The notes under the pieces were generated by a model that ran no database searches, was not told where the DNA came from, and saw nothing but the letters and a program-made list of their open reading frames with translations. Of a DNA stretch of 64,000 bases, positions 1-64,000 are shown piece by piece. A program made the translations under genes and the position numbers. Origin of the DNA: a virus; IMG/VR virus record IMGVR_UViG_3300045972_000152, positions 1 to 64,000 of that record; one strand, 5' to 3'. Each line of letters opens with the position of its first letter. The stretch's first letter is position 1.

Positions 1-159
1 GAATTTTCGATAGAGGCGGGTATGTTGGGAAAAGCTGTGGTCACCTTTGAAGGCGCTGCTTTAGAACTTGGGCCGATCATTGGTGGCGACATGATAACTC
101 ACATGGTAACGCGCCGAATTACCGGACCTCCCCCGAACGTACCCAAAAGGAGCTTCTAA
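1..159 (+). CDS. C-terminal fragment of an unrecognised protein
   Basis: The reading frame is open from the first base and stops at TAA 157-159, giving the last 52 residues of a protein that starts outside the window. The fragment is moderately hydrophobic with a Gly-rich stretch and ends in a short basic Pro/Arg/Lys tail. The stop lies two bases before the ligase ATG, and the ligase ribosome binding site (AAAAGGAGC) lies inside this gene, so the two are probably co-transcribed. I do not recognise the family. Confidence 0.6.
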   Translation, partial: EFSIEAGMLGKAVVTFEGAALELGPIIGGDMITHMVTRRITGPPPNVPKRSF

Positions 160-161
160 AA

Positions 162-1085
162 ATGGTCAAGCGCCCTATGAAAGCTCCGAGTAAGCAGATT
201 ACCGAAGCACGGCTAGACTCCGACATATACCCCGTTTACGGCTCTCCTAAGCTAGACGGCTATTGCTGTCTGTGTGAGAACGGGGCCTTTACCTCAACCC
301 TCAAGCCTATCGGTAACGAATTCATCCGGCGCATCCTTTCTAATCCAATCTATAACGGATTGCATGGGGAGATAGTTATCGGTCCTCCTAACCATCCTGA
401 TGCTTTTAACCGGACCACCGGACCTGTCCGCGCAAAGGACGGCAAGCCCAACTTTAAACTGTACGTATTCGATAACTTCACCAATACCAAACTCAGTTAC
501 GGAGAGCGATACGAGAACCTAGCTGGGCGCTGTGCGGTAAGCATACCGTTTGTCGAACTACTCCCGCAAGTGATATTGAAGAATAAAAAAGAGGTACGCC
601 ATTTCGAAAAAGGTTGCATCGACCTTGGCTATGAGGGGGCAATGATCCGCACCCTTTGGGCACCCTACAAGGAGGGTCGCTGCACAGATAAAGAGGGTTA
701 CATCTGGAAGCTCAAACCGACCGAGGACGCTGAAGGTGTGATAGTAGGCTTTTACGAGAAGCTAAAGAACAACAACGAGGCGTTTGCAAACGAGCTGGGG
801 CTTACCCGCCGTTCCTCACACCGCGAAAACAAGGAAGGCGCTGGTACTACCGGGGGTTTCCTCCTCCGCACGACCACCAAAGGGCTTCCTTGGACCGGAC
901 AAATTATCAGGTGTGGCGCAGCCGCTAACATGAAGGTCGACGAACTTTGGTATATCTGGACTCACAAAGACGAATTCATGGGGCGCACTGGCACCTACAA
1001 GTATCAGGCTGTCGGCTCCATTGATCTTCCCCGCCAAGCAATCTGGAAAGGGTTTCGGAATAAAGATGATATAACTGAATTCTAA
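162..1085 (+). CDS. ATP-dependent DNA ligase
   Basis: Seals nicks in duplex DNA through an enzyme-adenylate intermediate. The sequence shows the nucleotidyltransferase core. Motif I is KLDG near residues 30-33, whose lysine would carry AMP. EGAMIR near residue 160 is the motif IV region, and the WKLKP segment near residue 182 is the motif V region. At 307 residues it is a compact phage ligase with a short C-terminal oligonucleotide-binding part (GQIIRCG onwards) and no extra N-terminal domain. An AAAAGGAGC site supports the ATG. It heads a plus-strand run that continues into the Rad50/Mre11 genes, fitting a repair and replication role. The family call is secure; the substrate preference is not visible. 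Confidence 0.92.
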   Translation: MVKRPMKAPSKQITEARLDSDIYPVYGSPKLDGYCCLCENGAFTSTLKPIGNEFIRRILSNPIYNGLHGEIVIGPPNHPDAFNRTTGPVRAKDGKPNFKLYVFDNFTNTKLSYGERYENLAGRCAVSIPFVELLPQVILKNKKEVRHFEKGCIDLGYEGAMIRTLWAPYKEGRCTDKEGYIWKLKPTEDAEGVIVGFYEKLKNNNEAFANELGLTRRSSHRENKEGAGTTGGFLLRTTTKGLPWTGQIIRCGAAANMKVDELWYIWTHKDEFMGRTGTYKYQAVGSIDLPRQAIWKGFRNKDDITEF

Positions 1086-1098
1086 AGGAGACACGACA

Positions 1099-1263
1099 AT
1101 GGACTGCCGACACTGTGAAGAGTACATCGAGAATAACGGACCCTGCAAGGGTTGCCTCAACTGTATCCATGGTGAAGCAGAGCCGTGGGATGAACCATGC
1201 AAAGCCTGTCTAAAGGACGGCACTTGCCACCACAAAACCGTAAGCGTGGGAGAATCGGCATGA
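1099..1263 (+). CDS. small Cys-rich protein (54 aa), probable zinc binder
   Basis: A short gene with a good AAAGGAG site 8 bases before ATG 1099. It encodes 54 residues with seven cysteines in CxxC-type pairs (CRHC, CKGC, CKAC) plus several histidines, so binding of one or two zinc ions is likely. Its TGA overlaps the ATG of the next gene in ATGA form, which indicates translational coupling. Function is unknown. It is one of many tiny Cys-pair proteins in this genome. Confidence 0.7.
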   Translation: MDCRHCEEYIENNGPCKGCLNCIHGEAEPWDEPCKACLKDGTCHHKTVSVGESA

Positions 1264-1391
1264 AAGTAAAGAACCCTGAGCCGGGGCGTTATTGCCCCGA
1301 TAGTCCACCCGAAGGCAAGCGCGGGATTTGCCCCGTTTGTGGAGTGCCTTACAAACCCCCAGTCAAAGAGGAAGGCGATGGCAAGGAATGA
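1260..1391 (+). CDS. small CPVCG zinc-ribbon-like protein (43 aa)
   Basis: Starts at ATG 1260, overlapping the stop of the previous gene, and ends inside the start of the Rad50-like gene. It has one CPVCG knuckle plus one upstream cysteine, too little for a full zinc ribbon alone, so metal binding would need a partner or dimer. An upstream in-frame start at 1197 is possible, but it lies inside the preceding Cys-rich gene and lacks a binding site. Function unknown. Confidence 0.55.
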   Translation: MKVKNPEPGRYCPDSPPEGKRGICPVCGVPYKPPVKEEGDGKE

Positions 1392-2580
1392 CGGAATAAT
1401 CAGTCGTATAGTTCTTGAAAACATCGAATCCCATAAAAAGACTGTGCTTGACCTCAAACCGGGGGTTAACGCAATCGTGGGATTATCCGATGCTGGAAAG
1501 TCTGCTATCCTCCGGGGTGTCGGACTTGTCTTCACTAATAAGGGCCTTCGCCGCTCTTGGTGGGGCGGGGTATCTGATGTGGAGATTACTTTTACCGATG
1601 GTAATGTTGTTTCCCGGCAGACCGACAAGAAGAACAAGTATTTCCTCCTCAACGACACAGTTGATAACGAGTACGAGGCATTCCGGCACGAAATACCCGA
1701 GGAGGTGCAAGAGGCCCTGAACGTTGACGAAATCAATATCAGCCGACAGATGGACCCTCATTTCCTACTCAGTGACAGCGGGGGTGACGTTGCTAAAGCC
1801 CTGAACCGCGCCTGTAACCTTCAGGTAATTGACACAGCAATCACCAGCATCAAAAGCATGGCCAAAGCCAACTCCTCAGCTATCAAAGAGAAAGAGGACC
1901 ACATGCGAAACTTGGAGGCCAAACGGGACTCCTTTGCGTATCTTGCTGAAATGGAGGTGGAGGTTGAACGATACGAATTACTACTTGCTCAGGAACATGC
2001 GTGCGAAGTGGAGCATTCTTCGTTATCGGCACTCCTTGAGCAAATTCAGGAACAACAAAAGGAACTATCGGAAATCGAATTCGTCCTTGAGTCTGAAAAG
2101 GAAGTCTCAGATATTCAATCTCTACTTGAAGTGCGTATCGGGGTGTCTGAGAAGATTCTGACCCTTCATCGTATTGTGTTGAGAATTCAGCAAGATACGG
2201 AAAAAAGTGGCGAGCATGAATGGGCCTTAGGAGCCGAAACGCAGGTGACCGAAGCCCTTTCCTTGGGTAGGGAACGCGAAGCCCTTACCGCTAGTATTTC
2301 GCAGTTAGATTGTATTTTGCGGAATGTGCGCGGTCATGAGACTGATTCAAAGGCGTGCGTGGCCCTCATTGCTGCCGAACCTGAGATATTTGCCGTACAA
2401 AAGTTGATAAGTGAAAGAGCTGATATCAAAAAAGACGGTCAGGCACTTCAGAACCTTCTTCAGCATATCGCTGACCTTTCTCTCAAGGCCAAAAACTCCG
2501 AACTGAGGATAATGGAAATGGAACAGGAATTCGACCTTGCGTTTCCAGATAACTGCCCGTTGTGCGGAGGTCAACCGTGA
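1378..2580 (+). CDS. Rad50/SbcC-like ATPase, N-terminal half with zinc hook
   Basis: A 400-residue protein with a Walker A loop (GLSDAGKS, about residues 36-43) in the context usual for Rad50/SMC N-lobes. A long Glu/Leu/Lys-rich coiled coil runs from about 160 to 390, and the protein ends at a CPLCG zinc hook six residues before the stop. In normal Rad50/SbcC the chain would return through a second coil to the C-lobe with signature motif and Walker B. Here those parts are a separate gene at 4978-5592. The start at ATG 1378 follows GAGGAAGG; the frame is open further upstream but has no better start. With the Mre11-like nuclease it should form a DNA-end processing complex. Confidence 0.82.
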   Translation: MARNDGIISRIVLENIESHKKTVLDLKPGVNAIVGLSDAGKSAILRGVGLVFTNKGLRRSWWGGVSDVEITFTDGNVVSRQTDKKNKYFLLNDTVDNEYEAFRHEIPEEVQEALNVDEINISRQMDPHFLLSDSGGDVAKALNRACNLQVIDTAITSIKSMAKANSSAIKEKEDHMRNLEAKRDSFAYLAEMEVEVERYELLLAQEHACEVEHSSLSALLEQIQEQQKELSEIEFVLESEKEVSDIQSLLEVRIGVSEKILTLHRIVLRIQQDTEKSGEHEWALGAETQVTEALSLGREREALTASISQLDCILRNVRGHETDSKACVALIAAEPEIFAVQKLISERADIKKDGQALQNLLQHIADLSLKAKNSELRIMEMEQEFDLAFPDNCPLCGGQP

Positions 2581-2717
2581 GAACTAGCGCAGAGCGTCTT
2601 GAAGAATCGCAGAGGTTGATATCTCAATACTTGGTGAAAAGTCATAAGGACAAAGATAGCAATTCTCTATTTGTAGGTTTGGTGAAATTCAACAAGAGGT
2701 GGAAAGACTGCAATTAG
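2577..2717 (+). CDS. short ORF (46 aa), possibly one half of a frameshifted coiled-coil gene
   Basis: GTG 2577 overlaps the stop of the Rad50-like N-half (GTGA), so it would be translationally coupled. The frame gives 46 residues with a charged helical start. In the -1 frame, from 2660 to TGA 2762-2764, lies a strongly heptad-like coil (QQEVERLQLEI, then NELAIRR). Its stop overlaps the GTG of the Mre11-like gene in the same GTGA style. A -1 shift between 2660 and 2714 would fuse both into one coiled-coil protein of about 62 residues. I cannot tell a programmed shift from an indel. Confidence 0.45.
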   Translation: MRTSAERLEESQRLISQYLVKSHKDKDSNSLFVGLVKFNKRWKDCN

Positions 2718-2760
2718 AAATCAAATCCTATGAAAATGAATTAGCAATAAGGAGGGGTTT

Positions 2761-3681
2761 GTGAGAAAAGCTGACGGAATCATCTGTTCCGATATTCACT
2801 TGAGGCTCGACGTGCCTGAGTGTCGCACTGATAACTTCCTTGCGGCTCAGTCTCGTAAGCTTTCCTTTATCTCCGATCTTCAGCAAAAGCACGAATGCCC
2901 TGTGCTATGTGGTGGTGACATTTATCATCATTGGAAGGCGGTACCGCAGTTGTTGGGCATGACGTGCCGTGAGCTTCCCCGGTACTTCATCACAATCCCC
3001 GGCCAGCATGACCTCCCTGCGCACTCCATTGAAAACATCGAACGCGCAGGGATTGACGTGCTGTGTGCAGCTGGTAAGATCATCATGCTTGCCCCTTCTA
3101 CCGAGCTTGACATTCAGATACCGTGCAATTCCCGCAACGAATTCATGTGGGTATCTGGTTTCCCGTGGGGCGAACCCTTGGCAGGTACCCAGTACAGCGG
3201 GATCAACGTGGCTTTGATACATTACCTTGTCTTTCAGGGGCAAGAGCCTTTCCCCGGAGCGGCGCAGGTAGGTGGGACCGGGAAAGCAATCATTCGCCAG
3301 ATGCCCGGTTTCCAGCTTATCGTATCCGGTGATAATCATCAAACTTTCGTGGAGCGGGTAGGCGGGACGGTTCTTGTCAATCCCGGCTCCATGATGAGAC
3401 AAACAGCGGCTCAGGCCGACCATAAGCCCTGTGTATTCCTCTGGTACGCCGACACCAATGAGGTTGAACAGGTTTTTCTTCCTATCGAAAATGACGTGAT
3501 AAGCCGTGAGCACATAGACGTTAAGACAGAGAAGAACGAGCGCCTTGAGGCTTACGTCAAATCACTTGCGACTAATATAACCGTATCACTTTCCTTTGAA
3601 GATAACATGAAAGTGAAGATCGCAGCAAGTGGAGTGCGGACGCCGGTTCAGAAACTTATCTATAAAGCCATGGGGAAATAG
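2761..3681 (+). CDS. Mre11/SbcD-like metallophosphoesterase nuclease
   Basis: A calcineurin-like phosphoesterase of 306 residues. Visible motifs are SDIH (10-13), CGGD (50-53), PGQHD (80-84), a single His in LIHYL near 154, and SGDNH near 190. Together these form the two-metal site. The third motif has Gln where GNHD is usual, and the last has Asp where GHxH is usual. Both variants occur in this broad superfamily, but metal ligation should be checked. GTG 2761 after AAGGAGGGG is the start, overlapping the preceding -1-frame stop. It sits between the two Rad50-like halves, so it is most likely their nuclease partner in recombination or DNA-end processing. Confidence 0.85.
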   Translation: MRKADGIICSDIHLRLDVPECRTDNFLAAQSRKLSFISDLQQKHECPVLCGGDIYHHWKAVPQLLGMTCRELPRYFITIPGQHDLPAHSIENIERAGIDVLCAAGKIIMLAPSTELDIQIPCNSRNEFMWVSGFPWGEPLAGTQYSGINVALIHYLVFQGQEPFPGAAQVGGTGKAIIRQMPGFQLIVSGDNHQTFVERVGGTVLVNPGSMMRQTAAQADHKPCVFLWYADTNEVEQVFLPIENDVISREHIDVKTEKNERLEAYVKSLATNITVSLSFEDNMKVKIAASGVRTPVQKLIYKAMGK

Positions 3682-3682
3682 T

Positions 3683-4408
3683 ATGTACCTTTGGGATGAA
3701 ATCTGGGTATATCATGACGCTTCTGATAGTTGTTGTGTTACCCACCGCTGTGACCTCTTGTGGGGAGAACTTGACGAAATAGGCCCCGCTACTGATAAGA
3801 CCACAATCGAATGCAAACAGCTTCTACTTGCTCAAGGATGGAGTCGAAAGGATATAAAACAAATAACCATAGAACAACCGGAGGCAACAATGGAATTCCC
3901 GCAAGTCTTCGCAACTGATTTTCTCACCCCCTCTAACAAGGTTTATAAAGGCGTAGCTGCGATGATGAATATGGACCCCGGATTTGAGGGGACTCCGTTT
4001 ATCATCACCGCCCCGGACATGAAGACTCTGGAACGTGTTTGGGATATGCTGTCTAAAACTAAACTTGACGTTAGTTGCTGTGCCGATGTTGTTGAGGGCT
4101 TCATCGGTGCTGTGCAATACGTTACCGGATCTTGCGAACCCAGCACCTTGGAGAAACCCCAGACACCAGCCCTGTATGGAGTCGATAGTCTTATCTGGAT
4201 TTATGACGTACAGGAAGATAAGATTTTCGTGGATTTCCGTGGTAGCTATGAAGCTTACAAAAGTTACCGCGAACTTCAGGAAATCGGACCTGCCACCTAC
4301 GTGGCCCCGACCATAGAGTGCAAGCAACTCCTTTTGAAACTTGGATGGAGTCGTGAGGACATTCGGGAAGTAACTATCGTGGAGGGATATGATGAGATAC
4401 CTTTCTAG
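3683..4408 (+). CDS. unrecognised protein with an internal duplication (241 aa)
   Basis: Starts at ATG 3683, two bases after the Mre11-like stop, behind GGGGAAA. Two copies of a module of about 60 residues flank a unique centre. Each copy ends in EIGPAT, TIECKQLLL, GWSR-DI and a VTI/ITI strand (roughly residues 30-65 and 195-235). A strong internal site (GGAGGC) precedes the in-frame ATG 3890, so a shorter protein lacking the first copy could also be made. No family is recognised. It lies between the Rad50 halves, but nothing in the sequence links it to DNA repair. Confidence 0.65.
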   Translation: MYLWDEIWVYHDASDSCCVTHRCDLLWGELDEIGPATDKTTIECKQLLLAQGWSRKDIKQITIEQPEATMEFPQVFATDFLTPSNKVYKGVAAMMNMDPGFEGTPFIITAPDMKTLERVWDMLSKTKLDVSCCADVVEGFIGAVQYVTGSCEPSTLEKPQTPALYGVDSLIWIYDVQEDKIFVDFRGSYEAYKSYRELQEIGPATYVAPTIECKQLLLKLGWSREDIREVTIVEGYDEIPF

Positions 4409-4736
4409 CATCATGAAGTATATTTTTGGCATATTTCTCCTGTACGTGGTAGTATGCTTCTGGACAATGGTATTTGATATCGTGTCAGCCATGCACCACG
4501 CCGAAGCTGTCAGCGGCTGGCTGTTCTTCCTGTCCAACGGCATTTGGTGCTTGTTCTCGCTCTGGTTGATCTTCCGCATGGAAGTGCATATCAAATACAA
4601 GCGGATCATGTGCGAGCGTATTTGGGCACTTGAACGTGAGTTTGCACGGCAGCAGAAAATCATCGAATCCCAGACACTACGGCTTTTCATTTACAAGAAC
4701 ATGATTGACTCATTCCGCTTTCTAAGGAGGAAGTAA
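4389..4736 (+). CDS. small membrane protein with two helices and a basic coil (115 aa)
   Basis: Two hydrophobic segments, about residues 10-33 (IFGIFLLYVVVCFW onwards) and 43-63, are followed by a charged helical tail rich in Arg, Glu and Gln. This predicts an inner-membrane hairpin with a cytoplasmic coil. GTGGAGG lies just upstream; ATG 4389 and 4392 are both possible. It overlaps the previous gene by 20 bases and its TAA overlaps the next ATG (TAATG). Finding it between Rad50-like halves is odd. Function unknown. Confidence 0.65.
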   Translation: MMRYLSSIMKYIFGIFLLYVVVCFWTMVFDIVSAMHHAEAVSGWLFFLSNGIWCLFSLWLIFRMEVHIKYKRIMCERIWALEREFARQQKIIESQTLRLFIYKNMIDSFRFLRRK

Positions 4737-4981
4737 TGCCTACCGATGCAGATATCAAATGGCTCACAGACTTTAAAGCCGAGATTGACCAAGCTAAGAT
4801 CGACAAGGCTGGCATTGATGGCGCTATCAATCAGAATATGGCTCGCCTCAAATCGGAATTCGGGTGCGGGTCCGTAGCTCAGGGCAACAGCAAGCTTCAG
4901 GCCCTCAAGACTAAGAAAGAACAACTTGACGTACAGATAGAGGACTCCGTTGCGGTTCTCAAGGAGAAATACGGGCAATGA
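4736..4981 (+). CDS. small coiled-coil protein (81 aa), candidate missing Rad50 arm
   Basis: Almost entirely helical and charged, with heptad-like spacing of Ala, Leu and Ile. Its TGA overlaps the ATG of the Rad50-like C-half (ATGA). From position and composition I infer that it may supply part of the returning coiled-coil arm that the split Rad50 lacks. It has a single Cys and therefore no second zinc hook. This is inference; it could also be an independent helper. Confidence 0.6.
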   Translation: MPTDADIKWLTDFKAEIDQAKIDKAGIDGAINQNMARLKSEFGCGSVAQGNSKLQALKTKKEQLDVQIEDSVAVLKEKYGQ

Positions 4982-5592
4982 ACTTCAGACAGATATTGGA
5001 ACAGCGCAAGGGTCAGCTTCAGCAGACCGAGGAAATGCTTTCCGCTGTCTATACTGAACTTGACCGACTGGACGCTGAGAAGATTGATATCGAAGAGGCG
5101 CAAACCACCATCATGGAGGTTGCTGAAGAGACACAGAGGGAACTTGAGTTTCATATCAGCGCCCTCGTTTCCATGGCTCTTGCTTCCGTATTCGATGATC
5201 CATACCAGCTTCAAATTGAATTCACCCAGAAGCGCAACCAAACTGAGGCCGAGCTTTCATTTATGCGCGGCAACAATAAAGTAGATGATCCGCTGAACGG
5301 GGCCGGTGGAGGGGCCTGTGACGTTGCAGCTTTCGGTTTGAGAATAGCCATGTGGACGCTAAAAAGACCCCATACGCGCCCGATCATGGTACTAGACGAA
5401 CCTTTCCCTAGACTCAAGGGGGCGCAAGCCAATCTGAGGGCTTTACAAATGGTCAAGCGCATTTCAGATGAACTGGGTATTCAGGTTCTGATGATATCGG
5501 ACGAACGGGTACCTATGGAGGACATAGAAGCGGCGGCAGATAACGTTATCAAAATCGCAATAAAAGGAGGAGTGAGTTATGTCGCACCGTAA
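4978..5592 (+). CDS. Rad50/SbcC-like ATPase, C-terminal half
   Basis: 204 residues starting with a coiled coil (about 1-60). The C-lobe of an ABC/Rad50 ATPase follows: a signature-like GGGACDVAAF near residue 112-121, then Walker B IMVLDEP near 140-146 with a following D-loop region, and the final strand/helix with SDERV. No Walker A is present, so it needs the N-half at 1378-2580 to make an ATP site. Translation is coupled to the coil gene before it (ATGA), and it overlaps the next gene by 14 bases. Confidence 0.82.
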   Translation: MNFRQILEQRKGQLQQTEEMLSAVYTELDRLDAEKIDIEEAQTTIMEVAEETQRELEFHISALVSMALASVFDDPYQLQIEFTQKRNQTEAELSFMRGNNKVDDPLNGAGGGACDVAAFGLRIAMWTLKRPHTRPIMVLDEPFPRLKGAQANLRALQMVKRISDELGIQVLMISDERVPMEDIEAAADNVIKIAIKGGVSYVAP

Positions 5593-5986
5593 CCCCTATG
5601 ACGGAGAAGGACATATAGCATCATGTCACTGGATCACCAGCAGAGGTATCTTAGCTTGTAACTGCACAGGATTGCGCGTTGCAACGGTGGGTACCAGAAT
5701 CGACCTCAATACCCATCCCCTTTCAGACTTCTTCAGGGCAGTTGTAGGGGAATACGAAAGGGGGCTCAACAAATACGGGGAATGGAAAGAGAAGGGCGAA
5801 CAGTGGCAACAAGATGCTGTAGAAAGTGAATGTCTGGAATGGAAGGCCACTACGTTATCAGATAAACACGAAGCACGGGAAATGCAGGAACTGACTCACA
5901 TGGGTAATGTGGCTGGCAAGAGATACAACGAGATTCGGGATCATCTGGATCAAGAACACGAAGCGAAAACAACCAGCTTGGAGTGA
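5579..5986 (+). CDS. unrecognised phage protein (135 aa)
   Basis: Start ATG 5579 follows AAAGGAGG inside the Rad50 C-half. The protein is soluble, with a Cys/His-containing N-terminal part (CHW, CNC) and a helical C-terminal part rich in Glu, Lys and Tyr (YERGLNKYGEW). The helical part resembles small phage proteins of unknown role that carry conserved Lys-Tyr-Gly and Glu-Leu-Thr-His segments. I assign no function. Confidence 0.6.
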   Translation: MSHRNPYDGEGHIASCHWITSRGILACNCTGLRVATVGTRIDLNTHPLSDFFRAVVGEYERGLNKYGEWKEKGEQWQQDAVESECLEWKATTLSDKHEAREMQELTHMGNVAGKRYNEIRDHLDQEHEAKTTSLE

Positions 5987-5997
5987 CAGGGGGAACC

Positions 5998-6171
5998 ATG
6001 ACGATTGTAGCGAAGCTTGCTGTGCCTGTGATATGTCCTCACACAGAGTGCGGCCTAGTTATGGAAGTGCTAGGGGAAGGCGAGTTTCAATATCTGGAAT
6101 GCGTAAACCCCGAACACAACCAGAAATACGAAGTACCGCAAGTCAAACTTAAAGTTGTATCATGGAGATAA
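5998..6171 (+). CDS. small CxxxxC protein (57 aa), possible zinc binder
   Basis: ATG 5998 sits 5 bases after AGGGGGAA; a GTG at 5983 overlapping the previous stop is an alternative start. It holds ICPHTECG and LECVNPEH, which together could bind one zinc. It is the last plus-strand gene before the convergent terminator. Function unknown. Confidence 0.6.
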   Translation: MTIVAKLAVPVICPHTECGLVMEVLGEGEFQYLECVNPEHNQKYEVPQVKLKVVSWR

Positions 6172-6206
6172 AAAAGGCCCCCGGTAATCGCGCCGGGGGC
6201 CTTTCG
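6171..6206. terminator. bidirectional intrinsic terminator
   Basis: A perfect 12-bp stem (6173-6184 with 6193-6204) and an 8-base loop, with A-rich sequence on the left and T-rich on the right, so it has a U-tract in both directions. It separates the converging plus-strand and minus-strand transcription units. Confidence 0.9.
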
Positions 6207-6231
6207 CATATCTACGTTCCTTCTGATCCTT

Positions 6232-6687
6232 TTAAACCCCCGGCTGTTTCTCCGGTGGAGCCGCCGCAGCCTGACTTTGCACGCTCGCGGCAATGCTCTG
6301 GATGGCATCGTTAGCGGCCATGATCTTCGCCGCTGCGCTCGCCGCCTCCCCCTTCGCATTGATTGCCGTCATGACGCTCTGGGCTAACGGATCAACCTGT
6401 AACGCAACGGTTGCCGCTTTCAATTCCACCCCCGCAATCTTTTCGATGGTAGGGTTAACCTGTCCCGTGGTATGGTTAGTGCCGAGGGAAACGAGGCCCG
6501 AGGTCACCATGCCAGCCGCTCCGGTCACGGTTGCGGTGTTGACCGGAATCATGCCGGTTGCCATGCCGTAGGCCGCAGCGCCACCCGCAGCGATTTTGCC
6601 GACACCGCTCATGCTGCTGATCGGGTCAGCCACGATGTTCGAAAAGAAGTTCTTGAAGAAACTACCGATTTTCTGCCAGAAGCCCAT
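6232..6687 (-). CDS. Ala/Gly-rich protein with amphipathic N-terminus, candidate holin
   Basis: 151 residues. The first 24 form an amphipathic, Phe/Trp/Lys-containing helix. A long Ala/Gly/Val/Thr-rich stretch (about 28-70) that could insert in a membrane follows, then a charged Ala-rich C-terminal helix. It follows AAAGGAGATA and is the last gene of the minus-strand lysis region. Its place next to an endolysin makes a holin or membrane-active role plausible, but no holin family is recognised. A minor virion protein is the main alternative. Confidence 0.5.
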   Translation of the reverse strand: MGFWQKIGSFFKNFFSNIVADPISSMSGVGKIAAGGAAAYGMATGMIPVNTATVTGAAGMVTSGLVSLGTNHTTGQVNPTIEKIAGVELKAATVALQVDPLAQSVMTAINAKGEAASAAAKIMAANDAIQSIAASVQSQAAAAPPEKQPGV

Positions 6688-6767
6688 GATGTATCTCCTT
6701 TGTTGGGGTTAACTTCATTAAACATGGCGACGATACAACAAATTTAAATCTTGTGCAAGATAAACTT

Positions 6768-7268
6768 TTAGGCGCAGGTTTCTATGCGAAGCTTCAACCA
6801 GTTCTGAAGTTCTGATGTAAGAATCTTGAACGCATCGTGAGGGGAGGTCTGCTGGGGAATCCACCCCATGAATAGACCGATAGCCTGAAGTACGTAAACA
6901 CAGGACTCCGAGCATATCCACTTGTCCGGTGAGGAAAGAGAAATGGGAATCGGAAGGAAGTCGAGTGCAATGTGATTGAAGCCGTAGCCGGGGGCCTTGC
7001 CGGTCAGACCCTTGCAGATCATTTCCGCCAGCGACCTGACAAATCTCTCATCATCCGAGGTGCAAGGAATTTCGATGATATCCCATTCCTTATCATCCGG
7101 GTCATAAAGGTCTTTACGGTCACAGAAACGGGGTCCGAGTTCGGTAGTGGAAGAGAAGAACTTGCCATCGCTGAACTGAATCTCAGTGTGAGCGTGAGGG
7201 CCTTCCACTAACATGATACCCTTTTCCCATAACTGATCGTTCGCTTTCAGGAACCACATTGATAACAT
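6768..7268 (-). CDS. permuted papain-like (NlpC/P60-clan) hydrolase
   Basis: 166 residues in a circularly permuted order. The likely catalytic His comes early (HAHTEIQF, about 25-32) and the Cys late (WICSESC, about 117-123), as in the YaeF/YiiX-type permuted papain-like amidases. A second His follows YGFN near 100. Start ATG 7268 follows AGGAGGC. It lies in the lysis region, so cleavage of a peptidoglycan peptide or lipid amide is a fair inference. No signal peptide is visible, so export or virion association is not explained. Confidence 0.65.
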   Translation of the reverse strand: MLSMWFLKANDQLWEKGIMLVEGPHAHTEIQFSDGKFFSSTTELGPRFCDRKDLYDPDDKEWDIIEIPCTSDDERFVRSLAEMICKGLTGKAPGYGFNHIALDFLPIPISLSSPDKWICSESCVYVLQAIGLFMGWIPQQTSPHDAFKILTSELQNWLKLRIETCA

Positions 7269-7279
7269 CTTGTTGCCTC

Positions 7280-7381
7280 CTATTTAAGTTTGGTGCAACC
7301 CACGCATTCCTTGCTTTGGTTGCAATGACCGTACTGTCTGAGTACGGGGCAATCTATCCTACTCTTTGCAGTTATATCCAT
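7280..7381 (-). CDS. tiny Cys-rich protein (33 aa)
   Basis: ATG 7381 lies inside the end of the lipoprotein gene, with GCGGAG upstream. The 33 residues contain DCPVLRQYGHC and KECVGC, four cysteines that could hold a zinc. The frame is open further upstream (to 7468), but those starts lie deep inside the lipoprotein gene. Support is modest. Confidence 0.45.
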   Translation of the reverse strand: MDITAKSRIDCPVLRQYGHCNQSKECVGCTKLK

Positions 7382-7562
7382 GACAAGCTCCGCATTTCTT
7401 GACATAGTGACCTGACAGACTGAGGCCCCACGCCGTTTTTCCCGAAGAGAACACAGCGCCATCCTCAAAAGTTCGCCCCGCCTGTACCCCAGCGTTTATA
7501 TCCTGAAGCGTGTAGCCGCAGGAACCGAGGAGCAGCGGGGCGAAGAGTAGCAGCGACCTCAA
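7359..7562 (-). CDS. small lipoprotein, candidate outer-membrane spanin (67 aa)
   Basis: The N-terminus is a lipoprotein signal: Arg, a Leu/Phe/Pro-rich core and the lipobox LLGSC near residues 11-15, which predicts a lipidated mature protein of about 52 residues. TTG 7562 overlaps the endolysin stop (TTGA), so it is translationally coupled. In phages of Gram-negative hosts a short lipoprotein beside the endolysin is often the o-spanin. The mature part has two CxxC-like cysteines, which is unusual for that role. A non-spanin lipoprotein remains possible. Confidence 0.55.
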   Translation of the reverse strand: MRSLLLFAPLLLGSCGYTLQDINAGVQAGRTFEDGAVFSSGKTAWGLSLSGHYVKKCGACHGYNCKE

Positions 7563-8248
7563 GGAGCTACTTCCTTGAGGAATCCGGCGTCGATATTGCC
7601 AGAACCTTTAAACTTCTTTTGGGCTTCCCGAGCCAGATAGGTGTCGTACTCATGGACGGCTTTGCGGACACCGTTCCTCATACGATACATCCATTCCTTG
7701 TACCACGCCCTCATGTTGGGATTGGCTTTGACGATTGCTTGGTACCGCGCCCCCTGAAGGATGATGATGTTAACGTAAAGCTCGACCTGATCGCACTTGT
7801 TGGCAGCGGCTATCGTCTTAGGCCCGATTTGGCCGTCAACCGCGATATCCTCACCGTAGTCGTTGCTCAGGTTAACCGCCTCTTGAATCTTCTTAGCCCA
7901 CAAGGGTGAACCTTGATTGATTGCAGCCAAGAAGATCGCGTTAGCGATAATCTGCGAGTCAAGCCCGTCCAAGTGGAGGAAGCGCCAGAAGTCCCTTTCA
8001 TACATGGCGGAGGCGTCATCCAAATTGTCAGGAACTTTATCTCCGTAGACCTTGGGGGAGAAGCCGTACATGGTGCAACCCCAAGTACCATCCTTCTTGC
8101 GGTTGCCGGGGTCGTCCTTGCGACAGTTCTTGCCCCCTTCAGCGCCAAAGGCCTCCTGCACGGCGGGTTTAGCAACCGCCCCGAAGCTGACCGAAGCCAG
8201 CACAGCCAAACCGAGAGTAACCAATACGATGAAGATTATGTTTCTCAT
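7559..8248 (-). CDS. endolysin, GH108-like muramidase with peptidoglycan-binding domain
   Basis: Cleaves the peptidoglycan backbone. After an N-terminal signal or SAR-type helix (about residues 3-24) comes AEGG (36-39), whose Glu is the expected catalytic acid of the GH108 (ZliS-like) family. A DPG-to-WGCTMYGF segment (46-63) and the conserved helical core (YERDFWRF onwards) follow. A short peptidoglycan-binding motif VDGQIGPKTIAAAN lies near 140-155. ATG 8248 has AAAGGAG at the right distance; an upstream start at 8275 would put the signal helix off the terminus. Its ATG overlaps the stop of the coiled-coil gene before it. Confidence 0.82.
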   Translation of the reverse strand: MRNIIFIVLVTLGLAVLASVSFGAVAKPAVQEAFGAEGGKNCRKDDPGNRKKDGTWGCTMYGFSPKVYGDKVPDNLDDASAMYERDFWRFLHLDGLDSQIIANAIFLAAINQGSPLWAKKIQEAVNLSNDYGEDIAVDGQIGPKTIAAANKCDQVELYVNIIILQGARYQAIVKANPNMRAWYKEWMYRMRNGVRKAVHEYDTYLAREAQKKFKGSGNIDAGFLKEVAP

Positions 8249-8667
8249 TTCTCGTTTATCTCCTTTGCGGAACAATGTTCCACCTTTTCGGGACGCGGCT
8301 TGCTTCGCCGCTCAGGACCATCATAACGAATTCCGTGATTGACTTCATGCTGGCCGGTAAGCCACGAAACGTCCTCACGAAGTTCCCCGATGTGTATCCA
8401 CATATCATCCGAAATCTTACCGAACTCAATGCGGGTTTCCTTCAGGGCCTTTTCGAACTTTTCCGTTGCTACTGTAATTGTGGTGCTGAGGTTGTTAATG
8501 GAGTTTTTGATGGTTTCCACAACCTCATTCTGGTTGTCCTTTTTGAGTTTTCCGTTTTCCCTCCAAAAATATCCTACCGCGATTATCAAAAGAATAACAC
8601 CTGTAGTTCCGGCCCAGAACAAAAACTGCAACATCAAACCACCCTCACTGGGAACAAACGGACTCAT
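8245..8667 (-). CDS. membrane-anchored coiled-coil protein, candidate inner-membrane spanin
   Basis: 140 residues: one transmembrane helix (about 13-34, ending FWRENG), a coiled coil of about 60 residues with Asn/Thr/Glu-rich heptads, and a basic Pro/Arg tail. This shape and its place directly before the endolysin fit an i-spanin (Rz-like) pairing with the lipoprotein gene, or a holin accessory protein. AAAGGAGGG precedes the ATG. No family match is certain. Confidence 0.55.
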   Translation of the reverse strand: MSPFVPSEGGLMLQFLFWAGTTGVILLIIAVGYFWRENGKLKKDNQNEVVETIKNSINNLSTTITVATEKFEKALKETRIEFGKISDDMWIHIGELREDVSWLTGQHEVNHGIRYDGPERRSKPRPEKVEHCSAKEINEK

Positions 8668-8696
8668 TTTCGACCCTCCTTTCTTTTTAGATTTGA

Positions 8697-10175
8697 CTAC
8701 TTAACTCTGCAAAACCACGATATCGTGTACGGACCTTCTATTGAAACCTTTTCAAGTCTTGAGTAGTTACCGTTAGCGTCGATGCTAAACCATGCAAACC
8801 AGTTAGGTACAACACCCATTCCGGTAAAGTCAGTCATCACAAACGTACTACCCACGGTCGAACTGTAGTCGGTATAAACTACAGTTCCGCCCCAAAGGTC
8901 TTTGGGCGGGGTTTGGTTCAAGTACGGAGTTGGATTAAAGGGAAACCTCACCAACACCGAACCGGCCTGACGCGATTGCGCATAAGCAGCGTAGGTGAAC
9001 GATATACTTTTTGTTGATCTGTCTGTATTTAAAACATTGGCAGAACCCCCGTTGAGTGCGGGTTGCAAGGGAAGATTCATCTTATCATAATTTCCGTTGT
9101 AAACAGAAAACAGCGGAGTATTGAGATAGTTTATAAAACCATATCCCGCAACCGTATATTTGCACCATAGGGTGTAATCAACGGTTTGGTTCCACGCCAC
9201 ACTCGTAGTTCTCCGATTAGTAGGGTCGGTACAGGTAGCCCCATTTATGTTATCCAAGGTGTACGGGGTTTGCCAACCTTGGCCGTAATGACTGCCGTAG
9301 GTTCGAACCGCCGTCCTTACATCCCACGCATTCCAATCGGGATTCTGAGTCTTCAACTTAGCCAGAATCCCAGTCATGAGAGCACTTGTATGACTGGGAG
9401 AACCGTCAGTGGGACCGATTGATACATCAATCTCGTATGTAGTGTTATAATAAGATGATATGTACCCGTTCGTATCATATTCCATCGAAGATTTCAATGC
9501 GACAGTTGATAATGTTTGACGCACTATAGGTGGGTCGTTGGGTATTACAAAGTTACCTGCTATGGGTACTTTAGAAACATTATCAGTTGCGTCCGAGGGG
9601 AAAATGACGTTCGGCGGCTGTTGTATGGGTATACCGCCATTGCTTACGCAAGAGAAACCAAGTCCGACTAGATAATCAAAAGCACCTATTGATTTGGCGA
9701 ATTTGATAGCCGTATCGTATGGTATACAATTCATATCTTTATTACTGGTGGCGTATTTTCCTGTGCGGAGATTGTATTTGCAAACGAACTGTATGGTACC
9801 CCAAAGAATCTGGGAACCCTCAGTTGTGGGCCAAGCTATATCGGTAGTTCCGGTTGTTCCTTCTTGATACTGATTATCAACAGGTCCGGTGTAACCATTG
9901 ATAACAGAATAAAGGCAACCGTTGGGAGAAGGGGGCACCACGTATTTTGGATTAGTATTCTTGTACCAGCGATACGTGGCATTGGGTTGAAGATAAGTAA
10001 TGGTATCCTTCCACGGATACACAGTTTTATCGTATCCATCAATAAAACCAATGTCCGTGAACCCGGAGGACTGATAGGTTGTTCCCCCATAGTGTTCCCC
10101 GTAGTAAATGAAAGCCCCCTCAGAAACAGGGGGTAGGATCAGTGCCAGTACCAATAGTATATATATCAATCTCAC
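8697..10175 (-). CDS. secreted tail-region protein with degenerate subtilase-like core
   Basis: 492 residues starting with a Sec signal peptide (Arg2, hydrophobic core to about 18, likely cut near VSEG-A). The mid region contains DGSPSHTSALMTGILAKLK, then a VRTAVRTY helix and GYGFINY. These match in order the serine loop, following helix and Gly-x-Gly-hydrophobic-Asn signature of subtilisin-like S8 proteases. I see no clear HGTH motif, so activity is doubtful. A beta-rich C-terminal domain follows. About 30 residues after the signal resemble the start of the adjacent fibre. GTG start behind AAGGAGG. It is placed at the distal end of the tail genes, so a receptor-interaction or envelope-modifying role is inferred. 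Confidence 0.55.
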   Translation of the reverse strand: MRLIYILLVLALILPPVSEGAFIYYGEHYGGTTYQSSGFTDIGFIDGYDKTVYPWKDTITYLQPNATYRWYKNTNPKYVVPPSPNGCLYSVINGYTGPVDNQYQEGTTGTTDIAWPTTEGSQILWGTIQFVCKYNLRTGKYATSNKDMNCIPYDTAIKFAKSIGAFDYLVGLGFSCVSNGGIPIQQPPNVIFPSDATDNVSKVPIAGNFVIPNDPPIVRQTLSTVALKSSMEYDTNGYISSYYNTTYEIDVSIGPTDGSPSHTSALMTGILAKLKTQNPDWNAWDVRTAVRTYGSHYGQGWQTPYTLDNINGATCTDPTNRRTTSVAWNQTVDYTLWCKYTVAGYGFINYLNTPLFSVYNGNYDKMNLPLQPALNGGSANVLNTDRSTKSISFTYAAYAQSRQAGSVLVRFPFNPTPYLNQTPPKDLWGGTVVYTDYSSTVGSTFVMTDFTGMGVVPNWFAWFSIDANGNYSRLEKVSIEGPYTISWFCRVK

Positions 10176-10199
10176 GTCAGGGCCTCCTTGAAATTTAGG

Positions 10200-12344
10200 T
10201 TAGTCATTTCCGCTACCGTCATTCATCGCGGAACATCTGTAATTCAGTTTGGTACTGGAAAGCGAGGTTGCTGTTACCGTGATTGCGCTTATCGTCTTGC
10301 TGAAAGGTACACCCGCGCCCGATTCTGCGCTAATAGTACAAGATGGGATGTTTCCGTAAGCGGTGGCGAAGGTAATCACACAGGTTCCAGCACTTGTTCC
10401 GGTGTTTATGATACCATAAGTATCATTGCTACCGGATTGGACAGTTGCCCCTGTTCCGCAGCCTGAAATAGTCGGCGCAGAGTAACCCTTAGAGCCAGTG
10501 TGACCGGTTTTAAGGTCACCTTTCAAAAACACCTTACCGGATATATTTGATATATAAATCTTGTTGGAATTAGTTTCAGAATTCCCCGACCGATTTCCTA
10601 AAAAGATGCCGTTACTCAAATCACTTGCGCCGTCACCCTTACCGGCGCTGATTCCGATAGCAATCACGTTCTGACTATTGTTGAGTGACGAACCGGAATC
10701 TGAACCTATCAAAGTGAGATATCTGCCATAAGCATTGGCACCAGCCATATTCCCAAAAACACTACTCCCAGCACCCCTATAGGTTCCAGATAGTGCGCCG
10801 GAGCCAACTACGGTAATGGAATCTCCGCTTGCATTTTTGCAAGCGTCAGCGCCTACACATATACCAGATGTGGTATTTGCGTATCGGCCAGCATTGTTAC
10901 CTACAAATGTTCCACTCTGTCCTGTGTTAAATTGACCAGCGTTGATACCCATTCGGACTGTACCGGAACTATCACCACTCATTTGCATGGTATACCCCGA
11001 GTTATCCTTTGTCGCAATAACACCTACCGAAGTAGTTAAAACCTTCTGTATAATTAAGTTATCAATATTACCGGTCCACGTTTCGTCAAACGGTAAAAAG
11101 CTAACGGGGTCAGTGTTGTTTGTAGCCTGCATGAAGAATGTAAAAGTGTTATTACCGGTAGCTACGGTATCACCAAGAAGTACGGTTGAACCACCAAAAT
11201 TGAAGTCCAACTCACCCAATGTCCCGGTACTGGTAGTGCTTACTACCATCTGCACTCTGTAGGTTTTTCCCGGTTCAGGCAAAGCCGACAAATAGGAGTT
11301 GGGAAGTTGCACATCAAAAGCTGCTCCGGTGTTGTGATTCAACCTACCACCAGATATCGTCCACGTTCCGCTTACCGTCCAGTGACCGGTGTTAGAGGTG
11401 AAATCCGAATCCGCAGTATTTGTTATCAGATTTGGACCATAAGTTATCTGCGCCGAGTCCACAGGACTCATCACCTCTAACGGCAAAACAGGACTCACTA
11501 CGCCCACACCAACGGGCGCTGATCCGGGATTAAGCACTAGAGGTTTTGCTTGCGAGGTATTGAAATCTGCGGCCTGAATTGCGCCGTAGTCGTTTGTAGT
11601 GTGATAACCTAATTCCAAACGCCGGTTATTCGAATCCCTTATTGTTAACTGCTGGGGATCAATCGTTGCCGACCAATCGGACTTTATGGTTATCGGATTA
11701 TGGGAAGTATTATTAGAAAAAGGTTTACCCTGCATGGCCAGATATATTGCCTGATTAACCATCGTAGGGGCCGCTGCCTGTGTGCTGGAACTACTGGGAG
11801 CGTTGGCAACGAGAGTCAGACCGGTGCCAGTGGGCCCTTGCGGCCCTTGCGGACCAACGATATTGGATATCGCAACCCACCCGCCACCGGCCTTGTTATA
11901 AATATCACCGGTGTCAGCTTTGAGGTAATAATCTCCGATTACCCCGAGCGTATTGGAGGGTATGGTCGTTCCGTTGTACCACGTTGTTCCCGAAGAGGAA
12001 CTCCCACCCCCAGTAACCATCACATCCCATTTGGACGTATCAGTAGGTAGAATCCCCGCTGCCGAATCCACCTTACAGATATATACCGTGTTACTGTACG
12101 AAACAACGTCAGATGCAACGTATCCGGTAGAGTTATTCCACGCTCCCCTCCACGTATACTTGTGGTGGGACATTTCGGTCAGCATATCGGACAGCAGGGG
12201 AGTGGGGAAGATTTTGGTATAACCGTACCCCGTGAAATCCGTTGTGTTGTACGTCCTTCCGTTAAGCACCACGGACGCAGCAGAGGTGATGTTTGTAAAT
12301 GCAAAGGTCATCAGCAGCAGGACTGATACAATCTTATTGAACAT
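10200..12344 (-). CDS. fibre/adhesin-like protein with Sec signal, collagen-like and YadA-head-like repeats
   Basis: 714 residues. In order: a Sec signal peptide (1-22); a short domain shared with the neighbouring secreted protein; a WRGAWNNSTGY-to-YICK segment like a small carbohydrate-binding module (about 47-75); a brief GPQGPQGPTG collagen-like stretch near 165; a beta-rich middle; and Gly/Asn/Ala repeats with GxNAG and VGNNAG turns (about 465-590) typical of trimeric adhesin heads. A Cys-containing C-terminal tip domain ends it. AAAGGAG precedes the ATG. Position and architecture say receptor-binding fibre, but the signal peptide is not expected for a cytoplasmically assembled tail fibre. 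Confidence 0.7.
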   Translation of the reverse strand: MFNKIVSVLLLMTFAFTNITSAASVVLNGRTYNTTDFTGYGYTKIFPTPLLSDMLTEMSHHKYTWRGAWNNSTGYVASDVVSYSNTVYICKVDSAAGILPTDTSKWDVMVTGGGSSSSGTTWYNGTTIPSNTLGVIGDYYLKADTGDIYNKAGGGWVAISNIVGPQGPQGPTGTGLTLVANAPSSSSTQAAAPTMVNQAIYLAMQGKPFSNNTSHNPITIKSDWSATIDPQQLTIRDSNNRRLELGYHTTNDYGAIQAADFNTSQAKPLVLNPGSAPVGVGVVSPVLPLEVMSPVDSAQITYGPNLITNTADSDFTSNTGHWTVSGTWTISGGRLNHNTGAAFDVQLPNSYLSALPEPGKTYRVQMVVSTTSTGTLGELDFNFGGSTVLLGDTVATGNNTFTFFMQATNNTDPVSFLPFDETWTGNIDNLIIQKVLTTSVGVIATKDNSGYTMQMSGDSSGTVRMGINAGQFNTGQSGTFVGNNAGRYANTTSGICVGADACKNASGDSITVVGSGALSGTYRGAGSSVFGNMAGANAYGRYLTLIGSDSGSSLNNSQNVIAIGISAGKGDGASDLSNGIFLGNRSGNSETNSNKIYISNISGKVFLKGDLKTGHTGSKGYSAPTISGCGTGATVQSGSNDTYGIINTGTSAGTCVITFATAYGNIPSCTISAESGAGVPFSKTISAITVTATSLSSTKLNYRCSAMNDGSGND

Positions 12345-12356
12345 GATTAGTCTCCT

Positions 12357-13292
12357 TTATAGTTTTTCTTTCAACTGGAACTGCATGTTTGCATTATCGA
12401 AAAATTGGAAGGTGAAAGGGTTGTTGTTCCGCATGTACGCTAGAAATGAAGCTGTTTGCTCGACCATTGAGACGTCATCCGGGTCGAATATGAAAAAGAG
12501 TTCCTTGGATTTACCAAGTTTCCTTTGCATTTCCGAGAACCATGTTCTTGCAACAGGTGATGTAGTTTCAAGTGTGAAGTTGCAAACTCGGTGTTTGGGA
12601 TTTTCTTCAAAGTAGTCCACACCGCCACGACTCGTTACAACGCTGGTAGCCGAATCGTCCCACCCCATTTGAGCGCCATAGAGCATGTTTAAAGGCGGTT
12701 GCCATGCCGGTGCAACGAAGCACCTCGACAGGGACACATGACCCTCTGTATTATGCTGGTCGAAGATTTCCACCATAACGAAAGTTGCCTGAGCCGCCCA
12801 CTCGTTAGGTAGGACAAAATATTTGCATCTGGGGAAGTTTATAAGGTCCTCAAGTGGCACCAAACCACCGTCCCAAAGTGAGGGGTGACCCCATGGTAAA
12901 GATCCTTGCGGATAATACGGTGACCAAAAATCAACCACACCCGAATCAAAAACCATATATTCGGCACGGACAGGTAGATCTATATCATCGAATGATATGT
13001 TTGCGGCAGCACTGTGTGCTCTTACACGAACCTGACAACCATCTTGTGCGTTAAGTCCTATCAAAGCAATAACCTTAACGTCTACAGGATCGCCGTTGCA
13101 CAGATTGACTATGAAACGGGTAGACGCCGGATTCAGATCAACACTATTGGCCTTGGTGCCAAGAGCGTCATCCTGTAATCGGTTCAGACCCGACCAGTTG
13201 CCACCGGACACCGAAGCGTGAGCTGATGAATCAAAATAGTTTCCGGTGGTATTGATTGTATAATCCGGCCATGCGAAAAGACAGTTAGACAT
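12357..13292 (-). CDS. tail protein of unknown fold (311 aa)
   Basis: A beta-rich soluble protein without signal peptide, starting behind GGGAGG. The N-terminal half reads like a jelly-roll carbohydrate-binding or discoidin-type domain (many Asp, Trp and Gly turns); the C-terminal half has a helical segment with WFSEMQRKLGKSKELFFIF. It lies between the tail hub protein and the fibre, so it is probably part of the tail tip. I cannot place it in a named family. Confidence 0.55.
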   Translation of the reverse strand: MSNCLFAWPDYTINTTGNYFDSSAHASVSGGNWSGLNRLQDDALGTKANSVDLNPASTRFIVNLCNGDPVDVKVIALIGLNAQDGCQVRVRAHSAAANISFDDIDLPVRAEYMVFDSGVVDFWSPYYPQGSLPWGHPSLWDGGLVPLEDLINFPRCKYFVLPNEWAAQATFVMVEIFDQHNTEGHVSLSRCFVAPAWQPPLNMLYGAQMGWDDSATSVVTSRGGVDYFEENPKHRVCNFTLETTSPVARTWFSEMQRKLGKSKELFFIFDPDDVSMVEQTASFLAYMRNNNPFTFQFFDNANMQFQLKEKL

Positions 13293-13315
13293 TAATTACC
13301 TCCCAGATTGCCAAA

Positions 13316-13603
13316 TTATCCGATGGACGTTGCTTGATTGGCATGATCCGCTCTGGTAAACACCAGCGTTTGTGCAGCATCATTCATTACAGCAAATACT
13401 ATCCAACCTGTGTTCTGAGAGTTTCTGATCCTCAGGATGGTGTTGTTGGGTCCGCCGGTTGTATCTGCCCAGATCATAAACGGGTAGGTGGGATTCGGAG
13501 CCGCATTGCCGCTGTTCATGGTTACAATGGATTGCAAGGCGTTGTTTATTGCGGCCCTTACTGCTGCGCCAGTACCATTCGAGATTACGATAGTAGATTG
13601 CAT
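13316..13603 (-). CDS. short tail-tip/fibre-base protein (95 aa)
   Basis: The helical start with VRAAINNALQSIVTMNSG, followed by YPFMIWADTTGG and LRIRNSQNTGW, is a pattern often seen at the N-terminus of phage tail fibres, where it mediates attachment to the tail. Here it is a stand-alone 95-residue protein two genes before the large fibre. CTGGGGG serves as the binding site. A role as adaptor or small tip subunit is inferred. Confidence 0.55.
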   Translation of the reverse strand: MQSTIVISNGTGAAVRAAINNALQSIVTMNSGNAAPNPTYPFMIWADTTGGPNNTILRIRNSQNTGWIVFAVMNDAAQTLVFTRADHANQATSIG

Positions 13604-13606
13604 AAA

Positions 13607-15223
13607 TTACCCCCAGAGTGTTAGAGTTAAGATATCGTTTTCGCAGTTAAGGTCAAATCCGATTATCTTTCTTATTTTACCGTTGTTGTAACCGAATCTC
13701 GGAAAGGTGATTGTTATGTTAGTATCAAGATTCAGCAAATCTTCAAATCCGGGTCGCATCTTCAACGATACCTGTAATCTATCTCTTCGCTTAGAGTAAA
13801 TATTGAAGATTATATTTGCTTCTACTGTTGTATCACAGCAACAAGAAGAGTCGAGCACCAATTCACCCGCTAACTTGTGCTTATCTAAAATAGTGATATC
13901 TTCTTTGGCCTTCTGTTTAAATTCCATACCGAAGATATTTCTCATATCAGGAGTTACGGAACCTCCCAACTCGCTGGGATTTTGGATTGTATAGTTTCTT
14001 CCGTAATTGACCGCCGCTCTTTTTATCGGAACCCCGTTCGGAGTATCCGAGGAGGGGAGCATGTTGAAACTAATTAAATCGAGTGCGGTCAGGTTTATAG
14101 TGGAGGTGGCTACTGTCGGAATAGTTATCATCGTAACTCTGAACTTAGCGAAACGATTGAAACCATACCACGTCCGAGGGCGACACAAGCTGTTTAATAC
14201 CTCAGTTCCAGTTGTCTCGCTGTTGACGTAAACCCCAACAAAACCGGGAGTGTTTGCATTGATAGTCGGTATGTCAGTGTAGTTATCATCACCCACTACA
14301 CCATAAGCGTGATTCACTACATCGAATATCACATCCCCGAGGAACGAATTTGATACTATTGGAGTGCCAACGCAATCCGCTGTAATTGCACCCTGCGGGG
14401 CAGAACCCAAACGCGCATAACCCTCAGTAGGGCATACACGGTAGGTCCCTGCTGCCGGTGCGGTTGCTTGCATATCCGAAGAATTTGCGTAATCCGCGCC
14501 CTTTGTCAGTGGAACGCCCTTGTCCCTCAGTTCGGAAATCTGTACCCCTGAAGAGGGGTTTATGTAGACGTATGCTGCATCGAAACTGCCTATTACATCA
14601 ATATCAGCAACTCCGTCAAATCCCCCTTCATGGCGTATATTAAATGCGTATATCAATAAAGAGGTGTTAACGCAAACCGGAGTGATGTTAAACACCTGAC
14701 CGAATATTTGTGGTTTCGGATGATTCATTATATCGGTAGGCACACCCTCTAATCCGTTGGGGAGTGCGTTGGTACCTTGAAACTTCAAATCCTGAATAGG
14801 TCGGTCAAACATAAAAGCGTTATCCCTTATTTTAAAAGAGATAAGTGCTTGCTCCGAAACTGCCTGTTGGATAGTTACAGTGTAAAGTTGAGCGAAGCTG
14901 GCACGGGGAGCACCTTCTTTTCCAAGTAGAACTGTAACAGTTCTACCATCAAATCCCCAGTCTATCAAATAATCCAATGTTCCATCGGGATTGGATAATG
15001 TTATCTCACCAATACCAGTGGTACTCTTTCCGCTAAGAGTACCGTTACCTTCAAACATACTTGACTTGAAGGAACCTGCTTGCTTCACCCTAGAGATATA
15101 GGGTTGATTGGGAGGTGTTTCAAAGGGAGAGGTCGTAAAACCTCTCCCTGAAGTGTAGTATAAGGTTTCTTCTTGAAGTGTTATCGGATTGTAACCTTTT
15201 ATTTCTACAAGATATGTTGTCAT
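13607..15223 (-). CDS. large tail-tip/hub-like protein (538 aa)
   Basis: A beta-rich protein directly after the tape measure (TAATG overlap with it), the usual place of distal tail and hub proteins in siphoviruses. It has a Tyr/Gly-rich N-terminal domain with EITLSNPDG and a middle domain with several Cys. An unusual CCCDTT cluster lies near residue 455, ahead of a C-terminal domain that ends LTLTLWG. No enzymatic motif is visible. The hub role is inferred from position and size. Confidence 0.55.
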   Translation of the reverse strand: MTTYLVEIKGYNPITLQEETLYYTSGRGFTTSPFETPPNQPYISRVKQAGSFKSSMFEGNGTLSGKSTTGIGEITLSNPDGTLDYLIDWGFDGRTVTVLLGKEGAPRASFAQLYTVTIQQAVSEQALISFKIRDNAFMFDRPIQDLKFQGTNALPNGLEGVPTDIMNHPKPQIFGQVFNITPVCVNTSLLIYAFNIRHEGGFDGVADIDVIGSFDAAYVYINPSSGVQISELRDKGVPLTKGADYANSSDMQATAPAAGTYRVCPTEGYARLGSAPQGAITADCVGTPIVSNSFLGDVIFDVVNHAYGVVGDDNYTDIPTINANTPGFVGVYVNSETTGTEVLNSLCRPRTWYGFNRFAKFRVTMITIPTVATSTINLTALDLISFNMLPSSDTPNGVPIKRAAVNYGRNYTIQNPSELGGSVTPDMRNIFGMEFKQKAKEDITILDKHKLAGELVLDSSCCCDTTVEANIIFNIYSKRRDRLQVSLKMRPGFEDLLNLDTNITITFPRFGYNNGKIRKIIGFDLNCENDILTLTLWG

Positions 15224-18200
15224 TATTCACCTTGCCTCATTTTACGGGTCTGTTCGTTGGAGTTGACAACGAGTTTTTCAGTTAGTTCTATCATTCTGCT
15301 AAAACCTTCCTGCTGAACCCTAATTGAAGCTTCAAGTCTACGGTTAGTTTCTTCCATAGAATAGCTATCAGCGGTTCCATTTACACTAATACCATATCGT
15401 TGTAAGATATTGGAGGATTGCGGGTCTATGATAATTTCTCCCTTGTGACCGTAGAGAAGACCGTCAGCCGAAAGCCCCGAAGTACCTATCGCAAACGAAG
15501 GTATCTGACCGTTTGCAACTATCCCGGTTTTACCTGTGTTGGCGTTTTGCAACAAATTCTGGGTCCAGTTACCGTTGAACCCAATGATATCGTAAATGGT
15601 GGAACCATATTTGAGGGAACCCATGCCCCGGAACAAATCCGGGGTTTTGCTTTTGTAGTACCACGTAGCTGCCAACTCAGCTTGTGAGGGCTGAACCGGC
15701 GCAGGGGCCGCAGGGGCGTTCGGCGTTGTTGTATTGGTCACTCCACCATCTATCGCGTCTGCGGCAGTCTGAGTGCCACCCGGAGAGTTCTTCAGGTAAC
15801 CACTCAGGTATTTGGATATATCACCAGTATTGCCCACTACGTTAAGTAAAGCTGCTAACTGCTTATCATTACCGTCAGCCAGTGCAGTCTGAATGGAGTT
15901 CAAGGTATCCAACTGCTTCTGAACTACCTCAAGACTGGGATCACTACTGGTTAATCCTACAAGATTGCTTAGAGTGGCTACGATATCCGCCTTGTCGGAC
16001 TGAAATTGGGCGTTAGAGGCGTTGTAGTTACCTGAGGCTGTCAGGAGGTCATTGGCCTTACTAACTATGTCCTGAAGGGCCTTTTTGTCGCCGGATTGTG
16101 CAAGAGCCTTCACAACCTCATAGGTACCTTTCGCATTAAAGTAACTATCCTGCGGGGAAAGGGTTGATTTTATAATTCCCGTTAAGCCCTGAAGAAGATT
16201 TATCTTAATGGAAAGTGTGTCGTTTAACGCTTGTTTGAATACATCAGCTATAGCTCTTGCTTTTTCTAACTGCTGCACCTGAGCCAGTTTTATAAGATCG
16301 TATCCATTCTTCTGTGCATCAAGCATTTCCTGTTCTTGGGTAATCTGAAGCTTATACATCTTTTCGGTGTAAGTTAGGCCCTGTGCCGTATAAGTTCTAT
16401 CTTGAAGATCGGTGGTGAACTTCTTCACCGAATCGGCAAGGTCGGTAGCAGCCGTTGTTGCGTCCGACATTGCCGGTGCGAGCTTCATAAGGGAGAGATA
16501 CAGCGCAGCACCCTTATCCGTGTTCAGATCAAGACCGTCAACAAGTTTCCTAAACTGCTCGTTGGTTTTAGGGATAGCCCAATTCAATCCATCGTTGGCA
16601 GCATTCATTTCCCGAATACCCACCGCAACCTGACGCTCCCCATCCAACTGTTTTAGGTGCGATTGTTCAGTTTTGGTATAAAGTTTGCTGAAGTAATCAT
16701 CCTGAAGTTTGTTTAACTTATCTACCCCACCAGCAGCCTCAGCTAACTTTGACGCCTGATTTCCGCCAGCTAAAGTAGAATTGATAAGACTGTGCCCGGT
16801 AAGCTGAAGTTTCTCGTTAACCCCCTGAAGCGCAGTAGTGAGACGGATGAGCGAATCATACGCAGATTCACCATAGTACGCATAGTCCTTTAATCCGCTG
16901 ACGTTCTGACCAATGATATCAGCCGCTTTACTGAACCAAGTGGTGAGGTCCTTCTGTATCTCTTCCGTAGTACGACCGCTCGTTTGGATATTGGCAGACG
17001 GAAGATTCACCTTAGAAAGATCGACAGAAGTTCCGAGTATCGCAGCAGAGCGATTAACGGTATTCTCAATGTCTTTGATATTTTTCGTAAACGCACTGTT
17101 AAGCTGGTCGTTCAACTCTCCAAGTATTGTTCTATTTTTATCACTTGTGAACCAACCGCCCTCTTTCTTATCATTACGATAGGTTTCACCGGAGAACTGA
17201 CCGCTGTTAAGCCCCATTTTGATACCATAATCTTTGGTCTGCCAAGTGTTGCCCCAACCAAACATCGCATTACCCAAAGCTCCGAGTCCTGCTGTGAGTC
17301 CACCTATCAATAAACTGGTTATACCGCTCGACAGTATGCCCCCGGTCAAACCGCCGAGAGTAACCATTTTATCAAATCCATTATCAGATTTGTAACCAGT
17401 AGAGGGAGAGGTAAGGGTACCAGCCAATAAACCGCCAGCAGTTCCCGATTTGAACATATCAGCTATGTTAACCATACTTTCAGAAACTTTAGTCAGGGCG
17501 ATTGAAGCGTTTTCAGAACTATCAGCAATTCGCTGCAACTGTTGGAAAGTTGCACGGCTCTCCGTAGTCTGCAACGAACCACCTATCTTGGACCCAACAC
17601 TACCACCACCCACAACTCCGGTGTTAATTCCAGCCTTGCCGTCAACACCAGCGGAACCACCACCACCGCTAAATCCTGCACTCACGCCACCAATGGAGCC
17701 GCCCCCTTTATAGGAGGTGGACGCGATTTTGGCAAGCTGTGCTGCTCCGATAGCTGCCATGGCAATCGCAGCCGCTGTGCCTGCAATAGGCCCGAGGTCA
17801 GAGTATGCCCTCATGATAGCCACACCGGTTGAAACTATAACTTGCGCCGAACTGAGAGCCTTTGCTGCTTTGAACTGACTTTCGTTATTTTGATCCATCG
17901 AACCCGCTAACTGACCCATAAGGTCTGCCGCAGTGGTCGCGTAGGTCATCACCATTTCTTTCTTGAGAGTGTAAAGATCGGCTGTTTTCGATTGATCGTT
18001 AGCAGCCAAATCTTCTTGGATAGCGCGTATCTGTTCAGCAGTACCGGTTTCGCTTTCCAAGATAGTCCGCAACTCTCCGATCTTCTTTTCTTTAGTCAGT
18101 TCGAATTGACGCTGTATATCACGTTCACGTTTGGTGAACTGATCCACACCCATATCCTCAAACTTGAACTTAGAGGCGTCATTGCGATGAAGCTGCTCAA

Positions 18201-21200
18201 ACGCCTTTGCCACTTCGTTTAGCTTCTTAATCAGTTCGTCAAAAGCTTTGATAGCAGGAGGAAGACCCAAACGTGCAGGATCAAGGGGCAGGATTGAATC
18301 CCGCAACCTAGCGGCGGTACCCATTGCCCCGGCACTTTCCAAAAGCTGTGCTTTCAACTCAGTTTCATGTTTTAACTGTTCGTATATCGAATGAGCGGTT
18401 CTAATGGAGGACTGCTCGATTTGCTGAAACAGCGACTCAACCTCTTTGACGATAACATCACTATTATCAATTCCGTTATCGTTAGCCATTGCGTCAGATA
18501 TCTGCTTGTTCAGCATCCTCCTCTTGTATGCTTCGATATCAATAACAGAGCCGGTTGTGTCGCCACGGGATGCCTTGATCGCCGCCCCTAAGTCAACATA
18601 ACTCTGAGCTAGTTCCTTGACATGCCTCCGAGTGGCAAAGGTTTGATTCTCCGAATCAGTGGAACGGGCAGTCTCAAGGTTGTTTATTTCCTTCATCACT
18701 TCTTGGAGCTTGGTTCTCAACTCTATTTCGGTTTTGACCTGTGTCACATTCAGACTATTGATATTACGATTATTCTTATCAGCATCCTTACCCACGTCAA
18801 GGATTGAGATATTCGGTTCGGCCATTTTCTTCATGGCTTCGGATTCAGATATTCCGGTTTTCTCAAAAAGTTTATTTAGTATCTTCTGCTTACGTTCGTT
18901 CAGTATATTCAACTCGGAAGCGAGAACATTATCATTCATTCTCGCTTTACGGTCAATAAACTGCTGCTCAGATATCAATTGTAACGAATGCTGGTTACTG
19001 ACTTCGCCAACGAGAAGTTTAGTGCGGTTCTTTTCTTCCTGAAGTCTCCTATCAGTAAAGCTTTTATCTAACCCCAACCAAGCATCCATTATTTCTTTTT
19101 GGACGCGCAGAAGTTCAGCGGCAGTCTTGTCATCTTTGGGGGTTTCGGGCTTTTTGCCCTTGTACTCGGAAAGAGCGTCACGTTCCGACTGAAGTTTCAG
19201 ATTCTCTTGAAGCTGCTGGCGTCCGTTGCGTATCATATCTTGGACATTACGCAATTCTGCTTTTTTGCGTTCCACCGGATATAAACCATCGTTGTCCCGC
19301 ATACCTTTCCATATACCAAATCCCTCAAGCTCCTTAATCGAAGCCTTGAGTGCCGCTTCTTTGTCGATATAACTTTTAAGATTCGTATCGAAATCTTTAA
19401 GAGTAGAACTTTCCCTTTGCTGGGGAGTCATATCCTGCTCTTTGAGTTTCTTTATTTCGTTCTTGATTTTACGTTCATCTTCGACTAAGGCGGCGAAATC
19501 ACCACCCTGACCTATCTTAGCCAATGCGCTTGCTCTATCATCTTGACGATGATATAACTTGTCGAGTGCCCAATACAGTGACCCAACTACAATAACCAAA
19601 CCTTCGATAGTACCAAAGGCAAAGTGGGCCGCTGTTCCAATCGCCTTAAAGGTAGTCTCAACTATCCCACCAGCAAGCGCCAATGCGCGAGCACCAATCG
19701 TTGTACGGGCTTGAGCGGCTGCGTAAGCGTCTGCTGCTATTTGAGCTTCCCTTTGGGCCTCAGTGAGTATTTTTTGCGCCGTAGTGGTCTGATCCACGGC
19801 AGCAACAAACCGCTGCTCAGTGACAACCTGAATACTCTTTGCCTTTGAGAGTTTTTCAGTCAACGGAACCTGCGCCACAATGGAGTCGGCAAGCGTGGAA
19901 AGCGCTGCGTTTTCCTGTTTCTGCAACATCGTAACGCTGCGACGGATGTTGGATTCTTCAGCTTTAACTTTGAAAAACTGTTTTTCAGCTATCACAGCGT
20001 TTTCACGCAATGCAGCGTAGGGGGAATTCATCTGCAACGTATCAGCCGCCAACTCCGACATTTTGGCGCGAGTGTTCTCAAGGATAGCCTGTTTTTCAGC
20101 TATCCGCATGGTTATACTCTCAGCTTTAACGATCTTGGATTTCACATCAGATTCTACCTGACTGAGAGTTGCCTGAATATTGGCGGCGCGGGAAGTTGCA
20201 AAATCTTTATCAACCTTCATCGCGTCCTGAGTTGCCTTGACGTAATCGCGTTGGGCCTGTGCAGCAGCAAGGGTTTCATTCGCACCATCTAACTTTCCCT
20301 TGCTGCGGAGCAAGTCAGCTTTAGGTCCGTTAATAAGCATTGCCCCTGCATCGGGATTTAGTGCGTTCTGAGCAACACGACTTGCTAGAATGGTAGACTT
20401 GCCGAAATCGGATTCAATTGCTTTGTTAGCTAACAAAGAAGCCATAGCGGCAGTTCTATAAATCAGGTACGCTTCTGCCACGTTCATGATTGCTTCGCGG
20501 TGCTGCAACAGGAACTTGGTTCCATCAACAACATTGTGGAACAAGCCGTTGAGGGTTTCAGCTATGTCCTTGGCCTCACGTTTAAATTCCGGGTTGATTG
20601 TGATAGTTCCAGTTTTCTCATCTATGGTTATTACATAATCCGCAATCTCTTTGAGAGTTTTTTTGATAGACTCGAAAAGGGGGCCGACTGCTTCAGCGCC
20701 CCCCATCTTTGCAATGTCTTTCACGTTAGACCACAAACCGGCCCACGTTTTCTGAGTTTCTATTCCGGCTATTCGGAAACCTTCCAACCGCTTCATCAGA
20801 TAATCATACAAGGCGTCACCACCCTGCTTAACGGCCTTCATATATTCTTGGTTCTGAGCATTCATACCAAGAATAGTTGCTATCCGAGTATTGCGGGAGT
20901 TTACCGCACCCTTAAGCATATCCCGCGTTTCTTCACCTATCTGATTGTACGGCATACCGATTGCACCCGCCGCTTGAACCATGGCAAGAGTGTAGTCCAT
21001 TATCTGCTTGCGGTTAAATGCCTTAGCTTGAGCTTCCGGCAAAGTCACCTGATATGCGTAAATCAACTGATCCAGTGTTGCGGAAGTTTTGAAGTTAGCA
21101 ACGCGAAGTTGTTCTATCACGTTAGCTGAATCCTGCTGTGCGGCTCTCAGCGCGGCAGTACCCTTCAACGCCGCTTGAGTTGTTTTATCAATATACTCCC

Positions 21201-21609
21201 CACCCGATAAGAATGATGCCGAAATGGAAAGTCCAGCGGTTTCAATCTGTCCAAGATATTGGAGAGATTCGACAACCGCTGATTTGATAGCTCCTACTGA
21301 TTTATAGATACCCGCGACCATGACCGTTCTAGCGGCCAATCTCACGAACATGTTTTCAAGATCAGATACAGATACACCCGCGACTTGCACGCTTTCGGTT
21401 ATATCTGCCATGCTACGTTTAACGGTGTTAGCCGCGTCAGGTGCCGACTTCTGACCGGTAGAAGCAATCTTCCGGTCCAGATTATCGAACTTGGCTGCGG
21501 CCTTATCCACACCGAGCATAATGGCGTCTAGGGAGCGGTTAACTACCCGCTCCCCAGACTGGGCTTCAGTTCCATCAATTCCAACGCGAAGGAAGTTTTC
21601 GGTACCCAT
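15223..21609 (-). CDS. tail tape measure protein (2128 aa)
   Basis: Sets tail length and is ejected with the DNA. It is the longest gene in the window and follows directly after the frameshifted chaperone genes (TAATG), the standard position. It is mostly Ala/Lys/Glu/Gln-rich helix, with a hydrophobic segment near residues 660-685 (LVIVVGSLYW) that may enter the inner membrane. A Gly-rich patch lies near 1300-1350, followed by more hydrophobic and globular parts toward the C-terminus. No lysozyme or peptidase motif is evident. By the usual scaling of about 0.15 nm per residue it predicts a tail near 320 nm, very long for a siphovirus. Confidence 0.9.
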   Translation of the reverse strand: MGTENFLRVGIDGTEAQSGERVVNRSLDAIMLGVDKAAAKFDNLDRKIASTGQKSAPDAANTVKRSMADITESVQVAGVSVSDLENMFVRLAARTVMVAGIYKSVGAIKSAVVESLQYLGQIETAGLSISASFLSGGEYIDKTTQAALKGTAALRAAQQDSANVIEQLRVANFKTSATLDQLIYAYQVTLPEAQAKAFNRKQIMDYTLAMVQAAGAIGMPYNQIGEETRDMLKGAVNSRNTRIATILGMNAQNQEYMKAVKQGGDALYDYLMKRLEGFRIAGIETQKTWAGLWSNVKDIAKMGGAEAVGPLFESIKKTLKEIADYVITIDEKTGTITINPEFKREAKDIAETLNGLFHNVVDGTKFLLQHREAIMNVAEAYLIYRTAAMASLLANKAIESDFGKSTILASRVAQNALNPDAGAMLINGPKADLLRSKGKLDGANETLAAAQAQRDYVKATQDAMKVDKDFATSRAANIQATLSQVESDVKSKIVKAESITMRIAEKQAILENTRAKMSELAADTLQMNSPYAALRENAVIAEKQFFKVKAEESNIRRSVTMLQKQENAALSTLADSIVAQVPLTEKLSKAKSIQVVTEQRFVAAVDQTTTAQKILTEAQREAQIAADAYAAAQARTTIGARALALAGGIVETTFKAIGTAAHFAFGTIEGLVIVVGSLYWALDKLYHRQDDRASALAKIGQGGDFAALVEDERKIKNEIKKLKEQDMTPQQRESSTLKDFDTNLKSYIDKEAALKASIKELEGFGIWKGMRDNDGLYPVERKKAELRNVQDMIRNGRQQLQENLKLQSERDALSEYKGKKPETPKDDKTAAELLRVQKEIMDAWLGLDKSFTDRRLQEEKNRTKLLVGEVSNQHSLQLISEQQFIDRKARMNDNVLASELNILNERKQKILNKLFEKTGISESEAMKKMAEPNISILDVGKDADKNNRNINSLNVTQVKTEIELRTKLQEVMKEINNLETARSTDSENQTFATRRHVKELAQSYVDLGAAIKASRGDTTGSVIDIEAYKRRMLNKQISDAMANDNGIDNSDVIVKEVESLFQQIEQSSIRTAHSIYEQLKHETELKAQLLESAGAMGTAARLRDSILPLDPARLGLPPAIKAFDELIKKLNEVAKAFEQLHRNDASKFKFEDMGVDQFTKRERDIQRQFELTKEKKIGELRTILESETGTAEQIRAIQEDLAANDQSKTADLYTLKKEMVMTYATTAADLMGQLAGSMDQNNESQFKAAKALSSAQVIVSTGVAIMRAYSDLGPIAGTAAAIAMAAIGAAQLAKIASTSYKGGGSIGGVSAGFSGGGGSAGVDGKAGINTGVVGGGSVGSKIGGSLQTTESRATFQQLQRIADSSENASIALTKVSESMVNIADMFKSGTAGGLLAGTLTSPSTGYKSDNGFDKMVTLGGLTGGILSSGITSLLIGGLTAGLGALGNAMFGWGNTWQTKDYGIKMGLNSGQFSGETYRNDKKEGGWFTSDKNRTILGELNDQLNSAFTKNIKDIENTVNRSAAILGTSVDLSKVNLPSANIQTSGRTTEEIQKDLTTWFSKAADIIGQNVSGLKDYAYYGESAYDSLIRLTTALQGVNEKLQLTGHSLINSTLAGGNQASKLAEAAGGVDKLNKLQDDYFSKLYTKTEQSHLKQLDGERQVAVGIREMNAANDGLNWAIPKTNEQFRKLVDGLDLNTDKGAALYLSLMKLAPAMSDATTAATDLADSVKKFTTDLQDRTYTAQGLTYTEKMYKLQITQEQEMLDAQKNGYDLIKLAQVQQLEKARAIADVFKQALNDTLSIKINLLQGLTGIIKSTLSPQDSYFNAKGTYEVVKALAQSGDKKALQDIVSKANDLLTASGNYNASNAQFQSDKADIVATLSNLVGLTSSDPSLEVVQKQLDTLNSIQTALADGNDKQLAALLNVVGNTGDISKYLSGYLKNSPGGTQTAADAIDGGVTNTTTPNAPAAPAPVQPSQAELAATWYYKSKTPDLFRGMGSLKYGSTIYDIIGFNGNWTQNLLQNANTGKTGIVANGQIPSFAIGTSGLSADGLLYGHKGEIIIDPQSSNILQRYGISVNGTADSYSMEETNRRLEASIRVQQEGFSRMIELTEKLVVNSNEQTRKMRQGE

Positions 21610-22417
21610 TAGGATTTCCCCTTTGGTCTTATGCTGTGATGGTAACTGAGGAACGCTTCGTCTAAGGATTGGATATACGTTATGTAATCGTCCCTTTGAT
21701 CTACGTTCCCTATATCGTACACAGACAGATATAAAGCAATTTCACTAAATGGAATATTGGCAGGACCGCCCATTGTTATCTGACGGCTACTGCTGAGGAC
21801 TTGAAAAGCATCGTAGAATACAGCAAGATGATCTGACAGTTTCGGTTTTGCTTCTAGTGAAGGGGGGATTTCTCCCCCCTCCTGTGCTTGAGTGATAAGA
21901 AACTTTTCACGTTCCCCTCCCCATTGGAGTTGCCAGAGGAGGAACTTCTTTAGTTTCCCGAGTTTTCAGCAACCTCGATAGCGCGGAAGAGGCTGAAGTT
22001 TTCGGCCTGTGCTTTCACGTCCTGAAAGAGGCGAGGAATGTTTTTGAAGATGGTGCATACGCTGTCCCTGTTGTAGGGAAGCACGGCGCCATCCTCTGCC
22101 GGGACGCCGGTCACCCACTCCTCTTTCGGCTCGCCCTGTTCGCCTTCCTGAACTTCGATAACTTTTTTGGTTTCGAAGTTCAGGATGATTGAGTCAGCGT
22201 AGACTTCGCGGATCACCTGAGCGGCAACCTCATCGTCCATGGTACCGATAGCAAGCTGGCGCTCGTAGGGCTTCAGGCGTGCGGAAAGCAGGTTCTTGAA
22301 CTTCTTGTTGGAACCCCCGGCGTGAGCGATCTTTACACGAAAATCGCCGTAGTCGAGGATGATGCCTTCCTGCTCAAGTTTCTCATCGGTTTTGAACATT
22401 GCGTAGGGGTTTGCCAT
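21609..22417 (-). CDS. tail assembly chaperone, -1 frameshift fusion (GT-type)
   Basis: Predicted fusion made when ribosomes slip at GGGAAAC (21953-21959). The 155 residues of the short chaperone continue in the -1 frame for 114 more residues to TAA 21609-21611, which overlaps the tape measure ATG. The extension begins LKKFLLWQLQW and carries a helical, acidic sequence typical of the T part of lambda-like gpGT. The T frame has no good start of its own, so slippage explains it. In lambda-like phages the fusion binds the tape measure and recruits tail tube subunits. Ratio and efficiency are not visible. Confidence 0.85.
21950..22417 (-). CDS. tail assembly chaperone, short form (G-type)
   Basis: 155 residues from ATG 22417 (AAAAGGAGAATTACC before it) to TAA 21950. 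The protein has a KLEQEGIILDYGDFRVKI start, a helical core with AQVIREVYADSI, and an acidic Gly/Glu segment. It lies between tail tube and tape measure, where the short chaperone of the gpG/gpGT pair is always found. The slippery heptamer occupies the last codons just before the stop. A frame upstream to 22471 is open but has no binding site. Confidence 0.85.
   Translation of the reverse strand: MANPYAMFKTDEKLEQEGIILDYGDFRVKIAHAGGSNKKFKNLLSARLKPYERQLAIGTMDDEVAAQVIREVYADSIILNFETKKVIEVQEGEQGEPKEEWVTGVPAEDGAVLPYNRDSVCTIFKNIPRLFQDVKAQAENFSLFRAIEVAENSGN
21953..21959 (-). other. -1 programmed frameshift site GGGAAAC
   Basis: On the minus strand the last in-frame codons are TCG GGA AAC before TAA, so the heptamer G-GGA-AAC has the exact X-XXY-YYZ phasing. 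Slipping to GGG-AAA opens the 114-codon T frame. Confidence 0.85.
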
Positions 22418-22449
22418 GGTAATTCTCCTTTTGTTTCTTCGGGGTATAA

Positions 22450-22469
22450 GCCCCGGACAATTCCGGGGC
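22450..22469 (-). terminator. stem-loop between tail tube and tail chaperone genes, possible attenuator
   Basis: A perfect 8-bp GC-rich stem (22450-22457 with 22462-22469) and a 4-base loop, followed on the minus strand by only a short T stretch. It lies about 33 bases before the chaperone ATG. It could partly end or stabilise transcripts so that chaperones are made in smaller amounts than the tail tube. Confidence 0.5.
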
Positions 22470-22608
22470 AATTTGACTACGAAAAATGGTCTAGGTTAGG
22501 CTTTTGGCTACCGGTGTGGTTCTTTCCTTGCGTAAAGAAAAAAGAGGCGGTAAAAGGGCAATTCCCTACGTGCCGGGAAGCCATCAACACTCCGCCCCAC
22601 CCCGACCT

Positions 22609-23793
22609 TTAAACGATTTTGTCGATCTGAAGCGTTGCGCCGCCGAACAGGCCACCGGCAGAACTGGGGTTACCTTCCACGGTGAAAGAAGCCATCACGT
22701 CCTGATTAGGACCACCGGCTACGATCTTGGGATCCATCAGGGTAGCGTTAGCGAGGGTGAAGACGAAACCGGCCCCGTTAACGTCGCAAGCCGAGAAGGA
22801 CAGCATCGACTTGGTTTCGTTCAGGTACTCGGTGTACTGGTTGAAGTCCTTGAAATACAGGTCCACGGAACCATTGACATCCAGAAGACCTTTTCTCATG
22901 CCCTGCGCGGCAGCAGAACCCATCGCCAACTGAGCGGCAGCGGACTGACCCTGCCATTTGAGGTCGATCTTCTGAATCTTGGCGGTAAGTGCGGCAGCAC
23001 CGCGATATACCGCACCGAAACCGGTGGTGGTGTTGAACACGTCACCGGAAGCGGCGACAAGCTGCGCCCCGGTGGAACCATCAGCAGTAACGTTGAGCTG
23101 ATCCTGAGCGAGGAAAGTCAGGTCACCAGAGAAGAAGCCGCCGGTTGCTCCCGATACACCGCCGCTGGTAGGCCACGCGCCCGGATATTGGAGAAACAGG
23201 CTGCTCGACAACATCTTCTGGATGAAGAAGGATTGGAAGACGTTGGCGTTCAGCACTTTCTGGCCGTTGATGGTAATCGGGTCGCCCACAACCTTGGTTG
23301 CCGGGGGAGCCGGAAGTGTGGTGATCTTGCCAGCAACCACGCTGAGAACCTGATACAAACCGTTGATACCACCCGTCCCGGTAAAGCCACGAACCCGGAG
23401 CCACGAACCTGCGGTGACGTTGCCGGTGATGAAACCGTTTCCGCTGTCAGTGAAACCGTCAGCAACGGCTGCGATGGTAGATGCCGCTATGTTAACGGCG
23501 GTCAGCGGGGTACCCATGATGGAAGCCGCCAACATATCGAACGGAGTTGCGTTCGACAAGGAGAACTTCAGGTCACCCTTGGTTTCGACCTTCTGGGTCA
23601 CGGCTGCGGATACCTGACCAGAAGGGTTGATTTCGGACGGACGGCCACGCCCCTTAGTCTGGGTGAAGCCCTCGGAGTCCATCCGCAACTGCTGGAAAGC
23701 AACTGCGGGTTTGACGCCCCATGCTGCTTCGGGCGCGTAGGACATGCTGACATCATTGGACGATATTGCTGCGTTGTAACCGGTACTCGGCAT
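22609..23793 (-). CDS. tail tube (major tail) protein
   Basis: 394 residues, Ala/Gly/Thr/Ser-rich and beta-patterned, starting with an AWGVKPA segment and a long repetitive central domain. It resembles the phage tail tube 2 family by overall layout: N-terminal LRMDSEGFTQ strand, central Ig-like insertion, C-terminal VEGNPSSAGG. It lies immediately upstream of the frameshifted chaperones. A strong AGGAGG site fits high expression. The central insertion of about 100 residues (Gly-rich, around 110-220) could form a surface domain. Confidence 0.75.
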   Translation of the reverse strand: MPSTGYNAAISSNDVSMSYAPEAAWGVKPAVAFQQLRMDSEGFTQTKGRGRPSEINPSGQVSAAVTQKVETKGDLKFSLSNATPFDMLAASIMGTPLTAVNIAASTIAAVADGFTDSGNGFITGNVTAGSWLRVRGFTGTGGINGLYQVLSVVAGKITTLPAPPATKVVGDPITINGQKVLNANVFQSFFIQKMLSSSLFLQYPGAWPTSGGVSGATGGFFSGDLTFLAQDQLNVTADGSTGAQLVAASGDVFNTTTGFGAVYRGAAALTAKIQKIDLKWQGQSAAAQLAMGSAAAQGMRKGLLDVNGSVDLYFKDFNQYTEYLNETKSMLSFSACDVNGAGFVFTLANATLMDPKIVAGGPNQDVMASFTVEGNPSSAGGLFGGATLQIDKIV

Positions 23794-23824
23794 TTCTCCA
23801 CCTCCTGTTAGAATTAGTTATCGC

Positions 23825-24166
23825 TTACTGCTGGGTTTCTGCGGACCCTTCCTTCGGATTGGAGCGGGAACGACTGGGTTTGATGGTTGTGGCTTCCTCT
23901 TTCGGAGCCTCGTCGGTGGCTTCCTCTTTCGGAGCCTCGTCGGTGGTTTCTTCCTTGGGAGCCAGTTCTGCCCTACGGTCCACCACCTTACCCGCTTCGT
24001 CAATCTGGTCGGCCTTGTCCTGCATGACCAACGAGAGTTCCAAAGCGGTATCGGATTCGGTCAAAGCCTTGTCCAGCTTTTCGCTCTCTTCCGCTACGAG
24101 GGGGAAAGTTTCGCCCCTTCTGAACAGCCGCCCGTGGATGGTCTGATCTTCCTTCAGTCTGATCAT
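23825..24166 (-). CDS. small acidic protein with tandem EAPKEEATD repeats (113 aa)
   Basis: The N-terminal 40 residues (IHGRLFRRGETFPL) resemble a small phage head/tail accessory fold. The rest is a low-complexity tail with two near-identical copies of a nine-residue acidic repeat, matched by a 27-bp direct repeat in the DNA near 23890-23950, and a basic end. It lies between tail terminator and tail tube. Function unknown; the repeat is prone to slippage changes. Confidence 0.6.
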   Translation of the reverse strand: MIRLKEDQTIHGRLFRRGETFPLVAEESEKLDKALTESDTALELSLVMQDKADQIDEAGKVVDRRAELAPKEETTDEAPKEEATDEAPKEEATTIKPSRSRSNPKEGSAETQQ

Positions 24167-24190
24167 CAGTTTTCTCCTTTCGTTTAGAGG

Positions 24191-24622
24191 TTATTTCAAC
24201 TCGTCCCGGTAAAAGGGAATTGATACATTCACCTGATACCACCCATTTTTATCAACGCCTATATCTTTCGTTGCGCCGATCAAGCATTTGAAGTTCGTAC
24301 CAATAAATCCGTTAAATATCTGTTCAACTTTATCAGCAAGAGCGAGTCCGGGGAGATTACCCTTACCCAACCCTGTAAAACATTGCACCACGATGGTTCC
24401 TGTGTAGCGTACTATATTGTTTCCCGGCGACCCTATGCTTTTTTGCAGAGAGTAAGGAGCGCCGGGAGGTGGGTCATCGAGTATGTTGAACCGGACCCAC
24501 TTTGAGTCAGGCAGTTGGTCAGGCGGGTTAAAAGTGACGTTAGGCCAACTGATAGTAGTCAACCCGTTCCACTCCTGATTGAACCGCCTTCCTATTTCTA
24601 CATGCTCAGTCAGGATACTCAT
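24191..24622 (-). CDS. tail terminator protein
   Basis: 143 residues with the alpha/beta plan of tail terminator-like proteins (DUF4128 type). A long N-terminal strand-helix with TISWPNVTF is followed by a GTIVVQCFTGLGKG strand near 75, a helix with ALADKVEQIF, and a final strand pair. ATG overlaps the stop of the previous gene (ATGA). Position between the gp10-like protein and the tail tube supports the role of capping the tube and joining it to the head. Confidence 0.7.
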   Translation of the reverse strand: MSILTEHVEIGRRFNQEWNGLTTISWPNVTFNPPDQLPDSKWVRFNILDDPPPGAPYSLQKSIGSPGNNIVRYTGTIVVQCFTGLGKGNLPGLALADKVEQIFNGFIGTNFKCLIGATKDIGVDKNGWYQVNVSIPFYRDELK

Positions 24623-25044
24623 AAGTTATCAACCTCTATTTGAAGCTGGTTAAGCGCCCCTTGCATCATCCCTGTCGGAGCCTGAGAACTATGACCGTCC
24701 TCCAAGACTTCGATATACGGAACGTTGTTGTAAACCCAAATAACCGGCTTATCTGGTATCTTGAACAGCGCCCCTTTAACGTCAAATGGGGGAACCGTTG
24801 TCGGTATTCCATCTTTCGGACGAGTACCTATCGGTTCGGTGGGGCAGTTCCAACCTATGAATACCGCCCAGTTATTTCTCGCCCAACCAGTATCAACCGG
24901 AGTTTTGGGGCCTGAAGAAGAACCCGCCACAACGAAACTGTGAAGCTTAAACGCAATGCGACCACACAGCTTTGCATGGTCCTTTATCACTTGGCCTTTA
25001 TAGTTCTCAAGGCTCAGTTTAAATTCTTTGACATTCTTTATCAC
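24619..25044 (-). CDS. HK97 gp10-like neck/tail completion protein
   Basis: 141 residues with the family's hallmarks: TPVDTGWARNNW in the middle and VPYIEVLEDGHSSQAPTGM near the C-terminus. GTG start behind CAGG. Known members sit at the head-tail interface. Its order after the two connector genes agrees. Confidence 0.8.
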   Translation of the reverse strand: MIKNVKEFKLSLENYKGQVIKDHAKLCGRIAFKLHSFVVAGSSSGPKTPVDTGWARNNWAVFIGWNCPTEPIGTRPKDGIPTTVPPFDVKGALFKIPDKPVIWVYNNVPYIEVLEDGHSSQAPTGMMQGALNQLQIEVDNL

Positions 25045-25048
25045 TGTG

Positions 25049-25414
25049 TTAAGACCTGAGTTGCAAACTGTAGGTAACCGCTACACCACCGGGAGCAAGT
25101 GGAGTGCAGTTAATCACCTGCCATACCTCCCCACTCATGATAACTATATGTTCGGGTAAGGGCCTCACGGCTAAACCGGAAGCCGATATCAAAATCTTCT
25201 TATCACCGTTCTGAATCACGGTGCCGTCAACTTCACTAAGCTTATACTCCTCAGCGATACCCTTTATCGGGTAGTCGGTAGTTACAGGGTCAGCCGTTAA
25301 GCGAGTATCCGGGTCATAGGCACCCGGAGTAATGACCCGGAGGGTCATGGCCTGTCCGTACTTGGCAATGAGTTTCTTAGCGACACCATCGCGCTGTCTT
25401 TCGTAGAATCCCAT
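25049..25414 (-). CDS. head-closure/head-tail connector protein (121 aa)
   Basis: A small beta-barrel-like protein with a YGQAMTLRV strand, AEEYKLSEVDGTVIQNGDKKILI and a final WQVINCTPLAPGG strand. This is the pattern of stopper or head-closure proteins of the gp16/gpFII type. TAATG overlap with the preceding adaptor gene. Assignment rests on pattern plus position. Confidence 0.65.
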   Translation of the reverse strand: MGFYERQRDGVAKKLIAKYGQAMTLRVITPGAYDPDTRLTADPVTTDYPIKGIAEEYKLSEVDGTVIQNGDKKILISASGLAVRPLPEHIVIMSGEVWQVINCTPLAPGGVAVTYSLQLRS

Positions 25415-25839
25415 TAGCTTTGCCCTATATCGTTACCATCGTCAATCAATCCGCCGATGCTGTAGTTACTACCGGTGTTGTCGGTCATGCCGTCACTGAA
25501 TATGGATGATCCGGGTATTGCCCCGGTAACTGTCAACGTTCTGCGGCGGGAAGCTTCCCGCTTGAGTTCTGCCGCCAGCTTGGAGTACGCCACGGCTCGC
25601 CCGTTTGCTTGTTCCCAAATTGGGCCTATCTTAACCATGTCAGCCTGAGTTGCAAAAAAGGCCGATACGGATAAAGCCACCTGTGCGGCGGCGGCGAAGA
25701 GATTCGTGTATTGGAGAAGGGACCATGCTATCTCTTCATCCTGAACAAGAGGCGCGTCCGCTTGGGTATCACCAACAAGGAAGCGGATTGCGTCCTTGCC
25801 GTTCTCGTTCAGTTTCGTCAGGTCATAAGTCCATGCCAT
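25414..25839 (-). CDS. head-tail adaptor protein (141 aa)
   Basis: The start IRFLVGDTQADAPLVQDEEI followed by an Ala-rich helical core is characteristic of phage head-tail adaptors of the gp6/gp15 type. It has a flexible Gly/Ser/Asp C-terminus. AGAGG precedes the ATG. It would dock on the portal ring. Confidence 0.65.
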   Translation of the reverse strand: MAWTYDLTKLNENGKDAIRFLVGDTQADAPLVQDEEIAWSLLQYTNLFAAAAQVALSVSAFFATQADMVKIGPIWEQANGRAVAYSKLAAELKREASRRRTLTVTGAIPGSSIFSDGMTDNTGSNYSIGGLIDDGNDIGQS

Positions 25840-25892
25840 GATAGTAACCTCTTGGGGGCGGAAACCCGCCCCCTTGATGAAGTTGTTGATGG

Positions 25893-26360
25893 TTACGGTT
25901 TGTAATCCCCGGCAACGGTCTTGCGGGAGACTGCGATGATTCCGAGGCTGGGAAGGCTGGCACCCACGTACAAGAGTACGGGGGTTGCGTCATCCAGAAG
26001 GGCAATGGTCGCGGTACCGTCCGACTTGGTGATGATTCGGAATGCCTTGTTGGCGGTCAGTGCGCCGAGGGAGAGGCCGTTGGCTGCTTTGACCCCTGCC
26101 GAGGTGTTGGGGGCGGCTGCGGCCAAGGTAGAGCCATCAGCGTTATCGGAGAGCCACACGTCCATTGCCCACGCACCCGGAATGATATTTCCGTCCGAGT
26201 CGCAGACCTGAACTTGCACTTCTGCGCCGTACTGGGTTGCACTCTGAGCGTAGGAAAAAAGAAGCTGGGTCGGGATCATCGGAGCCTTCCCCAGTTTCAA
26301 CTCATCGGCTGCAATTGCCCCTCTCCACCGTTGTACGAAACCTGTCTTCTTGGAACCCAT
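25893..26360 (-). CDS. probable abundant head or decoration protein (155 aa)
   Basis: A beta-rich Ala/Gly/Asp protein (VQVQVCDSDG, AAAAPNTSAG) without catalytic motifs. ATG 26360 is preferred over GTG 26369 because AGGTG then sits at normal distance. Its leader carries the ACAAATCCA element found only before the capsid and decoration genes, which suggests high expression in the virion. Its exact role, a second decoration or a connector protein, is unknown. Confidence 0.55.
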   Translation of the reverse strand: MGSKKTGFVQRWRGAIAADELKLGKAPMIPTQLLFSYAQSATQYGAEVQVQVCDSDGNIIPGAWAMDVWLSDNADGSTLAAAAPNTSAGVKAANGLSLGALTANKAFRIITKSDGTATIALLDDATPVLLYVGASLPSLGIIAVSRKTVAGDYKP

Positions 26361-26395
26361 TGATATCACCTACCTTTGTTTTGGATTTGTGATTC

Positions 26396-27001
26396 TTACT
26401 CGCCGGGGGCGAGGTGAGCGAGGAGTCCGAGTTCAGTCATCAAATCCCAGACGCCGGGGAAGTCCGCTTCGAAGAGGCCCTTATCTTCGTCCGCGATAGT
26501 GGAAGACACGTTGTTCTCGTCATCGAGGCCGACAAGGGCGGAAGCGGCTTTTACAGCTTCGCTAAGTTCCGCTTCCGGCAGTTCGATGTTGACAGCGGGA
26601 TCAAGCTTCAAAATCCCGTTCAGGGCGTTCGCAACGTCCTGAAGCTTACCGAGGGTTGCGGCGGGGTCCGTTCCGGCCTCAGAAGCGGTTTTTTCGCCGC
26701 CTTCGGGGCTTCCCTGTTCGCCGGTAGAGGTTTCGGGGGCCGGGGCGGGAGTTGTTTTGCTTCCGCCCCGCTTTGCCGACTTGGTTTCGGTCTGAGTTTC
26801 CGATGTACGAGCGGAAACCTCTTCGCTCTCAAGCGGCCCAAACCATTCGATTTTGTGCTCAACATGGAGCGCCATTCTGTTTCTCAGGGGCCATTCCATG
26901 ACCATTTCAGGGGTTAGGACGCCGTCCTTGATGAACGTCATCCCTCCCCCCTTAAAAGGCCGCAGGACGCGCCCCCCGTACTCACCGTAATTTTGGCTCA
27001 T
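26396..27001 (-). CDS. virion-region protein with acidic/Pro linker (201 aa)
   Basis: An N-terminal domain of about 55 residues (LTPEMVMEWPLRNRMAL) is followed by a Ser/Thr/Lys/Pro/Glu-rich linker and a C-terminal helical domain containing the repeated LPEAELSEAVKAA type. AAAGGAGG site. It lies between capsid and connector genes. No family is recognised; a head-stabilising or linker role is inferred. Confidence 0.55.
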   Translation of the reverse strand: MSQNYGEYGGRVLRPFKGGGMTFIKDGVLTPEMVMEWPLRNRMALHVEHKIEWFGPLESEEVSARTSETQTETKSAKRGGSKTTPAPAPETSTGEQGSPEGGEKTASEAGTDPAATLGKLQDVANALNGILKLDPAVNIELPEAELSEAVKAASALVGLDDENNVSSTIADEDKGLFEADFPGVWDLMTELGLLAHLAPGE

Positions 27002-27017
27002 CGGGGGTTACCTCCTT

Positions 27018-27980
27018 TTAGGCTACCGTGGCAGAGAAGAAGTAGCCCATGTCGGAAGCCACCTGTTTCATCGCCAGCGCCATTTCGTTTTCGACACGTT
27101 CCGATTTCAGATGCTGCATACGGAAACGAGCCGAGGTGATACCGGCGTTGTTCAGGCCAGTGAGGCCAGCCCACGAGAAGATGTATCCGGCAGTCGGCTG
27201 GAGCAGGGACGGCGAGGGAGCCGAGTAGCACAGGAGGCAGCACTTCGGAGCAACCATCGCCATGACCGGATTGGCAACGGTTTCGTCAGAAGTGGAGTAC
27301 ACCGCCTGAGATACCACGTAATCCTTGACTTCGAAGTACGCCGCCAGCATGTCGGCGGTGACGCTCGCCTTGCCGCTGATAGCGAAACGCTGAAGGATGA
27401 GCGGGTGTTTCTTCAGGGCTTCGTGGGTGTAGATGTCCACGACCATCTTGTTCGGCGCGTAGCCGGTGTTGTTGAGGATTTTCAAGCGTGCGTTCTTGGT
27501 ATCCTCAGCGGGGTCGGAACCGGCTTCGTCGTCCCACTGGGTGAAGTTGACGCCGCCGGTAGCATCCGTACCCCAGACGCCGGTTTTCATGAAGGCATCC
27601 ATGAACAGACGCTCGCGTCGGATGAGAAGCTGGTTCATGCAGAACTGCGATGCATCGCGGAAAGGGTCAATCCCGGCGTCGGAGTTGGCAACGGTATCGT
27701 CATCAACATCCTTGTGGAATGCCCACTTGTCGCAGTAGTAGGCATCAGTGCCGAGCTTGTACCCGGAACCTGCGGACTCGGTACCCGGAGCACGCATCTG
27801 CGCCTGATCCCGGAAGAAGGCCCCTTTTTCGTAGGTCCAGTATTTGTTGCTCTGCTTGTCCACCGGCACGATGGGAAACACCTTATCGGCGATGAAGTTG
27901 CTTGCGTCCTGAACGTAGGCCACCGAAATGTTGGTAAGGGCTACGTCAATATGGACATCGCTAACGGACGGTTGCGGCAT
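27018..27980 (-). CDS. major capsid protein
   Basis: 320 residues with the features of a short HK97-fold capsid. N-terminal strand: IDVALTNISVAYVQDASNFIADKVFP; then a charged loop with YEKGAFFRDQ, a spine helix with RDASQFCMNQLLIRRERLF, and PNKMVVDIYTHEAL plus a C-terminal beta domain. There is no delta domain of scaffold length at the N-terminus, which fits the separate scaffold-like gene. AAGGGGG site and an ACAAATCCA leader element indicate high expression. Next to the DUF2190-like decoration gene, as is common. Confidence 0.88.
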   Translation of the reverse strand: MPQPSVSDVHIDVALTNISVAYVQDASNFIADKVFPIVPVDKQSNKYWTYEKGAFFRDQAQMRAPGTESAGSGYKLGTDAYYCDKWAFHKDVDDDTVANSDAGIDPFRDASQFCMNQLLIRRERLFMDAFMKTGVWGTDATGGVNFTQWDDEAGSDPAEDTKNARLKILNNTGYAPNKMVVDIYTHEALKKHPLILQRFAISGKASVTADMLAAYFEVKDYVVSQAVYSTSDETVANPVMAMVAPKCCLLCYSAPSPSLLQPTAGYIFSWAGLTGLNNAGITSARFRMQHLKSERVENEMALAMKQVASDMGYFFSATVA

Positions 27981-28022
27981 AGTCTCAATCCCCCTTTAAT
28001 GGATTTGTGAAGCTGTTGGTTG

Positions 28023-28412
28023 TTATGCTTTGGTTGCGCCAGTTGCGTGGCCGATGAGGATAGTTGCCAGTTTTCCGGCAGCAGCTCCGATGAGTACCAC
28101 ACCGGCAACCGCCTTGTTGGCTGCATAGGCGATTGCTGCGCCGTTGGCGTCCGACTGCACGTAGGCCCCGGCTGCGAGATCGGCGGCACCCACGATTACC
28201 TTGCTGACGCCGGTCACCATGATTTCCCCCGGCTTGCCGGATTTCGGCTTGTCCTGAAGTACGCCGATTGCCGGTTCGCCGGATACGCTGCACACGACGA
28301 ATTCAGCATCGTTGCCGCTCGACTTCATGAAGCGGAACTGCTTGGCACCATCGGAATAGTCCGCAGCCGCTTTCATGAAACCGACTTTGAATCCCGGTTG
28401 TTCGATTGCCAT
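28023..28412 (-). CDS. capsid decoration/cement protein (DUF2190-like)
   Basis: 129 residues, Ala/Gly/Val-rich, with GEPAIGVLQDKPKSG and VKVIVGAADLAAGAYVQSD-like strands typical of the DUF2190 family that decorates capsids. It lies between the scaffold-like gene and the major capsid and shares the same leader element. No catalytic residues. Confidence 0.78.
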   Translation of the reverse strand: MAIEQPGFKVGFMKAAADYSDGAKQFRFMKSSGNDAEFVVCSVSGEPAIGVLQDKPKSGKPGEIMVTGVSKVIVGAADLAAGAYVQSDANGAAIAYAANKAVAGVVLIGAAAGKLATILIGHATGATKA

Positions 28413-28471
28413 TTCTTCTTTCCCCCTTTACTTGGATTTGTTGATGGTTACTGGAAGGCGCCACACGCCGG

Positions 28472-29512
28472 TTACTTGCGTTCTGCGAGGTACTCCGTGC
28501 GGAGTTCGTGGTCGGTGTCGTAAACGTGGGTCCACGCCTTTTCGATGGTGCCGAGGGTGGGGTTGGTCTTCAACTCCTCCTTGGCCTTCTGGGTGATCTT
28601 GTCGGCGGCGGTGACACCGTTGGTGTTATCACCGTTATCGCGGCCAGCTTCTTTGAAGAGGCCACCGGTCTTGATACGTGCATCAGCGGCCTTCAAAACA
28701 TCGAAGACCTTACCGGCGAGGTCTTTGTCCTTCTTGGCGATGGACTTCAGGAGGTCACCGATTTCCTCCACCTTGCCGACCGTGCCGATTGCAGCGGCCT
28801 TCCCGATGTATTCGCGGGTCAGTTCGCCGTCCTGCATCTTTTCGATGAGTTCGCTGTCCGCTTCGGCTTTTTCCACGATTGCCAGCAGGGCCGGAGACAG
28901 GGCCGACTTGTCGATGGCGGCTTCCTTGGTGGTCGGCATTTTCTGGCCGCAGGTCTTGCAGGTTTCCCCGGCAACGGGTTTGGCCTTCAGGGTTTCGACT
29001 TCGCCCTTCAGGGTTGCGTTTTCGGACTTCAGTGCGGTTACTTCGGCCTGTGCGTCATCGCGTTCTTTCGTGATCTTTGCCAACGGCATGTTCTCATCCC
29101 CCTTTGTGAGTGTGGTCATTGCTTCGCAGAACTGGGCAATGGTTGCTTGAATCATTGATGTTTTGTCAGCGGAGGGGTCATTGACAATGGAAGATATCGA
29201 ATCCTCCAAAGTGTAGACCAAATCCCACATCTGACTACGAATTTCGCGGTTGGCGACTATTACATCGAACATGACCGCATCACCATCGCCTTTAACGATG
29301 AGGTCTTTGTTTTCGTGGAGCCACTTAGCAAGAGCTTCTTCCTGCTCGTTACCAACGTACTCCTTGCCAAGGGAGATAATGGAAGGTTCACGTTTGATCT
29401 TCAGCAGCACAACGTCTGCTTCCGGGTTATCTCCGTTGCCCACGAACGATATCTCGTTCAGGACCACCTTGGACAGCCGCTCTTTCGGGGTTACTGCCGT
29501 TGTCCTCGCCAT
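28472..29512 (-). CDS. scaffold-like protein with MARTT N-terminus (346 aa)
   Basis: Follows the protease gene directly. It begins with the MARTTAVTPK peptide shared with terminase and portal proteins, then LNEISFVGNGDNPEADVVLLK, a segment resembling the end of XkdF-type prohead proteases. A central coiled coil with Lys/Glu heptads (about 140-180), a CKTCGQK knuckle near 187 and a long charged helical C-terminus follow. This is the make-up of phage scaffolds. GGAGGC precedes ATG. A protease-scaffold split from an ancestral fused gene is a reasonable inference. Confidence 0.65.
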   Translation of the reverse strand: MARTTAVTPKERLSKVVLNEISFVGNGDNPEADVVLLKIKREPSIISLGKEYVGNEQEEALAKWLHENKDLIVKGDGDAVMFDVIVANREIRSQMWDLVYTLEDSISSIVNDPSADKTSMIQATIAQFCEAMTTLTKGDENMPLAKITKERDDAQAEVTALKSENATLKGEVETLKAKPVAGETCKTCGQKMPTTKEAAIDKSALSPALLAIVEKAEADSELIEKMQDGELTREYIGKAAAIGTVGKVEEIGDLLKSIAKKDKDLAGKVFDVLKAADARIKTGGLFKEAGRDNGDNTNGVTAADKITQKAKEELKTNPTLGTIEKAWTHVYDTDHELRTEYLAERK

Positions 29513-29513
29513 G

Positions 29514-29945
29514 TTATAGTGCCTCCACTTTTCCGGTACCGCCGATACTGAACATCGACAGTCCGCCTTTTTCGCCCTTCAGGCCCTTCTGCACTTTCTC
29601 AAGAAGGTCAGGGTCGTTGATCCTCATTCCGATGAACCATGCCTCAATCGGCTCACCATCTTTCATCAGTTCGATGCCAAGAGCGTCCTGAACGTCCTGA
29701 TCGAAGACCAAGGACTCAACTAACTCTGCCGCCCCCTGAGTTTCAGAATCGTGGCTTTCAGCCCCGATACGGCAGTCAGTCACGAATTGATGGGCAGTTT
29801 TTCGAACTTCGTCGATACCCCAAATCTGCTTGGAGTGGTCAACTACCGGCTCACCGCCCTTCTTGGACACATAAGCAAACCCGTAGGCAACCTTTGTATC
29901 CTCTGCAACTTTCGTAATCCTGAATGTCTTTTGAACATTAGCCAT
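29514..29945 (-). CDS. XkdF-like prohead protease
   Basis: 143 residues with the S78_2/XkdF pattern. A GFAYVSKKGGEPVVDHS strand leads into HQFVTDCRIGAESHDSETQG (His candidate), LVESLVFDQDVQDALGI, WFIGMRINDPDLLEKVQKG and a final FSIGGTGKV. This family matures the head. It sits after the late promoter-like element at 29990 and just before the scaffold-like gene. AAAGGAG site. Confidence 0.78.
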   Translation of the reverse strand: MANVQKTFRITKVAEDTKVAYGFAYVSKKGGEPVVDHSKQIWGIDEVRKTAHQFVTDCRIGAESHDSETQGAAELVESLVFDQDVQDALGIELMKDGEPIEAWFIGMRINDPDLLEKVQKGLKGEKGGLSMFSIGGTGKVEAL

Positions 29946-29989
29946 GTCTGCTATCTCCTTTGACTGTTGATGCCCTTACGTTATATTTT

Positions 29990-30027
29990 TATTTTAGTGA
30001 ACCAAATGTTCATTTTCGCCTTTTGTG
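29990..30027 (-). promoter_or_regulatory. candidate phage late promoter, copy B
   Basis: On the minus strand it reads CACAAAAG, five bases, AATGAACA, nine bases, CTAAAATA, ending 45 bases before the protease ATG. The first two blocks and their spacing are identical to the copy before the small terminase. A TAAAAT -10-like hexamer is included but no sigma70 -35 is seen. Confidence 0.6.
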
Positions 30028-30032
30028 TCTAT

Positions 30033-31037
30033 TTAAAATTTATTACCAATTTGTCCTATCACAAGTACACAACGACAGTTAATAAATCCGGGGTTACGGG
30101 TGCCGGGACCGGTCACTAAACCATGGGGTGTGACAAAGTAACCTCCGATTTTTACACCGTTTGGATTCATCGAAGGAATGGGTTGGTGGGTTTGGCGTAC
30201 CCGTGCATCACCAGCAGTCAACCAAAACTGTCGATCTATCTCGTCACTCAAGAATCCAGCATCCCGCGCTTGCTGCCAAAGTTCAAGCTGGCCGTTATTG
30301 ACGGCGTTAAGAGATTCGGTACGTGCAATATCAAGTGCGCGCTTATTCACCAAAGAGACATAATACCGTTCAACTAGATTATCTATTTCAGCATCAGAAA
30401 GGTGACCTATTTTCATGTGCCTACGAATAACAGATTGATCCACCGCGCTCAAACGTCTTTCATCAGGAGGGGTAAAACCGAGTATCTGTCTGGTTTCAAG
30501 TTGTCGCCTGAAGTTCATGACCGCAATGGCCTGAGAATCGGTCAACCCGATAAGTTGTCGTATCTCATAAACCTGCTTCGCAGGAGGAAGGTTGTCAGCC
30601 AAAGAACGGGCAATAAGCGACCTCACCCCTTGCTTAGTGGTATCGGTAATCTCCTGCACCATTTCTGCTCCGTCCTTGACCATAAAGTTAACGGCTCGCT
30701 GGTTCAAGGAGTTGAAGGCCAACGCTGTTTGAATCGGTAGTGGAAGTCCCGATAATGCTGTTATCGCTCCTACACTAAAAACGTCACGGGTCAGTTCAGT
30801 GAACACATAATGAGTTGGACCCATACCGATACCAAATAGCAGATTAGACAAATCATCAACATGAGTAGCTGCAATTGCCGCATCAGTATCCCCATTTGAC
30901 AACGCAACAGAAAGCGCATCAACATCAACTAGCTTGGAGCGCAGTTCGTTAATAGCCTGAACGGCGGCTGTCTTCAGCTTGGGTACCTGAGAATCAGCCG
31001 CCGCAAGAATTACCGCCTCTTTAGTCTTATCGGACAT
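30033..31037 (-). CDS. Mu gpF-like minor head protein
   Basis: 334 residues; helical N-terminal two thirds and a C-terminal Mu F domain with ARTESLNAVNNGQ, DARVRQTHQPI, TPHGLVTGPG and NCRCVLVI. The family is injected or bound near the portal in many phages. It overlaps the portal gene by 11 bases. The C-terminus lacks any toxin or transferase fusion. Confidence 0.85.
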   Translation of the reverse strand: MSDKTKEAVILAAADSQVPKLKTAAVQAINELRSKLVDVDALSVALSNGDTDAAIAATHVDDLSNLLFGIGMGPTHYVFTELTRDVFSVGAITALSGLPLPIQTALAFNSLNQRAVNFMVKDGAEMVQEITDTTKQGVRSLIARSLADNLPPAKQVYEIRQLIGLTDSQAIAVMNFRRQLETRQILGFTPPDERRLSAVDQSVIRRHMKIGHLSDAEIDNLVERYYVSLVNKRALDIARTESLNAVNNGQLELWQQARDAGFLSDEIDRQFWLTAGDARVRQTHQPIPSMNPNGVKIGGYFVTPHGLVTGPGTRNPGFINCRCVLVIGQIGNKF

Positions 31038-32526
31038 GTCGCTTCACCGCTCCGATCTTGGTACTTCCGGATGTCCTCTTCTGTCCTTTTCCCGGCTTGC
31101 CCTGAACTGTCTTATCACCACCCCCCGGATTGTTGTTGTTAACGTTGCCGTTTGTGGCAGCAAGGTTACCGGCTTCAATCCGCTGTTCGATGAAGTCCAT
31201 GGGAGTGATTTCCTCTTCCGGGTCGGAAGGGATATCCAGAACCTCACGAATCTTAGTTTCGACAGTCTTATCAGGAATAAGAGCACCTACGCCAACGAGT
31301 TTGTAGATAGCGTCAATGAACTTGGACATTTCGGCTTTCTCGATATCTCCCGGAACTAGAGTCGGCCAATACTCAGGTTCGATGTCGTTAACCATCATCA
31401 ACTGCGGAATTGCCTTTTTATTGAAGACGCTGGCAATTCCGTCAAGCCACGCTCCAAGACTTATAGCGAAGAGGTCCGTCTTATCGCTCGACAGGGCGAA
31501 AGAACCAACTTTACTTTGACCTAGAAAGATAAAGTCGGCCACAACCGTCATGGCAATTCGCTTATCATAACGGTCAACTATCTGGCTGGTGTCGAACTGC
31601 CGCTGGCCCCCGGTGCTCAGAAGTTCAAGCTTGTAAAGCTCATTTCCGTCCGCATCGTAAACAAGCGGAAAGATAACGCCCTCCTGCTCATCACGGCGAA
31701 TGTTCGTGGCAAGAGCCTTGAGAGAGAGGAGGGTTGCTTTTTCTTCGGGGGTAGCGTCTTCAGCAAGAAGACTTGCCGGAACCTTGATAACTACCAGACC
31801 GGCTAGGTCGCGCTCAATACCGATACCCTCAATCTCCTCAATCCGTTTCTTGAACAGCCAAGAACGGTAACTGTTACGAAGAATAGAACGACCCATCGGA
31901 CTGTTCTTATAAGACTGCGTGCGAAACAGAAGAACTTTATCCATCGGTATTTTGACTTTCGTACCAATGGGAGGCAACTGTTCGATGGCAACCAAATCAC
32001 CGTAGGTGTTGCTATTCGGGTCGGTGTCGAAAATCCATTGCCAGATAGTTTCCTGAGCGCGAAGAGGGAGTTTGCGCCAGCCGATCTTACCGTCATTGAA
32101 TTTACTGTGATAGGATGGATTGCTTTCCTTTACTCCCCCGCGTACCTTATAGACTGTCTCAAGAGGCGCAAAGCCAAAAGTTAGCATGGAAAGGATTTCA
32201 GATATCATATCCTCCCAAGAATGTTCCATATCACCCATACACTCGGTCAGGAAGTCAGCGGCCTCAACTGCAAACGCCTCATTGCTGGCCGGTGTGGACT
32301 TCCACTTGACCCTACGAAGCAGCTTTTCGATAACAAAAAAGATTGCTCCGATGGTGGGATCGTTGTCCCGCATTTCGGCGTAGACTTTGATACCTTTTAG
32401 CCCCGCTAACTGCTTTAGGAACTCTTCGGATATCTGATTACCGAAAATACGAAGTCCAGTGGAACCTATCTCCCGCATACTAGCTGCGGGACGCGACTTG
32501 GGGGATACTGCTGTAGTTCTAGCCAT
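31027..32526 (-). CDS. portal protein (DUF935/Mu gp29-like)
   Basis: 499 residues that form the dodecameric DNA channel. Visible are the MARTTAVSPK N-terminal peptide, DNDPTIGAIFFVIEKLLRRV, a TFGFAPLETVYK wing segment, FRTQSYKNSPMGRSILRNSYRSW before the stem, and a disordered Asn/Gly/Lys tail. Begins two bases after the large terminase stop behind AGGAGC. Order and length fit the portal role well. Confidence 0.87.
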   Translation of the reverse strand: MARTTAVSPKSRPAASMREIGSTGLRIFGNQISEEFLKQLAGLKGIKVYAEMRDNDPTIGAIFFVIEKLLRRVKWKSTPASNEAFAVEAADFLTECMGDMEHSWEDMISEILSMLTFGFAPLETVYKVRGGVKESNPSYHSKFNDGKIGWRKLPLRAQETIWQWIFDTDPNSNTYGDLVAIEQLPPIGTKVKIPMDKVLLFRTQSYKNSPMGRSILRNSYRSWLFKKRIEEIEGIGIERDLAGLVVIKVPASLLAEDATPEEKATLLSLKALATNIRRDEQEGVIFPLVYDADGNELYKLELLSTGGQRQFDTSQIVDRYDKRIAMTVVADFIFLGQSKVGSFALSSDKTDLFAISLGAWLDGIASVFNKKAIPQLMMVNDIEPEYWPTLVPGDIEKAEMSKFIDAIYKLVGVGALIPDKTVETKIREVLDIPSDPEEEITPMDFIEQRIEAGNLAATNGNVNNNNPGGGDKTVQGKPGKGQKRTSGSTKIGAVKRHVR

Positions 32527-32528
32527 GG

Positions 32529-34130
32529 TTACACGCTCCTAAAGATGTTGGTTTTGGTCAAATCAGCAAAATGGGGAGAGGCGATTGTCGGGCCGCGTTG
32601 TCTACGCTCGCGTACCCGTTTTAGATACATACTCATGGGGTCGATTGTATCATCATGTTCACCCATGGGGAACTGCATACATTCCTCTTCGAAAGGTTGT
32701 ATCCAGTTAGCATGTAGTTTGCCTTCGGGAATTTCCACATAACAAGTGGCATCTTCAGGAATCCAAACCGTACCAGCTTCGATAGCTATGGACTCGTTTT
32801 CCATACGAACTGTTTTGCTGAAGGAACCGGGGTCGATACCGATAATATTGAATTTAGTTTCCTCCTTTAAACAGGCAATGAGAGCTATGCCGGAAGACTT
32901 ATCCTCTATCAGTATTTCATGTGGACGCCATATCTGGCAAAGGTTCTTTGCTTGGCGCTTCAGCTCGGGGAAAGCGCACTTCTTTCGCCACATATAAATG
33001 AGATAGTAGCCAGTAGCAGTTTCGACCCAGACCTCACACACCGAATAGTCGTTAAGCTCGTTCTCTTTGCTGGCAGTATCGAATACTAGAGATATCCGTT
33101 TCCACGATTTTCGGTCAGGGGCAACCTTCCACCGCTTGAAGCTCAACATTGGGATGATGCCGCCCTCACGGGGGGAGGGACGTTGTTGCAACTGACCGGC
33201 AGAGGCGTAGGTACCGAGTGCCTGTTTGAGTACGTTTATCTCAGGACGGCCAAAGCGTTCCGGCCAAAGCAGTTCACCCTCTTCCTTCCGGGGGTCACCC
33301 TTCCAGCCGTGAAAAGTTCTTAGGCTCATCTTGCGTTTACTTTCAAGCTCGTACTCAGCCGGAAGTATCAAGTAGGTATATTCATCGCCATACTTACGCA
33401 TGATATGACCAGATAGATCAAGATAATGTGTTCTCTGCTGAATAGATACCAGCACCCCGGTCTTAGGGTCGTTGAAACGAGACTGCATTGCCTCATCGAA
33501 CCAGTTGTTCGTGGCCGTTCTGGTTGTTTCGGATTCGGCCTCACGCACGTTGTTAGCGTCATCAATGATGATGTAGTCGCCGCCCTCTCCGGTTGCCGTA
33601 CCGTCAACAGAGGTAGCGATTCGGTAGCCGCCTTTATCGTTATCGAACCTTACCTTGGTATTCTGGTCCGAGGTAAGCCTAACAAGGTTACCCCAGCGTT
33701 CTTGATATAGTGGACTGTCAATGATACGGCGGCACTTCACACCGTCACGAATGGAGAGCGAATGCGCGTAAGACGCGAAAAGAAACTGAAGCGCCGGTTT
33801 CTTTATCCACGCCCACGCGGGAAAACCTACGGAGATACCGAGAGATTTCATGTGGCGGGGAGGGATATTGATAAGCAAACGCCGTATATCACCAGTAAGT
33901 GTAGCGCTCATGTGCTCGCAGATGGCGTCGATATGCCAGCCATGGACATAGGGGTGCGGGTCAATCGCCGTCCACATTTGGCGCAGGAAGTGAGACAGGG
34001 ACTTTTCGGCTAATACCTTGTCTATTACCTCAGTCGGAGTGCTAAGGAGCCTTCTTGCCCTTAGAATGTCCTCTGAAGTAAGCTCTACTTGCGGGGCCTG
34101 TTGACGGCTTACGGGTGTCGTTCTTGACAT
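32529..34130 (-). CDS. terL: terminase large subunit
   Basis: Packaging motor ATPase and nuclease of 533 residues. Walker A is the PPRHMKS form (90-96), Walker B is YIIIDDAN near 185-192, and the coupling segment includes SIQQRTHYLDLSG. The RNase H-like nuclease domain shows LVFDTASKENELNDYS near 345 and IEDKSSG. The N-terminus MSRTTPVSRQ is a variant of the shared MARTT peptide. AGGAG site. It follows the small subunit after one base. Confidence 0.93.
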   Translation of the reverse strand: MSRTTPVSRQQAPQVELTSEDILRARRLLSTPTEVIDKVLAEKSLSHFLRQMWTAIDPHPYVHGWHIDAICEHMSATLTGDIRRLLINIPPRHMKSLGISVGFPAWAWIKKPALQFLFASYAHSLSIRDGVKCRRIIDSPLYQERWGNLVRLTSDQNTKVRFDNDKGGYRIATSVDGTATGEGGDYIIIDDANNVREAESETTRTATNNWFDEAMQSRFNDPKTGVLVSIQQRTHYLDLSGHIMRKYGDEYTYLILPAEYELESKRKMSLRTFHGWKGDPRKEEGELLWPERFGRPEINVLKQALGTYASAGQLQQRPSPREGGIIPMLSFKRWKVAPDRKSWKRISLVFDTASKENELNDYSVCEVWVETATGYYLIYMWRKKCAFPELKRQAKNLCQIWRPHEILIEDKSSGIALIACLKEETKFNIIGIDPGSFSKTVRMENESIAIEAGTVWIPEDATCYVEIPEGKLHANWIQPFEEECMQFPMGEHDDTIDPMSMYLKRVRERRQRGPTIASPHFADLTKTNIFRSV

Positions 34131-34131
34131 G

Positions 34132-34866
34132 TTAGACTCCTATCGTCGTGGCTTCATAGGAATCAAGAAGATCATCAATCGGCGTCATTTCGATAAGCTT
34201 GGGATTAGTCGGCATTGCGTTATTGGCATGCACTACCATATCGCGCAAGGCTATCAATTGTTCCTCGTTCATGTTATCGAGGTCGGCGCTTACGCTAATT
34301 TGGGTATTTGTGATAGTTTGTTCACCTTTTACGTTAACGGTCATCTTCCAATCTTCGGGACGGCGGTTGGTAAGCCAGAAAGTGATAGCCTTAATATCAG
34401 GAAGCACTATCTTCTCAACAACGCTAACCTCTTTGGCCGGAATCTTGACTACCTTTCCAGCATCGTCCTTCTCACGTAGATAGATAGACTTGGTGGTACG
34501 CTCGGCGACCGTATAACCCAACGCACGTTTCAGCAACGCCTGTTCTACATGCTGGGTATCGAATTCAAATTTACCCTGCCGAACAGCGTCACGGAACTCC
34601 TCATGGGTCCGCATCCACATATCAACAGTCTTTTTGCCGACACCAAAGACTCGCGCAAGCTCCTCACTGGTAAAGCCGCGCTCCTTGCATAGGACATTTG
34701 CGATGTGAGGGAACCTGACCGGATCATATACAGCCGGTTGTCCACGCTCCCCCGTAGTGGCGGGAATCTGAATGTCAGGGCGGCGGCGTCCCTCTGCTTT
34801 CGGTCTTTCCCGCTCGCTTATGACTACCGGACCTTTTTTGGTGGAAATGATGGTCGTTCTTGCCAT
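34132..34866 (-). CDS. terS: terminase small subunit
   Basis: 244 residues. After the MARTTIISTK peptide and a basic, disordered stretch comes a helix-turn-helix (TSEELARVFGVGKKTVDMWM, about 70-90) for DNA recognition, then a helical oligomerisation region. ATG 34866 is chosen because AGGTGA precedes it and the shared peptide then starts the protein; an upstream frame to 34875 is open. First gene of the late block, behind the late promoter-like element. Confidence 0.85.
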   Translation of the reverse strand: MARTTIISTKKGPVVISERERPKAEGRRRPDIQIPATTGERGQPAVYDPVRFPHIANVLCKERGFTSEELARVFGVGKKTVDMWMRTHEEFRDAVRQGKFEFDTQHVEQALLKRALGYTVAERTTKSIYLREKDDAGKVVKIPAKEVSVVEKIVLPDIKAITFWLTNRRPEDWKMTVNVKGEQTITNTQISVSADLDNMNEEQLIALRDMVVHANNAMPTNPKLIEMTPIDDLLDSYEATTIGV

Positions 34867-34923
34867 GTCTATCACCTATTCGGAGAAATAAATAGTACAA
34901 CGATGTTGGTGCATTAACACATC

Positions 34924-34965
34924 TATTTTAGAGAAAATACAAATTGTTCATTCTGGTCTTTTGTG
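34924..34965 (-). promoter_or_regulatory. candidate phage late promoter, copy A
   Basis: Minus strand: CACAAAAG, five bases, AATGAACA, thirteen bases, CTAAAATA, ending 58 bases before the small terminase ATG. Two blocks match copy B with identical spacing, and the third block matches with a 4-base difference in spacing. Confidence 0.6.
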
Positions 34966-35089
34966 ACTGTATTTTTTTCTTGCTTTTTGTTTTCACCTCA
35001 GTTACTATGCGGACCCATGAAGTTAACCGCCCTTGGCAGAGGCGGTGCTCATATATCCAAGTTGGTGTGCCTGTTGTTAGGGCCATCGG

Positions 35090-35134
35090 AAAAACCCCCT
35101 TGAATCGGCTGCCACCGGTTCTTGGGGGTTTTCT
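35090..35134. terminator. strong bidirectional terminator
   Basis: A9-type left arm AAAAACCCCC (35090-35099) pairs with GGGGGTTTT (35124-35132); an inner stem pairs 35102-35108 with 35115-35121. Both strands end in T runs. It insulates the late promoter region from the structured region to its right. Confidence 0.8.
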
Positions 35135-35345
35135 CTTTCCGGGTGCAATCATCATAGGTCGTCACCTCGCGGTAGCTATGATGGTGAAGTGCAGTAGTCG
35201 ATACTATGGGGTACGCGTCATATCGACAGGGCAGGGGCGAGCGGTTAGTGCCTGACGCGAAGGTGATTATCTCCACCTAAATGACTGACCAATCGGCCAC
35301 ACGATAATGGAGTGCCCGGGTCTGGGGGTCGCAAGCAGGTGATCC

Positions 35346-35415
35346 TTTTCAGACATACGCCTAGCTTGGATATCGGAACATGGATATCTAGGGTAGGTGG
35401 AGCTATGTCTGAAAA
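35346..35415. other. long stem-loop with 12-bp perfect outer arms
   Basis: Arms 35346-35357 and 35404-35415 are perfect complements. The 46-base interior contains two copies of GGATATC (35369 and 35382 regions) and CCTAG/CTAGG arms, so several alternative folds are possible. It ends 70 bases before the next ATG. It could be an RNA leader or an operator/origin hairpin. Confidence 0.55.
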
Positions 35416-35485
35416 TCGAAGCAGATAATTATAAACCTTAAAATCATCGCGTATTGCGCGTAAACTATCACAAAGGAGAACCATC

Positions 35486-35722
35486 ATGGCAAAGAACCAC
35501 ATGAAGCTGACCGACCACGCCGCAAAAATTATCACCTACCTGAACGCCCAGCCCGGAAAAACCGACACCTTGCAAAATATCGTCAACGCAATGGCTCATA
35601 AGGGAATGGGGCAGGGTATTGTTTCATTCGCTCTCCAATATCTGAAAGATCATGCTCAGATAACTCACAACCTAACGTACCCGAAACCCAACACACCGCT
35701 TCATCATTATACGGCGGTTTAA
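35486..35722 (+). CDS. small helical protein (78 aa), possible winged-helix
   Basis: AAAGGAG precedes the ATG. The sequence DHAAKIITYLNAQPGKTDTLQNIVNAMAHKGMGQGIVSFALQYLKDH has the helix pattern of a small winged-helix DNA-binding domain, which is only an impression from spacing. It lies in the control region between the late block and the early operon, fitting a regulator. Basic Lys/His-rich ends. Confidence 0.6.
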   Translation: MAKNHMKLTDHAAKIITYLNAQPGKTDTLQNIVNAMAHKGMGQGIVSFALQYLKDHAQITHNLTYPKPNTPLHHYTAV

Positions 35723-35740
35723 AAAGAAAATTTTAGGGGG

Positions 35741-35974
35741 ATGATGAAACGAAATTTATATCAATGTTCGTTTTGCAAACAGTGGTTTAACACCACGAAA
35801 GATATCATGATCCAACACACCAAACTCTCCCACTCATTCGAAGTATCAAAACAAATCGAGATATCCAGATTAATGTCTCAGGCCATAAGTCTGTTATCTC
35901 AGATCGAACGAGTAAGAAACGAAACTAAGCCTCCAATAGCCTCCCGTGTAATAGGCGTTAAATACACCGTATAA
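35741..35974 (+). CDS. C2H2-type zinc finger protein with helical tail (77 aa)
   Basis: CSFC and HTKLSH give a C-x2-C-x13-H-x4-H zinc finger in the first 30 residues, followed by a helix rich in Ser, Gln and Arg and a short basic end. Two adjacent ATGs (35741, 35744) follow AGGGGG; the binding site is unusually close, so expression may be weak. A nucleic-acid-binding regulator is likely, since it sits directly before the terminator and the non-coding control region. Confidence 0.65.
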   Translation: MMKRNLYQCSFCKQWFNTTKDIMIQHTKLSHSFEVSKQIEISRLMSQAISLLSQIERVRNETKPPIASRVIGVKYTV

Positions 35975-36007
35975 CCACCTCACTCTCCCCCACTCCTCCT
36001 GCTATTC

Positions 36008-36056
36008 GCCCCCATGTAAAAGCCTACTACAGGCCGAATATGGGGGCCTCTTTTTA
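36008..36056 (+). terminator. intrinsic terminator
   Basis: Stem GCCCCCAT (36008-36015) with ATGGGGGC (36040-36047), an inner GCCT/AGGC pair, then CTCTTTTTA. It ends the short two-gene unit. Confidence 0.8.
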
Positions 36057-36083
36057 CCTACCGTACACCACTTTGTTCCCAGT

Positions 36084-36160
36084 ACCCCCCCCCCCTACCC
36101 CCCCATACTAATTTCTCCCGTATGATATCTTTTTTCCGTAGTACCCCCCCCCACCACCTT
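36084..36160. repeat. poly-C tracts able to form G-quadruplex on the minus strand
   Basis: Three C runs (12, 7 and about 10 bases) each near an AGTACC or TACCC word. The complementary strand has closely spaced G runs of at least seven. This could form a quadruplex or stall polymerases; length errors in sequencing are also likely here. Confidence 0.6.
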
Positions 36161-36801
36161 CGATAACTATTTTAGTTACCTTGTGTTGACTCCGTGCATA
36201 CCCCCGCCTCAGCATGTAACCCCTTCCCCCCGATGAAAAAAGAAGGGGTGGGGGTGCTATAGGATATCTCTCACAATATTAATAGGTTGTAGTTATCAAA
36301 GAATGTGGAAAACCTGTGTAAAACTATTGAACTTGACATAATAGTTGTTACGGGACATTGATTGTATTATGTAACTATTGAATATTACAATGGAAATAAC
36401 AAATCAGCCATAGTGTAAAACATTATTCAACCTGATAACACACAACATATAGTTAATCATCACATATACACCATGCGAATGCTCCATTGTGTGCGTGACA
36501 CATTGCGATGATTGGAGCGTGCAACACATGGCAGCACGTTTTGTATTGGGTAAGTTTTCAGGTGTCGGTGTGGTGAGCGTGGGGTTACCATTGCGGTGTC
36601 ATTATGGTGTGTTTGCGTACTTCATAGTTATCACCTCAACAATCTTTCAAGACATTCCAAGGGGAACACATATAGGGTATAATGGTGCGTTGTATATGGT
36701 ATGTAATGGGGTTGCTGTTGTATGCACTGTATGTATTACCTCGTTTAGTATGCTCCTTTATCACTTTGCTAATCCACCATCGTTTAATATGGTAACCAAT
36801 A

Positions 36802-36845
36802 ATCAACATTCCATATCTGATTAGTGTGATATCTGGAATGTTGAT
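36802..36845. repeat. inverted repeat with 12-bp perfect arms
   Basis: Arms 36802-36813 and 36834-36845 are perfect complements, separated by 20 bases that include a GATATC at 36828. It looks like a protein-binding palindrome or cruciform-forming site within the candidate origin. Confidence 0.6.
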
Positions 36846-37490
36846 ATATCACCTTTCATAGCGTGATATGTTGTGCAGTACATTGTTTAGTTATCAAGTG
36901 GGTTATTGGGGTTATAGTGGGTGTTGCGTCTCAGGGTTGTTTATTTGTGCTGCTTTCGATTTAAGGCCCTTATTATTTCTGATATCAAAACTCTACAGGG
37001 TTTATAGAGTAGGGCTTAACTCCACTTGTATCAAGGGTTTTTCTGATATCTCATAAAATGTTGATATCGGTACCCTCATAGGTACCTGCACTTAGGGGGT
37101 GCTAGCCGTAAAACGCAAATTTGGCGCTTCTGGCTATAAATGCAAATTTTGATATAAGCCCCGTTTCGGACCCCTTATTTTAGACGTGGCACGGGAATTG
37201 CTACACGATATCTATATTACAAATCAGTCTAAAGGTACAGTGCAACGTTCCACCAATCCTGTACTGTATAGTCAGGCACTACATGCTAGGGTGCTAGAGT
37301 GCCATAAATCGTTTTTGGCGGGTGTTCTCCACATAGGGGTTAAATGGTAACTACCGTTTTCCCGGCACGCTAAAAAGAGGTATTTCGATTGAGGGGTTTA
37401 TTCCGATATCAGGCGGGGCCGTGCTAATCCCTTGTTTGGCGCTGTTTTCCAACTTTCTTGCATTTAAATAAAAAACTTGTTTTTAGGGTA

Positions 37491-37519
37491 TTGACATTGT
37501 TTTAGGGGTCTGGTATAAA
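37491..37519 (+). promoter_or_regulatory. sigma70-type promoter for the early/middle operon
   Basis: TTGACA (37491-37496), 17 bases, TATAAA (37514-37519); expected start near 37526, 69 bases before the first ATG. The -35 is consensus and the -10 is one base off. A TTTGGCG word lies about 50 bases upstream. Confidence 0.8.
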
Positions 37520-37594
37520 AAGCGTAAGCGGTTTTTGAGACGCGAACAACGGCAACATGACAGGCGGGGTTAATCACAAAAAGGAGCAATAACC

Positions 37595-37813
37595 ATGAAA
37601 AACAAGAAGATCATTGCAGCACGAATTATTTTTGCAACTGTCGCGGCACAATTTGAGGCAACCGTGTACGCCCACAACGAAACCACTCCTTTTGTACTTT
37701 TGAATTCGCCAATACTGGTAAATGACTTCATTTGCTCATTGGTCGAAATGGGGGTTAAGCGCACCCTTATTCACACCTCCCCCATTTCCGACCTAATCGA
37801 AGTCAGCCTTTAA
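37595..37813 (+). CDS. first gene of the operon, unrecognised (72 aa)
   Basis: Start behind AAAAAGGAG. Basic, moderately hydrophobic N-terminus (MKNKKIIAARIIFATVA) that is not a clear signal peptide, followed by an alpha/beta segment. As the first gene after the strong promoter it may be an early takeover protein, but nothing in the sequence identifies a target. Confidence 0.6.
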   Translation: MKNKKIIAARIIFATVAAQFEATVYAHNETTPFVLLNSPILVNDFICSLVEMGVKRTLIHTSPISDLIEVSL

Positions 37814-37823
37814 ACTAATAGGG

Positions 37824-37960
37824 CAACCGGTTCACACCATGACTAAACAAGAATTCGCCGCCGCTTTCAAACTTGCCTCAAGTGGAAAGGACCCTTTCCG
37901 GCGTTGACACGTCACACCTTTTCGGGTGTGGGTTGCCTGACTTTCAACCGGTTCACACCA
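37824..37960 (+). repeat. 16-bp direct repeat flanking the candidate frameshift gene start
   Basis: CAACCGGTTCACACCA occurs at 37824-37839, ending on the first base of the ATG, and again at 37945-37960 inside the gene. It includes the palindrome AACCGGTT. It may be an operator or translational regulatory pair. Confidence 0.55.
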
Positions 37961-38172
37961 CTATTGACGCCGTTGCCGCTTTGATCCGTTGGCAAGCGTT
38001 GCAATTCAACGGGCAATGGGACGCAACCGAATTAGACAATATGGCATGGATTGCAAAACGCAAGTTCACGCTGATTGACGGCGGCGCATATACCGTAATC
38101 GAAGGGGAATTTACATCGGCGGAAATAGCCGGAATTCGCGCAACATCCCGCATATTTCAGGCAAACGCTTGA
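37839..38172 (+). CDS. candidate +1-frameshifted gene (about 110 aa if fused)
   Basis: ATG 37839 opens a 22-codon frame ending KLASSGKD-PFRR at TGA 37905. The +1 frame continues without interruption to 38172 with LSGVDTSHLFGCGLPDF, AALIRWQALQFNGQWDATELDNM and KRKFTLIDGG. Skipping one C at 37893 gives a smooth join, GKD-LSGVD. The downstream frame alone has only TTG or GTG starts and no binding site. Either a programmed +1 shift, a mutation or a base error explains it. Function unknown. Confidence 0.5.
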
Positions 38173-38173
38173 C

Positions 38174-38221
38174 GGTTAATAGGCGGGTTTAAGGTGACAG
38201 ATTAAACCCCCCGTATTAACC
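38174..38221 (+). repeat. intergenic stem-loop, family copy 1
   Basis: TTAATAGGCGGGTTTAA pairs with TTAAACCCCCCGTATTAA around an AGGTGACAGA-type loop. Nearly identical to copies at 39349 and 41539. No T run follows, so RNA end protection or processing is as likely as termination. Confidence 0.7.
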
Positions 38222-38267
38222 ATCAAACCGTAGTTTGGCGCAACCCTTAACATGAGGAGTAATGACA

Positions 38268-39323
38268 ATGGCATTTAAGACAATCGCGGATATCAGGAAA
38301 GCAATGGTTACCGGCTCTTTCTGGCAAACCTTTCATCACGGCAACACGTCACAGCCGACTAAAAAAGACATGGGTGTCAGGCGGGTGTCTGTTGTCCAAT
38401 CGGGAAAATTCGCCTTTGAAACCATCAAGAGTGACGGTACCATTGCCGACTCGTGGTGTGATTTCCCCAAAAAGGACAGCGTGATTTTTCATGATACTAC
38501 ACCGGCTAGTTTCACCATCACCGAAAGCGGCAAACCCATGTTGACCTATACCATGTCAACAGCACCCGCCGCAACCCCGGCCCCGAAAGCGGCCCCCGTA
38601 ACACCCGCACCGGCCCCCGTGAACCCCGCACCGGCCCCCGTGAACCCCGCACCGGCCCCCGTGAACCCCGCACCGGCCCCCGTGAACCCCGCAACCGCAA
38701 CCCTCAACAAAGGAGTAACCGCCATGACCACCGCAACCAAAAAAGAATTGACCGCAACCGCCGCCGCCATTGTTCGCATTTTCGCCCTTGCCGACTCGGA
38801 CCCCTTTACCGTTCTTTCGAAAAACCCGAAAGCAACGATTGCCGATATCACCGGGGCAATCGTGGAACTGTCGCCGGAATTCACTACAAAAGACTTTGCC
38901 GAAACTACGGCCCCGGAATTCCGTTTCACGGCTGAGGACGTGGCAACTCTGGCTAAAATCGGCGTCACCCCCCCGGCCCCGAAAGTGACCCGCCGCACCA
39001 TGGAAGGGGGCAAGAAAGTCAAAAAGGCAACCGCCACGGCATCGACCCCGAAAAAGGACAGCTACACCCGCAACCATGCTTTCGTTGACGCTTTGAAAAA
39101 GGGCGGCACGAAAAAGGCAATCGTGGCCGATGCCGACAAACTCTATAGGGACAAAAACCCCGGCACGAAAGAGCCGACCGGTAAAGACCCCCTTTTCGTG
39201 AGTGAGGCAATATTCCGGTACAATATGCCAACCTTGCTCCTTTTGGGCATTGTCGCGGCAAATGCCGACAAAGAGCCGGTTTTTACCCTGACTCATGACA
39301 CCGTAACGGCCCCGGCTAAGTAA
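38268..39323 (+). CDS. modular protein with Ala/Pro repeat linker and C-terminal domain shared with 56601-57494
   Basis: ATG 38268 is preferred over 38262 because GAGGAG then lies 8 bases away. N-terminal domain (about 1-95, with GSFWQTFHHG and SWCDFPKKDSV), then a Pro/Ala/Val/Asn repeat linker encoded by a 21-bp tandem repeat near 38600-38700, a helical middle, and a C-terminal domain of about 75 residues. That last domain has TR-x2-A, GGTKKAIVADADKLY and EAIFRYNMP, clearly homologous to the end of the protein at 56601. No enzyme motif. Possibly a DNA- or host-protein-binding tethered domain. Confidence 0.7.
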   Translation: MAFKTIADIRKAMVTGSFWQTFHHGNTSQPTKKDMGVRRVSVVQSGKFAFETIKSDGTIADSWCDFPKKDSVIFHDTTPASFTITESGKPMLTYTMSTAPAATPAPKAAPVTPAPAPVNPAPAPVNPAPAPVNPAPAPVNPATATLNKGVTAMTTATKKELTATAAAIVRIFALADSDPFTVLSKNPKATIADITGAIVELSPEFTTKDFAETTAPEFRFTAEDVATLAKIGVTPPAPKVTRRTMEGGKKVKKATATASTPKKDSYTRNHAFVDALKKGGTKKAIVADADKLYRDKNPGTKEPTGKDPLFVSEAIFRYNMPTLLLLGIVAANADKEPVFTLTHDTVTAPAK

Positions 39324-39348
39324 CGGCAAGGGGTGACCCGCTCCGGTA

Positions 39349-39402
39349 GATTATAGGCGGGTTTAAAGTGGGATGTTGACGCTTTAAACCCCCTATATAA
39401 TC
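39349..39402 (+). repeat. intergenic stem-loop, family copy 2
   Basis: GATTATAGGCGGGTTTAAAG pairs with CTTTAAACCCCCTATATAAT across a short loop; same core GGCGGGTTTAA as the copies at 38174 and 41539. Confidence 0.7.
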
Positions 39403-39446
39403 AACCGCACCATACCCGCAACCCCTACAGGAAAGGAGCGCACCAC

Positions 39447-39536
39447 ATGAAAGTTTGTGATATCGTCTTAATTGCCTTTTGTGCAGTAATCACCGTTCAC
39501 GATATCGCCGGAATACTCCACATGATTTACGGCTAA
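39447..39536 (+). CDS. hydrophobic micro-protein (29 aa)
   Basis: GAAAGGAGCG lies 7 bases before ATG 39447. The 29 residues form a single hydrophobic helix with two Cys and a His (VCDIVLIAFCAVITVHDIAG), so it may be a membrane peptide. Too short for family assignment. The good binding site and the clean spacing to the next gene support it. Confidence 0.5.
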   Translation: MKVCDIVLIAFCAVITVHDIAGILHMIYG

Positions 39537-39577
39537 ATAACACGTCCCATTAACCCCACAACAAAGGAGTAACAAAC

Positions 39578-40576
39578 ATGAAAGCATCGGATTTGGCAAG
39601 TGTTCTTTCCATCATGGTAGCAGGAAAACGCCCTGTATTGGTTACAGGTGCCCCCGGCATCGGAAAATCGGATTTAGTAGCAAGCGTTGCCGGAAATACC
39701 GGGGCCGATTTGGTAATCATGCATCCGGTTGTTTCGGACCCGACAGATTACAAAGGTTTGCCGGGCATTGTCGATGGTGCGGCGGAATTCCTTCCCTATG
39801 GCGAATTACGTAAAATTCAGCACGCCGACCGCCTGACAATCTGTTTTCTTGACGATATCGGGCAAGCAGCTCCCAGCGTGCAAGCGGCATTAATGCAACT
39901 CCTTTTGGCGCGGGAAATAAACGGCGTCAAGATATCGGACCATGTAACATTCATCGCGGCAACTAATCGCCGTGAGGACCGCGCCGGAGTAGGCGGGATG
40001 CTTGAGCCGGTTAAAAGCCGGTTCACGGGCGGCATCGTCAACCTTGAGGTGGATGTTGAGGATTGGATTAATTGGGCGCTTTCGGCTGATTTGCCGATTG
40101 AGGTAATCGCCTTTGTGAAGTTCAAACCGGCGATGCTCCATGACTTCAAAGCAACGGCCGATTTGATCAACTCTCCTTGCCCCCGCACGGTTGCCGCTGT
40201 AGGAAAGGCGTTTGAGCTGGGAATACCTCAGCAATTGGAGTTCGAAGTTTACAAGGGCATCGCCGGTGAAGGGTTTGCATCGGAGTTTCTTGCTTTCGTA
40301 AAAATCATGAGGCAACTTCCTAACGCCGATGAAATTCTGTTGGACCCCGACAGCGTGCCGATGCCTGAGGACCCCGCCGTTTTGTATGCTCTTTCCGGCT
40401 CACTAGCAAGGAAAGCAAGCGAAACCACGATGGAAAGAATTCTGAAGTTTGCCGACCGGATGCCGCCGGAATTTCAGGTCCTTTTGATCCGGGACGCTGT
40501 GAAACGCGACAGAAAATGCACGCACACAAAAGCCTATATCCAATGGGCACAGAAAAACGCTAGCGTACTCATTTAA
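39578..40576 (+). CDS. MoxR-type AAA+ ATPase
   Basis: 332 residues with Walker A GAPGIGKS (24-31), Walker B CFLDDIGQ near 88-95, an ATNRRED sensor segment near 128, and MoxR-like arrangement (VSDPTDYKGLPG, PVKSRF). In bacteria and phages MoxR ATPases act as chaperones with a VWA-domain partner, which here is the third gene of the same unit (41619). A DUF3150-like gene lies between them, as in other phage versions. AAAGGAG site. Confidence 0.85.
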   Translation: MKASDLASVLSIMVAGKRPVLVTGAPGIGKSDLVASVAGNTGADLVIMHPVVSDPTDYKGLPGIVDGAAEFLPYGELRKIQHADRLTICFLDDIGQAAPSVQAALMQLLLAREINGVKISDHVTFIAATNRREDRAGVGGMLEPVKSRFTGGIVNLEVDVEDWINWALSADLPIEVIAFVKFKPAMLHDFKATADLINSPCPRTVAAVGKAFELGIPQQLEFEVYKGIAGEGFASEFLAFVKIMRQLPNADEILLDPDSVPMPEDPAVLYALSGSLARKASETTMERILKFADRMPPEFQVLLIRDAVKRDRKCTHTKAYIQWAQKNASVLI

Positions 40577-40583
40577 CGGTGCA

Positions 40584-40613
40584 GGGGTGTTATGCTGGGA
40601 AAGGTAACACCCC
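40584..40613 (+). repeat. intergenic stem-loop with 9-bp stem
   Basis: GGGGTGTTA pairs with TAACACCCC between the MoxR and DUF3150-like genes. Different sequence from the GGCGGGTTTAA family but in an equivalent place. Confidence 0.6.
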
Positions 40614-40662
40614 GCCCTTTCAACCTACTACAACCGAAATTTAGAGCATACAGGGGGATAAA

Positions 40663-41532
40663 ATGACACCGGTAACCAATGGCGTGAGCCTTACAGAAAA
40701 AGCAATGCTTGTCTCCCTTTCCATTTCATCATGGCAGGGTCGGAAACTTGATAAAACCGCAACCAAAAAGGTACAGGTTGACAATGGGGCCGCCGATGGT
40801 ACGGGGCGATACCACAAAAACACCGTAGCTAAGGAGGCACTAAAGGATATCGCGGCAACCATCGGGGCCGCTCGGACGTTCCACTATGCCAATACCCTGC
40901 CATGGAACGATTTAGGCCAGCGCATTTTACCATCTGCAAACTTCCTGCCCTATACTGAGGAAATGCGGAAACTTAAAACCAACTTCGAAAACGCCGTGAT
41001 GAAGTTTGTTGCGGATTACCCGCAGCACGTACAAGAGGCACGCGCCTTGCTGGGAACGATGTATAATTCTGAAGACTACCCGCAGCAAGGCCAAATCGCG
41101 GGGCGTTTCGCTTTCGAATTCTACGTTGACCCGATACCTAACGCTGGTGACTTTCGGGTTACCCTTCAGTCGGATGAAGTGAACACCATACAGGCACAAA
41201 TCACAGCAAGGGTAGAAGCGGCACAAACCGCCGCTATCGGTGACCTTTGGGACCGCCTGAAAGAGGTACTGGGAAAGGTTGAGGAAAGGCTATCAGACCC
41301 GGAGGCTATCTTTAGGGATAGCCTGATAGATAACATGGTAGAGCTAACGGAGCTTGTACCGCGCCTGAACTTTACCAATGACCGGAAACTTTCGCGTACC
41401 GTTTCCATGATAGAAGATCGGATCAACACCCTTGACCCCTCAACCCTGAGAAACAACCTAGTTGAGAGGAAAGCGGCTGCAAAGGACGCTAAAGCTATTC
41501 TCGATATCATGGCCGGTTATTGCGGCAACTAG
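40663..41532 (+). CDS. DUF3150-like protein
   Basis: 289 residues with the family features: LTEKAMLVSLSISSWQGRKLDKTAT at the start, YHKNTVAKEALKDI, then a helical C-terminal half with VEERLSDPEAIFRDSLIDN. The biochemical role of DUF3150 is unknown, but it recurs between MoxR and VWA-type genes in phages, so it is probably part of that complex or its substrate. AGGGGG site. Confidence 0.75.
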   Translation: MTPVTNGVSLTEKAMLVSLSISSWQGRKLDKTATKKVQVDNGAADGTGRYHKNTVAKEALKDIAATIGAARTFHYANTLPWNDLGQRILPSANFLPYTEEMRKLKTNFENAVMKFVADYPQHVQEARALLGTMYNSEDYPQQGQIAGRFAFEFYVDPIPNAGDFRVTLQSDEVNTIQAQITARVEAAQTAAIGDLWDRLKEVLGKVEERLSDPEAIFRDSLIDNMVELTELVPRLNFTNDRKLSRTVSMIEDRINTLDPSTLRNNLVERKAAAKDAKAILDIMAGYCGN

Positions 41533-41538
41533 GGCAGC

Positions 41539-41580
41539 TTATAGGCGGGTTTAAGGTGACAGATTAAACCCCCTGTATAA
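41539..41580 (+). repeat. intergenic stem-loop, family copy 3
   Basis: TTATAGGCGGGTTTAA pairs with TTAAACCCCCTGTATAA; loop GGTGACAGA shared exactly with copy 1. Confidence 0.7.
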
Positions 41581-41618
41581 CCTTTCCTAACGTCAACCCC
41601 AACAAAGGAGCTAAAACC

Positions 41619-42833
41619 ATGGATACCACGGCACGTCAAACAATCGTTAAGGCAAGGGCGGCATTGATCCTTGACCATCCATTTTTTGGGGCGCTTGCCT
41701 TGCGCCTGTTGCTCAAAGAGGACACTGGATGCAAAACATCATGGGTTGACGGTGTAACCCTTGGTTATAATCCGGTTTATATCAATTCCCTTCCCATGGA
41801 TGAAGTAAAGGCGCTTGTCTGCCATGAGGTGTTACACCTTGCGCTTGCCCATCATACCCGCCGCAATGATCGGGATTTTGATGAATGGAACGAGGCGTGC
41901 GATTTCCCCACCAATCAAACCGTTCATGATGTGGGTATGCCGATTGGTAAGGGTTGGCTTTTCGACCCGCTCTATAAGGATTTAAACTCTGAAACCATCT
42001 ATGACAAACGGCACCGGGAAAAACAACAGGGCGGCGGCAATGGTCCCGGTAATCAGCCGGGACAACCGCAACCGGGACAACCGCAACCGGGACAACCGCA
42101 ACCGGGACAGGGGAAAGGGCAAGGCACCCCGCAACCGGTACCGGGAGAAGTTAGGGATTTACCGGGAACGGATGGACAACCGGCAACCCAGACCCAGAAA
42201 GATATATCAGCGCAGGATTGGCAAGTTGCCGCAACTCAGGCGGCGCAACAGGCTAAAGCTTGTGGCAGGCTTCCGGGAAATATTGAGGAGCTTATCGAAA
42301 AGCTGAATGAGCCTAAAGTTAACTGGAAAGAGGCGTTACAGCGGTTTGTTGAGCAACAGGCTAAAAATGATTACAGCTTCCGTCGTATCAACCCCCGCTT
42401 TGCCGGTCGCGGGGTGTGCCTCCCCTCTCTGCACTCTGAAGAGTTGCCCCCCATCCGGGTTGCGATTGATACCAGCGCATCGGTTAGCAAGGAGGAGTTG
42501 GAGCAATTCGCAAGTGAGATTGACGATATATTGTTTCACTATCCCACTACCGTAGAAACCATCTATTGCGATACGAGGGTTAACGGCACCGAAACCTTTA
42601 GCCGGGAGAATCGCCCTGTAAAGCTTAATGTAAAAGGCCGGGGCGGCACCCGCTTTAGTCCTGCATTTGAGCATGTGGAAAAGCTGGGAGAGGAAACCAC
42701 CTGCTTGATATACCTATCTGATATGGACTGTGATGATTTCGGTCCCGCTCCTGATTATCCGGTACTGTGGGTACAGACGATGGGAAAAGCTAAAAAGGTT
42801 CCTTTCGGTGAACTTATCAGGATGAACAAATAA
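41619..42833 (+). CDS. metallopeptidase-like/VWA protein (DUF2201 type), MoxR partner
   Basis: 404 residues. The N-terminal domain has HEVLHLALAHH (69-78), an HExxH zinc motif with a third His. A Gln/Pro/Gly repeat linker (four copies of PGQPQ, 15-bp DNA repeats near 42050-42110) leads to a C-terminal VWA-like domain with a DTSAS MIDAS motif near 283 and SDMDCDD later. This is the DUF2201_N plus DUF2201 arrangement. With the MoxR ATPase it forms a likely ATPase/metal-binding pair whose target is unknown. AAAGGAG site. Confidence 0.82.
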   Translation: MDTTARQTIVKARAALILDHPFFGALALRLLLKEDTGCKTSWVDGVTLGYNPVYINSLPMDEVKALVCHEVLHLALAHHTRRNDRDFDEWNEACDFPTNQTVHDVGMPIGKGWLFDPLYKDLNSETIYDKRHREKQQGGGNGPGNQPGQPQPGQPQPGQPQPGQGKGQGTPQPVPGEVRDLPGTDGQPATQTQKDISAQDWQVAATQAAQQAKACGRLPGNIEELIEKLNEPKVNWKEALQRFVEQQAKNDYSFRRINPRFAGRGVCLPSLHSEELPPIRVAIDTSASVSKEELEQFASEIDDILFHYPTTVETIYCDTRVNGTETFSRENRPVKLNVKGRGGTRFSPAFEHVEKLGEETTCLIYLSDMDCDDFGPAPDYPVLWVQTMGKAKKVPFGELIRMNK

Positions 42834-42846
42834 TAACTACTACCGC

Positions 42847-42868
42847 GCCCCGGCGGTATATCCGGGGC
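42847..42868 (+). terminator. GC-rich stem-loop after the MoxR/VWA unit
   Basis: GCCCCGG pairs with CCGGGGC over an 8-base loop; the AAAGGGG that follows may also act as the binding site for the next gene. No T run, so possibly an RNA stabiliser. Confidence 0.45.
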
Positions 42869-42880
42869 AAAGGGGTTATC

Positions 42881-43075
42881 ATGAAAGCGTTAATCTGCAT
42901 CCTGCTTGCCATGGCGTGCTTTTCGGCATTTCTGTTGCTCACCGGGGCGGTTTTCACCATACACGATGACCCCATGATTTCCGCTGTTCTCATCATGGGG
43001 GCAATTGGCACACTCGCCCCCAGCTTTGCCGTTTACAAGCGGCCCGTGATATACATCTATCCTAAAGGGAGGTAG
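42881..43075 (+). CDS. small membrane protein, two helices (64 aa)
   Basis: Two hydrophobic segments (about 3-25 and 33-53) with a short connecting loop HDDPM and a basic C-terminus, predicting an inner-membrane hairpin. AAGGGG precedes the ATG. Function unknown. Confidence 0.6.
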   Translation: MKALICILLAMACFSAFLLLTGAVFTIHDDPMISAVLIMGAIGTLAPSFAVYKRPVIYIYPKGR

Positions 43076-43079
43076 TATC

Positions 43080-43295
43080 GTGCATATCTGTACCGTAGGA
43101 ATCATGCAACTTGATATTATATTTGCTTTGCTGTGTGAAGCGAATAAAGCCGGGGTTACTTTGGAGTTTTCCCCTATCCCGGCAAGAAGGAATAGTATCG
43201 GGGCAAGTTGCGCCGTAACGGCAACCGGCGCTTTTGACTGCACGCTTTCGGAGTACCGGGAGACGGCGCAAAAGATTGTCAGGGCAAGGCACTAA
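43080..43295 (+). CDS. unrecognised protein (71 aa)
   Basis: GTG start behind AAGGGAGG, four bases after the membrane protein. Mixed alpha/beta with three Cys; no motif recognised. Confidence 0.55.
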   Translation: MHICTVGIMQLDIIFALLCEANKAGVTLEFSPIPARRNSIGASCAVTATGAFDCTLSEYRETAQKIVRARH

Positions 43296-43382
43296 ATCGG
43301 CCCTACAGCGGGACTTTGCCCCGTGGTGAAGGGTAGGGCAAGGGCCGGTTATACGGCACCCCTCAGAAAGGAGATATCCGCA

Positions 43383-43556
43383 ATGAAAGAAAAGCATAAT
43401 CTGGCCGCTGTAGTGGAGCAAATGGAAACGCCCACCAATGAGCCGCCCGAGGTGACCGCAAAGGTTCACCGGCTCATGACAACCAGCAATTTCAACCTAC
43501 AAGGTATCGAGTCAAAGTGTGAGGTGATCCGGGAAACTCCACTTTGTACCGGTTAG
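43383..43556 (+). CDS. unrecognised small protein (57 aa)
   Basis: ATG 43383 follows AAAGGAGATATCC. The frame is open from 43323 but upstream starts have no site. Acidic/Pro middle and Cys at the end. No function assigned. Confidence 0.55.
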   Translation: MKEKHNLAAVVEQMETPTNEPPEVTAKVHRLMTTSNFNLQGIESKCEVIRETPLCTG

Positions 43557-43724
43557 ATGGTGTTTGTTAATCGTGCCTGTACTCTCGCACACATCATGCA
43601 TTCCGACGACGTTAACGATGGTACCTATATCAGGATGAAGATACCCAACAAGATAAAGGGTGCTCATCCCAACTACCTGCAACGCTATTTTTACAACCGG
43701 ATGGTTAGCCGTTATATCATCTAG
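43557..43724 (+). CDS. unrecognised basic protein (55 aa)
   Basis: ATG directly follows the previous TAG, so expression probably depends on reinitiation; there is no clear binding site. Sequence rich in Asn, Tyr and Arg (YLQRYFYNRMVSRYII). Confidence 0.45.
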   Translation: MVFVNRACTLAHIMHSDDVNDGTYIRMKIPNKIKGAHPNYLQRYFYNRMVSRYII

Positions 43725-43740
43725 GAAAGGGGCAAGGACA

Positions 43741-43947
43741 ATGGAAGTTAAACCTGTACCGATGTGGGCGATGGAGCAAATTCAAGCTTTTGGTTTTGTT
43801 AATCTGACCAATCGTATCATCACGAAGAAAGACATAAAATTTCAGGAAAAACAGGTGAGGGAAATAGAAGAATCGGCCGCAAAGGAAAATTTGGACCCGA
43901 TGCAGTATATGCAAAAGTACAAAATCAGCTTGATCCCCCATTATTGA
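43741..43947 (+). CDS. unrecognised helical protein (68 aa)
   Basis: ATG 43741 after AAAGGGGC; the longer frame to 43660 overlaps the previous gene without a site. Charged helix with KFQEKQVREIEESAAKE. Function unknown. Confidence 0.55.
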   Translation: MEVKPVPMWAMEQIQAFGFVNLTNRIITKKDIKFQEKQVREIEESAAKENLDPMQYMQKYKISLIPHY

Positions 43948-43972
43948 TAAACAATAGAAAGGAGGATATGTA

Positions 43973-44341
43973 ATGGCAAAGTATCAGGTCATCGTTGGTA
44001 ATATCGGAACCGTATATGATGGCGATTCACGGGTAAAAGCTGGGGCGGAATTTGCTAACTACAAAATCGACAGCATCCGATTCATTGGGAGAGCGGCGGG
44101 AGAGGATATAATTCTAATGATGGATGGTGAGCCGTTGGAGGAATACATTGGGAGCCGCAGCACCGTTGCGATTGATGTGCCTCGTCCCATGGACCGGGAA
44201 AAGATGATAAAGTTTCTCATCGGACTTCACGGATCAATCGAAGCGCACCATGCTACCAATCTTTGTAATTCACAATACCTGTATCAGAAGAACCCGGAAC
44301 TTCTGCGGGTGATACAGTATCTCAGAAAAGAGGAGGGTTAA
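43973..44341 (+). CDS. unrecognised alpha/beta protein (122 aa)
   Basis: Perfect AAAGGAGG site. N-terminal strands (YQVIVGNIGTVYDG) resemble a small beta-barrel start, followed by helices with HGSIEAHHATNLCNSQYLYQKNPEL. No enzyme motif seen. Confidence 0.6.
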   Translation: MAKYQVIVGNIGTVYDGDSRVKAGAEFANYKIDSIRFIGRAAGEDIILMMDGEPLEEYIGSRSTVAIDVPRPMDREKMIKFLIGLHGSIEAHHATNLCNSQYLYQKNPELLRVIQYLRKEEG

Positions 44342-44343
44342 AT

Positions 44344-44907
44344 ATGAGAAGAACAATCGTAGATATCAGACGGCGTATCGCTGCAATCAACGAAAAGCTT
44401 CCCAACAAGTTCAAGTTGGAATCGGGGCGCTGTGAGGGTGGTTTCATTATCGAAAGCAACCGAGGAAGCAAAACCGAGCAGTATCACCGTTCCATTAACG
44501 AAATGGATATATTTCTTGACGGTTACGACCGGGGAATTGATGCAATGGAATTCCTTAACAAGGAAAACGCAGCAGTCGCAGCGAGTAACTATTTCATCGG
44601 TTATATCTGTAGCGGTTGTGGTTTGGAGGGGAATCTTTACGCGCACACCGACAACAACGGGAAATGCCCCGTATGCGGCGGAAAGCTGGTTGCTAAAAAC
44701 CCTCTGCACAAACCTCTGTATGACCTTGTAAGGCTGTTCCTTGACGGTAGAAACTACAACACCCAAAACCCCTACACCCGCCCCGAAATCAAGGAGGCAT
44801 TACAGGCACTCAAAGAGGCAACCGGTTTTTCTGGGGATTGGAGAGACGCCGCCCCCCCTCCACTAATGAAAATAAAGCTTGACAGGCTGAAGCCGACTAA
44901 TCTATAA
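44344..44907 (+). CDS. zinc-ribbon protein (187 aa)
   Basis: Two bases after the previous stop. A central zinc ribbon YICSGCGLEG to CPVCGGK (about 80-120), flanked by a helical N-terminal domain with KLPNKFKLESGR and a basic C-terminus. DNA or RNA binding is likely, but the target is unknown. Confidence 0.65.
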   Translation: MRRTIVDIRRRIAAINEKLPNKFKLESGRCEGGFIIESNRGSKTEQYHRSINEMDIFLDGYDRGIDAMEFLNKENAAVAASNYFIGYICSGCGLEGNLYAHTDNNGKCPVCGGKLVAKNPLHKPLYDLVRLFLDGRNYNTQNPYTRPEIKEALQALKEATGFSGDWRDAAPPPLMKIKLDRLKPTNL

Positions 44908-44920
44908 GGGAGGCACGGCC

Positions 44921-44995
44921 ATGATTAAAGCGATCATTGTAACGTACATCACACTAAAAATAATACTTCTTGTTGCTAACTCTTTCAACCGATAG
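44921..44995 (+). CDS. hydrophobic micro-protein (24 aa)
   Basis: AAGGGAGG lies 6 bases before ATG 44921. The 24 residues are one hydrophobic helix (IIVTYITLKIILLVA) with a short polar end; possible single-span membrane peptide. Confidence 0.4.
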   Translation: MIKAIIVTYITLKIILLVANSFNR

Positions 44996-45059
44996 CCACG
45001 TTCAACATACAATTCAATAGTCTCCTGACCACGATGTGATAAAAGGAGGTATCAGACAC

Positions 45060-45344
45060 ATGGCACGAACAACGCCAATCTCCCCGCGACCCGTTACAGT
45101 TACTGACTCCGAACCCCAGAAGAAAGAACGACCCTTAGTTTACTTGATATGCACGGTACACTCTATGCGTGCGCCCGACAGAACAACGGCGCAATGGTGG
45201 AATCATCTTTCCTACCTCTGGGAAAAGTACAAGATCAGTGATGAAGCGGCGTTTGATGCAATTGCGGCGGGGCCTTCCCGTTGGAACGATATCATTAACG
45301 AAATGCATTCACCCTACAACCCCGAGAAAAAAGGAGCAGGATAA
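45060..45344 (+). CDS. small protein with MARTT N-terminus (94 aa)
   Basis: Perfect AAAAGGAGGT site before ATG 45060. Begins MARTTPISPR, like terminase, portal and scaffold proteins, followed by a Pro-rich stretch and a compact helical domain (TAQWWNHLSYLWEKYKIS, AFDAIAAGPSRWNDI). It is not in the late block, so the shared peptide is not simply a virion feature. Function unknown. Confidence 0.7.
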   Translation: MARTTPISPRPVTVTDSEPQKKERPLVYLICTVHSMRAPDRTTAQWWNHLSYLWEKYKISDEAAFDAIAAGPSRWNDIINEMHSPYNPEKKGAG

Positions 45345-45527
45345 ATGACTAAAATTAAAGTTGGCCTTGAGAAACACATTCACCATGTCCCGCAGGTAGC
45401 TATCATTGAAATAGAATTGGAACTTGAGGCTAAGGCACCCCGCGACCTGAAGACCAAGGATATCGAAATAGCTTGCCATGATAAGCATCCCGGCTGGAGG
45501 GTTACCGGCTGGATGATATTGCACTAG
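45345..45527 (+). CDS. unrecognised small protein (60 aa)
   Basis: ATG immediately after the previous TAA, with AAGGAGCAGG inside the end of that gene. Alternating strand pattern with several His (KHIHHVPQ, CHDKHPGW). Function unknown. Confidence 0.55.
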   Translation: MTKIKVGLEKHIHHVPQVAIIEIELELEAKAPRDLKTKDIEIACHDKHPGWRVTGWMILH

Positions 45528-45537
45528 GGGGTTTAAG

Positions 45538-47319
45538 TTGGACAAGGACAAGCTCGCACTTATCAAATCTAGGTATACCACAAAGCCCGTGGAACAGGCA
45601 CCGAGGGGGGCAAACCCCGCCCCCCTGTACTTTGACCGCCTTGCCTCTCTTGACCCTTCTGGGCGTATCCTTATGCGCTTTAAGAAGCAAAAGGTGTTGG
45701 TTGAGTGTGTCAAGAAGATCACCCGCCGCCACTTCGAAGGGGAGCGCAAGGGTTATGTGTATTGGAGCGCACCATTTACCCTTGAAGCGGTTAGATATCT
45801 TCGCACGGGTAATTTTCGCCTGACTCCTGAACTGGTGGAGAAGGAAAGTGCAGCAACCCGCCCCATTAAGCTTGACATGAATTTTACCATCACCGGCCTA
45901 CAGAGAGAACTACGCCACTTCCAGTATGAAGGGGTTGCTTTTCTTGAGGCGATGTTAAAGGAACACCCCGGCGCTATCATAGGTGACGAACCGGGACTAG
46001 GAAAAACCGCACAGTTTTTGGCCTACCTGCAACGACACCCCGAAGAACGTACAGCCGTTATCGTATGCCCCGCCACACTCAAACTCAATTGGGCAAAAGA
46101 GATTTTCCTGTGGATGATACCCACACCGGAGAATCGCGTATATCTTCTATCCGGAATGACCCGCCGTACTTGTGAGGAAATCACCATGTATCGGGGCCGC
46201 TTAGTGATACGCGAATGCCCTATTCCTGCCAAAGGTATTTTCATTATCAACTATAACATAGTAATCGACTGGTACGAGGTGCTTTTATCCCTCAAACCGA
46301 AAATCATAGCGTTTGATGAAGCACAAGCACTGAAGAACAAAAAGACTATGCAGACTGACGTTTGCATGAAACTGGCAACAGGTAACCCGGATGATGGTTG
46401 GCGCGGAATTCCCAAGCGTATCCCCATTACCGGTACCCTGTTTGAAAACAACGTGCAGGAATTGTTTAACTCCCTTTCCATGGTGCGACCCGACCTGTTC
46501 ACCTCATGGTTTAAGTTCAACGAGCGATATAATAAGGAAATGAGGACTAAGGACAGGACACTGGAATTGCATAAGCTTATCAAGCTGGCTTGCATTCGAA
46601 GGAAAAAGCGGGACGTGTTGAAAGAGTTGCCGCCTAAGATCAAATCGGTAATTCCTCTGAATATCACCAACTCTTCAGAGTACATGCAAGCAGAGAATAA
46701 CTTTCTATCGTGGATCAAAGGTACCAAGGGTCAAGAAGCCTCAGACAGAGCAATGCTAATTAAAGGGTTGGCAAGGATCAACGCCCTAAAAGAAATCGCC
46801 GTGAAAGGCAAAATAGACGCTTGTATAAAGTGGATTGAGAACTATTTAGAGTCTGGGGAAAAGTTGGTAGTATTTGCGGAACATACTTGGATTGTTGATA
46901 AGGTATGCAAGCATTTCAAAGGCCGTGCTGTGATGATTGACGGTAGGATAACCGGAGTCAAGCGCAACGAAGCGGTTGAACGTTTCCAGACTGACCCGAA
47001 TATCGTGCTATTCATGGGACAGATTAAGGCGGCAGGTACCGGCTTGACCTTGACGGCAGCAAGCGCAACCTGTACCCTCCAACTTGTATGGAATCCGAAG
47101 GTACACGAACAGGCTGATGATAGGGTGCATCGAATAGGACAGGAAGACAGCGTAAATAACTACTATCTAATATCCTCTGATACAATAGAAGAGGATTTAG
47201 CATACGGTCTTGATGAGAAGGATATCGAAGCAGCACTTATCATGGACGGCGAAGAAGTGGTAAGCGTCAATCTACTCTCTTCCATTATGCGCCGTATGAA
47301 GGAGAGACACGGCCTATGA
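45538..47319 (+). CDS. SNF2-family DNA-dependent ATPase/helicase
   Basis: 593 residues with both RecA-like lobes of the SNF2 family. RHFQYEGVAFLEAML precedes Walker A GDEPGLGKTAQ (about 148-158); a CPATLKLNWAKE motif Ia follows, then FDEAQALKN (DExx box near 259) and PITGTLFENN. The C-lobe has VVFAEHTWIVDKV, GQIKAAGTGLTLTAAS and DDRVHRIGQ. Closest in layout to SMARCAL1-like single-subunit remodellers of forked or annealing DNA. TTG start behind AGGGGG. Its place near primase and helicase genes suggests fork or recombination remodelling. Confidence 0.87.
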   Translation: MDKDKLALIKSRYTTKPVEQAPRGANPAPLYFDRLASLDPSGRILMRFKKQKVLVECVKKITRRHFEGERKGYVYWSAPFTLEAVRYLRTGNFRLTPELVEKESAATRPIKLDMNFTITGLQRELRHFQYEGVAFLEAMLKEHPGAIIGDEPGLGKTAQFLAYLQRHPEERTAVIVCPATLKLNWAKEIFLWMIPTPENRVYLLSGMTRRTCEEITMYRGRLVIRECPIPAKGIFIINYNIVIDWYEVLLSLKPKIIAFDEAQALKNKKTMQTDVCMKLATGNPDDGWRGIPKRIPITGTLFENNVQELFNSLSMVRPDLFTSWFKFNERYNKEMRTKDRTLELHKLIKLACIRRKKRDVLKELPPKIKSVIPLNITNSSEYMQAENNFLSWIKGTKGQEASDRAMLIKGLARINALKEIAVKGKIDACIKWIENYLESGEKLVVFAEHTWIVDKVCKHFKGRAVMIDGRITGVKRNEAVERFQTDPNIVLFMGQIKAAGTGLTLTAASATCTLQLVWNPKVHEQADDRVHRIGQEDSVNNYYLISSDTIEEDLAYGLDEKDIEAALIMDGEEVVSVNLLSSIMRRMKERHGL

Positions 47320-47627
47320 AAGACAAAATACAAGACGAACAGGATATAATTCAACGCTGGCAACTTTGGATAAAAGGACAGCAACCCTTTTTATTCATTG
47401 CCGGTAGGGTATTTACCTCTTCAGCAATATCAAGTATGGCATGGATGCGTGTCTTTGAGTGGAGGGACAACGGGGCGAAATACCATGTTGATGACTTTCC
47501 TTTGCATGACGGGAAAATCTACATGCCGTCACTTATCATCCATGCGAAGCTTGATCCCTATCACCCAGACGTTCAACGGCTGTTAGCTCATGTGGTTACT
47601 GAAAGGATTGAGGAGGGTAGGATATGA
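47316..47627 (+). CDS. unrecognised protein (103 aa)
   Basis: ATG overlaps the SNF2 stop (ATGA). Soluble, with WQLWIKGQQPFLFIAGR and a His/Pro-rich C-terminal part; no motif. Translationally coupled on both sides. Confidence 0.6.
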   Translation: MKDKIQDEQDIIQRWQLWIKGQQPFLFIAGRVFTSSAISSMAWMRVFEWRDNGAKYHVDDFPLHDGKIYMPSLIIHAKLDPYHPDVQRLLAHVVTERIEEGRI

Positions 47628-48064
47628 AAGGCAAAGCAGCAAGGATCATTGAAAAGGTTTTTGACAAAGCGGGTTTCCTCACTGTCGGTACGCGGGAGTT
47701 TCGTCGGGTTGAGAAGGAAAGCAAGTTTAAGATATATGAGGTTACTAACCCGAACAAAAATAAGTACATCGGATTGTACTGTAAGTTCACACCTATTCGC
47801 TTCACGGTAGATACTCAAAAAACTGAGGACATGAAAACGTGGGGGGAGCGGTTCATTGACGACGCAAGTATTTCCGATGGTGATTTGTCGGTTCTTGTTG
47901 TTACTCATCGAATAACCGAATCCGATAAACCGAACGAGCCTCAGTTCATAAAGTTAAAAGCAGGAGTAGAAGTTAATATCACGTTCGAAAGTAACCTCGA
48001 CTCCCTACGCTTCTTGCAAACTCACAGACCCATGGGTATAGCTAACATGGATTTAACGGTGTAG
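47624..48064 (+). CDS. unrecognised protein (146 aa)
   Basis: ATGA overlap with the previous gene, and GGAGGG inside its end. A Lys-rich helix is followed by beta strands (KYIGLYCKFTPIRFTV, LSVLVVTHRI). No family recognised. Confidence 0.6.
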   Translation: MKGKAARIIEKVFDKAGFLTVGTREFRRVEKESKFKIYEVTNPNKNKYIGLYCKFTPIRFTVDTQKTEDMKTWGERFIDDASISDGDLSVLVVTHRITESDKPNEPQFIKLKAGVEVNITFESNLDSLRFLQTHRPMGIANMDLTV

Positions 48065-48066
48065 TC

Positions 48067-48402
48067 ATGATATTCGATAGAGCCAAGTTCATTAGGAAGA
48101 CTGAGCCAACGGAGCTTTCCAAACTTGTAGAGCAAGCTGATAATATTTTTGAAACCCGCTATAAGGACACCCGCCCACGGTTCGAAGTGGGGTTGAGGAA
48201 GTTCATAACAATACGTAAATTCAAAATAGGTCATCTGAGTGTTCAGGTATTTGAGGAATTCGAAACCGGCAATGTCTTACTGGGTGAATATCATTCTGGC
48301 TCTTGGAGTTTGGAGTTTTTAGCAGACAGACACCTAAGTAAAGAAGAGATACAGGTTTTTCTCGTTACCGAGCGATTACTGGGGGCCATTGATGCTAATT
48401 AA
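48067..48402 (+). CDS. unrecognised protein (111 aa)
   Basis: Two bases after the previous stop. A helical start (LSKLVEQADNIFETRYKD) and a beta-rich middle (FKIGHLSVQVFEEFETGNVLLGE). No function assigned. Confidence 0.55.
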   Translation: MIFDRAKFIRKTEPTELSKLVEQADNIFETRYKDTRPRFEVGLRKFITIRKFKIGHLSVQVFEEFETGNVLLGEYHSGSWSLEFLADRHLSKEEIQVFLVTERLLGAIDAN

Positions 48403-48601
48403 ATGTATGTTCTGCGGTGAAGATATACAGCCAAAGAAATATTCAATAGTTGAAATCAAGAGCGGGGCCGTGGCTGAGTTGTTAGGATTCGATATAGGTA
48501 ATGCAAAGTCCATGGACGTTAGGCTACACCCTGACTGTGCCCAAGTTGTAAAGGTTACCATCCGAATTCACAGCGAACAGATTGGCTTTACTTTATTCTA
48601 A
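48392..48601 (+). CDS. CxxC...HxxC zinc-binding protein 1 of 3 (69 aa)
   Basis: ATG 48392 after GGGGGC, overlapping the previous gene. IKCMFCGEDI and LHPDCAQV give a C2HC site. First of three adjacent genes with the same ligand layout at 48392, 48611 and 48796. Confidence 0.6.
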   Translation: MLIKCMFCGEDIQPKKYSIVEIKSGAVAELLGFDIGNAKSMDVRLHPDCAQVVKVTIRIHSEQIGFTLF

Positions 48602-48610
48602 GGAGTTGAT

Positions 48611-48799
48611 ATGAATTGTCCGGTATGCAGGAAAGAGGTCAAGACCACGGGACGCAAGGCTAAGGGTTATTCGCGTGTTGCTAACACCTTCTTCCCCTCA
48701 ATGATGGATATACCTTGGGAAGAGTCACACCATCTGATTCATTCCCATTGCAAGGCGGCGGTGAATGTGACCCACCGCCTGTTGGAGTCCACAAGATGA
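48611..48799 (+). CDS. CxxC...HxxC zinc-binding protein 2 of 3 (62 aa)
   Basis: AAGGAG precedes ATG. NCPVCRKEV at the start and IHSHCKAAVNVTHRLLEST at the end align with the next gene's CPVCKKTL and MHNECADAYFATVRLLRST. Its TGA overlaps the next ATG. Confidence 0.65.
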   Translation: MNCPVCRKEVKTTGRKAKGYSRVANTFFPSMMDIPWEESHHLIHSHCKAAVNVTHRLLESTR

Positions 48800-49524
48800 A
48801 ATGCCCAGTATGCAAAAAGACCCTTCAGAAGCTCCAAAAACGGCCACCGTGGGCATATTCACCGGGGAACTACCGGCAACGCCAGAAAGACGAACAGGAG
48901 CGCCTAAAGCAATCCATGCTCGCCTATACAGAAGTGAGGACTGCGTATGACGATGTGCTTGGTGTACCTCATAAGGAAACTCCATATTACATGCACAACG
49001 AGTGCGCCGATGCCTACTTTGCAACGGTGCGTTTGCTTAGATCAACCGGAGAACTCAAGAGCCGCGCTGAAATACTAGCCGAACAACTGCTAGAATTTTC
49101 AAATCAAAGAGCTATCAAAATGATGAACAACGGCATTTTTGGTAAAATCGCCAACTCAAGTTTTAATAGTATCGTAAACATTGGCATGTTTCCTGAGCAA
49201 CCTCCGTTAAACGATACAGTAGACGCTTTAGCTTACGTTACTTACGCCCAGAACACTCATCGGTTGCATGGAAGTAGCGGAAGTGTAATTATGATAGATG
49301 ACGTTGAAACCGAATCAACCCCGGAAGACCGAGCTAAAGTTAAAAAGTGGTATGATGATGTTCTTACGAAGCGTAGGGCGCAGGTTCTTTCCACTAACCA
49401 CGATTTTCTAAAAGGAACTATCGACTTCGAAATCAAGATCGACCATGACAAGAACTGGGATACCAACAATGCAGATATTATAAAGAACATAAAGGACGCA
49501 CTTGAAAAGCTAAGGGGGATGTGA
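48796..49524 (+). CDS. CxxC...HxxC zinc-binding protein 3 of 3 with long helical extension (242 aa)
   Basis: ATG 48796 overlaps the previous stop. The first 80 residues repeat the small zinc-binding module of its neighbour with a Lys/Arg/Gln-rich insertion. The remaining 160 residues are helical and charged, with ALAYVTYAQNTHR and an acidic DVETESTPEDRAKVKKW stretch. Likely arose by tandem duplication and extension of the small gene. Function unknown. Confidence 0.65.
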   Translation: MKCPVCKKTLQKLQKRPPWAYSPGNYRQRQKDEQERLKQSMLAYTEVRTAYDDVLGVPHKETPYYMHNECADAYFATVRLLRSTGELKSRAEILAEQLLEFSNQRAIKMMNNGIFGKIANSSFNSIVNIGMFPEQPPLNDTVDALAYVTYAQNTHRLHGSSGSVIMIDDVETESTPEDRAKVKKWYDDVLTKRRAQVLSTNHDFLKGTIDFEIKIDHDKNWDTNNADIIKNIKDALEKLRGM

Positions 49525-50111
49525 TGGCAAGGACAACAGGAAAACCCGCAACACCGGCAGCACCTACCATTTCGCGGCACATGGAATACAAGGGATTTAC
49601 CATCGCTCGCATGAGTAACGGTGAAACTTGGTACTATGAGCCGGGAGAGCCGTACTATGTAACACCGGACGTTCCGACAGCAAAAGGGGAAATAGACGCG
49701 ATGTTAGACGAACCGAAAGAGTACACCGGCAGGGGCCACGGTGGATACATCTATGGACCGCCCGAGTGGTGCAAGCGTAGGGTGCAGTTCGACGGAGAGC
49801 CGGGATATTGGTGGGCTGACGCCATACTCTGCCACGGCTCCTGCAAAGAGAACCATCATTGTCCCGTGTTCACAGAGTTCATGGCAGGACAGCGGGACAG
49901 GATTAAACTGATGAATACCGAAAAAGCCGGTCCCGAGTGTCCTCACTGCAAAAGTCCTCTTCAGGTGGAGTATCCCAATCATACCGCCGTTTACGGGTGT
50001 GGCACTATCTACAGTCGAATTTCCAGCGATTACAAGCAACATTGCCCCGTTAAAGGCAAGAAGAAAGAACCGGAAGCCGAACAGCCACCCAGACGCCGCC
50101 GCACCACTTAG
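49524..50111 (+). CDS. Cys-rich protein with MARTT N-terminus (195 aa)
   Basis: ATG overlaps the previous stop (TGATG), with AAGGGGG upstream. It starts MARTTGKPATPAAP, then an aromatic beta domain (EYKGFTIARMSNGETWYYEPG), WADAILCHGSCKENHHC, ECPHCK and a final basic PRRRRTT. Two zinc sites are likely. It is the sixth protein in the window with the MARTT peptide. Confidence 0.7.
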   Translation: MARTTGKPATPAAPTISRHMEYKGFTIARMSNGETWYYEPGEPYYVTPDVPTAKGEIDAMLDEPKEYTGRGHGGYIYGPPEWCKRRVQFDGEPGYWWADAILCHGSCKENHHCPVFTEFMAGQRDRIKLMNTEKAGPECPHCKSPLQVEYPNHTAVYGCGTIYSRISSDYKQHCPVKGKKKEPEAEQPPRRRRTT

Positions 50112-50123
50112 GAGGGTAACGAC

Positions 50124-50327
50124 ATGGGAAAACCACAACCAAACAAAGGCAAGGGGATTTGCCCCGTATGTCTCAAGCTGGTAAGTATCACGGCGAACGG
50201 GAAAATTAGAGGTCACTGGTTCCACCACTTGCCCACACCGTACCCGGAAGGTACTAGCTACAAGTGCGACGGTTCTTATCGTATATATAGGGGAGAGTAT
50301 GTCATCACTAAATCCACAACCCAATAA
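50124..50327 (+). CDS. CPVC-containing small protein (67 aa)
   Basis: AGGAGGG site. KGICPVCLKLV and a later HWFHHLP and YKCDG give enough Cys/His for one zinc. The C-terminus overlaps the next gene by 29 bases. Function unknown. Confidence 0.55.
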   Translation: MGKPQPNKGKGICPVCLKLVSITANGKIRGHWFHHLPTPYPEGTSYKCDGSYRIYRGEYVITKSTTQ

Positions 50328-50562
50328 GGACGTTCCGACCCGCTATGTCTGGTATTTAAGCGTGGTGTGGATTTACGAAGGACAGAAGGATCACCGTGGT
50401 TTTGTGTCTCTGATAAACATAAGGGATAATAGCCTTGGGATCAACGCCGACCCCACCAAGATCAGGAATTGCACTTTCGAAGAGATTGATGCAATCAACT
50501 ACTTCACACAAAGGAGATTGTACGATGCTGGAAGCAATCGCAAAGAAGAACGGGTTTCGTGA
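50299..50562 (+). CDS. unrecognised protein (87 aa)
   Basis: ATG 50299 after AGGGGAGAG, overlapping both neighbours. Beta-rich start (RYVWYLSVVWIYEGQKDHRGFVS), charged end. No motif. Confidence 0.5.
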   Translation: MSSLNPQPNKDVPTRYVWYLSVVWIYEGQKDHRGFVSLINIRDNSLGINADPTKIRNCTFEEIDAINYFTQRRLYDAGSNRKEERVS

Positions 50563-51046
50563 TGAGCAGGAGTTTCACAAGCTGGTTGCTAGTGTTAAGC
50601 TTGAGGCACCGGGGGCTGAGTGGGCCTTCAAGGATTGGCAGCATAACGATGCCACCAAAGCGGGGTTGTTTCATCGCTTTCCCTACCTCGCCCCGAAACC
50701 GGTCAACGTTATATCTCTCATCAATTCGATGATCCGTGACATTCAACGTGCTACCGGTTTCCTGACCAAGATAGAAATGAAGGTTACCGTGGAAGGCTTG
50801 CAAGTCATGGTGTTGATTCACAACGGCAAGCAAAAGAAGACATACGGCATCGACAACGTGTTCACTGCCGACCACTTGGCCGACCCTGAGAACTGGAAGT
50901 ATCTAACTGAACAGCGCGATAAGATCATCAAAGCTGTTCAGGGTGCCGTGCTCCCCTTGCGTCCCATAATCAGAACGGAGGAAGTCCACGGAATGAAAGT
51001 AGATGTTGTTGAGGAGGGACACTATGACCCCGCCCAAAAAGGATAG
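50525..51046 (+). CDS. unrecognised alpha/beta protein (173 aa)
   Basis: AAAGGAG before ATG 50525; the frame is open to 50435 but lacks a site there. Helical N-terminal half with EWAFKDWQHND, then strands (EMKVTVEGLQVMVLIHNGK) and a helix EQRDKIIKAVQ. Could be a nucleic-acid-binding fold, but no family is recognised. Confidence 0.6.
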   Translation: MLEAIAKKNGFRDEQEFHKLVASVKLEAPGAEWAFKDWQHNDATKAGLFHRFPYLAPKPVNVISLINSMIRDIQRATGFLTKIEMKVTVEGLQVMVLIHNGKQKKTYGIDNVFTADHLADPENWKYLTEQRDKIIKAVQGAVLPLRPIIRTEEVHGMKVDVVEEGHYDPAQKG

Positions 51047-51254
51047 AAGCGGAGAGGAGCGGGAGGAGGAGGTTGAACCCGCAGGGGAACTCAAACGGGT
51101 TTGCGGCGAATGCCCTTTCTGCAACGCCGAGGGCGAAGACGTGTTTGAGCGCAGATACTACAAGTGTGGCTCCTATGCCGACAGAGAAACGGGAGAGCAC
51201 ATCCAACAGTGCTACACTCCAATAATCACAACACAATGGGGGCCATTGCGATGA
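51024..51254 (+). CDS. Cys-rich small protein (76 aa)
   Basis: GAGGAGGG precedes ATG 51024 inside the preceding gene. A charged start (Lys/Glu-rich) is followed by CGECPFCNAEG, YKCGS and a later Cys, one likely zinc site. Its TGA overlaps the next ATG. Confidence 0.55.
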   Translation: MTPPKKDRSGEEREEEVEPAGELKRVCGECPFCNAEGEDVFERRYYKCGSYADRETGEHIQQCYTPIITTQWGPLR

Positions 51255-51415
51255 ACGATGAACACGAAAAGTATCAACCCGAGGACGTTTGTGAAAAGAC
51301 CCTGAAGTTCCTACGCGAAAAGCGTAATAACGCAATGGCAGCCGGTGACAGTGCTGCTTTCACCGGATACAACCGCCGGATAATGGAAATCCTCTGTGGG
51401 ATGAATCCCTCATAA
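51251..51415 (+). CDS. small helical protein (54 aa)
   Basis: ATGA-coupled to the previous gene. Helices KTLKFLREKRNNAMAAGD and YNRRIMEILCGM resemble small phage helical-hairpin proteins; no function assigned. Confidence 0.5.
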   Translation: MNDEHEKYQPEDVCEKTLKFLREKRNNAMAAGDSAAFTGYNRRIMEILCGMNPS

Positions 51416-51424
51416 GGAGAAGTT

Positions 51425-51604
51425 ATGAAAGAGATATGCTCCTGTTGCGGGATTGGTTATCAACTATTTAATTCCGCTCTTTTCAATCCCCACCTTAAGA
51501 TCAAAGGTTATCTAGTTCCAGTTTGCGTAAGCTGTGCAGCTAGCGCCTTTGAAACTTCCTTCAGGATAGTATTCGGGATGAAGGTGGGAACCGAGTACAC
51601 CTAA
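51425..51604 (+). CDS. small CSCC/CVSC protein (59 aa)
   Basis: AAGGAGAAG lies just before ATG 51425. ICSCCGIGY and VCVSCAAS form a four-Cys zinc site around a short strand-helix. It stops 19 bases before the primase. Confidence 0.6.
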   Translation: MKEICSCCGIGYQLFNSALFNPHLKIKGYLVPVCVSCAASAFETSFRIVFGMKVGTEYT

Positions 51605-51623
51605 CACACCGGGGATCAACGCC

Positions 51624-52544
51624 GTGGCATTTGATGTTGTAAAATTCTACAATGACTATCACGTACCAATCGCAACTAGCGGTAAGCACTATCGCGCGGG
51701 GTGGGTTAACACCAACTGCCCCTTTTGCGGTGGACGTGATGGTCATTTGGGTGTCTTCCTCGCAACCGGCGCAATCAAGTGTTGGAAGTGCGGCAAGCAC
51801 GGAGAGGTTGAAGTTATCAAAGCCCTCCTTGCTTGCGACTGGGACAGGGCAGTAGAGATACACAGGCAGTATGAGAAGAGGGGTAGACGTGCCGCAGGGG
51901 AGGCACAAACCCGTCTCAAGGCAACCGCTACAGTCTGCGAATACCCAAGCTTCACCGGCCCCCTAAACTCCGCTCATAGGGCATATTTGGAAGGCCGAAA
52001 ATATGACCCCGACCTTTTAGCCGAGGTATGGGGGTTAAGAGGTACCTCAAACCTTGGGGATTACAAGTTTCGTATCATCGCACCAATAACCCTTGACGGT
52101 AAAATGGTGAGTTTCCAAGGACGTGATATAACTAATCAATCTGACATGAAGTACAAGGCTTGCAAGAAGGAGAGGGAGGTTGTAGACCATCAAGATGTGG
52201 TGTATGGGCTAGATCAGGCCAAACGTAAGGCGTGTGTGCTAGTGGAAGGTATCGCGGACGTGTGGCGGTTAGGTCCGGGGGCGGTATGCTGTTTCGGTAT
52301 CGCGTACACCATGGCTCAGGTAAACCTCCTAGTCAAGAAGTTTAAGACGGTTTATATCATGTTTGACGGTGGTGAAACAGAAGCTGCAAAACAGGCTAGA
52401 AAGATAGCCTTACTCCTGAGCAACCGAGGAGTGGATGTTGAAATGCTTTTCCTTGACAGCGGTGACCCCGGCGAAATGTCTCAGGTTGATGCGGACGAAC
52501 TTATGCGCGACCTGTATTTGGAAGGGTATAGAAATTTTCGTTGA
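51624..52544 (+). CDS. DNA primase (CHC2 zinc finger plus TOPRIM)
   Basis: 306 residues; makes RNA primers. NCPFCGGRDG (32-35) and CWKCGKHG (53-56) form the zinc site. A core follows with FRIIAPITLDGKMVSFQGRD and YGLDQAKRKACVLVEGIADVWRLG (TOPRIM Glu), then YIMFDGGETEAAKQA (TOPRIM Asp, usually DxDxAG). Short for a DnaG but normal for phage single-domain primases. GTG start after CGGGG. It is followed by the hairpin leader and then loader and helicase genes. Confidence 0.87.
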   Translation: MAFDVVKFYNDYHVPIATSGKHYRAGWVNTNCPFCGGRDGHLGVFLATGAIKCWKCGKHGEVEVIKALLACDWDRAVEIHRQYEKRGRRAAGEAQTRLKATATVCEYPSFTGPLNSAHRAYLEGRKYDPDLLAEVWGLRGTSNLGDYKFRIIAPITLDGKMVSFQGRDITNQSDMKYKACKKEREVVDHQDVVYGLDQAKRKACVLVEGIADVWRLGPGAVCCFGIAYTMAQVNLLVKKFKTVYIMFDGGETEAAKQARKIALLLSNRGVDVEMLFLDSGDPGEMSQVDADELMRDLYLEGYRNFR

Positions 52545-52583
52545 CTTTCTGAAGCACCCCGTTTATTGTTCTGGCTTTCGGAG

Positions 52584-52692
52584 CGGTACGCCGTCTAGCT
52601 AACGGCACCGTCCTAGATTGATGTAAAATTTGGGAACAGGGGCGACTCCTCAGCGCCCCTTAGTACCCGCCTACTGAGGAGGGGCGCTATCA
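52584..52692 (+). promoter_or_regulatory. structured leader with mutually exclusive hairpins covering a ribosome binding site
   Basis: Stem 1 pairs 52584-52594 with 52602-52610 (with a 2-base bulge). AGGGGCG at 52638 and again at 52680 can each pair with the same CGCCCCT at 52654-52660. CTCCTCAG (52646-52653) can pair with CTGAGGAG (52674-52681). The second AGGGGCG and CTGAGGAG contain the binding site (GAGGAGGGG) for ATG 52693. Switching between folds would open or close that site. No known riboswitch class is recognised. Confidence 0.55.
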
Positions 52693-52920
52693 ATGCAAGA
52701 CACCCGCAACACCCATCCCCTGTCTACAACCTGCTTGAAATGCAAGCGCGTCTCAAAATGCCTCCATGTGCGGGAGGTAGCCTTGAGCGCCTTCTTGCGC
52801 CTTCCCCGTATCATAGACGCCTACCAAATCTTTGAACTAACCGCATCACGCTGTACCGACTTCAGTAATAAGAAACGCCGCGACAAATCCCCCCAACTAA
52901 CACTTGATTTGGAGTTTTGA
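52693..52920 (+). CDS. Cys-containing small protein under leader control (75 aa)
   Basis: Starts at ATG 52693. TTCLKCKRVSKCLH near residue 14-25 gives one likely zinc site, followed by a helical region and a polar end. It precedes the replication-loader genes. Translation should depend on the fold of the hairpin leader. Function unknown. Confidence 0.6.
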   Translation: MQDTRNTHPLSTTCLKCKRVSKCLHVREVALSAFLRLPRIIDAYQIFELTASRCTDFSNKKRRDKSPQLTLDLEF

Positions 52921-52921
52921 T

Positions 52922-53326
52922 ATGTATTCTAACGAAAGGAGAGGTAAGCCGAAAGGTACCTCTGACCTAAACGCTCGCTATATATCATTTGCTGAAAGGC
53001 TAGCAGACATTGTGCTACCGTATCGCACTACTAACATAACTGACACAGATATAAAGAAGTGGGCAACTGAAATCAGGTTACTTAGGACACAGAATAACAT
53101 CGACATACCGGCAATAAACGCCGTACTTAATTGGTACTCCGAGTACATAGGGGGCGAGTTTATACCCGAAGCATACAGCGGATCATCATTTAGAAAGAAG
53201 TTCCCCAACCTTCAGGCGGCAATGAAGCGCAGCGAGACAAGGAACAACAGGCGCGGCCCCCTTCCTTCCACTAACGAAACTTATGATGATATACCTGTTC
53301 ACAGAATAAACAACCAAAGGAGCTAG
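52922..53326 (+). CDS. probable replication protein, small helical (134 aa)
   Basis: ATG 52922 after GGAGTTTTGAT. It has a basic start (NERRGKPKGTSD), a helix-rich centre with EIRLLRTQNNIDIPAINAVL, and NWYSEYIGGEFIPEAYSGSSFRKKFPNL. That pattern, helix then Phe/Arg-Lys tail, is seen in phage replisome organisers and loaders. It immediately precedes the DnaC-like ATPase, supporting a loader or organiser role. Confidence 0.55.
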   Translation: MYSNERRGKPKGTSDLNARYISFAERLADIVLPYRTTNITDTDIKKWATEIRLLRTQNNIDIPAINAVLNWYSEYIGGEFIPEAYSGSSFRKKFPNLQAAMKRSETRNNRRGPLPSTNETYDDIPVHRINNQRS

Positions 53327-53947
53327 ATGATGGATTGTGAAATATGCGATAACTCCCCGGTGGTAAAACTTATCAATGGAAAGAATCACTGTGAGGATTG
53401 TGCGTATGAGGCACAAATGCCCGACTACCTCAAGCAACTGGGAGTGCTGCCGGTGTTCTGGGGCGCACGCCTCACACAATGCCCCGGCTTACCTTACGAA
53501 ATGCTTGATAAGAGTCTATTTATCACGGGTGACGTGGGAACGGGCAAGACACACATGGCAGTTGCCATGCTCGTTGACTATATCAAGGGTGTTCCTTTCT
53601 CCAAGGTCAAGGAATGCGACTTTGTAACGATGCTGGGGCTTCTTGACGAAATCAAGGGGAGCTTTGGTAAGAGTGTGGGTGAACAACTAAATCTTATCAA
53701 TCACTACTGCGAAATCGAATACTTGGTGATTGACGATATCGGTGTCGAACTTCCGTCCGATTGGGCTATGACTCACATTTACCGCATAATCAATACGAGG
53801 TGGGGGTGTGATAAGCAAACCATCTTCACCTCTAACTTCAACTACAAGCAGTTGGAAAAGAAACTTGACGCTCGCATCGTTTCCCGCGTAATGGGAATGT
53901 GCGAAGTAGTTGAACTGACCGGGAATGACCTACGCAAGAGGAGGTAA
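53327..53947 (+). CDS. DnaC-like helicase loader ATPase
   Basis: 206 residues. N-terminal CEIC to CEDC zinc motif (4-27), Walker A TGDVGTGKTHM near 67-77, Walker B YLVIDDIGVE near 140, and FTSNFNYKQLEKKL plus an arginine-rich sensor end (DARIVSRVMG). This is the DnaC/DnaI-type AAA+ loader family. ATG directly after the previous stop with AAAGGAG. It would load the helicase of the next gene. Confidence 0.85.
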   Translation: MMDCEICDNSPVVKLINGKNHCEDCAYEAQMPDYLKQLGVLPVFWGARLTQCPGLPYEMLDKSLFITGDVGTGKTHMAVAMLVDYIKGVPFSKVKECDFVTMLGLLDEIKGSFGKSVGEQLNLINHYCEIEYLVIDDIGVELPSDWAMTHIYRIINTRWGCDKQTIFTSNFNYKQLEKKLDARIVSRVMGMCEVVELTGNDLRKRR

Positions 53948-53951
53948 CGCC

Positions 53952-55490
53952 GTGGCTGTAACACGCCGTAAAATTGATACTAAGATTGAACGAGATATTT
54001 TGACCGGAATGATTGTTTCGGATCACTACCTACGGGAAGTTATCCCGCTCTATTCCGCTGACCTTCTGGAAATGACCTTCGCTCCAATTATCGCTTCTTG
54101 GTGTATCGAATTCTACAAGAATTACGAAGAGGCACCAAGAAGAGAAATCGAAGACCTCTATGAGCACTGGGCAAAAACAGCAACCGACCCGGAGCAGATA
54201 CGTTTCGTCAAGGAATTTCTTGCAACTCTTTCCGAGGAGTACGAAAGGGCCGACCACTTCAACGTTCCTTACCTGATTGATAAGACCGTGGCTCATTTCG
54301 GAATACGGGCTTTCAGCAATCTCGGGGAGGACCTGAAGTTCTACACCGATAAAGGTGACCTTGACGGCTGCAAAGAAGCCTACAACGAATTTCGTACCGT
54401 TGAAAAGGTCATGTCTCAGGGCATTGATCCTTTCGATGATGAACAAGCAATTCAAAAGGCATGGGAAGCTAAATCGGCCCCCCTCTTCCAACTCCCCGGT
54501 AAATTGGGGGAAATGATGAACGAGCAGTTCACCCGTGAGTCTCTTGTTGCGATGATGGGTGTTGCCAAGATCGGTAAGACATGGTTTCTCGATTGGTTAT
54601 CAAAACAGGCGCACCGCCAACGCTGCAACGTGGCTTATTTCCAATTGGGTGACCTAACTGAGGCTGACTACGTTCTCAGAACACATATCACCCTCGCGCA
54701 ACGTTCCAACAAAAAGAAATACTGCGGGGAGATACTTGTACCCGTTCTCGACTGCGAACACAATCAGCGTGATAATCCCGTGCGCTGTCTCCAATATGCC
54801 AACAAGCGTACCTGTAGCAGTGGGTGTTACGATAACGGCGAAAAAATGAGCTTTCAAGACGCCGTGGGGTACGTTCCCTGTACGGCGTGCCAACATGACC
54901 ACCGAAGCCCGTTTAAGGGTGCTGTGTGGCACGCCGTCAGGCCCCCGGTTCAGCCGTTGGAGTGGCAAGAAGCCTACCAGAACGGAGTGAGCTATAAGAA
55001 GAAGATCAAGGCCAAAGGTTTCCGGCTCGCCACTTTCCTAAATGATAGCTGTTCCATGTCCATGATCGACAATCAGTTATCAACGTGGGAAGAGGAAGAC
55101 GGTTTTGTGGCTGACGTGATAGCAATCGACTACATGGACATTGCCGCCCCAGAACCCGGCCCCGGTGATGAGCGTTTCCAAGAGAACAAGAAATGGAAAG
55201 CTGCTCGCCGGTTATCTCAGAAACGCCACGCATGTGTCCTAACTCTGTCTCAGGCAGATACAGACGCTATGGATACTCCGATACTTACCCGAAAGAACTT
55301 CACTACCGACCGGCGCAAGTATGACCATGTGACAGCCTTCTATGGGTTGAACCAGACACCCTCCGAGAAAAAAGAGGGTATCATGAGGATAGGGGAGATT
55401 CTGGTACGTGAGGGAGAGTTTGATATAACATCACTGGTAACAATTGGGCAATGCCTCGCCATTGGTAAAGCATACCTGTTCAGCTACTAG
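53952..55490 (+). CDS. DnaB-like replicative helicase with Cys-rich insertion
   Basis: 512 residues. N-terminal helical domain (about 1-170), then a RecA-type core with Walker A GVAKIGKT (about 203-210), Walker B VIAIDYMD near 388-395 and a VLTLSQADTDAM sensor region. Between Walker A and B (about 262-320) lies an insertion with eight Cys and two His (CEHNQ, RCLQYANKRTCSSGC, CTACQHD), probably a zinc-bound module absent from standard DnaB. GTG start after AGGAGG. Directly after its loader gene. Confidence 0.8.
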   Translation: MAVTRRKIDTKIERDILTGMIVSDHYLREVIPLYSADLLEMTFAPIIASWCIEFYKNYEEAPRREIEDLYEHWAKTATDPEQIRFVKEFLATLSEEYERADHFNVPYLIDKTVAHFGIRAFSNLGEDLKFYTDKGDLDGCKEAYNEFRTVEKVMSQGIDPFDDEQAIQKAWEAKSAPLFQLPGKLGEMMNEQFTRESLVAMMGVAKIGKTWFLDWLSKQAHRQRCNVAYFQLGDLTEADYVLRTHITLAQRSNKKKYCGEILVPVLDCEHNQRDNPVRCLQYANKRTCSSGCYDNGEKMSFQDAVGYVPCTACQHDHRSPFKGAVWHAVRPPVQPLEWQEAYQNGVSYKKKIKAKGFRLATFLNDSCSMSMIDNQLSTWEEEDGFVADVIAIDYMDIAAPEPGPGDERFQENKKWKAARRLSQKRHACVLTLSQADTDAMDTPILTRKNFTTDRRKYDHVTAFYGLNQTPSEKKEGIMRIGEILVREGEFDITSLVTIGQCLAIGKAYLFSY

Positions 55491-55499
55491 GAGAATATC

Positions 55500-55772
55500 G
55501 TGAGCACTGTATGTATCTCAGAAATAGGAAATAGTCGAGCTAAGATAGTAGCATTAATTCAATTAATAGAAGCATACAGTGGTGACGTATTGCTTATTGA
55601 TGATACAAGTCGGATAATTAAACTTGTCAGTGACGAAGTATCTATTCCAGTGATACCTAACTATCCCATTTACTGTAAACCCGAAGCCTATTGGGAGAAA
55701 GAAAGGGATTGGTTACCTGAGCGGAGTCGGGGATATAAACATAAGCTTAAAAAGAATCGAGGTCGCAGATGA
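55500..55772 (+). CDS. unrecognised protein (90 aa)
   Basis: GTG start after AGGAG. Strand-helix pattern (AKIVALIQLIEAYSGDVLLIDDTSR), then a basic Lys/Arg end (YKHKLKKNRGRR). TGA overlaps the next ATG. Confidence 0.55.
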   Translation: MSTVCISEIGNSRAKIVALIQLIEAYSGDVLLIDDTSRIIKLVSDEVSIPVIPNYPIYCKPEAYWEKERDWLPERSRGYKHKLKKNRGRR

Positions 55773-56092
55773 CTAAGAACGAAGCAATTGATATATTTAT
55801 CGGTGACCTTGAGTATAATGTAGCCGAATCAGTCTACCGCCGAATGACCGGTGAAGATATAAACATAACGAGCGGTATTCTAGCAAGCGTGAGCGAAACT
55901 GAACCGATATGGTTTGAAAAGTGTCAGGGTTTCGAAGGACCGTGCGACAGTGAACAAGCTTATCGTCGCCCCCAGAATACAGCCTACAGCGAGCCGGGGC
56001 GTAACTATGCAACGCTGTGTGATGAATGCCAGAGTGCGGCTAACGAGTATTGGGCAGCTATGTGGCGGGAGTATAACGCCGGGAGGTTTTGA
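55769..56092 (+). CDS. unrecognised Cys-containing protein (107 aa)
   Basis: Overlaps previous and next genes by ATGA-like joins. KCQGFEGPCDSEQ and LCDECQSA give four Cys for a zinc. An N-terminal helix with YNVAESVYRRM resembles a small regulator fold. Function unknown. Confidence 0.55.
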   Translation: MTKNEAIDIFIGDLEYNVAESVYRRMTGEDINITSGILASVSETEPIWFEKCQGFEGPCDSEQAYRRPQNTAYSEPGRNYATLCDECQSAANEYWAAMWREYNAGRF

Positions 56093-56403
56093 TGAAGTGG
56101 AAGGTGCTTCGAAGGGAGGACATTAATGCAGGTCAGATGCTTCCTGAATCGTGGATTGCATACGGCAAGCATTACATGATGGGAGGTTATTTCAAGATAT
56201 GTATTCCTTTCTTTCGGCGCTTCTGGGGTAAACGCCCCGAAATGCGTCAACTCAAGTATGGATGGTACGTTCCTTCCATTCGTGTGTTGTGGAGAAACCA
56301 TGAAGTTATCATAACTTGGTGGTATGAATTCTTTGATAACTACAAAGGAGAAGAGCGTATCCAGTATGACCGCGATAACGAATTAATTTCAAAGCTCCGC
56401 TAA
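56092..56403 (+). CDS. unrecognised basic protein (103 aa)
   Basis: ATG 56092 after GGGAGG; a TTG three bases upstream is an alternative. Trp/Tyr/Arg-rich (WYVPSIRVLWRNHEVIITWWYEFF). Last gene before the promoter at 56518. Confidence 0.5.
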   Translation: MKWKVLRREDINAGQMLPESWIAYGKHYMMGGYFKICIPFFRRFWGKRPEMRQLKYGWYVPSIRVLWRNHEVIITWWYEFFDNYKGEERIQYDRDNELISKLR

Positions 56404-56600
56404 AACACAGGGTTTGGCGTTTCTCTATTAATGTTACAATTTTGTGAACCTTTATTTTACGCACTGTTATAGAGCCGGATAAAAATACATTTTATACTAT
56501 TTCGCTAAAAATAATTATTGACTCTCTGTGTTAATTGAATTATAAAGGAGTCACTGATTTACACATGTAGTCAAACCACCCCACAAAGGAGAAACAGAGT
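56404..56600 (+). other. intergenic control region
   Basis: AT-rich, starting with a TTTGGCG word (56411 region) and carrying the promoter at 56518 and an AAAGGAG site before the next ATG. An ATTTTGTGAACC stretch vaguely resembles part of the late element but lacks its spacing. Confidence 0.5.
56518..56546 (+). promoter_or_regulatory. sigma70-type promoter
   Basis: TTGACT (56518-56523), 17 bases, TATAAA (56541-56546), 55 bases before the ATG at 56601. Confidence 0.75.
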
Positions 56601-57494
56601 ATGGCAAGAGGAGCCGTAGCACCCGCAGCACCGGTTTACACCCGCGCACAGTTGGAACTGGTTTACAACGAGATGATCGCCGTCATGCAGCCCGACCCGC
56701 CGTTTCCGGCCATTTCGCGTAAGGTCACCGACCAGCAGATCATCGACACCATCCTCAAAGAAGCTGAGGGCAACGTCTACACCACCGACATGATGGAAGA
56801 CACGGAGAACCCCGACAAGGTGATCTACTCCGAGGACGCGGAAAACATCCTCGTGGGTCTGGGTGTCGTCATCGTGGAACCGCCCGAAGAAGAGGAAGAA
56901 CCCGCCGCCGCTGCACCGGCACCGGCCCCCGCCGCTCCTGCACGCGCACCCCGTGGCGCTGCTGCTGCACCGGCACCCGCCCCGGCTCGCGCTCCGAGGG
57001 GTGCTGCCGCCCCGGCTCCCGCAGCTGCCGCACCGGCCCCTGCTGCTGCCGCACCGGCCCCTGCTGCTGCCGCACCGGCCCCTGCTGCTGCTCCTGCACG
57101 TGGTGCAAGGGGTGCTGCCGCACCGGCACCGGCCCCGGCCCCTGCTGCTGCTCCTGCACGTGGTGCACGTGGCGCTGCTGCACCGGCCCCGGCTCCCGCA
57201 GCCGCTAAACCCGCCGCACCGGCACCGAAACCGGCCAAAGCTCCGAAGGCCGCAGCCGTACCGAAGAATCCGGCTTTCACCCGTTCGACCGCGCTGGCCG
57301 AATCTATCAAGGCTGGCGGCACCAAAGAGCAGATCGTTGCCGATTCCGATGCCATCTACGTGGAAGAGGGCGGCGTGAGCAACCTGACCGTGGCTGAAGC
57401 GATGTTCCGCTACGGCGTGCCCCTCCTGAAGGAACTGGGCTTCATCGAAGTGGACGCGAACGGCGTGTTCGCGTTGGCCGTAGCCGCCGCCTAG
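56601..57494 (+). CDS. Ala/Pro/Arg low-complexity protein with shared C-terminal domain (297 aa)
   Basis: The start MARGAVAPAAPVY is only loosely like the MARTT peptide. An N-terminal domain of about 90 residues (QIIDTILKEAEGN) is followed by about 120 residues of Ala/Pro with occasional ARGARGAA from 21-bp repeats (56900-57220), then the domain homologous to the end of 38268-39323 (TRSTALAESIKAGGTKEQI, EAMFRYGVP). Driven by its own promoter with a good GGAG site, it is likely abundant. The linker resembles tethers in nucleoid-binding proteins. Function unknown. Confidence 0.7.
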   Translation: MARGAVAPAAPVYTRAQLELVYNEMIAVMQPDPPFPAISRKVTDQQIIDTILKEAEGNVYTTDMMEDTENPDKVIYSEDAENILVGLGVVIVEPPEEEEEPAAAAPAPAPAAPARAPRGAAAAPAPAPARAPRGAAAPAPAAAAPAPAAAAPAPAAAAPAPAAAPARGARGAAAPAPAPAPAAAPARGARGAAAPAPAPAAAKPAAPAPKPAKAPKAAAVPKNPAFTRSTALAESIKAGGTKEQIVADSDAIYVEEGGVSNLTVAEAMFRYGVPLLKELGFIEVDANGVFALAVAAA

Positions 57495-57766
57495 CATCAA
57501 CGGCGTCACCGGCGTCACCGGCAAAGGTTGTGAGGAAGAGGTTGTTAGGAACAGAGGTTTCCGGCACTCACAACGGTTAAGGCTTGAGAGAGGCGATTGC
57601 AGTATCAAGTGACTTAACAAGAATTTTAGTTTTGATGCTTAAAGTCTGGGGGGCGGTTGGAGTAAAGCCGCCCCTCTTTCTTTAACCCTCAAGCATCCCC
57701 GTTACATATCAGGTCACCCGGACCTTTAAAAACAGGGACGCTCCACCCCACTTCAAGGAAACTAAC
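57495..57766 (+). other. intergenic region with terminator
   Basis: Contains a duplicated GGCGTCACC near 57501-57520, a stem of GTTGTGAG (57527-57534) with CTCACAAC (57567-57574), and the terminator at 57650. No gene is seen. Confidence 0.5.
57650..57683 (+). terminator. intrinsic terminator
   Basis: GGGGCGG (57650-57656) pairs with CCGCCCC (57668-57674) over an 11-base loop, followed by TCTTTCTTT. Confidence 0.75.
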
Positions 57767-58636
57767 ATGCACAACTGGTCGAATGATGTTGTTCAATGGA
57801 AGATGAACGGCATAACTCACTTGTCCGTTCCCTTCACATGGTTCGTCAAAAAAGCTATCGCTCTCGCCAACAAAGAAAAGGGTAAGGTTATAATCGGCGG
57901 CCCCGGTGCAATGCTCATGCAGGAAATGATTGAGAGTCGTACTGGGAAAAACGTGCAGTATCGTTCTTCACTGGAAGGCATCGAACCAGTCACACTCCAC
58001 AACCCATTTGCAACCTTCACAACTCGCGGCTGCATTTCTAAATGCAAGTTCTGTGCGGTGCCTGTTATCGAAGGTACGTTCAGGGAAGTATCGGATTTTG
58101 TCCCCCGCCCCATTGTCTGCGATAACAACTTTCTCGCAGCGTCTAAAGTGCATTTCAACAAGGCTGTCGATAAGCTTAAGATCATGCCTTGCGTGGACTT
58201 CAACCAAGGGCTTGACGCTACCATTTTCACGCCCGAAAAAGCCGACAGGCTGGCCGAACTCAAAATCCCTGTACTCAGGTTCTCCTTTGACGGCTTGCAG
58301 AAAGAAGCCGCCGTTATGGACGCGATTAAGCTGGCTCGCTCCAAGGGCTTCCGGCAGATATCCATTTATGTTCTGTACGGTTTCAAGTACAGTATTGATG
58401 ACTCTGTTTACATGGCACAGCTTATGCGTGACGCCAAGGTACGTGTCTATCCAATGCGCTATCAACCGCTTGACTCGCTGGCACGCAATGCCTACGTTGA
58501 TACTGCTAACGGCTGGACCGCTAATCTCCTGAGTGCCTTTCAGAGGTGCTTCTTCTGCACCAACACCCCGTTCCATGAATTCAACAATCAGGTTGCTTAC
58601 ATGGATGACACTGAGGGTTTCTTCGAAGAAATCTAG
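57767..58636 (+). CDS. radical SAM enzyme
   Basis: 289 residues. CISKCKFC (89-96) is the CxxxCxxC cluster motif; a GGPG at 44-47 and later strands with LRFSFDGLQKEAA and YVLYGFKYS fit a TIM-barrel-like fold. A C-terminal pair CFFCT may bind a second cluster or metal. No SPASM or tRNA-binding domain is evident, so the substrate is unknown; phage homologues are common and uncharacterised. ATG 57767 after AAGGAAAC. Confidence 0.8.
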   Translation: MHNWSNDVVQWKMNGITHLSVPFTWFVKKAIALANKEKGKVIIGGPGAMLMQEMIESRTGKNVQYRSSLEGIEPVTLHNPFATFTTRGCISKCKFCAVPVIEGTFREVSDFVPRPIVCDNNFLAASKVHFNKAVDKLKIMPCVDFNQGLDATIFTPEKADRLAELKIPVLRFSFDGLQKEAAVMDAIKLARSKGFRQISIYVLYGFKYSIDDSVYMAQLMRDAKVRVYPMRYQPLDSLARNAYVDTANGWTANLLSAFQRCFFCTNTPFHEFNNQVAYMDDTEGFFEEI

Positions 58637-58644
58637 GAGGGATT

Positions 58645-58875
58645 GTGCAAGAGAAGATATTTGAATCGGAGAAGCACGGAACCATCAAAGTTAGATTGGA
58701 TGGTGGCGTTTTGAAGTTCCTCTTTCATTGCTACCCCGGCGCTCCACTCTCAGCTATGACTTTCAAGAGCCGAGAAATGAATACCGAGGAGATAGTACAA
58801 AAGGCTTTCGACAAACAGACAGCCGAAAGTGCAGCCAATATCGTTACAATCGCCAAGAGTAAGTTGGCTAACTAA
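58645..58875 (+). CDS. unrecognised small protein (76 aa)
   Basis: GTG start behind AGGAGGG. Strand-rich start (GTIKVRLDGGVLKFLFHCY) and a C-terminal helix. It lies between the radical SAM and clamp genes. Function unknown. Confidence 0.6.
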   Translation: MQEKIFESEKHGTIKVRLDGGVLKFLFHCYPGAPLSAMTFKSREMNTEEIVQKAFDKQTAESAANIVTIAKSKLAN

Positions 58876-58889
58876 ACAGGAGGTTATCA

Positions 58890-59906
58890 ATGAAGGTAAA
58901 CAGGAAGGGGTTGCTTGCAGCCCTGAAGCTCGTAGAACCGGGGCTTGCCAAGGATTCCAAGATGGAGCAAGACGGTTGCTTTGTCTTCACTGAGGACGGC
59001 AGGGTGTGTACGTTTAACAACAACGTATCCATATCCTACCCGATAGCTGTCGGCATCGTGGGGGCCGTTCCCTCTAAGGGCCTTCTGGGCATGTGCGAGA
59101 AGACCAAAGCCGAGGAAGTAGAGCTTACCATTATCAACGGCGATGGGGGAAGCAAGGAAGTCATGTTCGTAGGCTCCAAGGCAAAAGCGGGGTTGCGAAT
59201 GGAGGCTAAAATACTGCTTCCCTTAGACATGGTAGGCTTTCCTGAGGTGTGGGAACCCCTCCCCGAAAACTTCAACGCTGCGCTCAAATTTAGCCTCTTT
59301 TCGGCGGGAAAGGATCAGAACAAAGCGGCCTTCACCGGCATCCACGTCATGAGCGATTGCCTTGAGTCCTGCGATAACAACAGGGCTACCCGTTACTACT
59401 TTGTGGAAGGTGCTCCGATGGTGGAAATGTTGATCCCCGCCGCGCACGCCAAGGAGCTTATCGGGTACAAGTGTGATGAGTTTGCCGTCACCCCCGGCTG
59501 GCTCCATTTCCGCAATCCCGATGACGTAACTTTCTCCTGCCGCTACCTTGAGGAGGAGTACCCGGACCTCGATAAGTTCCTTGAGTGCGTAGGGGAAGAA
59601 ACCACCTTCCCCGAAGGAATGAGCGAGATTCTGGACCGCGCTGAGGTACTATCAGACGGCGACAAGGTGAACGTCTACCTTGAGAGCAAGCGGATGATAA
59701 TCTCCACCGAAGGCTCCCACGGTTGGTTCGAAGAAGAGGACAAGGTGACCTACGGCGGGAAGCCGGTTGAATTCGATATCGCACCCAACTTCCTCGCCGC
59801 CATGCTCAAGCTCAACTCTACAATCGTAATCGGCCCCGGAAGGCTCCTGTTTGACGCTCAGGAGTTTATCCATATCGTCAAGACTTACGTTCCCAAAAAG
59901 AGGTAA
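58890..59906 (+). CDS. sliding clamp (DNA polymerase processivity factor), DnaN-like
   Basis: 338 residues. The repeating beta-alpha-beta arrangement of bacterial-type clamps is visible: an LLAALKLVEPGLAK helix, strands GCFVFTEDGRVCTFNNNVSISY, AAHAKELIGYKCDEFAV, SEILDRAEVLSDGDKVNVYLE, and a final strand VIGPGRLLFDA. Length is close to the usual clamp of about 365. A strong AGGAGG site. It lies in the same transcription unit as the family B polymerase, its expected partner. Confidence 0.75.
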   Translation: MKVNRKGLLAALKLVEPGLAKDSKMEQDGCFVFTEDGRVCTFNNNVSISYPIAVGIVGAVPSKGLLGMCEKTKAEEVELTIINGDGGSKEVMFVGSKAKAGLRMEAKILLPLDMVGFPEVWEPLPENFNAALKFSLFSAGKDQNKAAFTGIHVMSDCLESCDNNRATRYYFVEGAPMVEMLIPAAHAKELIGYKCDEFAVTPGWLHFRNPDDVTFSCRYLEEEYPDLDKFLECVGEETTFPEGMSEILDRAEVLSDGDKVNVYLESKRMIISTEGSHGWFEEEDKVTYGGKPVEFDIAPNFLAAMLKLNSTIVIGPGRLLFDAQEFIHIVKTYVPKKR

Positions 59907-59911
59907 TCATC

Positions 59912-60163
59912 ATGGTCCTTTTCAGATTCGTCACAGCGATGTACAAGTTCATACGCAGCGGTTGCCTCAAGGTTTCCCCCAAGGCTCGCCAGATCAGACT
60001 TGATACCTGCAAAGCCTGTCCGAAACTAAAGGGCCTGAACTGTTCAGTGTGCGGCTGTTTCGTGCACCTCAAGTCATGGTGTGCAACCGAGGAATGCCCC
60101 GAAGCAAGGTGGGCAGAAGCATTATATCAGCAGTCTAACCCTAAAACAGAAGGAGGACGTTGA
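59912..60163 (+). CDS. Cys-rich zinc protein, DUF6171-like (83 aa)
   Basis: LDTCKACPKLKGLNCSVCGCFVHLKSWCATEECPEARW-like layout: seven Cys in CxxC, CxxCxC and CxxxxxC pattern within about 35 residues, after an amphipathic N-terminal helix. Small phage proteins of this kind are common and uncharacterised. Overlap-free, six bases after the clamp. Confidence 0.65.
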   Translation: MVLFRFVTAMYKFIRSGCLKVSPKARQIRLDTCKACPKLKGLNCSVCGCFVHLKSWCATEECPEARWAEALYQQSNPKTEGGR

Positions 60164-61330
60164 ATGGAAAAGCAGCGTTACATCTTTGCAGAAGTATTGG
60201 AAGATACAGCTCTTGAGCAGTTTGACAGCGCAATGACGCAGCCGTTCGTTATGGCGGGTGCGCTCATGCCGGATGCTCATACCGGTTATGCACTCCCCAT
60301 CGGTGCAGTTATTGCAACTAACAGTGTGCTCGTTCCGGCGTGGGTAGGTTATGATATCGGTTGCGGGGTATGCGCTGTGCGTACCACCTTCAGCGCCACA
60401 GACATCATTTCTAACGGTACCCAAATTTTCGAAGCTATCTACAGCGCAATCCCGACCGGCAAGGGGGCGCAGAACTCCGAGCCTTCCGAGTGGCCACAGT
60501 TCGAACAGATGTGTCTAACGCAGGAATTCAAGCGCATCTTTCGGGAGCGCAAGGGCCTTCACCAACTCGGCTCTCTGGGAGGCGGTAATCATTTCATCGA
60601 AATCGGATACGACAACAAGACCTACGAGGTCTACATCATCATCCATTCTGGTTCCCGCGGCATAGGTCATACCGTGGCTACTCATCACATGACTCTCGCC
60701 GCCGACATGCACACCGGTATCAAGAAGCCGCTGGAAGGCCACTACGGATTTGATATCAAAAGCAATGAAGGCGCGGCCTATTTCCTCGACCAAACGGCGT
60801 GTGAAGTTTTCGCGCTGGAAAATCGCCGTCAGATGATGTACCGGGTTATCACCTGCATCCAGAAGTTTTGTACGGGTAAAGGTCTGTGGACCGACTTTAT
60901 CAACCGTAACCATAACCATGTAGAAAAGAACGGCGCAACCGGCTGGTGGATACACCGTAAGGGTGCTACTCAGGCCAACAAGGGTTACGGCGGGGTGATC
61001 CCCGGCAACATGCGGGACGGCTCTTTCATCGTTGAGGGTTTGGGCAACCCTGACTCGCTTTGGTCCTCCTCTCACGGGGCGGGGCGCGTCATGGGGCGCG
61101 AAGAAGCCAAGAGGGGCAAGCGGGACAAGGTAACCGGTCAACAACTGACCGAACCTCTTTCTATGACCGAATTTGAGCGTTCTATGGGGGGTATTGTGGC
61201 GCGGGTCACCCCCGGAACCATAGACGAAAGCCCCATGGCGTACAAAGATATCCATTCCGTTATGAGGCAGCAATCGAAGCTGGTTGCAATTCGTGCTCAT
61301 ATCATACCGCTCATAAACGTCAAGGGGTAA
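60164..61330 (+). CDS. rtcB: RNA-splicing ligase RtcB
   Basis: Joins RNA ends bearing 2',3'-cyclic phosphate (or 3'-phosphate) and 5'-OH, using Mn and GTP. Full-length at 388 residues with all main motifs: MPDAHTGY, GYDIGCGVC (metal Cys), GGGNHFIEI, HSGSRGIG, and SSHGAGRVMGR with the His that is guanylylated. ATG directly after AGGAGG of the preceding gene. In a phage it probably repairs host or phage RNAs cut by anticodon nucleases during infection; this is inference. Confidence 0.95.
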   Translation: MEKQRYIFAEVLEDTALEQFDSAMTQPFVMAGALMPDAHTGYALPIGAVIATNSVLVPAWVGYDIGCGVCAVRTTFSATDIISNGTQIFEAIYSAIPTGKGAQNSEPSEWPQFEQMCLTQEFKRIFRERKGLHQLGSLGGGNHFIEIGYDNKTYEVYIIIHSGSRGIGHTVATHHMTLAADMHTGIKKPLEGHYGFDIKSNEGAAYFLDQTACEVFALENRRQMMYRVITCIQKFCTGKGLWTDFINRNHNHVEKNGATGWWIHRKGATQANKGYGGVIPGNMRDGSFIVEGLGNPDSLWSSSHGAGRVMGREEAKRGKRDKVTGQQLTEPLSMTEFERSMGGIVARVTPGTIDESPMAYKDIHSVMRQQSKLVAIRAHIIPLINVKG

Positions 61331-61334
61331 TGTC

Positions 61335-61508
61335 ATGGCGAGAAAGGGAACATGCGATGTATGCGATACTCCCAGACAGCGGTTGTGGCATGGCCGTTGT
61401 ATATCATGCTGCCAGTGGTTCGCAAGCCTCAAGTGCAACCTCTTTCAGACTTCCCGCCAACTCTACTACAAGTGCCGCGCAAACGGCTTGATTTTCGATG
61501 AGGATTAG
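61335..61508 (+). CDS. Cys-rich small protein (57 aa)
   Basis: Begins MARKGTCDVCDTPRQ, then CISCCQW, KCNLF and YKCRANG, giving seven Cys. ATG four bases after the RtcB stop, with AAGGGG inside the end of rtcB. A zinc-finger-like, basic protein that could bind nucleic acid. Its start only loosely resembles the shared MARTT peptide. Confidence 0.6.
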   Translation: MARKGTCDVCDTPRQRLWHGRCISCCQWFASLKCNLFQTSRQLYYKCRANGLIFDED

Positions 61509-61510
61509 CT

Positions 61511-61705
61511 ATGGCCGGTATTCACAGGCGCGTAACCACCATGCCCTACTTGGCCGAGCAAATGGAAGCCAAGGGTATCACATACCTCGCCCTTGCTGAA
61601 CAAGCAGGGGTAACTAAAGGAACTGTTTGGAAAGCCAAGATGGGTAACACCGTCCTAGTAGGAACTGCATTGATAATCCAACAAACTATTGACACTAGAT
61701 TTTAA
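61511..61705 (+). CDS. small helix-turn-helix DNA-binding protein (64 aa)
   Basis: LALAEQAGVTKGTVWKAKMGN (about 26-46) is a Cro/cI-type helix-turn-helix. Basic N-terminus (GIHRRVTT). The ATG lies two bases after the previous stop; the binding site is GAGGATTAG. Probably a transcriptional regulator; no partner operator is identified. It is the only such helix-turn-helix in the plus-strand operons. Confidence 0.65.
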   Translation: MAGIHRRVTTMPYLAEQMEAKGITYLALAEQAGVTKGTVWKAKMGNTVLVGTALIIQQTIDTRF

Positions 61706-61716
61706 AGGAGATTGAT

Positions 61717-62262
61717 ATGTCCGAAGTCGTGTTATACGAAAAGAGGGTTTCGCCTTCCGGTAAGGTTTCCTACGTTCCCCATATCCCGGCCATGAAGGTT
61801 GTTGAGGTACCTGAAAAGGTACCGGTCCCCCAGTGTTCCGAGTTTAGCAACGAGGAGCTTATCACTTGGACCGCTTCCCTTGTCATGATCCAGATTATGA
61901 TATTGGAACGGCAACTTCCGTCTCACACCCTGATCGCTCGCAAAGGGAAGCTGAAGGTGGTTGAGGATGCTCTCCTCGACCTTGTGCGCGGCCTCGGTGC
62001 CCCTCTTGACGATGGTTTGGTTAACTACGTGACTGATACGTGGAATCTTGCCATGAAGATGATGCAGGAGGGACTTGTTGAGGAGCATGAGAAACACATG
62101 CACCAACTTGATGAGACAATGACCTGCAACGCAATCAACTGCGATAAGCACCACGGCATTTGCTCTACCTGCAACAACGAAAACTTCACCATCGGGCGGG
62201 ATAAGTCACCCTGCACCGTATGCTGTTCCGAAGGCGGGAAATGCCAGTATAATCCGAAGTAA
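61717..62262 (+). CDS. unrecognised protein with C-terminal Cys cluster (181 aa)
   Basis: AAAGGAG site. N-terminal Pro/Val-rich strands, a long helical middle (TASLVMIQIMILERQLPS, LLDLVRGLGAPLDD), and a C-terminal cluster CNAINCDKHHGICSTC to CTVCCSEGGKC with eight or more Cys, suggesting two zincs. It lies directly before the polymerase. Function unknown. Confidence 0.6.
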   Translation: MSEVVLYEKRVSPSGKVSYVPHIPAMKVVEVPEKVPVPQCSEFSNEELITWTASLVMIQIMILERQLPSHTLIARKGKLKVVEDALLDLVRGLGAPLDDGLVNYVTDTWNLAMKMMQEGLVEEHEKHMHQLDETMTCNAINCDKHHGICSTCNNENFTIGRDKSPCTVCCSEGGKCQYNPK

Positions 62263-62273
62263 GGAGCGTCCCT

Positions 62274-64000
62274 GTGTCTGATGGTTTCTTCCGAAATTCT
62301 GAAATATCGTCATTCAAGAAGCGTGCGCCCTTGCCCCCGGTCCTGAATGCTCCCCGCCCCAAAGCGAAGGAGAAGAAGGAGAAGAAGTACGAGGGACTTG
62401 ATGAGTGGCAAGCGGTGATGGATATAGAAGTATATCCCAACTACTTCCTCATAAAGTTCATGCGTATGACCGATGAAAGGGTTTGGGGGTTTGAGCGCAC
62501 GCAGTACGAGGAACTTGATTATAGGGGGATCAACTTCCTCCTCGACTCCTATGAGGTTATAACCTTCAACGGCACCAACTTCGATATTCCGATACTGGAA
62601 TATGCGATGACCGGTGCAAGTAACAAACAGTTGTACGACGCCACTCAGGACCTTATCGGAAACGGGCTATCTTCATACAAGTTCAGGGAGAAGCACAGTC
62701 TTTCCCGTGACTTTAGCATTGACCATATCGACCTCTCAGAGGTTGCCCCCGGAGTCAGAATCTCCCTGAAACTCTACGGTGGGCGGCTCCATTGTAAGCG
62801 TATGCAGGACTTGCCCTATGACCCGCATAAGTGGCTTACCGATGATGAAATGGATAAGGTCAACGAATACTGTGACCGCGACCTTGATAAGACCAAACTT
62901 CTGTTCCTCGACCTGTTACCTCAGATCAACCTGCGCCGTACCCTGAGCAAGCGTTACAAGATGGACCTTCGTTCTAAGTCAGATGCTCAGATTGCAGAAG
63001 CAGTTATCACCTCCGAACTAACCAAGATGCTCCCAAGGGGCCAGAAGCTTGAGAAGCGGGAAATTGCTTCGAGTACCTTCCGATACAAGGCCCCGGCCTT
63101 TATCAGCTATAACGACCCGACCCTGAAGAAGGCATTGCAGATCGTTACCACCGAGCGTTTCCAGATAGAAGCCAACGGAAGAATTTCGATGCCTAAGGAG
63201 CTTGAGGAACTTCAGGTGAAGCTGGGTAGCTCAGTCTACAACATGGGAATGGGAGGCTTACACTCTACCGAGAAGAAAACTTTTCACGTTGCCACGGCTG
63301 ATATTGCGCTTTGGGATTGGGACGTAACGAGCTACTACCCGGAGATTATCCGGCAGCTAAAGCTCTACCCGAAACAACTAGGCCCCAACTTCCTTCCTGT
63401 TTATTGCGGTATCATTGATGAGCGTGTAGTCGCCAAAGTTGAAGCAAAACGGTGTAAGGATAATGGTGACGAAAAGGGAGAGAAGGATAATAAAGTAAAA
63501 GCCGACTGTTTCAAGATTATCGTTAACGGGTCATTCGGAAAGCTAGGTTCGCCCTACTCCATTCTGTATGCCCCGGAACTGATGATTCAGGTTACCGTTA
63601 CCGGACAGCTTTCCCTCCTCATGCTTATCGAAATGTTAGAGAATAAGGGTATCAACGTCGTGTCTGGAAACACTGACGGAATTGTCATGAAATGCCCGAA
63701 GAATAAAGAAGACATGATGAAGAAGATAATCAAGCACTGGGAGAGCTTGACCGGATTTACCATGGAGAGCGAAAACTACCTTGGCCTGTTCTCGCGTGAC
63801 GTGAACAACTACATTGCCGTGAAGATGGACGGCAATGTGAAGCTTAAAGGCACCTATGCTGAATCGGGTATTAACAAGAACCCTGAGCACGACATTTGTA
63901 CGGACGCCTTGATTGATTACATTCGTTTCGGAACCCCGATTGAGGAAACGATAAAGAACTGTAAGGATATCAAAAAGTTCGTCACTGTCCGCACAGTCAA
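62274..64000 (+). CDS. family B DNA polymerase with 3'-5' exonuclease (partial, cut by window end)
   Basis: GTG 62274 after AAGGAG opens a frame that runs to the window end (575 codons seen). After a basic linker of about 45 residues comes the exonuclease: VMDIEVYPN (Exo I), VITFNGTNFDIPIL (Exo II) and YCDRDLDKT (Exo III). The polymerase shows DWDVTSYYPEIIR (motif A), KIIVNGSFGKLGSPYS (motif B) and SGNTDGIV (motif C, usually DTDS). Only about 50 residues separate motifs A and B, so palm and fingers are compact. The C-terminus lies outside. Works with the clamp, primase and helicase encoded nearby. Confidence 0.9.
   Translation, partial: MSDGFFRNSEISSFKKRAPLPPVLNAPRPKAKEKKEKKYEGLDEWQAVMDIEVYPNYFLIKFMRMTDERVWGFERTQYEELDYRGINFLLDSYEVITFNGTNFDIPILEYAMTGASNKQLYDATQDLIGNGLSSYKFREKHSLSRDFSIDHIDLSEVAPGVRISLKLYGGRLHCKRMQDLPYDPHKWLTDDEMDKVNEYCDRDLDKTKLLFLDLLPQINLRRTLSKRYKMDLRSKSDAQIAEAVITSELTKMLPRGQKLEKREIASSTFRYKAPAFISYNDPTLKKALQIVTTERFQIEANGRISMPKELEELQVKLGSSVYNMGMGGLHSTEKKTFHVATADIALWDWDVTSYYPEIIRQLKLYPKQLGPNFLPVYCGIIDERVVAKVEAKRCKDNGDEKGEKDNKVKADCFKIIVNGSFGKLGSPYSILYAPELMIQVTVTGQLSLLMLIEMLENKGINVVSGNTDGIVMKCPKNKEDMMKKIIKHWESLTGFTMESENYLGLFSRDVNNYIAVKMDGNVKLKGTYAESGINKNPEHDICTDALIDYIRFGTPIEETIKNCKDIKKFVTVRTV

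What the first reader, a model, noticed from the sequence alone, without database searches (positions are those of the whole stretch)
1378..5592. Rad50/SbcC split into two genes around its Mre11 nuclease
Walker A, coil and terminal zinc hook are one gene (1378-2580). The signature motif and Walker B C-lobe are another (4978-5592), 2.4 kb away, with the Mre11-like gene and a membrane protein between. In known Rad50/SbcC both lobes are one chain joined at the hook. Here the break falls exactly after the hook, and an 81-residue coil gene (4736) may serve as part of the returning arm. This implies a two- or three-chain Rad50.
Basis: partly seen in the sequence, partly recalled or inferred. Interest (0 to 1): 0.7.

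Follow-up and report, generated by a model that had tools for sequence, protein, structure and literature searches.

The report
Phage Rad50 encoded as separate halves
This phage and about 120 related virus loci encode Rad50, the DNA-break-processing ATPase that is one long protein elsewhere, as two separate proteins cut just after the zinc hook, next to its Mre11 nuclease and a small coiled-coil protein; this is an old, unnamed variant of the machine and not a damaged gene.

Summary
Window 1378-2580 is a Rad50 N-lobe, N-arm and CPLC motif, ending 4 residues after the motif. Window 4978-5592 is a Rad50 C-lobe. Profiles of each family find Rad50 first among solved structures (N-terminal and C-terminal parts respectively).

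120 distinct viral or prophage loci share this; 94 carry all four genes, 89 in the order N-half, Mre11, small coil (about 80 aa), C-half. In 100 of 102 complete N-halves a CxxC lies within the last 29 residues. All 29 N-half loci with enough downstream sequence carry a C-half; none is fused. Eight fused controls carry the hook at 46-52% of the chain. The genes are under purifying selection, and split proteins fall on one side of an N-lobe tree.

New: the N-arm is built from a 47-residue repeat absent from fused controls, and its length comes in steps of about 47-50 that neither small coil nor C-half follows, so the returning arm is missing or replaced.

Not tested: assembly, zinc, ATPase or nuclease activity. 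Two structure predictions disagree on whether the N-arm folds back. A 2011 paper noted a Bacillus phage Mre11/Rad50 fusion lacking one ATPase segment; this family may explain it.

The parts
1378..2580 (+). Rad50 N-half: N-lobe with Walker A (GLSDAGKS), arm with four 47-residue units, C-terminal CPLC hook motif
2761..3681 (+). Mre11/SbcD-like nuclease (D.H, GD, GQHD, H, GDNH)
4736..4981 (+). S: small coiled-coil protein, 81 aa, helix / EFGC loop / helix by sequence; a counterpart precedes the C-half at most loci
4978..5592 (+). Rad50 C-half: short coil, signature motif (GAGGGACD) and Walker B (VLDEP)
3677..4408 (+). uncharacterised ORF between Mre11 and S with an internal repeat; shorter relative at the same place in L005 and L006; not part of the cassette elsewhere
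4389..4736 (+). predicted membrane protein, overlaps the S start; not a conserved part of the cassette

Best explanation
The two genes encode the two halves of one Rad50. N-half and C-half meet without a covalent link to rebuild a complete ABC ATPase head (Walker A from one chain, signature and Walker B from the other), as in the crystallised two-chain archaeal Rad50 heads. Two such heads dimerise on ATP over a Mre11-like dimer and process DNA ends for the phage's recombination and replication, as T4 gp46/gp47 do. The CxxC at the end of each N-half joins two N-arms through a shared zinc. The C-half brings only a short coil; the small S protein, often translationally coupled to it, most likely packs on this coil and replaces part of the missing returning arm (this last step about 0.6). 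Shown here: identity of the parts by sequence, conservation of the cassette, selection, one origin on the tree, and the repeated arm. Inferred: assembly, zinc binding, ATPase and nuclease activity, the place of S, and the biological role.
For: C-half family profile: best solved matches are Rad50 C-terminal chains (3qkr_B 2e-16, 1ii8_B). N-half profile: Rad50 first (3aux 8.5e-21, then 3qkr_A, 1ii8_A); the AlphaFold model of the window N-half finds 1ii8_A, 9a9j_A and 1f2u_A first by fold. Mre11 profile finds Mre11 structures (6.7e-15). For Bacillus phage vB_BboS-125 the N-half aligns to 5-433 and the C-half to 804-893 of an 895-position Rad50 model. 94 of 120 loci carry all four genes, 89 as N-M-S-C. 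29/29 N-found loci carry C and M; 7 of 8 N-halves missing near a C-half were found elsewhere on the contig, and the 6 read to their ends all end in CPxC. Fused controls have the N-lobe match at the start of the chain and, where the C profile matches clearly, the C-lobe match at its end; hook at 46-52% where a CxxC is present. dN/dS 0.03-0.17 for L151/L152. N and C distances correlate (Mantel r 0.56; 0.35 after removing M). The N-half is the only AAA_23 lobe in this record.
Against: No complex was predicted or measured. The C-half has about 208 aa in all, whereas fused Rad50s carry about as much sequence after the hook as before it, so most of the returning arm has no clear counterpart. AlphaFold breaks the window's N-arm at 272-282 but not that of L118, so the position of the hook relative to the head is not settled. 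The window C-half has Asp at the H-switch position and no D-loop Asp, so its ATP hydrolysis may be altered. Correlated distances are expected for any co-inherited genes.
Confidence: 0.85

Rival explanations
1. Fold-back arm: the N-half contains both strands of the coiled coil. Its arm rises, turns, and returns, so the terminal CxxC lies near the head, and the chain break is at the base of the arm and not at its tip. The C-half then only adds the C-lobe, and N-arm length is free to vary.
For: AlphaFold model of the window N-half: helices 187-271 and 283-388 with a low-confidence break at 272-282. N-arm length does not correlate with S or C length, as expected if the N-arm pairs with itself.
Against: L118 N-half is predicted as one continuous helix 190-343. 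The strongest predicted breaks do not cluster at mid-arm. In fused phage Rad50s the hook lies at residue 288-367, about where the shortest N-halves end, so the motif looks like the ordinary tip hook.
Confidence: 0.25
2. The C-half is not the partner of the N-half but a small independent ABC-type protein, and the N-half works with another C-lobe, for example the host's SbcC.
For: C-half relatives also match RecN and SMC models weakly; in some phages N and C genes lie tens of kb apart.
Against: 29/29 co-occurrence; N and C co-vary more closely than N and M; best solved match is Rad50 chain B; a host SbcC C-lobe is already part of one chain with its own N-lobe.
Confidence: 0.08
3. Broken gene, frameshift or assembly artefact of an ordinary SbcC.
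For: Single-contig metagenome source; a possible frameshift exists in relatives L003 (S/C junction) and L005 (N-half).
Against: Same split in 120 distinct loci including isolated phages vB_BboS-125 and Magritte and prophages of named Bacillales; low dN/dS; split proteins on one side of the tree.
Confidence: 0.01
4. The halves are joined after translation by a split intein or other trans-splicing.
For: None found.
Against: N-halves end 6-29 residues from the first Cys of the motif, leaving no room for an intein half; C-halves start directly with coil.
Confidence: 0.01

Closest known systems
T4 gp46/gp47 and phage SbcC/SbcD-like complexes (PHROG 77 and 100)
   Same: Rad50-type ATPase plus Mre11 nuclease among replication and recombination genes
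   Different: gp46 is one 560-aa chain with its hook at residue 288; no S protein known to me; fused control arms show no 47-residue repeat
E. coli SbcCD, archaeal and eukaryotic Mre11-Rad50
   Same: Both lobes, CxxC motif and nuclease partner by profile
   Different: One chain with two matching arms; here two chains with most of the return arm missing, and an Mre11 that often has GQHD and GDxH in place of GNHD and GHxH
Mre11/Rad50 fusion A7KV18 of Bacillus phage 0305phi8-36 (PMC3175470)
   Same: Second-best fold match to the window N-half in the viral library; [quoted passage not shown] L143 here is an Mre11::N-half fusion with a separate C-half
   Different: The quoted passages do not report a separate second half; its record was not in the collections, so its C-half could not be checked
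PHROG 16465 ('exonuclease') and PHROG 15167 ('ATPase')
   Same: Database families that match the window N-half and, for 15167, all 87 C-halves scanned
   Different: Listed separately and not described as two halves of one Rad50
P. furiosus Rad50 catalytic domain structures (1f2t, 1ii8, 3qkr)
   Same: The head in these entries consists of two separate chains, A and B, among the best matches to N-half and C-half
   Different: A laboratory construct; here the two-chain state is the natural one
SMC coiled-coil arms with preferred lengths (PMC5344682)
   Same: Arm lengths come in discrete steps
   Different: Steps of about 100 residues there and a single chain; about 47-50 here, with a visible sequence repeat

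Membership tests
Rad50/SbcC | N-lobe with Walker A | tested here: met
   104 of 106 N-halves; profile to Rad50 8.5e-21
Rad50/SbcC | C-lobe with ABC signature and Walker B | tested here: met
   Walker B in 108 of 112, GGG signature in 85 of 112 by a strict pattern; Rad50 chain B 2e-16
Rad50/SbcC | CxxC zinc-hook motif | tested here: met
   100 of 102 complete N-halves; both Cys invariant in an alignment of 97
Rad50/SbcC | Both lobes and both arms in one chain, hook in the middle | tested here: not met
   N and C are separate genes throughout the family, hook at the C-terminus; fused controls do meet it
Rad50/SbcC | Partner Mre11/SbcD nuclease encoded nearby | tested here: met
   29 of 29 N-half loci; profile to Mre11 6.7e-15
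Rad50/SbcC | Antiparallel two-stranded coiled-coil arm | tested here: inconclusive
   Return arm short or missing; predictions disagree
Rad50/SbcC | Zinc-mediated dimerisation and ATP-dependent nuclease activity | not testable with these tools
   Needs purified proteins
Mre11/SbcD | Metal-binding motif set of calcineurin-like nucleases | tested here: met
   D11, H13, D53, H83, H154, H193 invariant in 51 rows; G[NQS]HD in 103 of 104; the GHxH motif reads GDxH in 79 of 104

The most novel reading that the evidence does not exclude
A modular Rad50 of at least three chains whose single-chain N-arm is a ruler of 47-residue units, covered by S hairpins in place of the returning arm, with the zinc clasp at a free chain end; arm length then evolves by adding units without changing any partner.
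Probability: 0.2. Interest if true: 0.88.

Novelty: new variant of a known kind. Interest (0 to 1): 0.74.

Why it matters
Rad50 and SMC machines are thought to depend on two antiparallel strands of one chain joined at a hook or hinge. A natural, conserved clade in which the chain ends at the hook and the return strand is largely gone would make testable what the two-stranded arm and the covalent hook are for, and would supply small two-chain Rad50s for structural work. The 47-residue arm unit gives a natural length series. It also explains why many phages seem to carry an incomplete Rad50, and would correct the present labels 'exonuclease' and 'ATPase'.

Tried and rejected
Single-protein pattern scans of viral contigs with the window N-half (no relative) and C-half (one relative) were too narrow; alignment-based scans worked. 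Alignments of 12 C-halves or 7 N-halves were too diverse to scan with. L014, L016 and L017 were dropped as ordinary ABC transporters that hit the C profile weakly. I first thought the N-arm a hairpin from the window model; the L118 model and the scatter of predicted breaks did not support this as a rule. A simple period test on arm lengths peaked broadly at 50-57; the repeat itself was established by lag analysis at 47 with a heptad-preserving shuffle. The record of phage 0305phi8-36 was not in the collections, nor was the T5 accession tried as a further control. S gave no convincing solved relative (only generic coiled coils, best E 0.002). Literature searches for a split Rad50 or SbcC found no report, but subscription papers and most preprints are not held.

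Full report
Observation. The window is part of a 65,133-base virus record. Its right part carries a phage replication set: primase, DnaC-like loader, DnaB-like helicase, sliding clamp and DNA polymerase, and a DNA ligase lies just left of the finding. ORF 1378-2580 has a Rad50-type N-lobe (PF13476, 2.7e-11), a long helical arm and the sequence CPLCGGQP at its very end. ORF 4978-5592 matches PHROG 15167 'ATPase' (6.2e-13) and has signature and Walker B motifs. ORF 2761-3681 is a calcineurin-like nuclease.

Relatives. The first relative found, Bacillus phage vB_BboS-125, has the same parts: an N-half ending CPLC...(471 aa, annotated 'exonuclease'), a 78-aa coil, a C-half (211 aa, 'ATPase') and an unannotated Mre11-like ORF. 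L003 has N-half, Mre11, a short coil and C-half in a row. Scans of viral contigs with C-half and N-half alignments and of bacterial genomes (Sutcliffiella, two Paenibacillus, Brevibacillus) gave about 135 further loci. After removing near-copies there are 120 distinct loci: 94 carry all four genes, 89 in the order N-M-S-C and 5 as N-S-C-M, all on one strand.

The break. Of 102 complete N-halves, 100 have a CxxC within the last 40 residues (6-29 from the end, median 12; 94 of the 100 read CP.C), and the two exceptions have altered Cys motifs. Both Cys are invariant in an alignment of 97. In eight fused controls with a CxxC, including T4 gp46 and E. coli SbcC, the motif lies at 46-52% of the chain, with the N-lobe match at the start and, where the C profile matches clearly, the C-lobe match at the end of the same ORF. 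Among 46 distinct loci found by the N-lobe alone none is fused to a C-lobe; the one long ORF, L143, is Mre11 fused to an N-half.

Are the two halves partners? Of 29 distinct N-found loci with at least 6.3 kb downstream, 29 have a C-half and Mre11, and 28 have S. Of 59 C-found loci with at least 6.3 kb upstream, 51 have an N-half nearby; for seven of the other eight plus L008 (8 records) a search of the whole contig found an N-half elsewhere in 7, and the six read to their ends all end in CPxC. In Microbacterium phage Magritte the halves are gene 155 and gene 2, the N-half there lacking the hook. Distances of N and C correlate (Mantel r 0.56), more than those of N and Mre11 once each is corrected for the third (0.35 against 0.11). 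All parts are under purifying selection, for example dN/dS of about 0.12 (N), 0.10 (M), 0.17 (S) and 0.03 (C) between L151 and L152.

What the parts are. Profiles against solved structures: C-half best to Rad50 C-terminal chains (3qkr_B 2e-16), N-half best to Rad50 (3aux 8.5e-21), Mre11-like best to Mre11 (3auz 6.7e-15). The fold of the window N-half model finds Rad50 chain A first. For phage 125, N aligns to 5-433 and C to 804-893 of an 895-position Rad50 model: what is missing from both is the stretch after the hook, the returning arm. That the archaeal head structures are built of two chains (entries with chains A and B) shows that the head can assemble from two pieces. The N-lobe tree puts split and fused proteins on two sides with one change (SH-aLRT 88), so one old split is the simplest reading; L013 is a long branch and the fused sample is small.

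The arm. N-arm lengths fall into classes of about 135, 182, 232 and 295 residues (16, 55, 15 and 5 loci). Sequence self-comparison at fixed lag, against a shuffle that keeps heptad columns, peaks at 47 residues (pooled Z 26.6 over 91 arms; 5.9 in the window alone); the arms of fused controls show none (0.6). The window and L006 have four clear 47-residue units. Related arms are not independent, so the pooled Z overstates the significance, but the single-arm values and the control stand. Neither S (84 +/- 9 aa) nor the C-half varies with N-arm length (Spearman -0.01 and 0.07). In the shortest class N (about 300 aa), S and C add up to about the size of a whole phage Rad50, but longer N-arms have no matching return strand. 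AlphaFold gave a broken arm for the window (pLDDT 88, pTM 0.46) and an unbroken one for L118 (pLDDT 89.5, pTM 0.49); the tool reports no interhelix geometry, so I leave fold-back as a rival.

The small protein S. A relative of the 81-aa coil lies before the C-half at nearly all loci. In 50 of 101 S-C pairs an in-frame C start overlaps the S stop by 1-20 nt, and in 12 more it starts within 20 nt after it. Its sequence suggests two helices around a conserved loop (EFGC in the window). It has no convincing solved relative. Its role as a return-arm substitute is inference.

How it most likely works. Two-chain heads with Walker A in trans to signature and Walker B, a Mre11-like dimer below, N-arms clasped by zinc at their ends, S on the C-half coil; function in DNA-end processing during phage recombination and replication, by analogy with gp46/gp47 (annotation quoted). 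The Mre11-like proteins keep the metal ligands but often replace GNHD by GQHD and GHxH by GDxH, so their chemistry may differ.

Known or new. I found no report of a split Rad50 or SbcC in the open library. The nearest precedent is a 2011 paper (PMC3175470) that lists an Mre11/Rad50 fusion of Bacillus phage 0305phi8-36 (A7KV18) and remarks that one P-loop segment was not observed. A7KV18 is the second-best viral fold match of the window N-half, so it is probably the L143 layout. A survey of jumbo phages (PMC7824862) calls SbcC practically universal and describes split polymerases; the passages seen do not mention a split SbcC. I therefore call this a new variant of a known kind: by parts it is Rad50, but it fails the one-chain criterion.

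Noticed in passing
L093:704-2791: Mre11-like ORF of 695 aa with an intein-like insert placed inside the GNHD metal motif (GNHD-MCVSDDTEA ... VLWTGN-SHD).
   Followed up: no
L143:434-2776: Natural fusion of the Mre11-like protein to the N-half (780 aa) with a separate C-half downstream at 3814-4482, and no S found.
   Followed up: partly
window 3677-4408: 243-aa ORF with an internal repeat (EIGPAT...TIECKQLLL..GWSR.DI), shorter relatives at the same place in L005 and L006; no known family.
   Followed up: no
window 4978-5592: H-switch position reads Asp (SDERVP) and the D-loop reads RLKG; by a rough pattern most family members have His at the switch (75 H, 5 D).
   Followed up: partly
L003:4525-5135: S and C-half appear joined by a frameshift at a run of five A; sequencing error or a natural S-C fusion, not decided.
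   Followed up: no
NC_048735.1 about 22423-23403 (L001:9247-10227): The Mre11-like gene of Bacillus phage vB_BboS-125 is missing from the record's annotation.
   Followed up: partly
window 39578-42833: MoxR-type ATPase (39578-40576) and, after a 289-aa ORF, a VWA-like metallopeptidase-type protein (41619-42833; PHROG labels its family HNH endonuclease) encoded close together.
   Followed up: no
L028 and L038 N-halves: The two complete N-halves without a regular CxxC end instead in CPIFSVPCC and CPIHKCVC.
   Followed up: no
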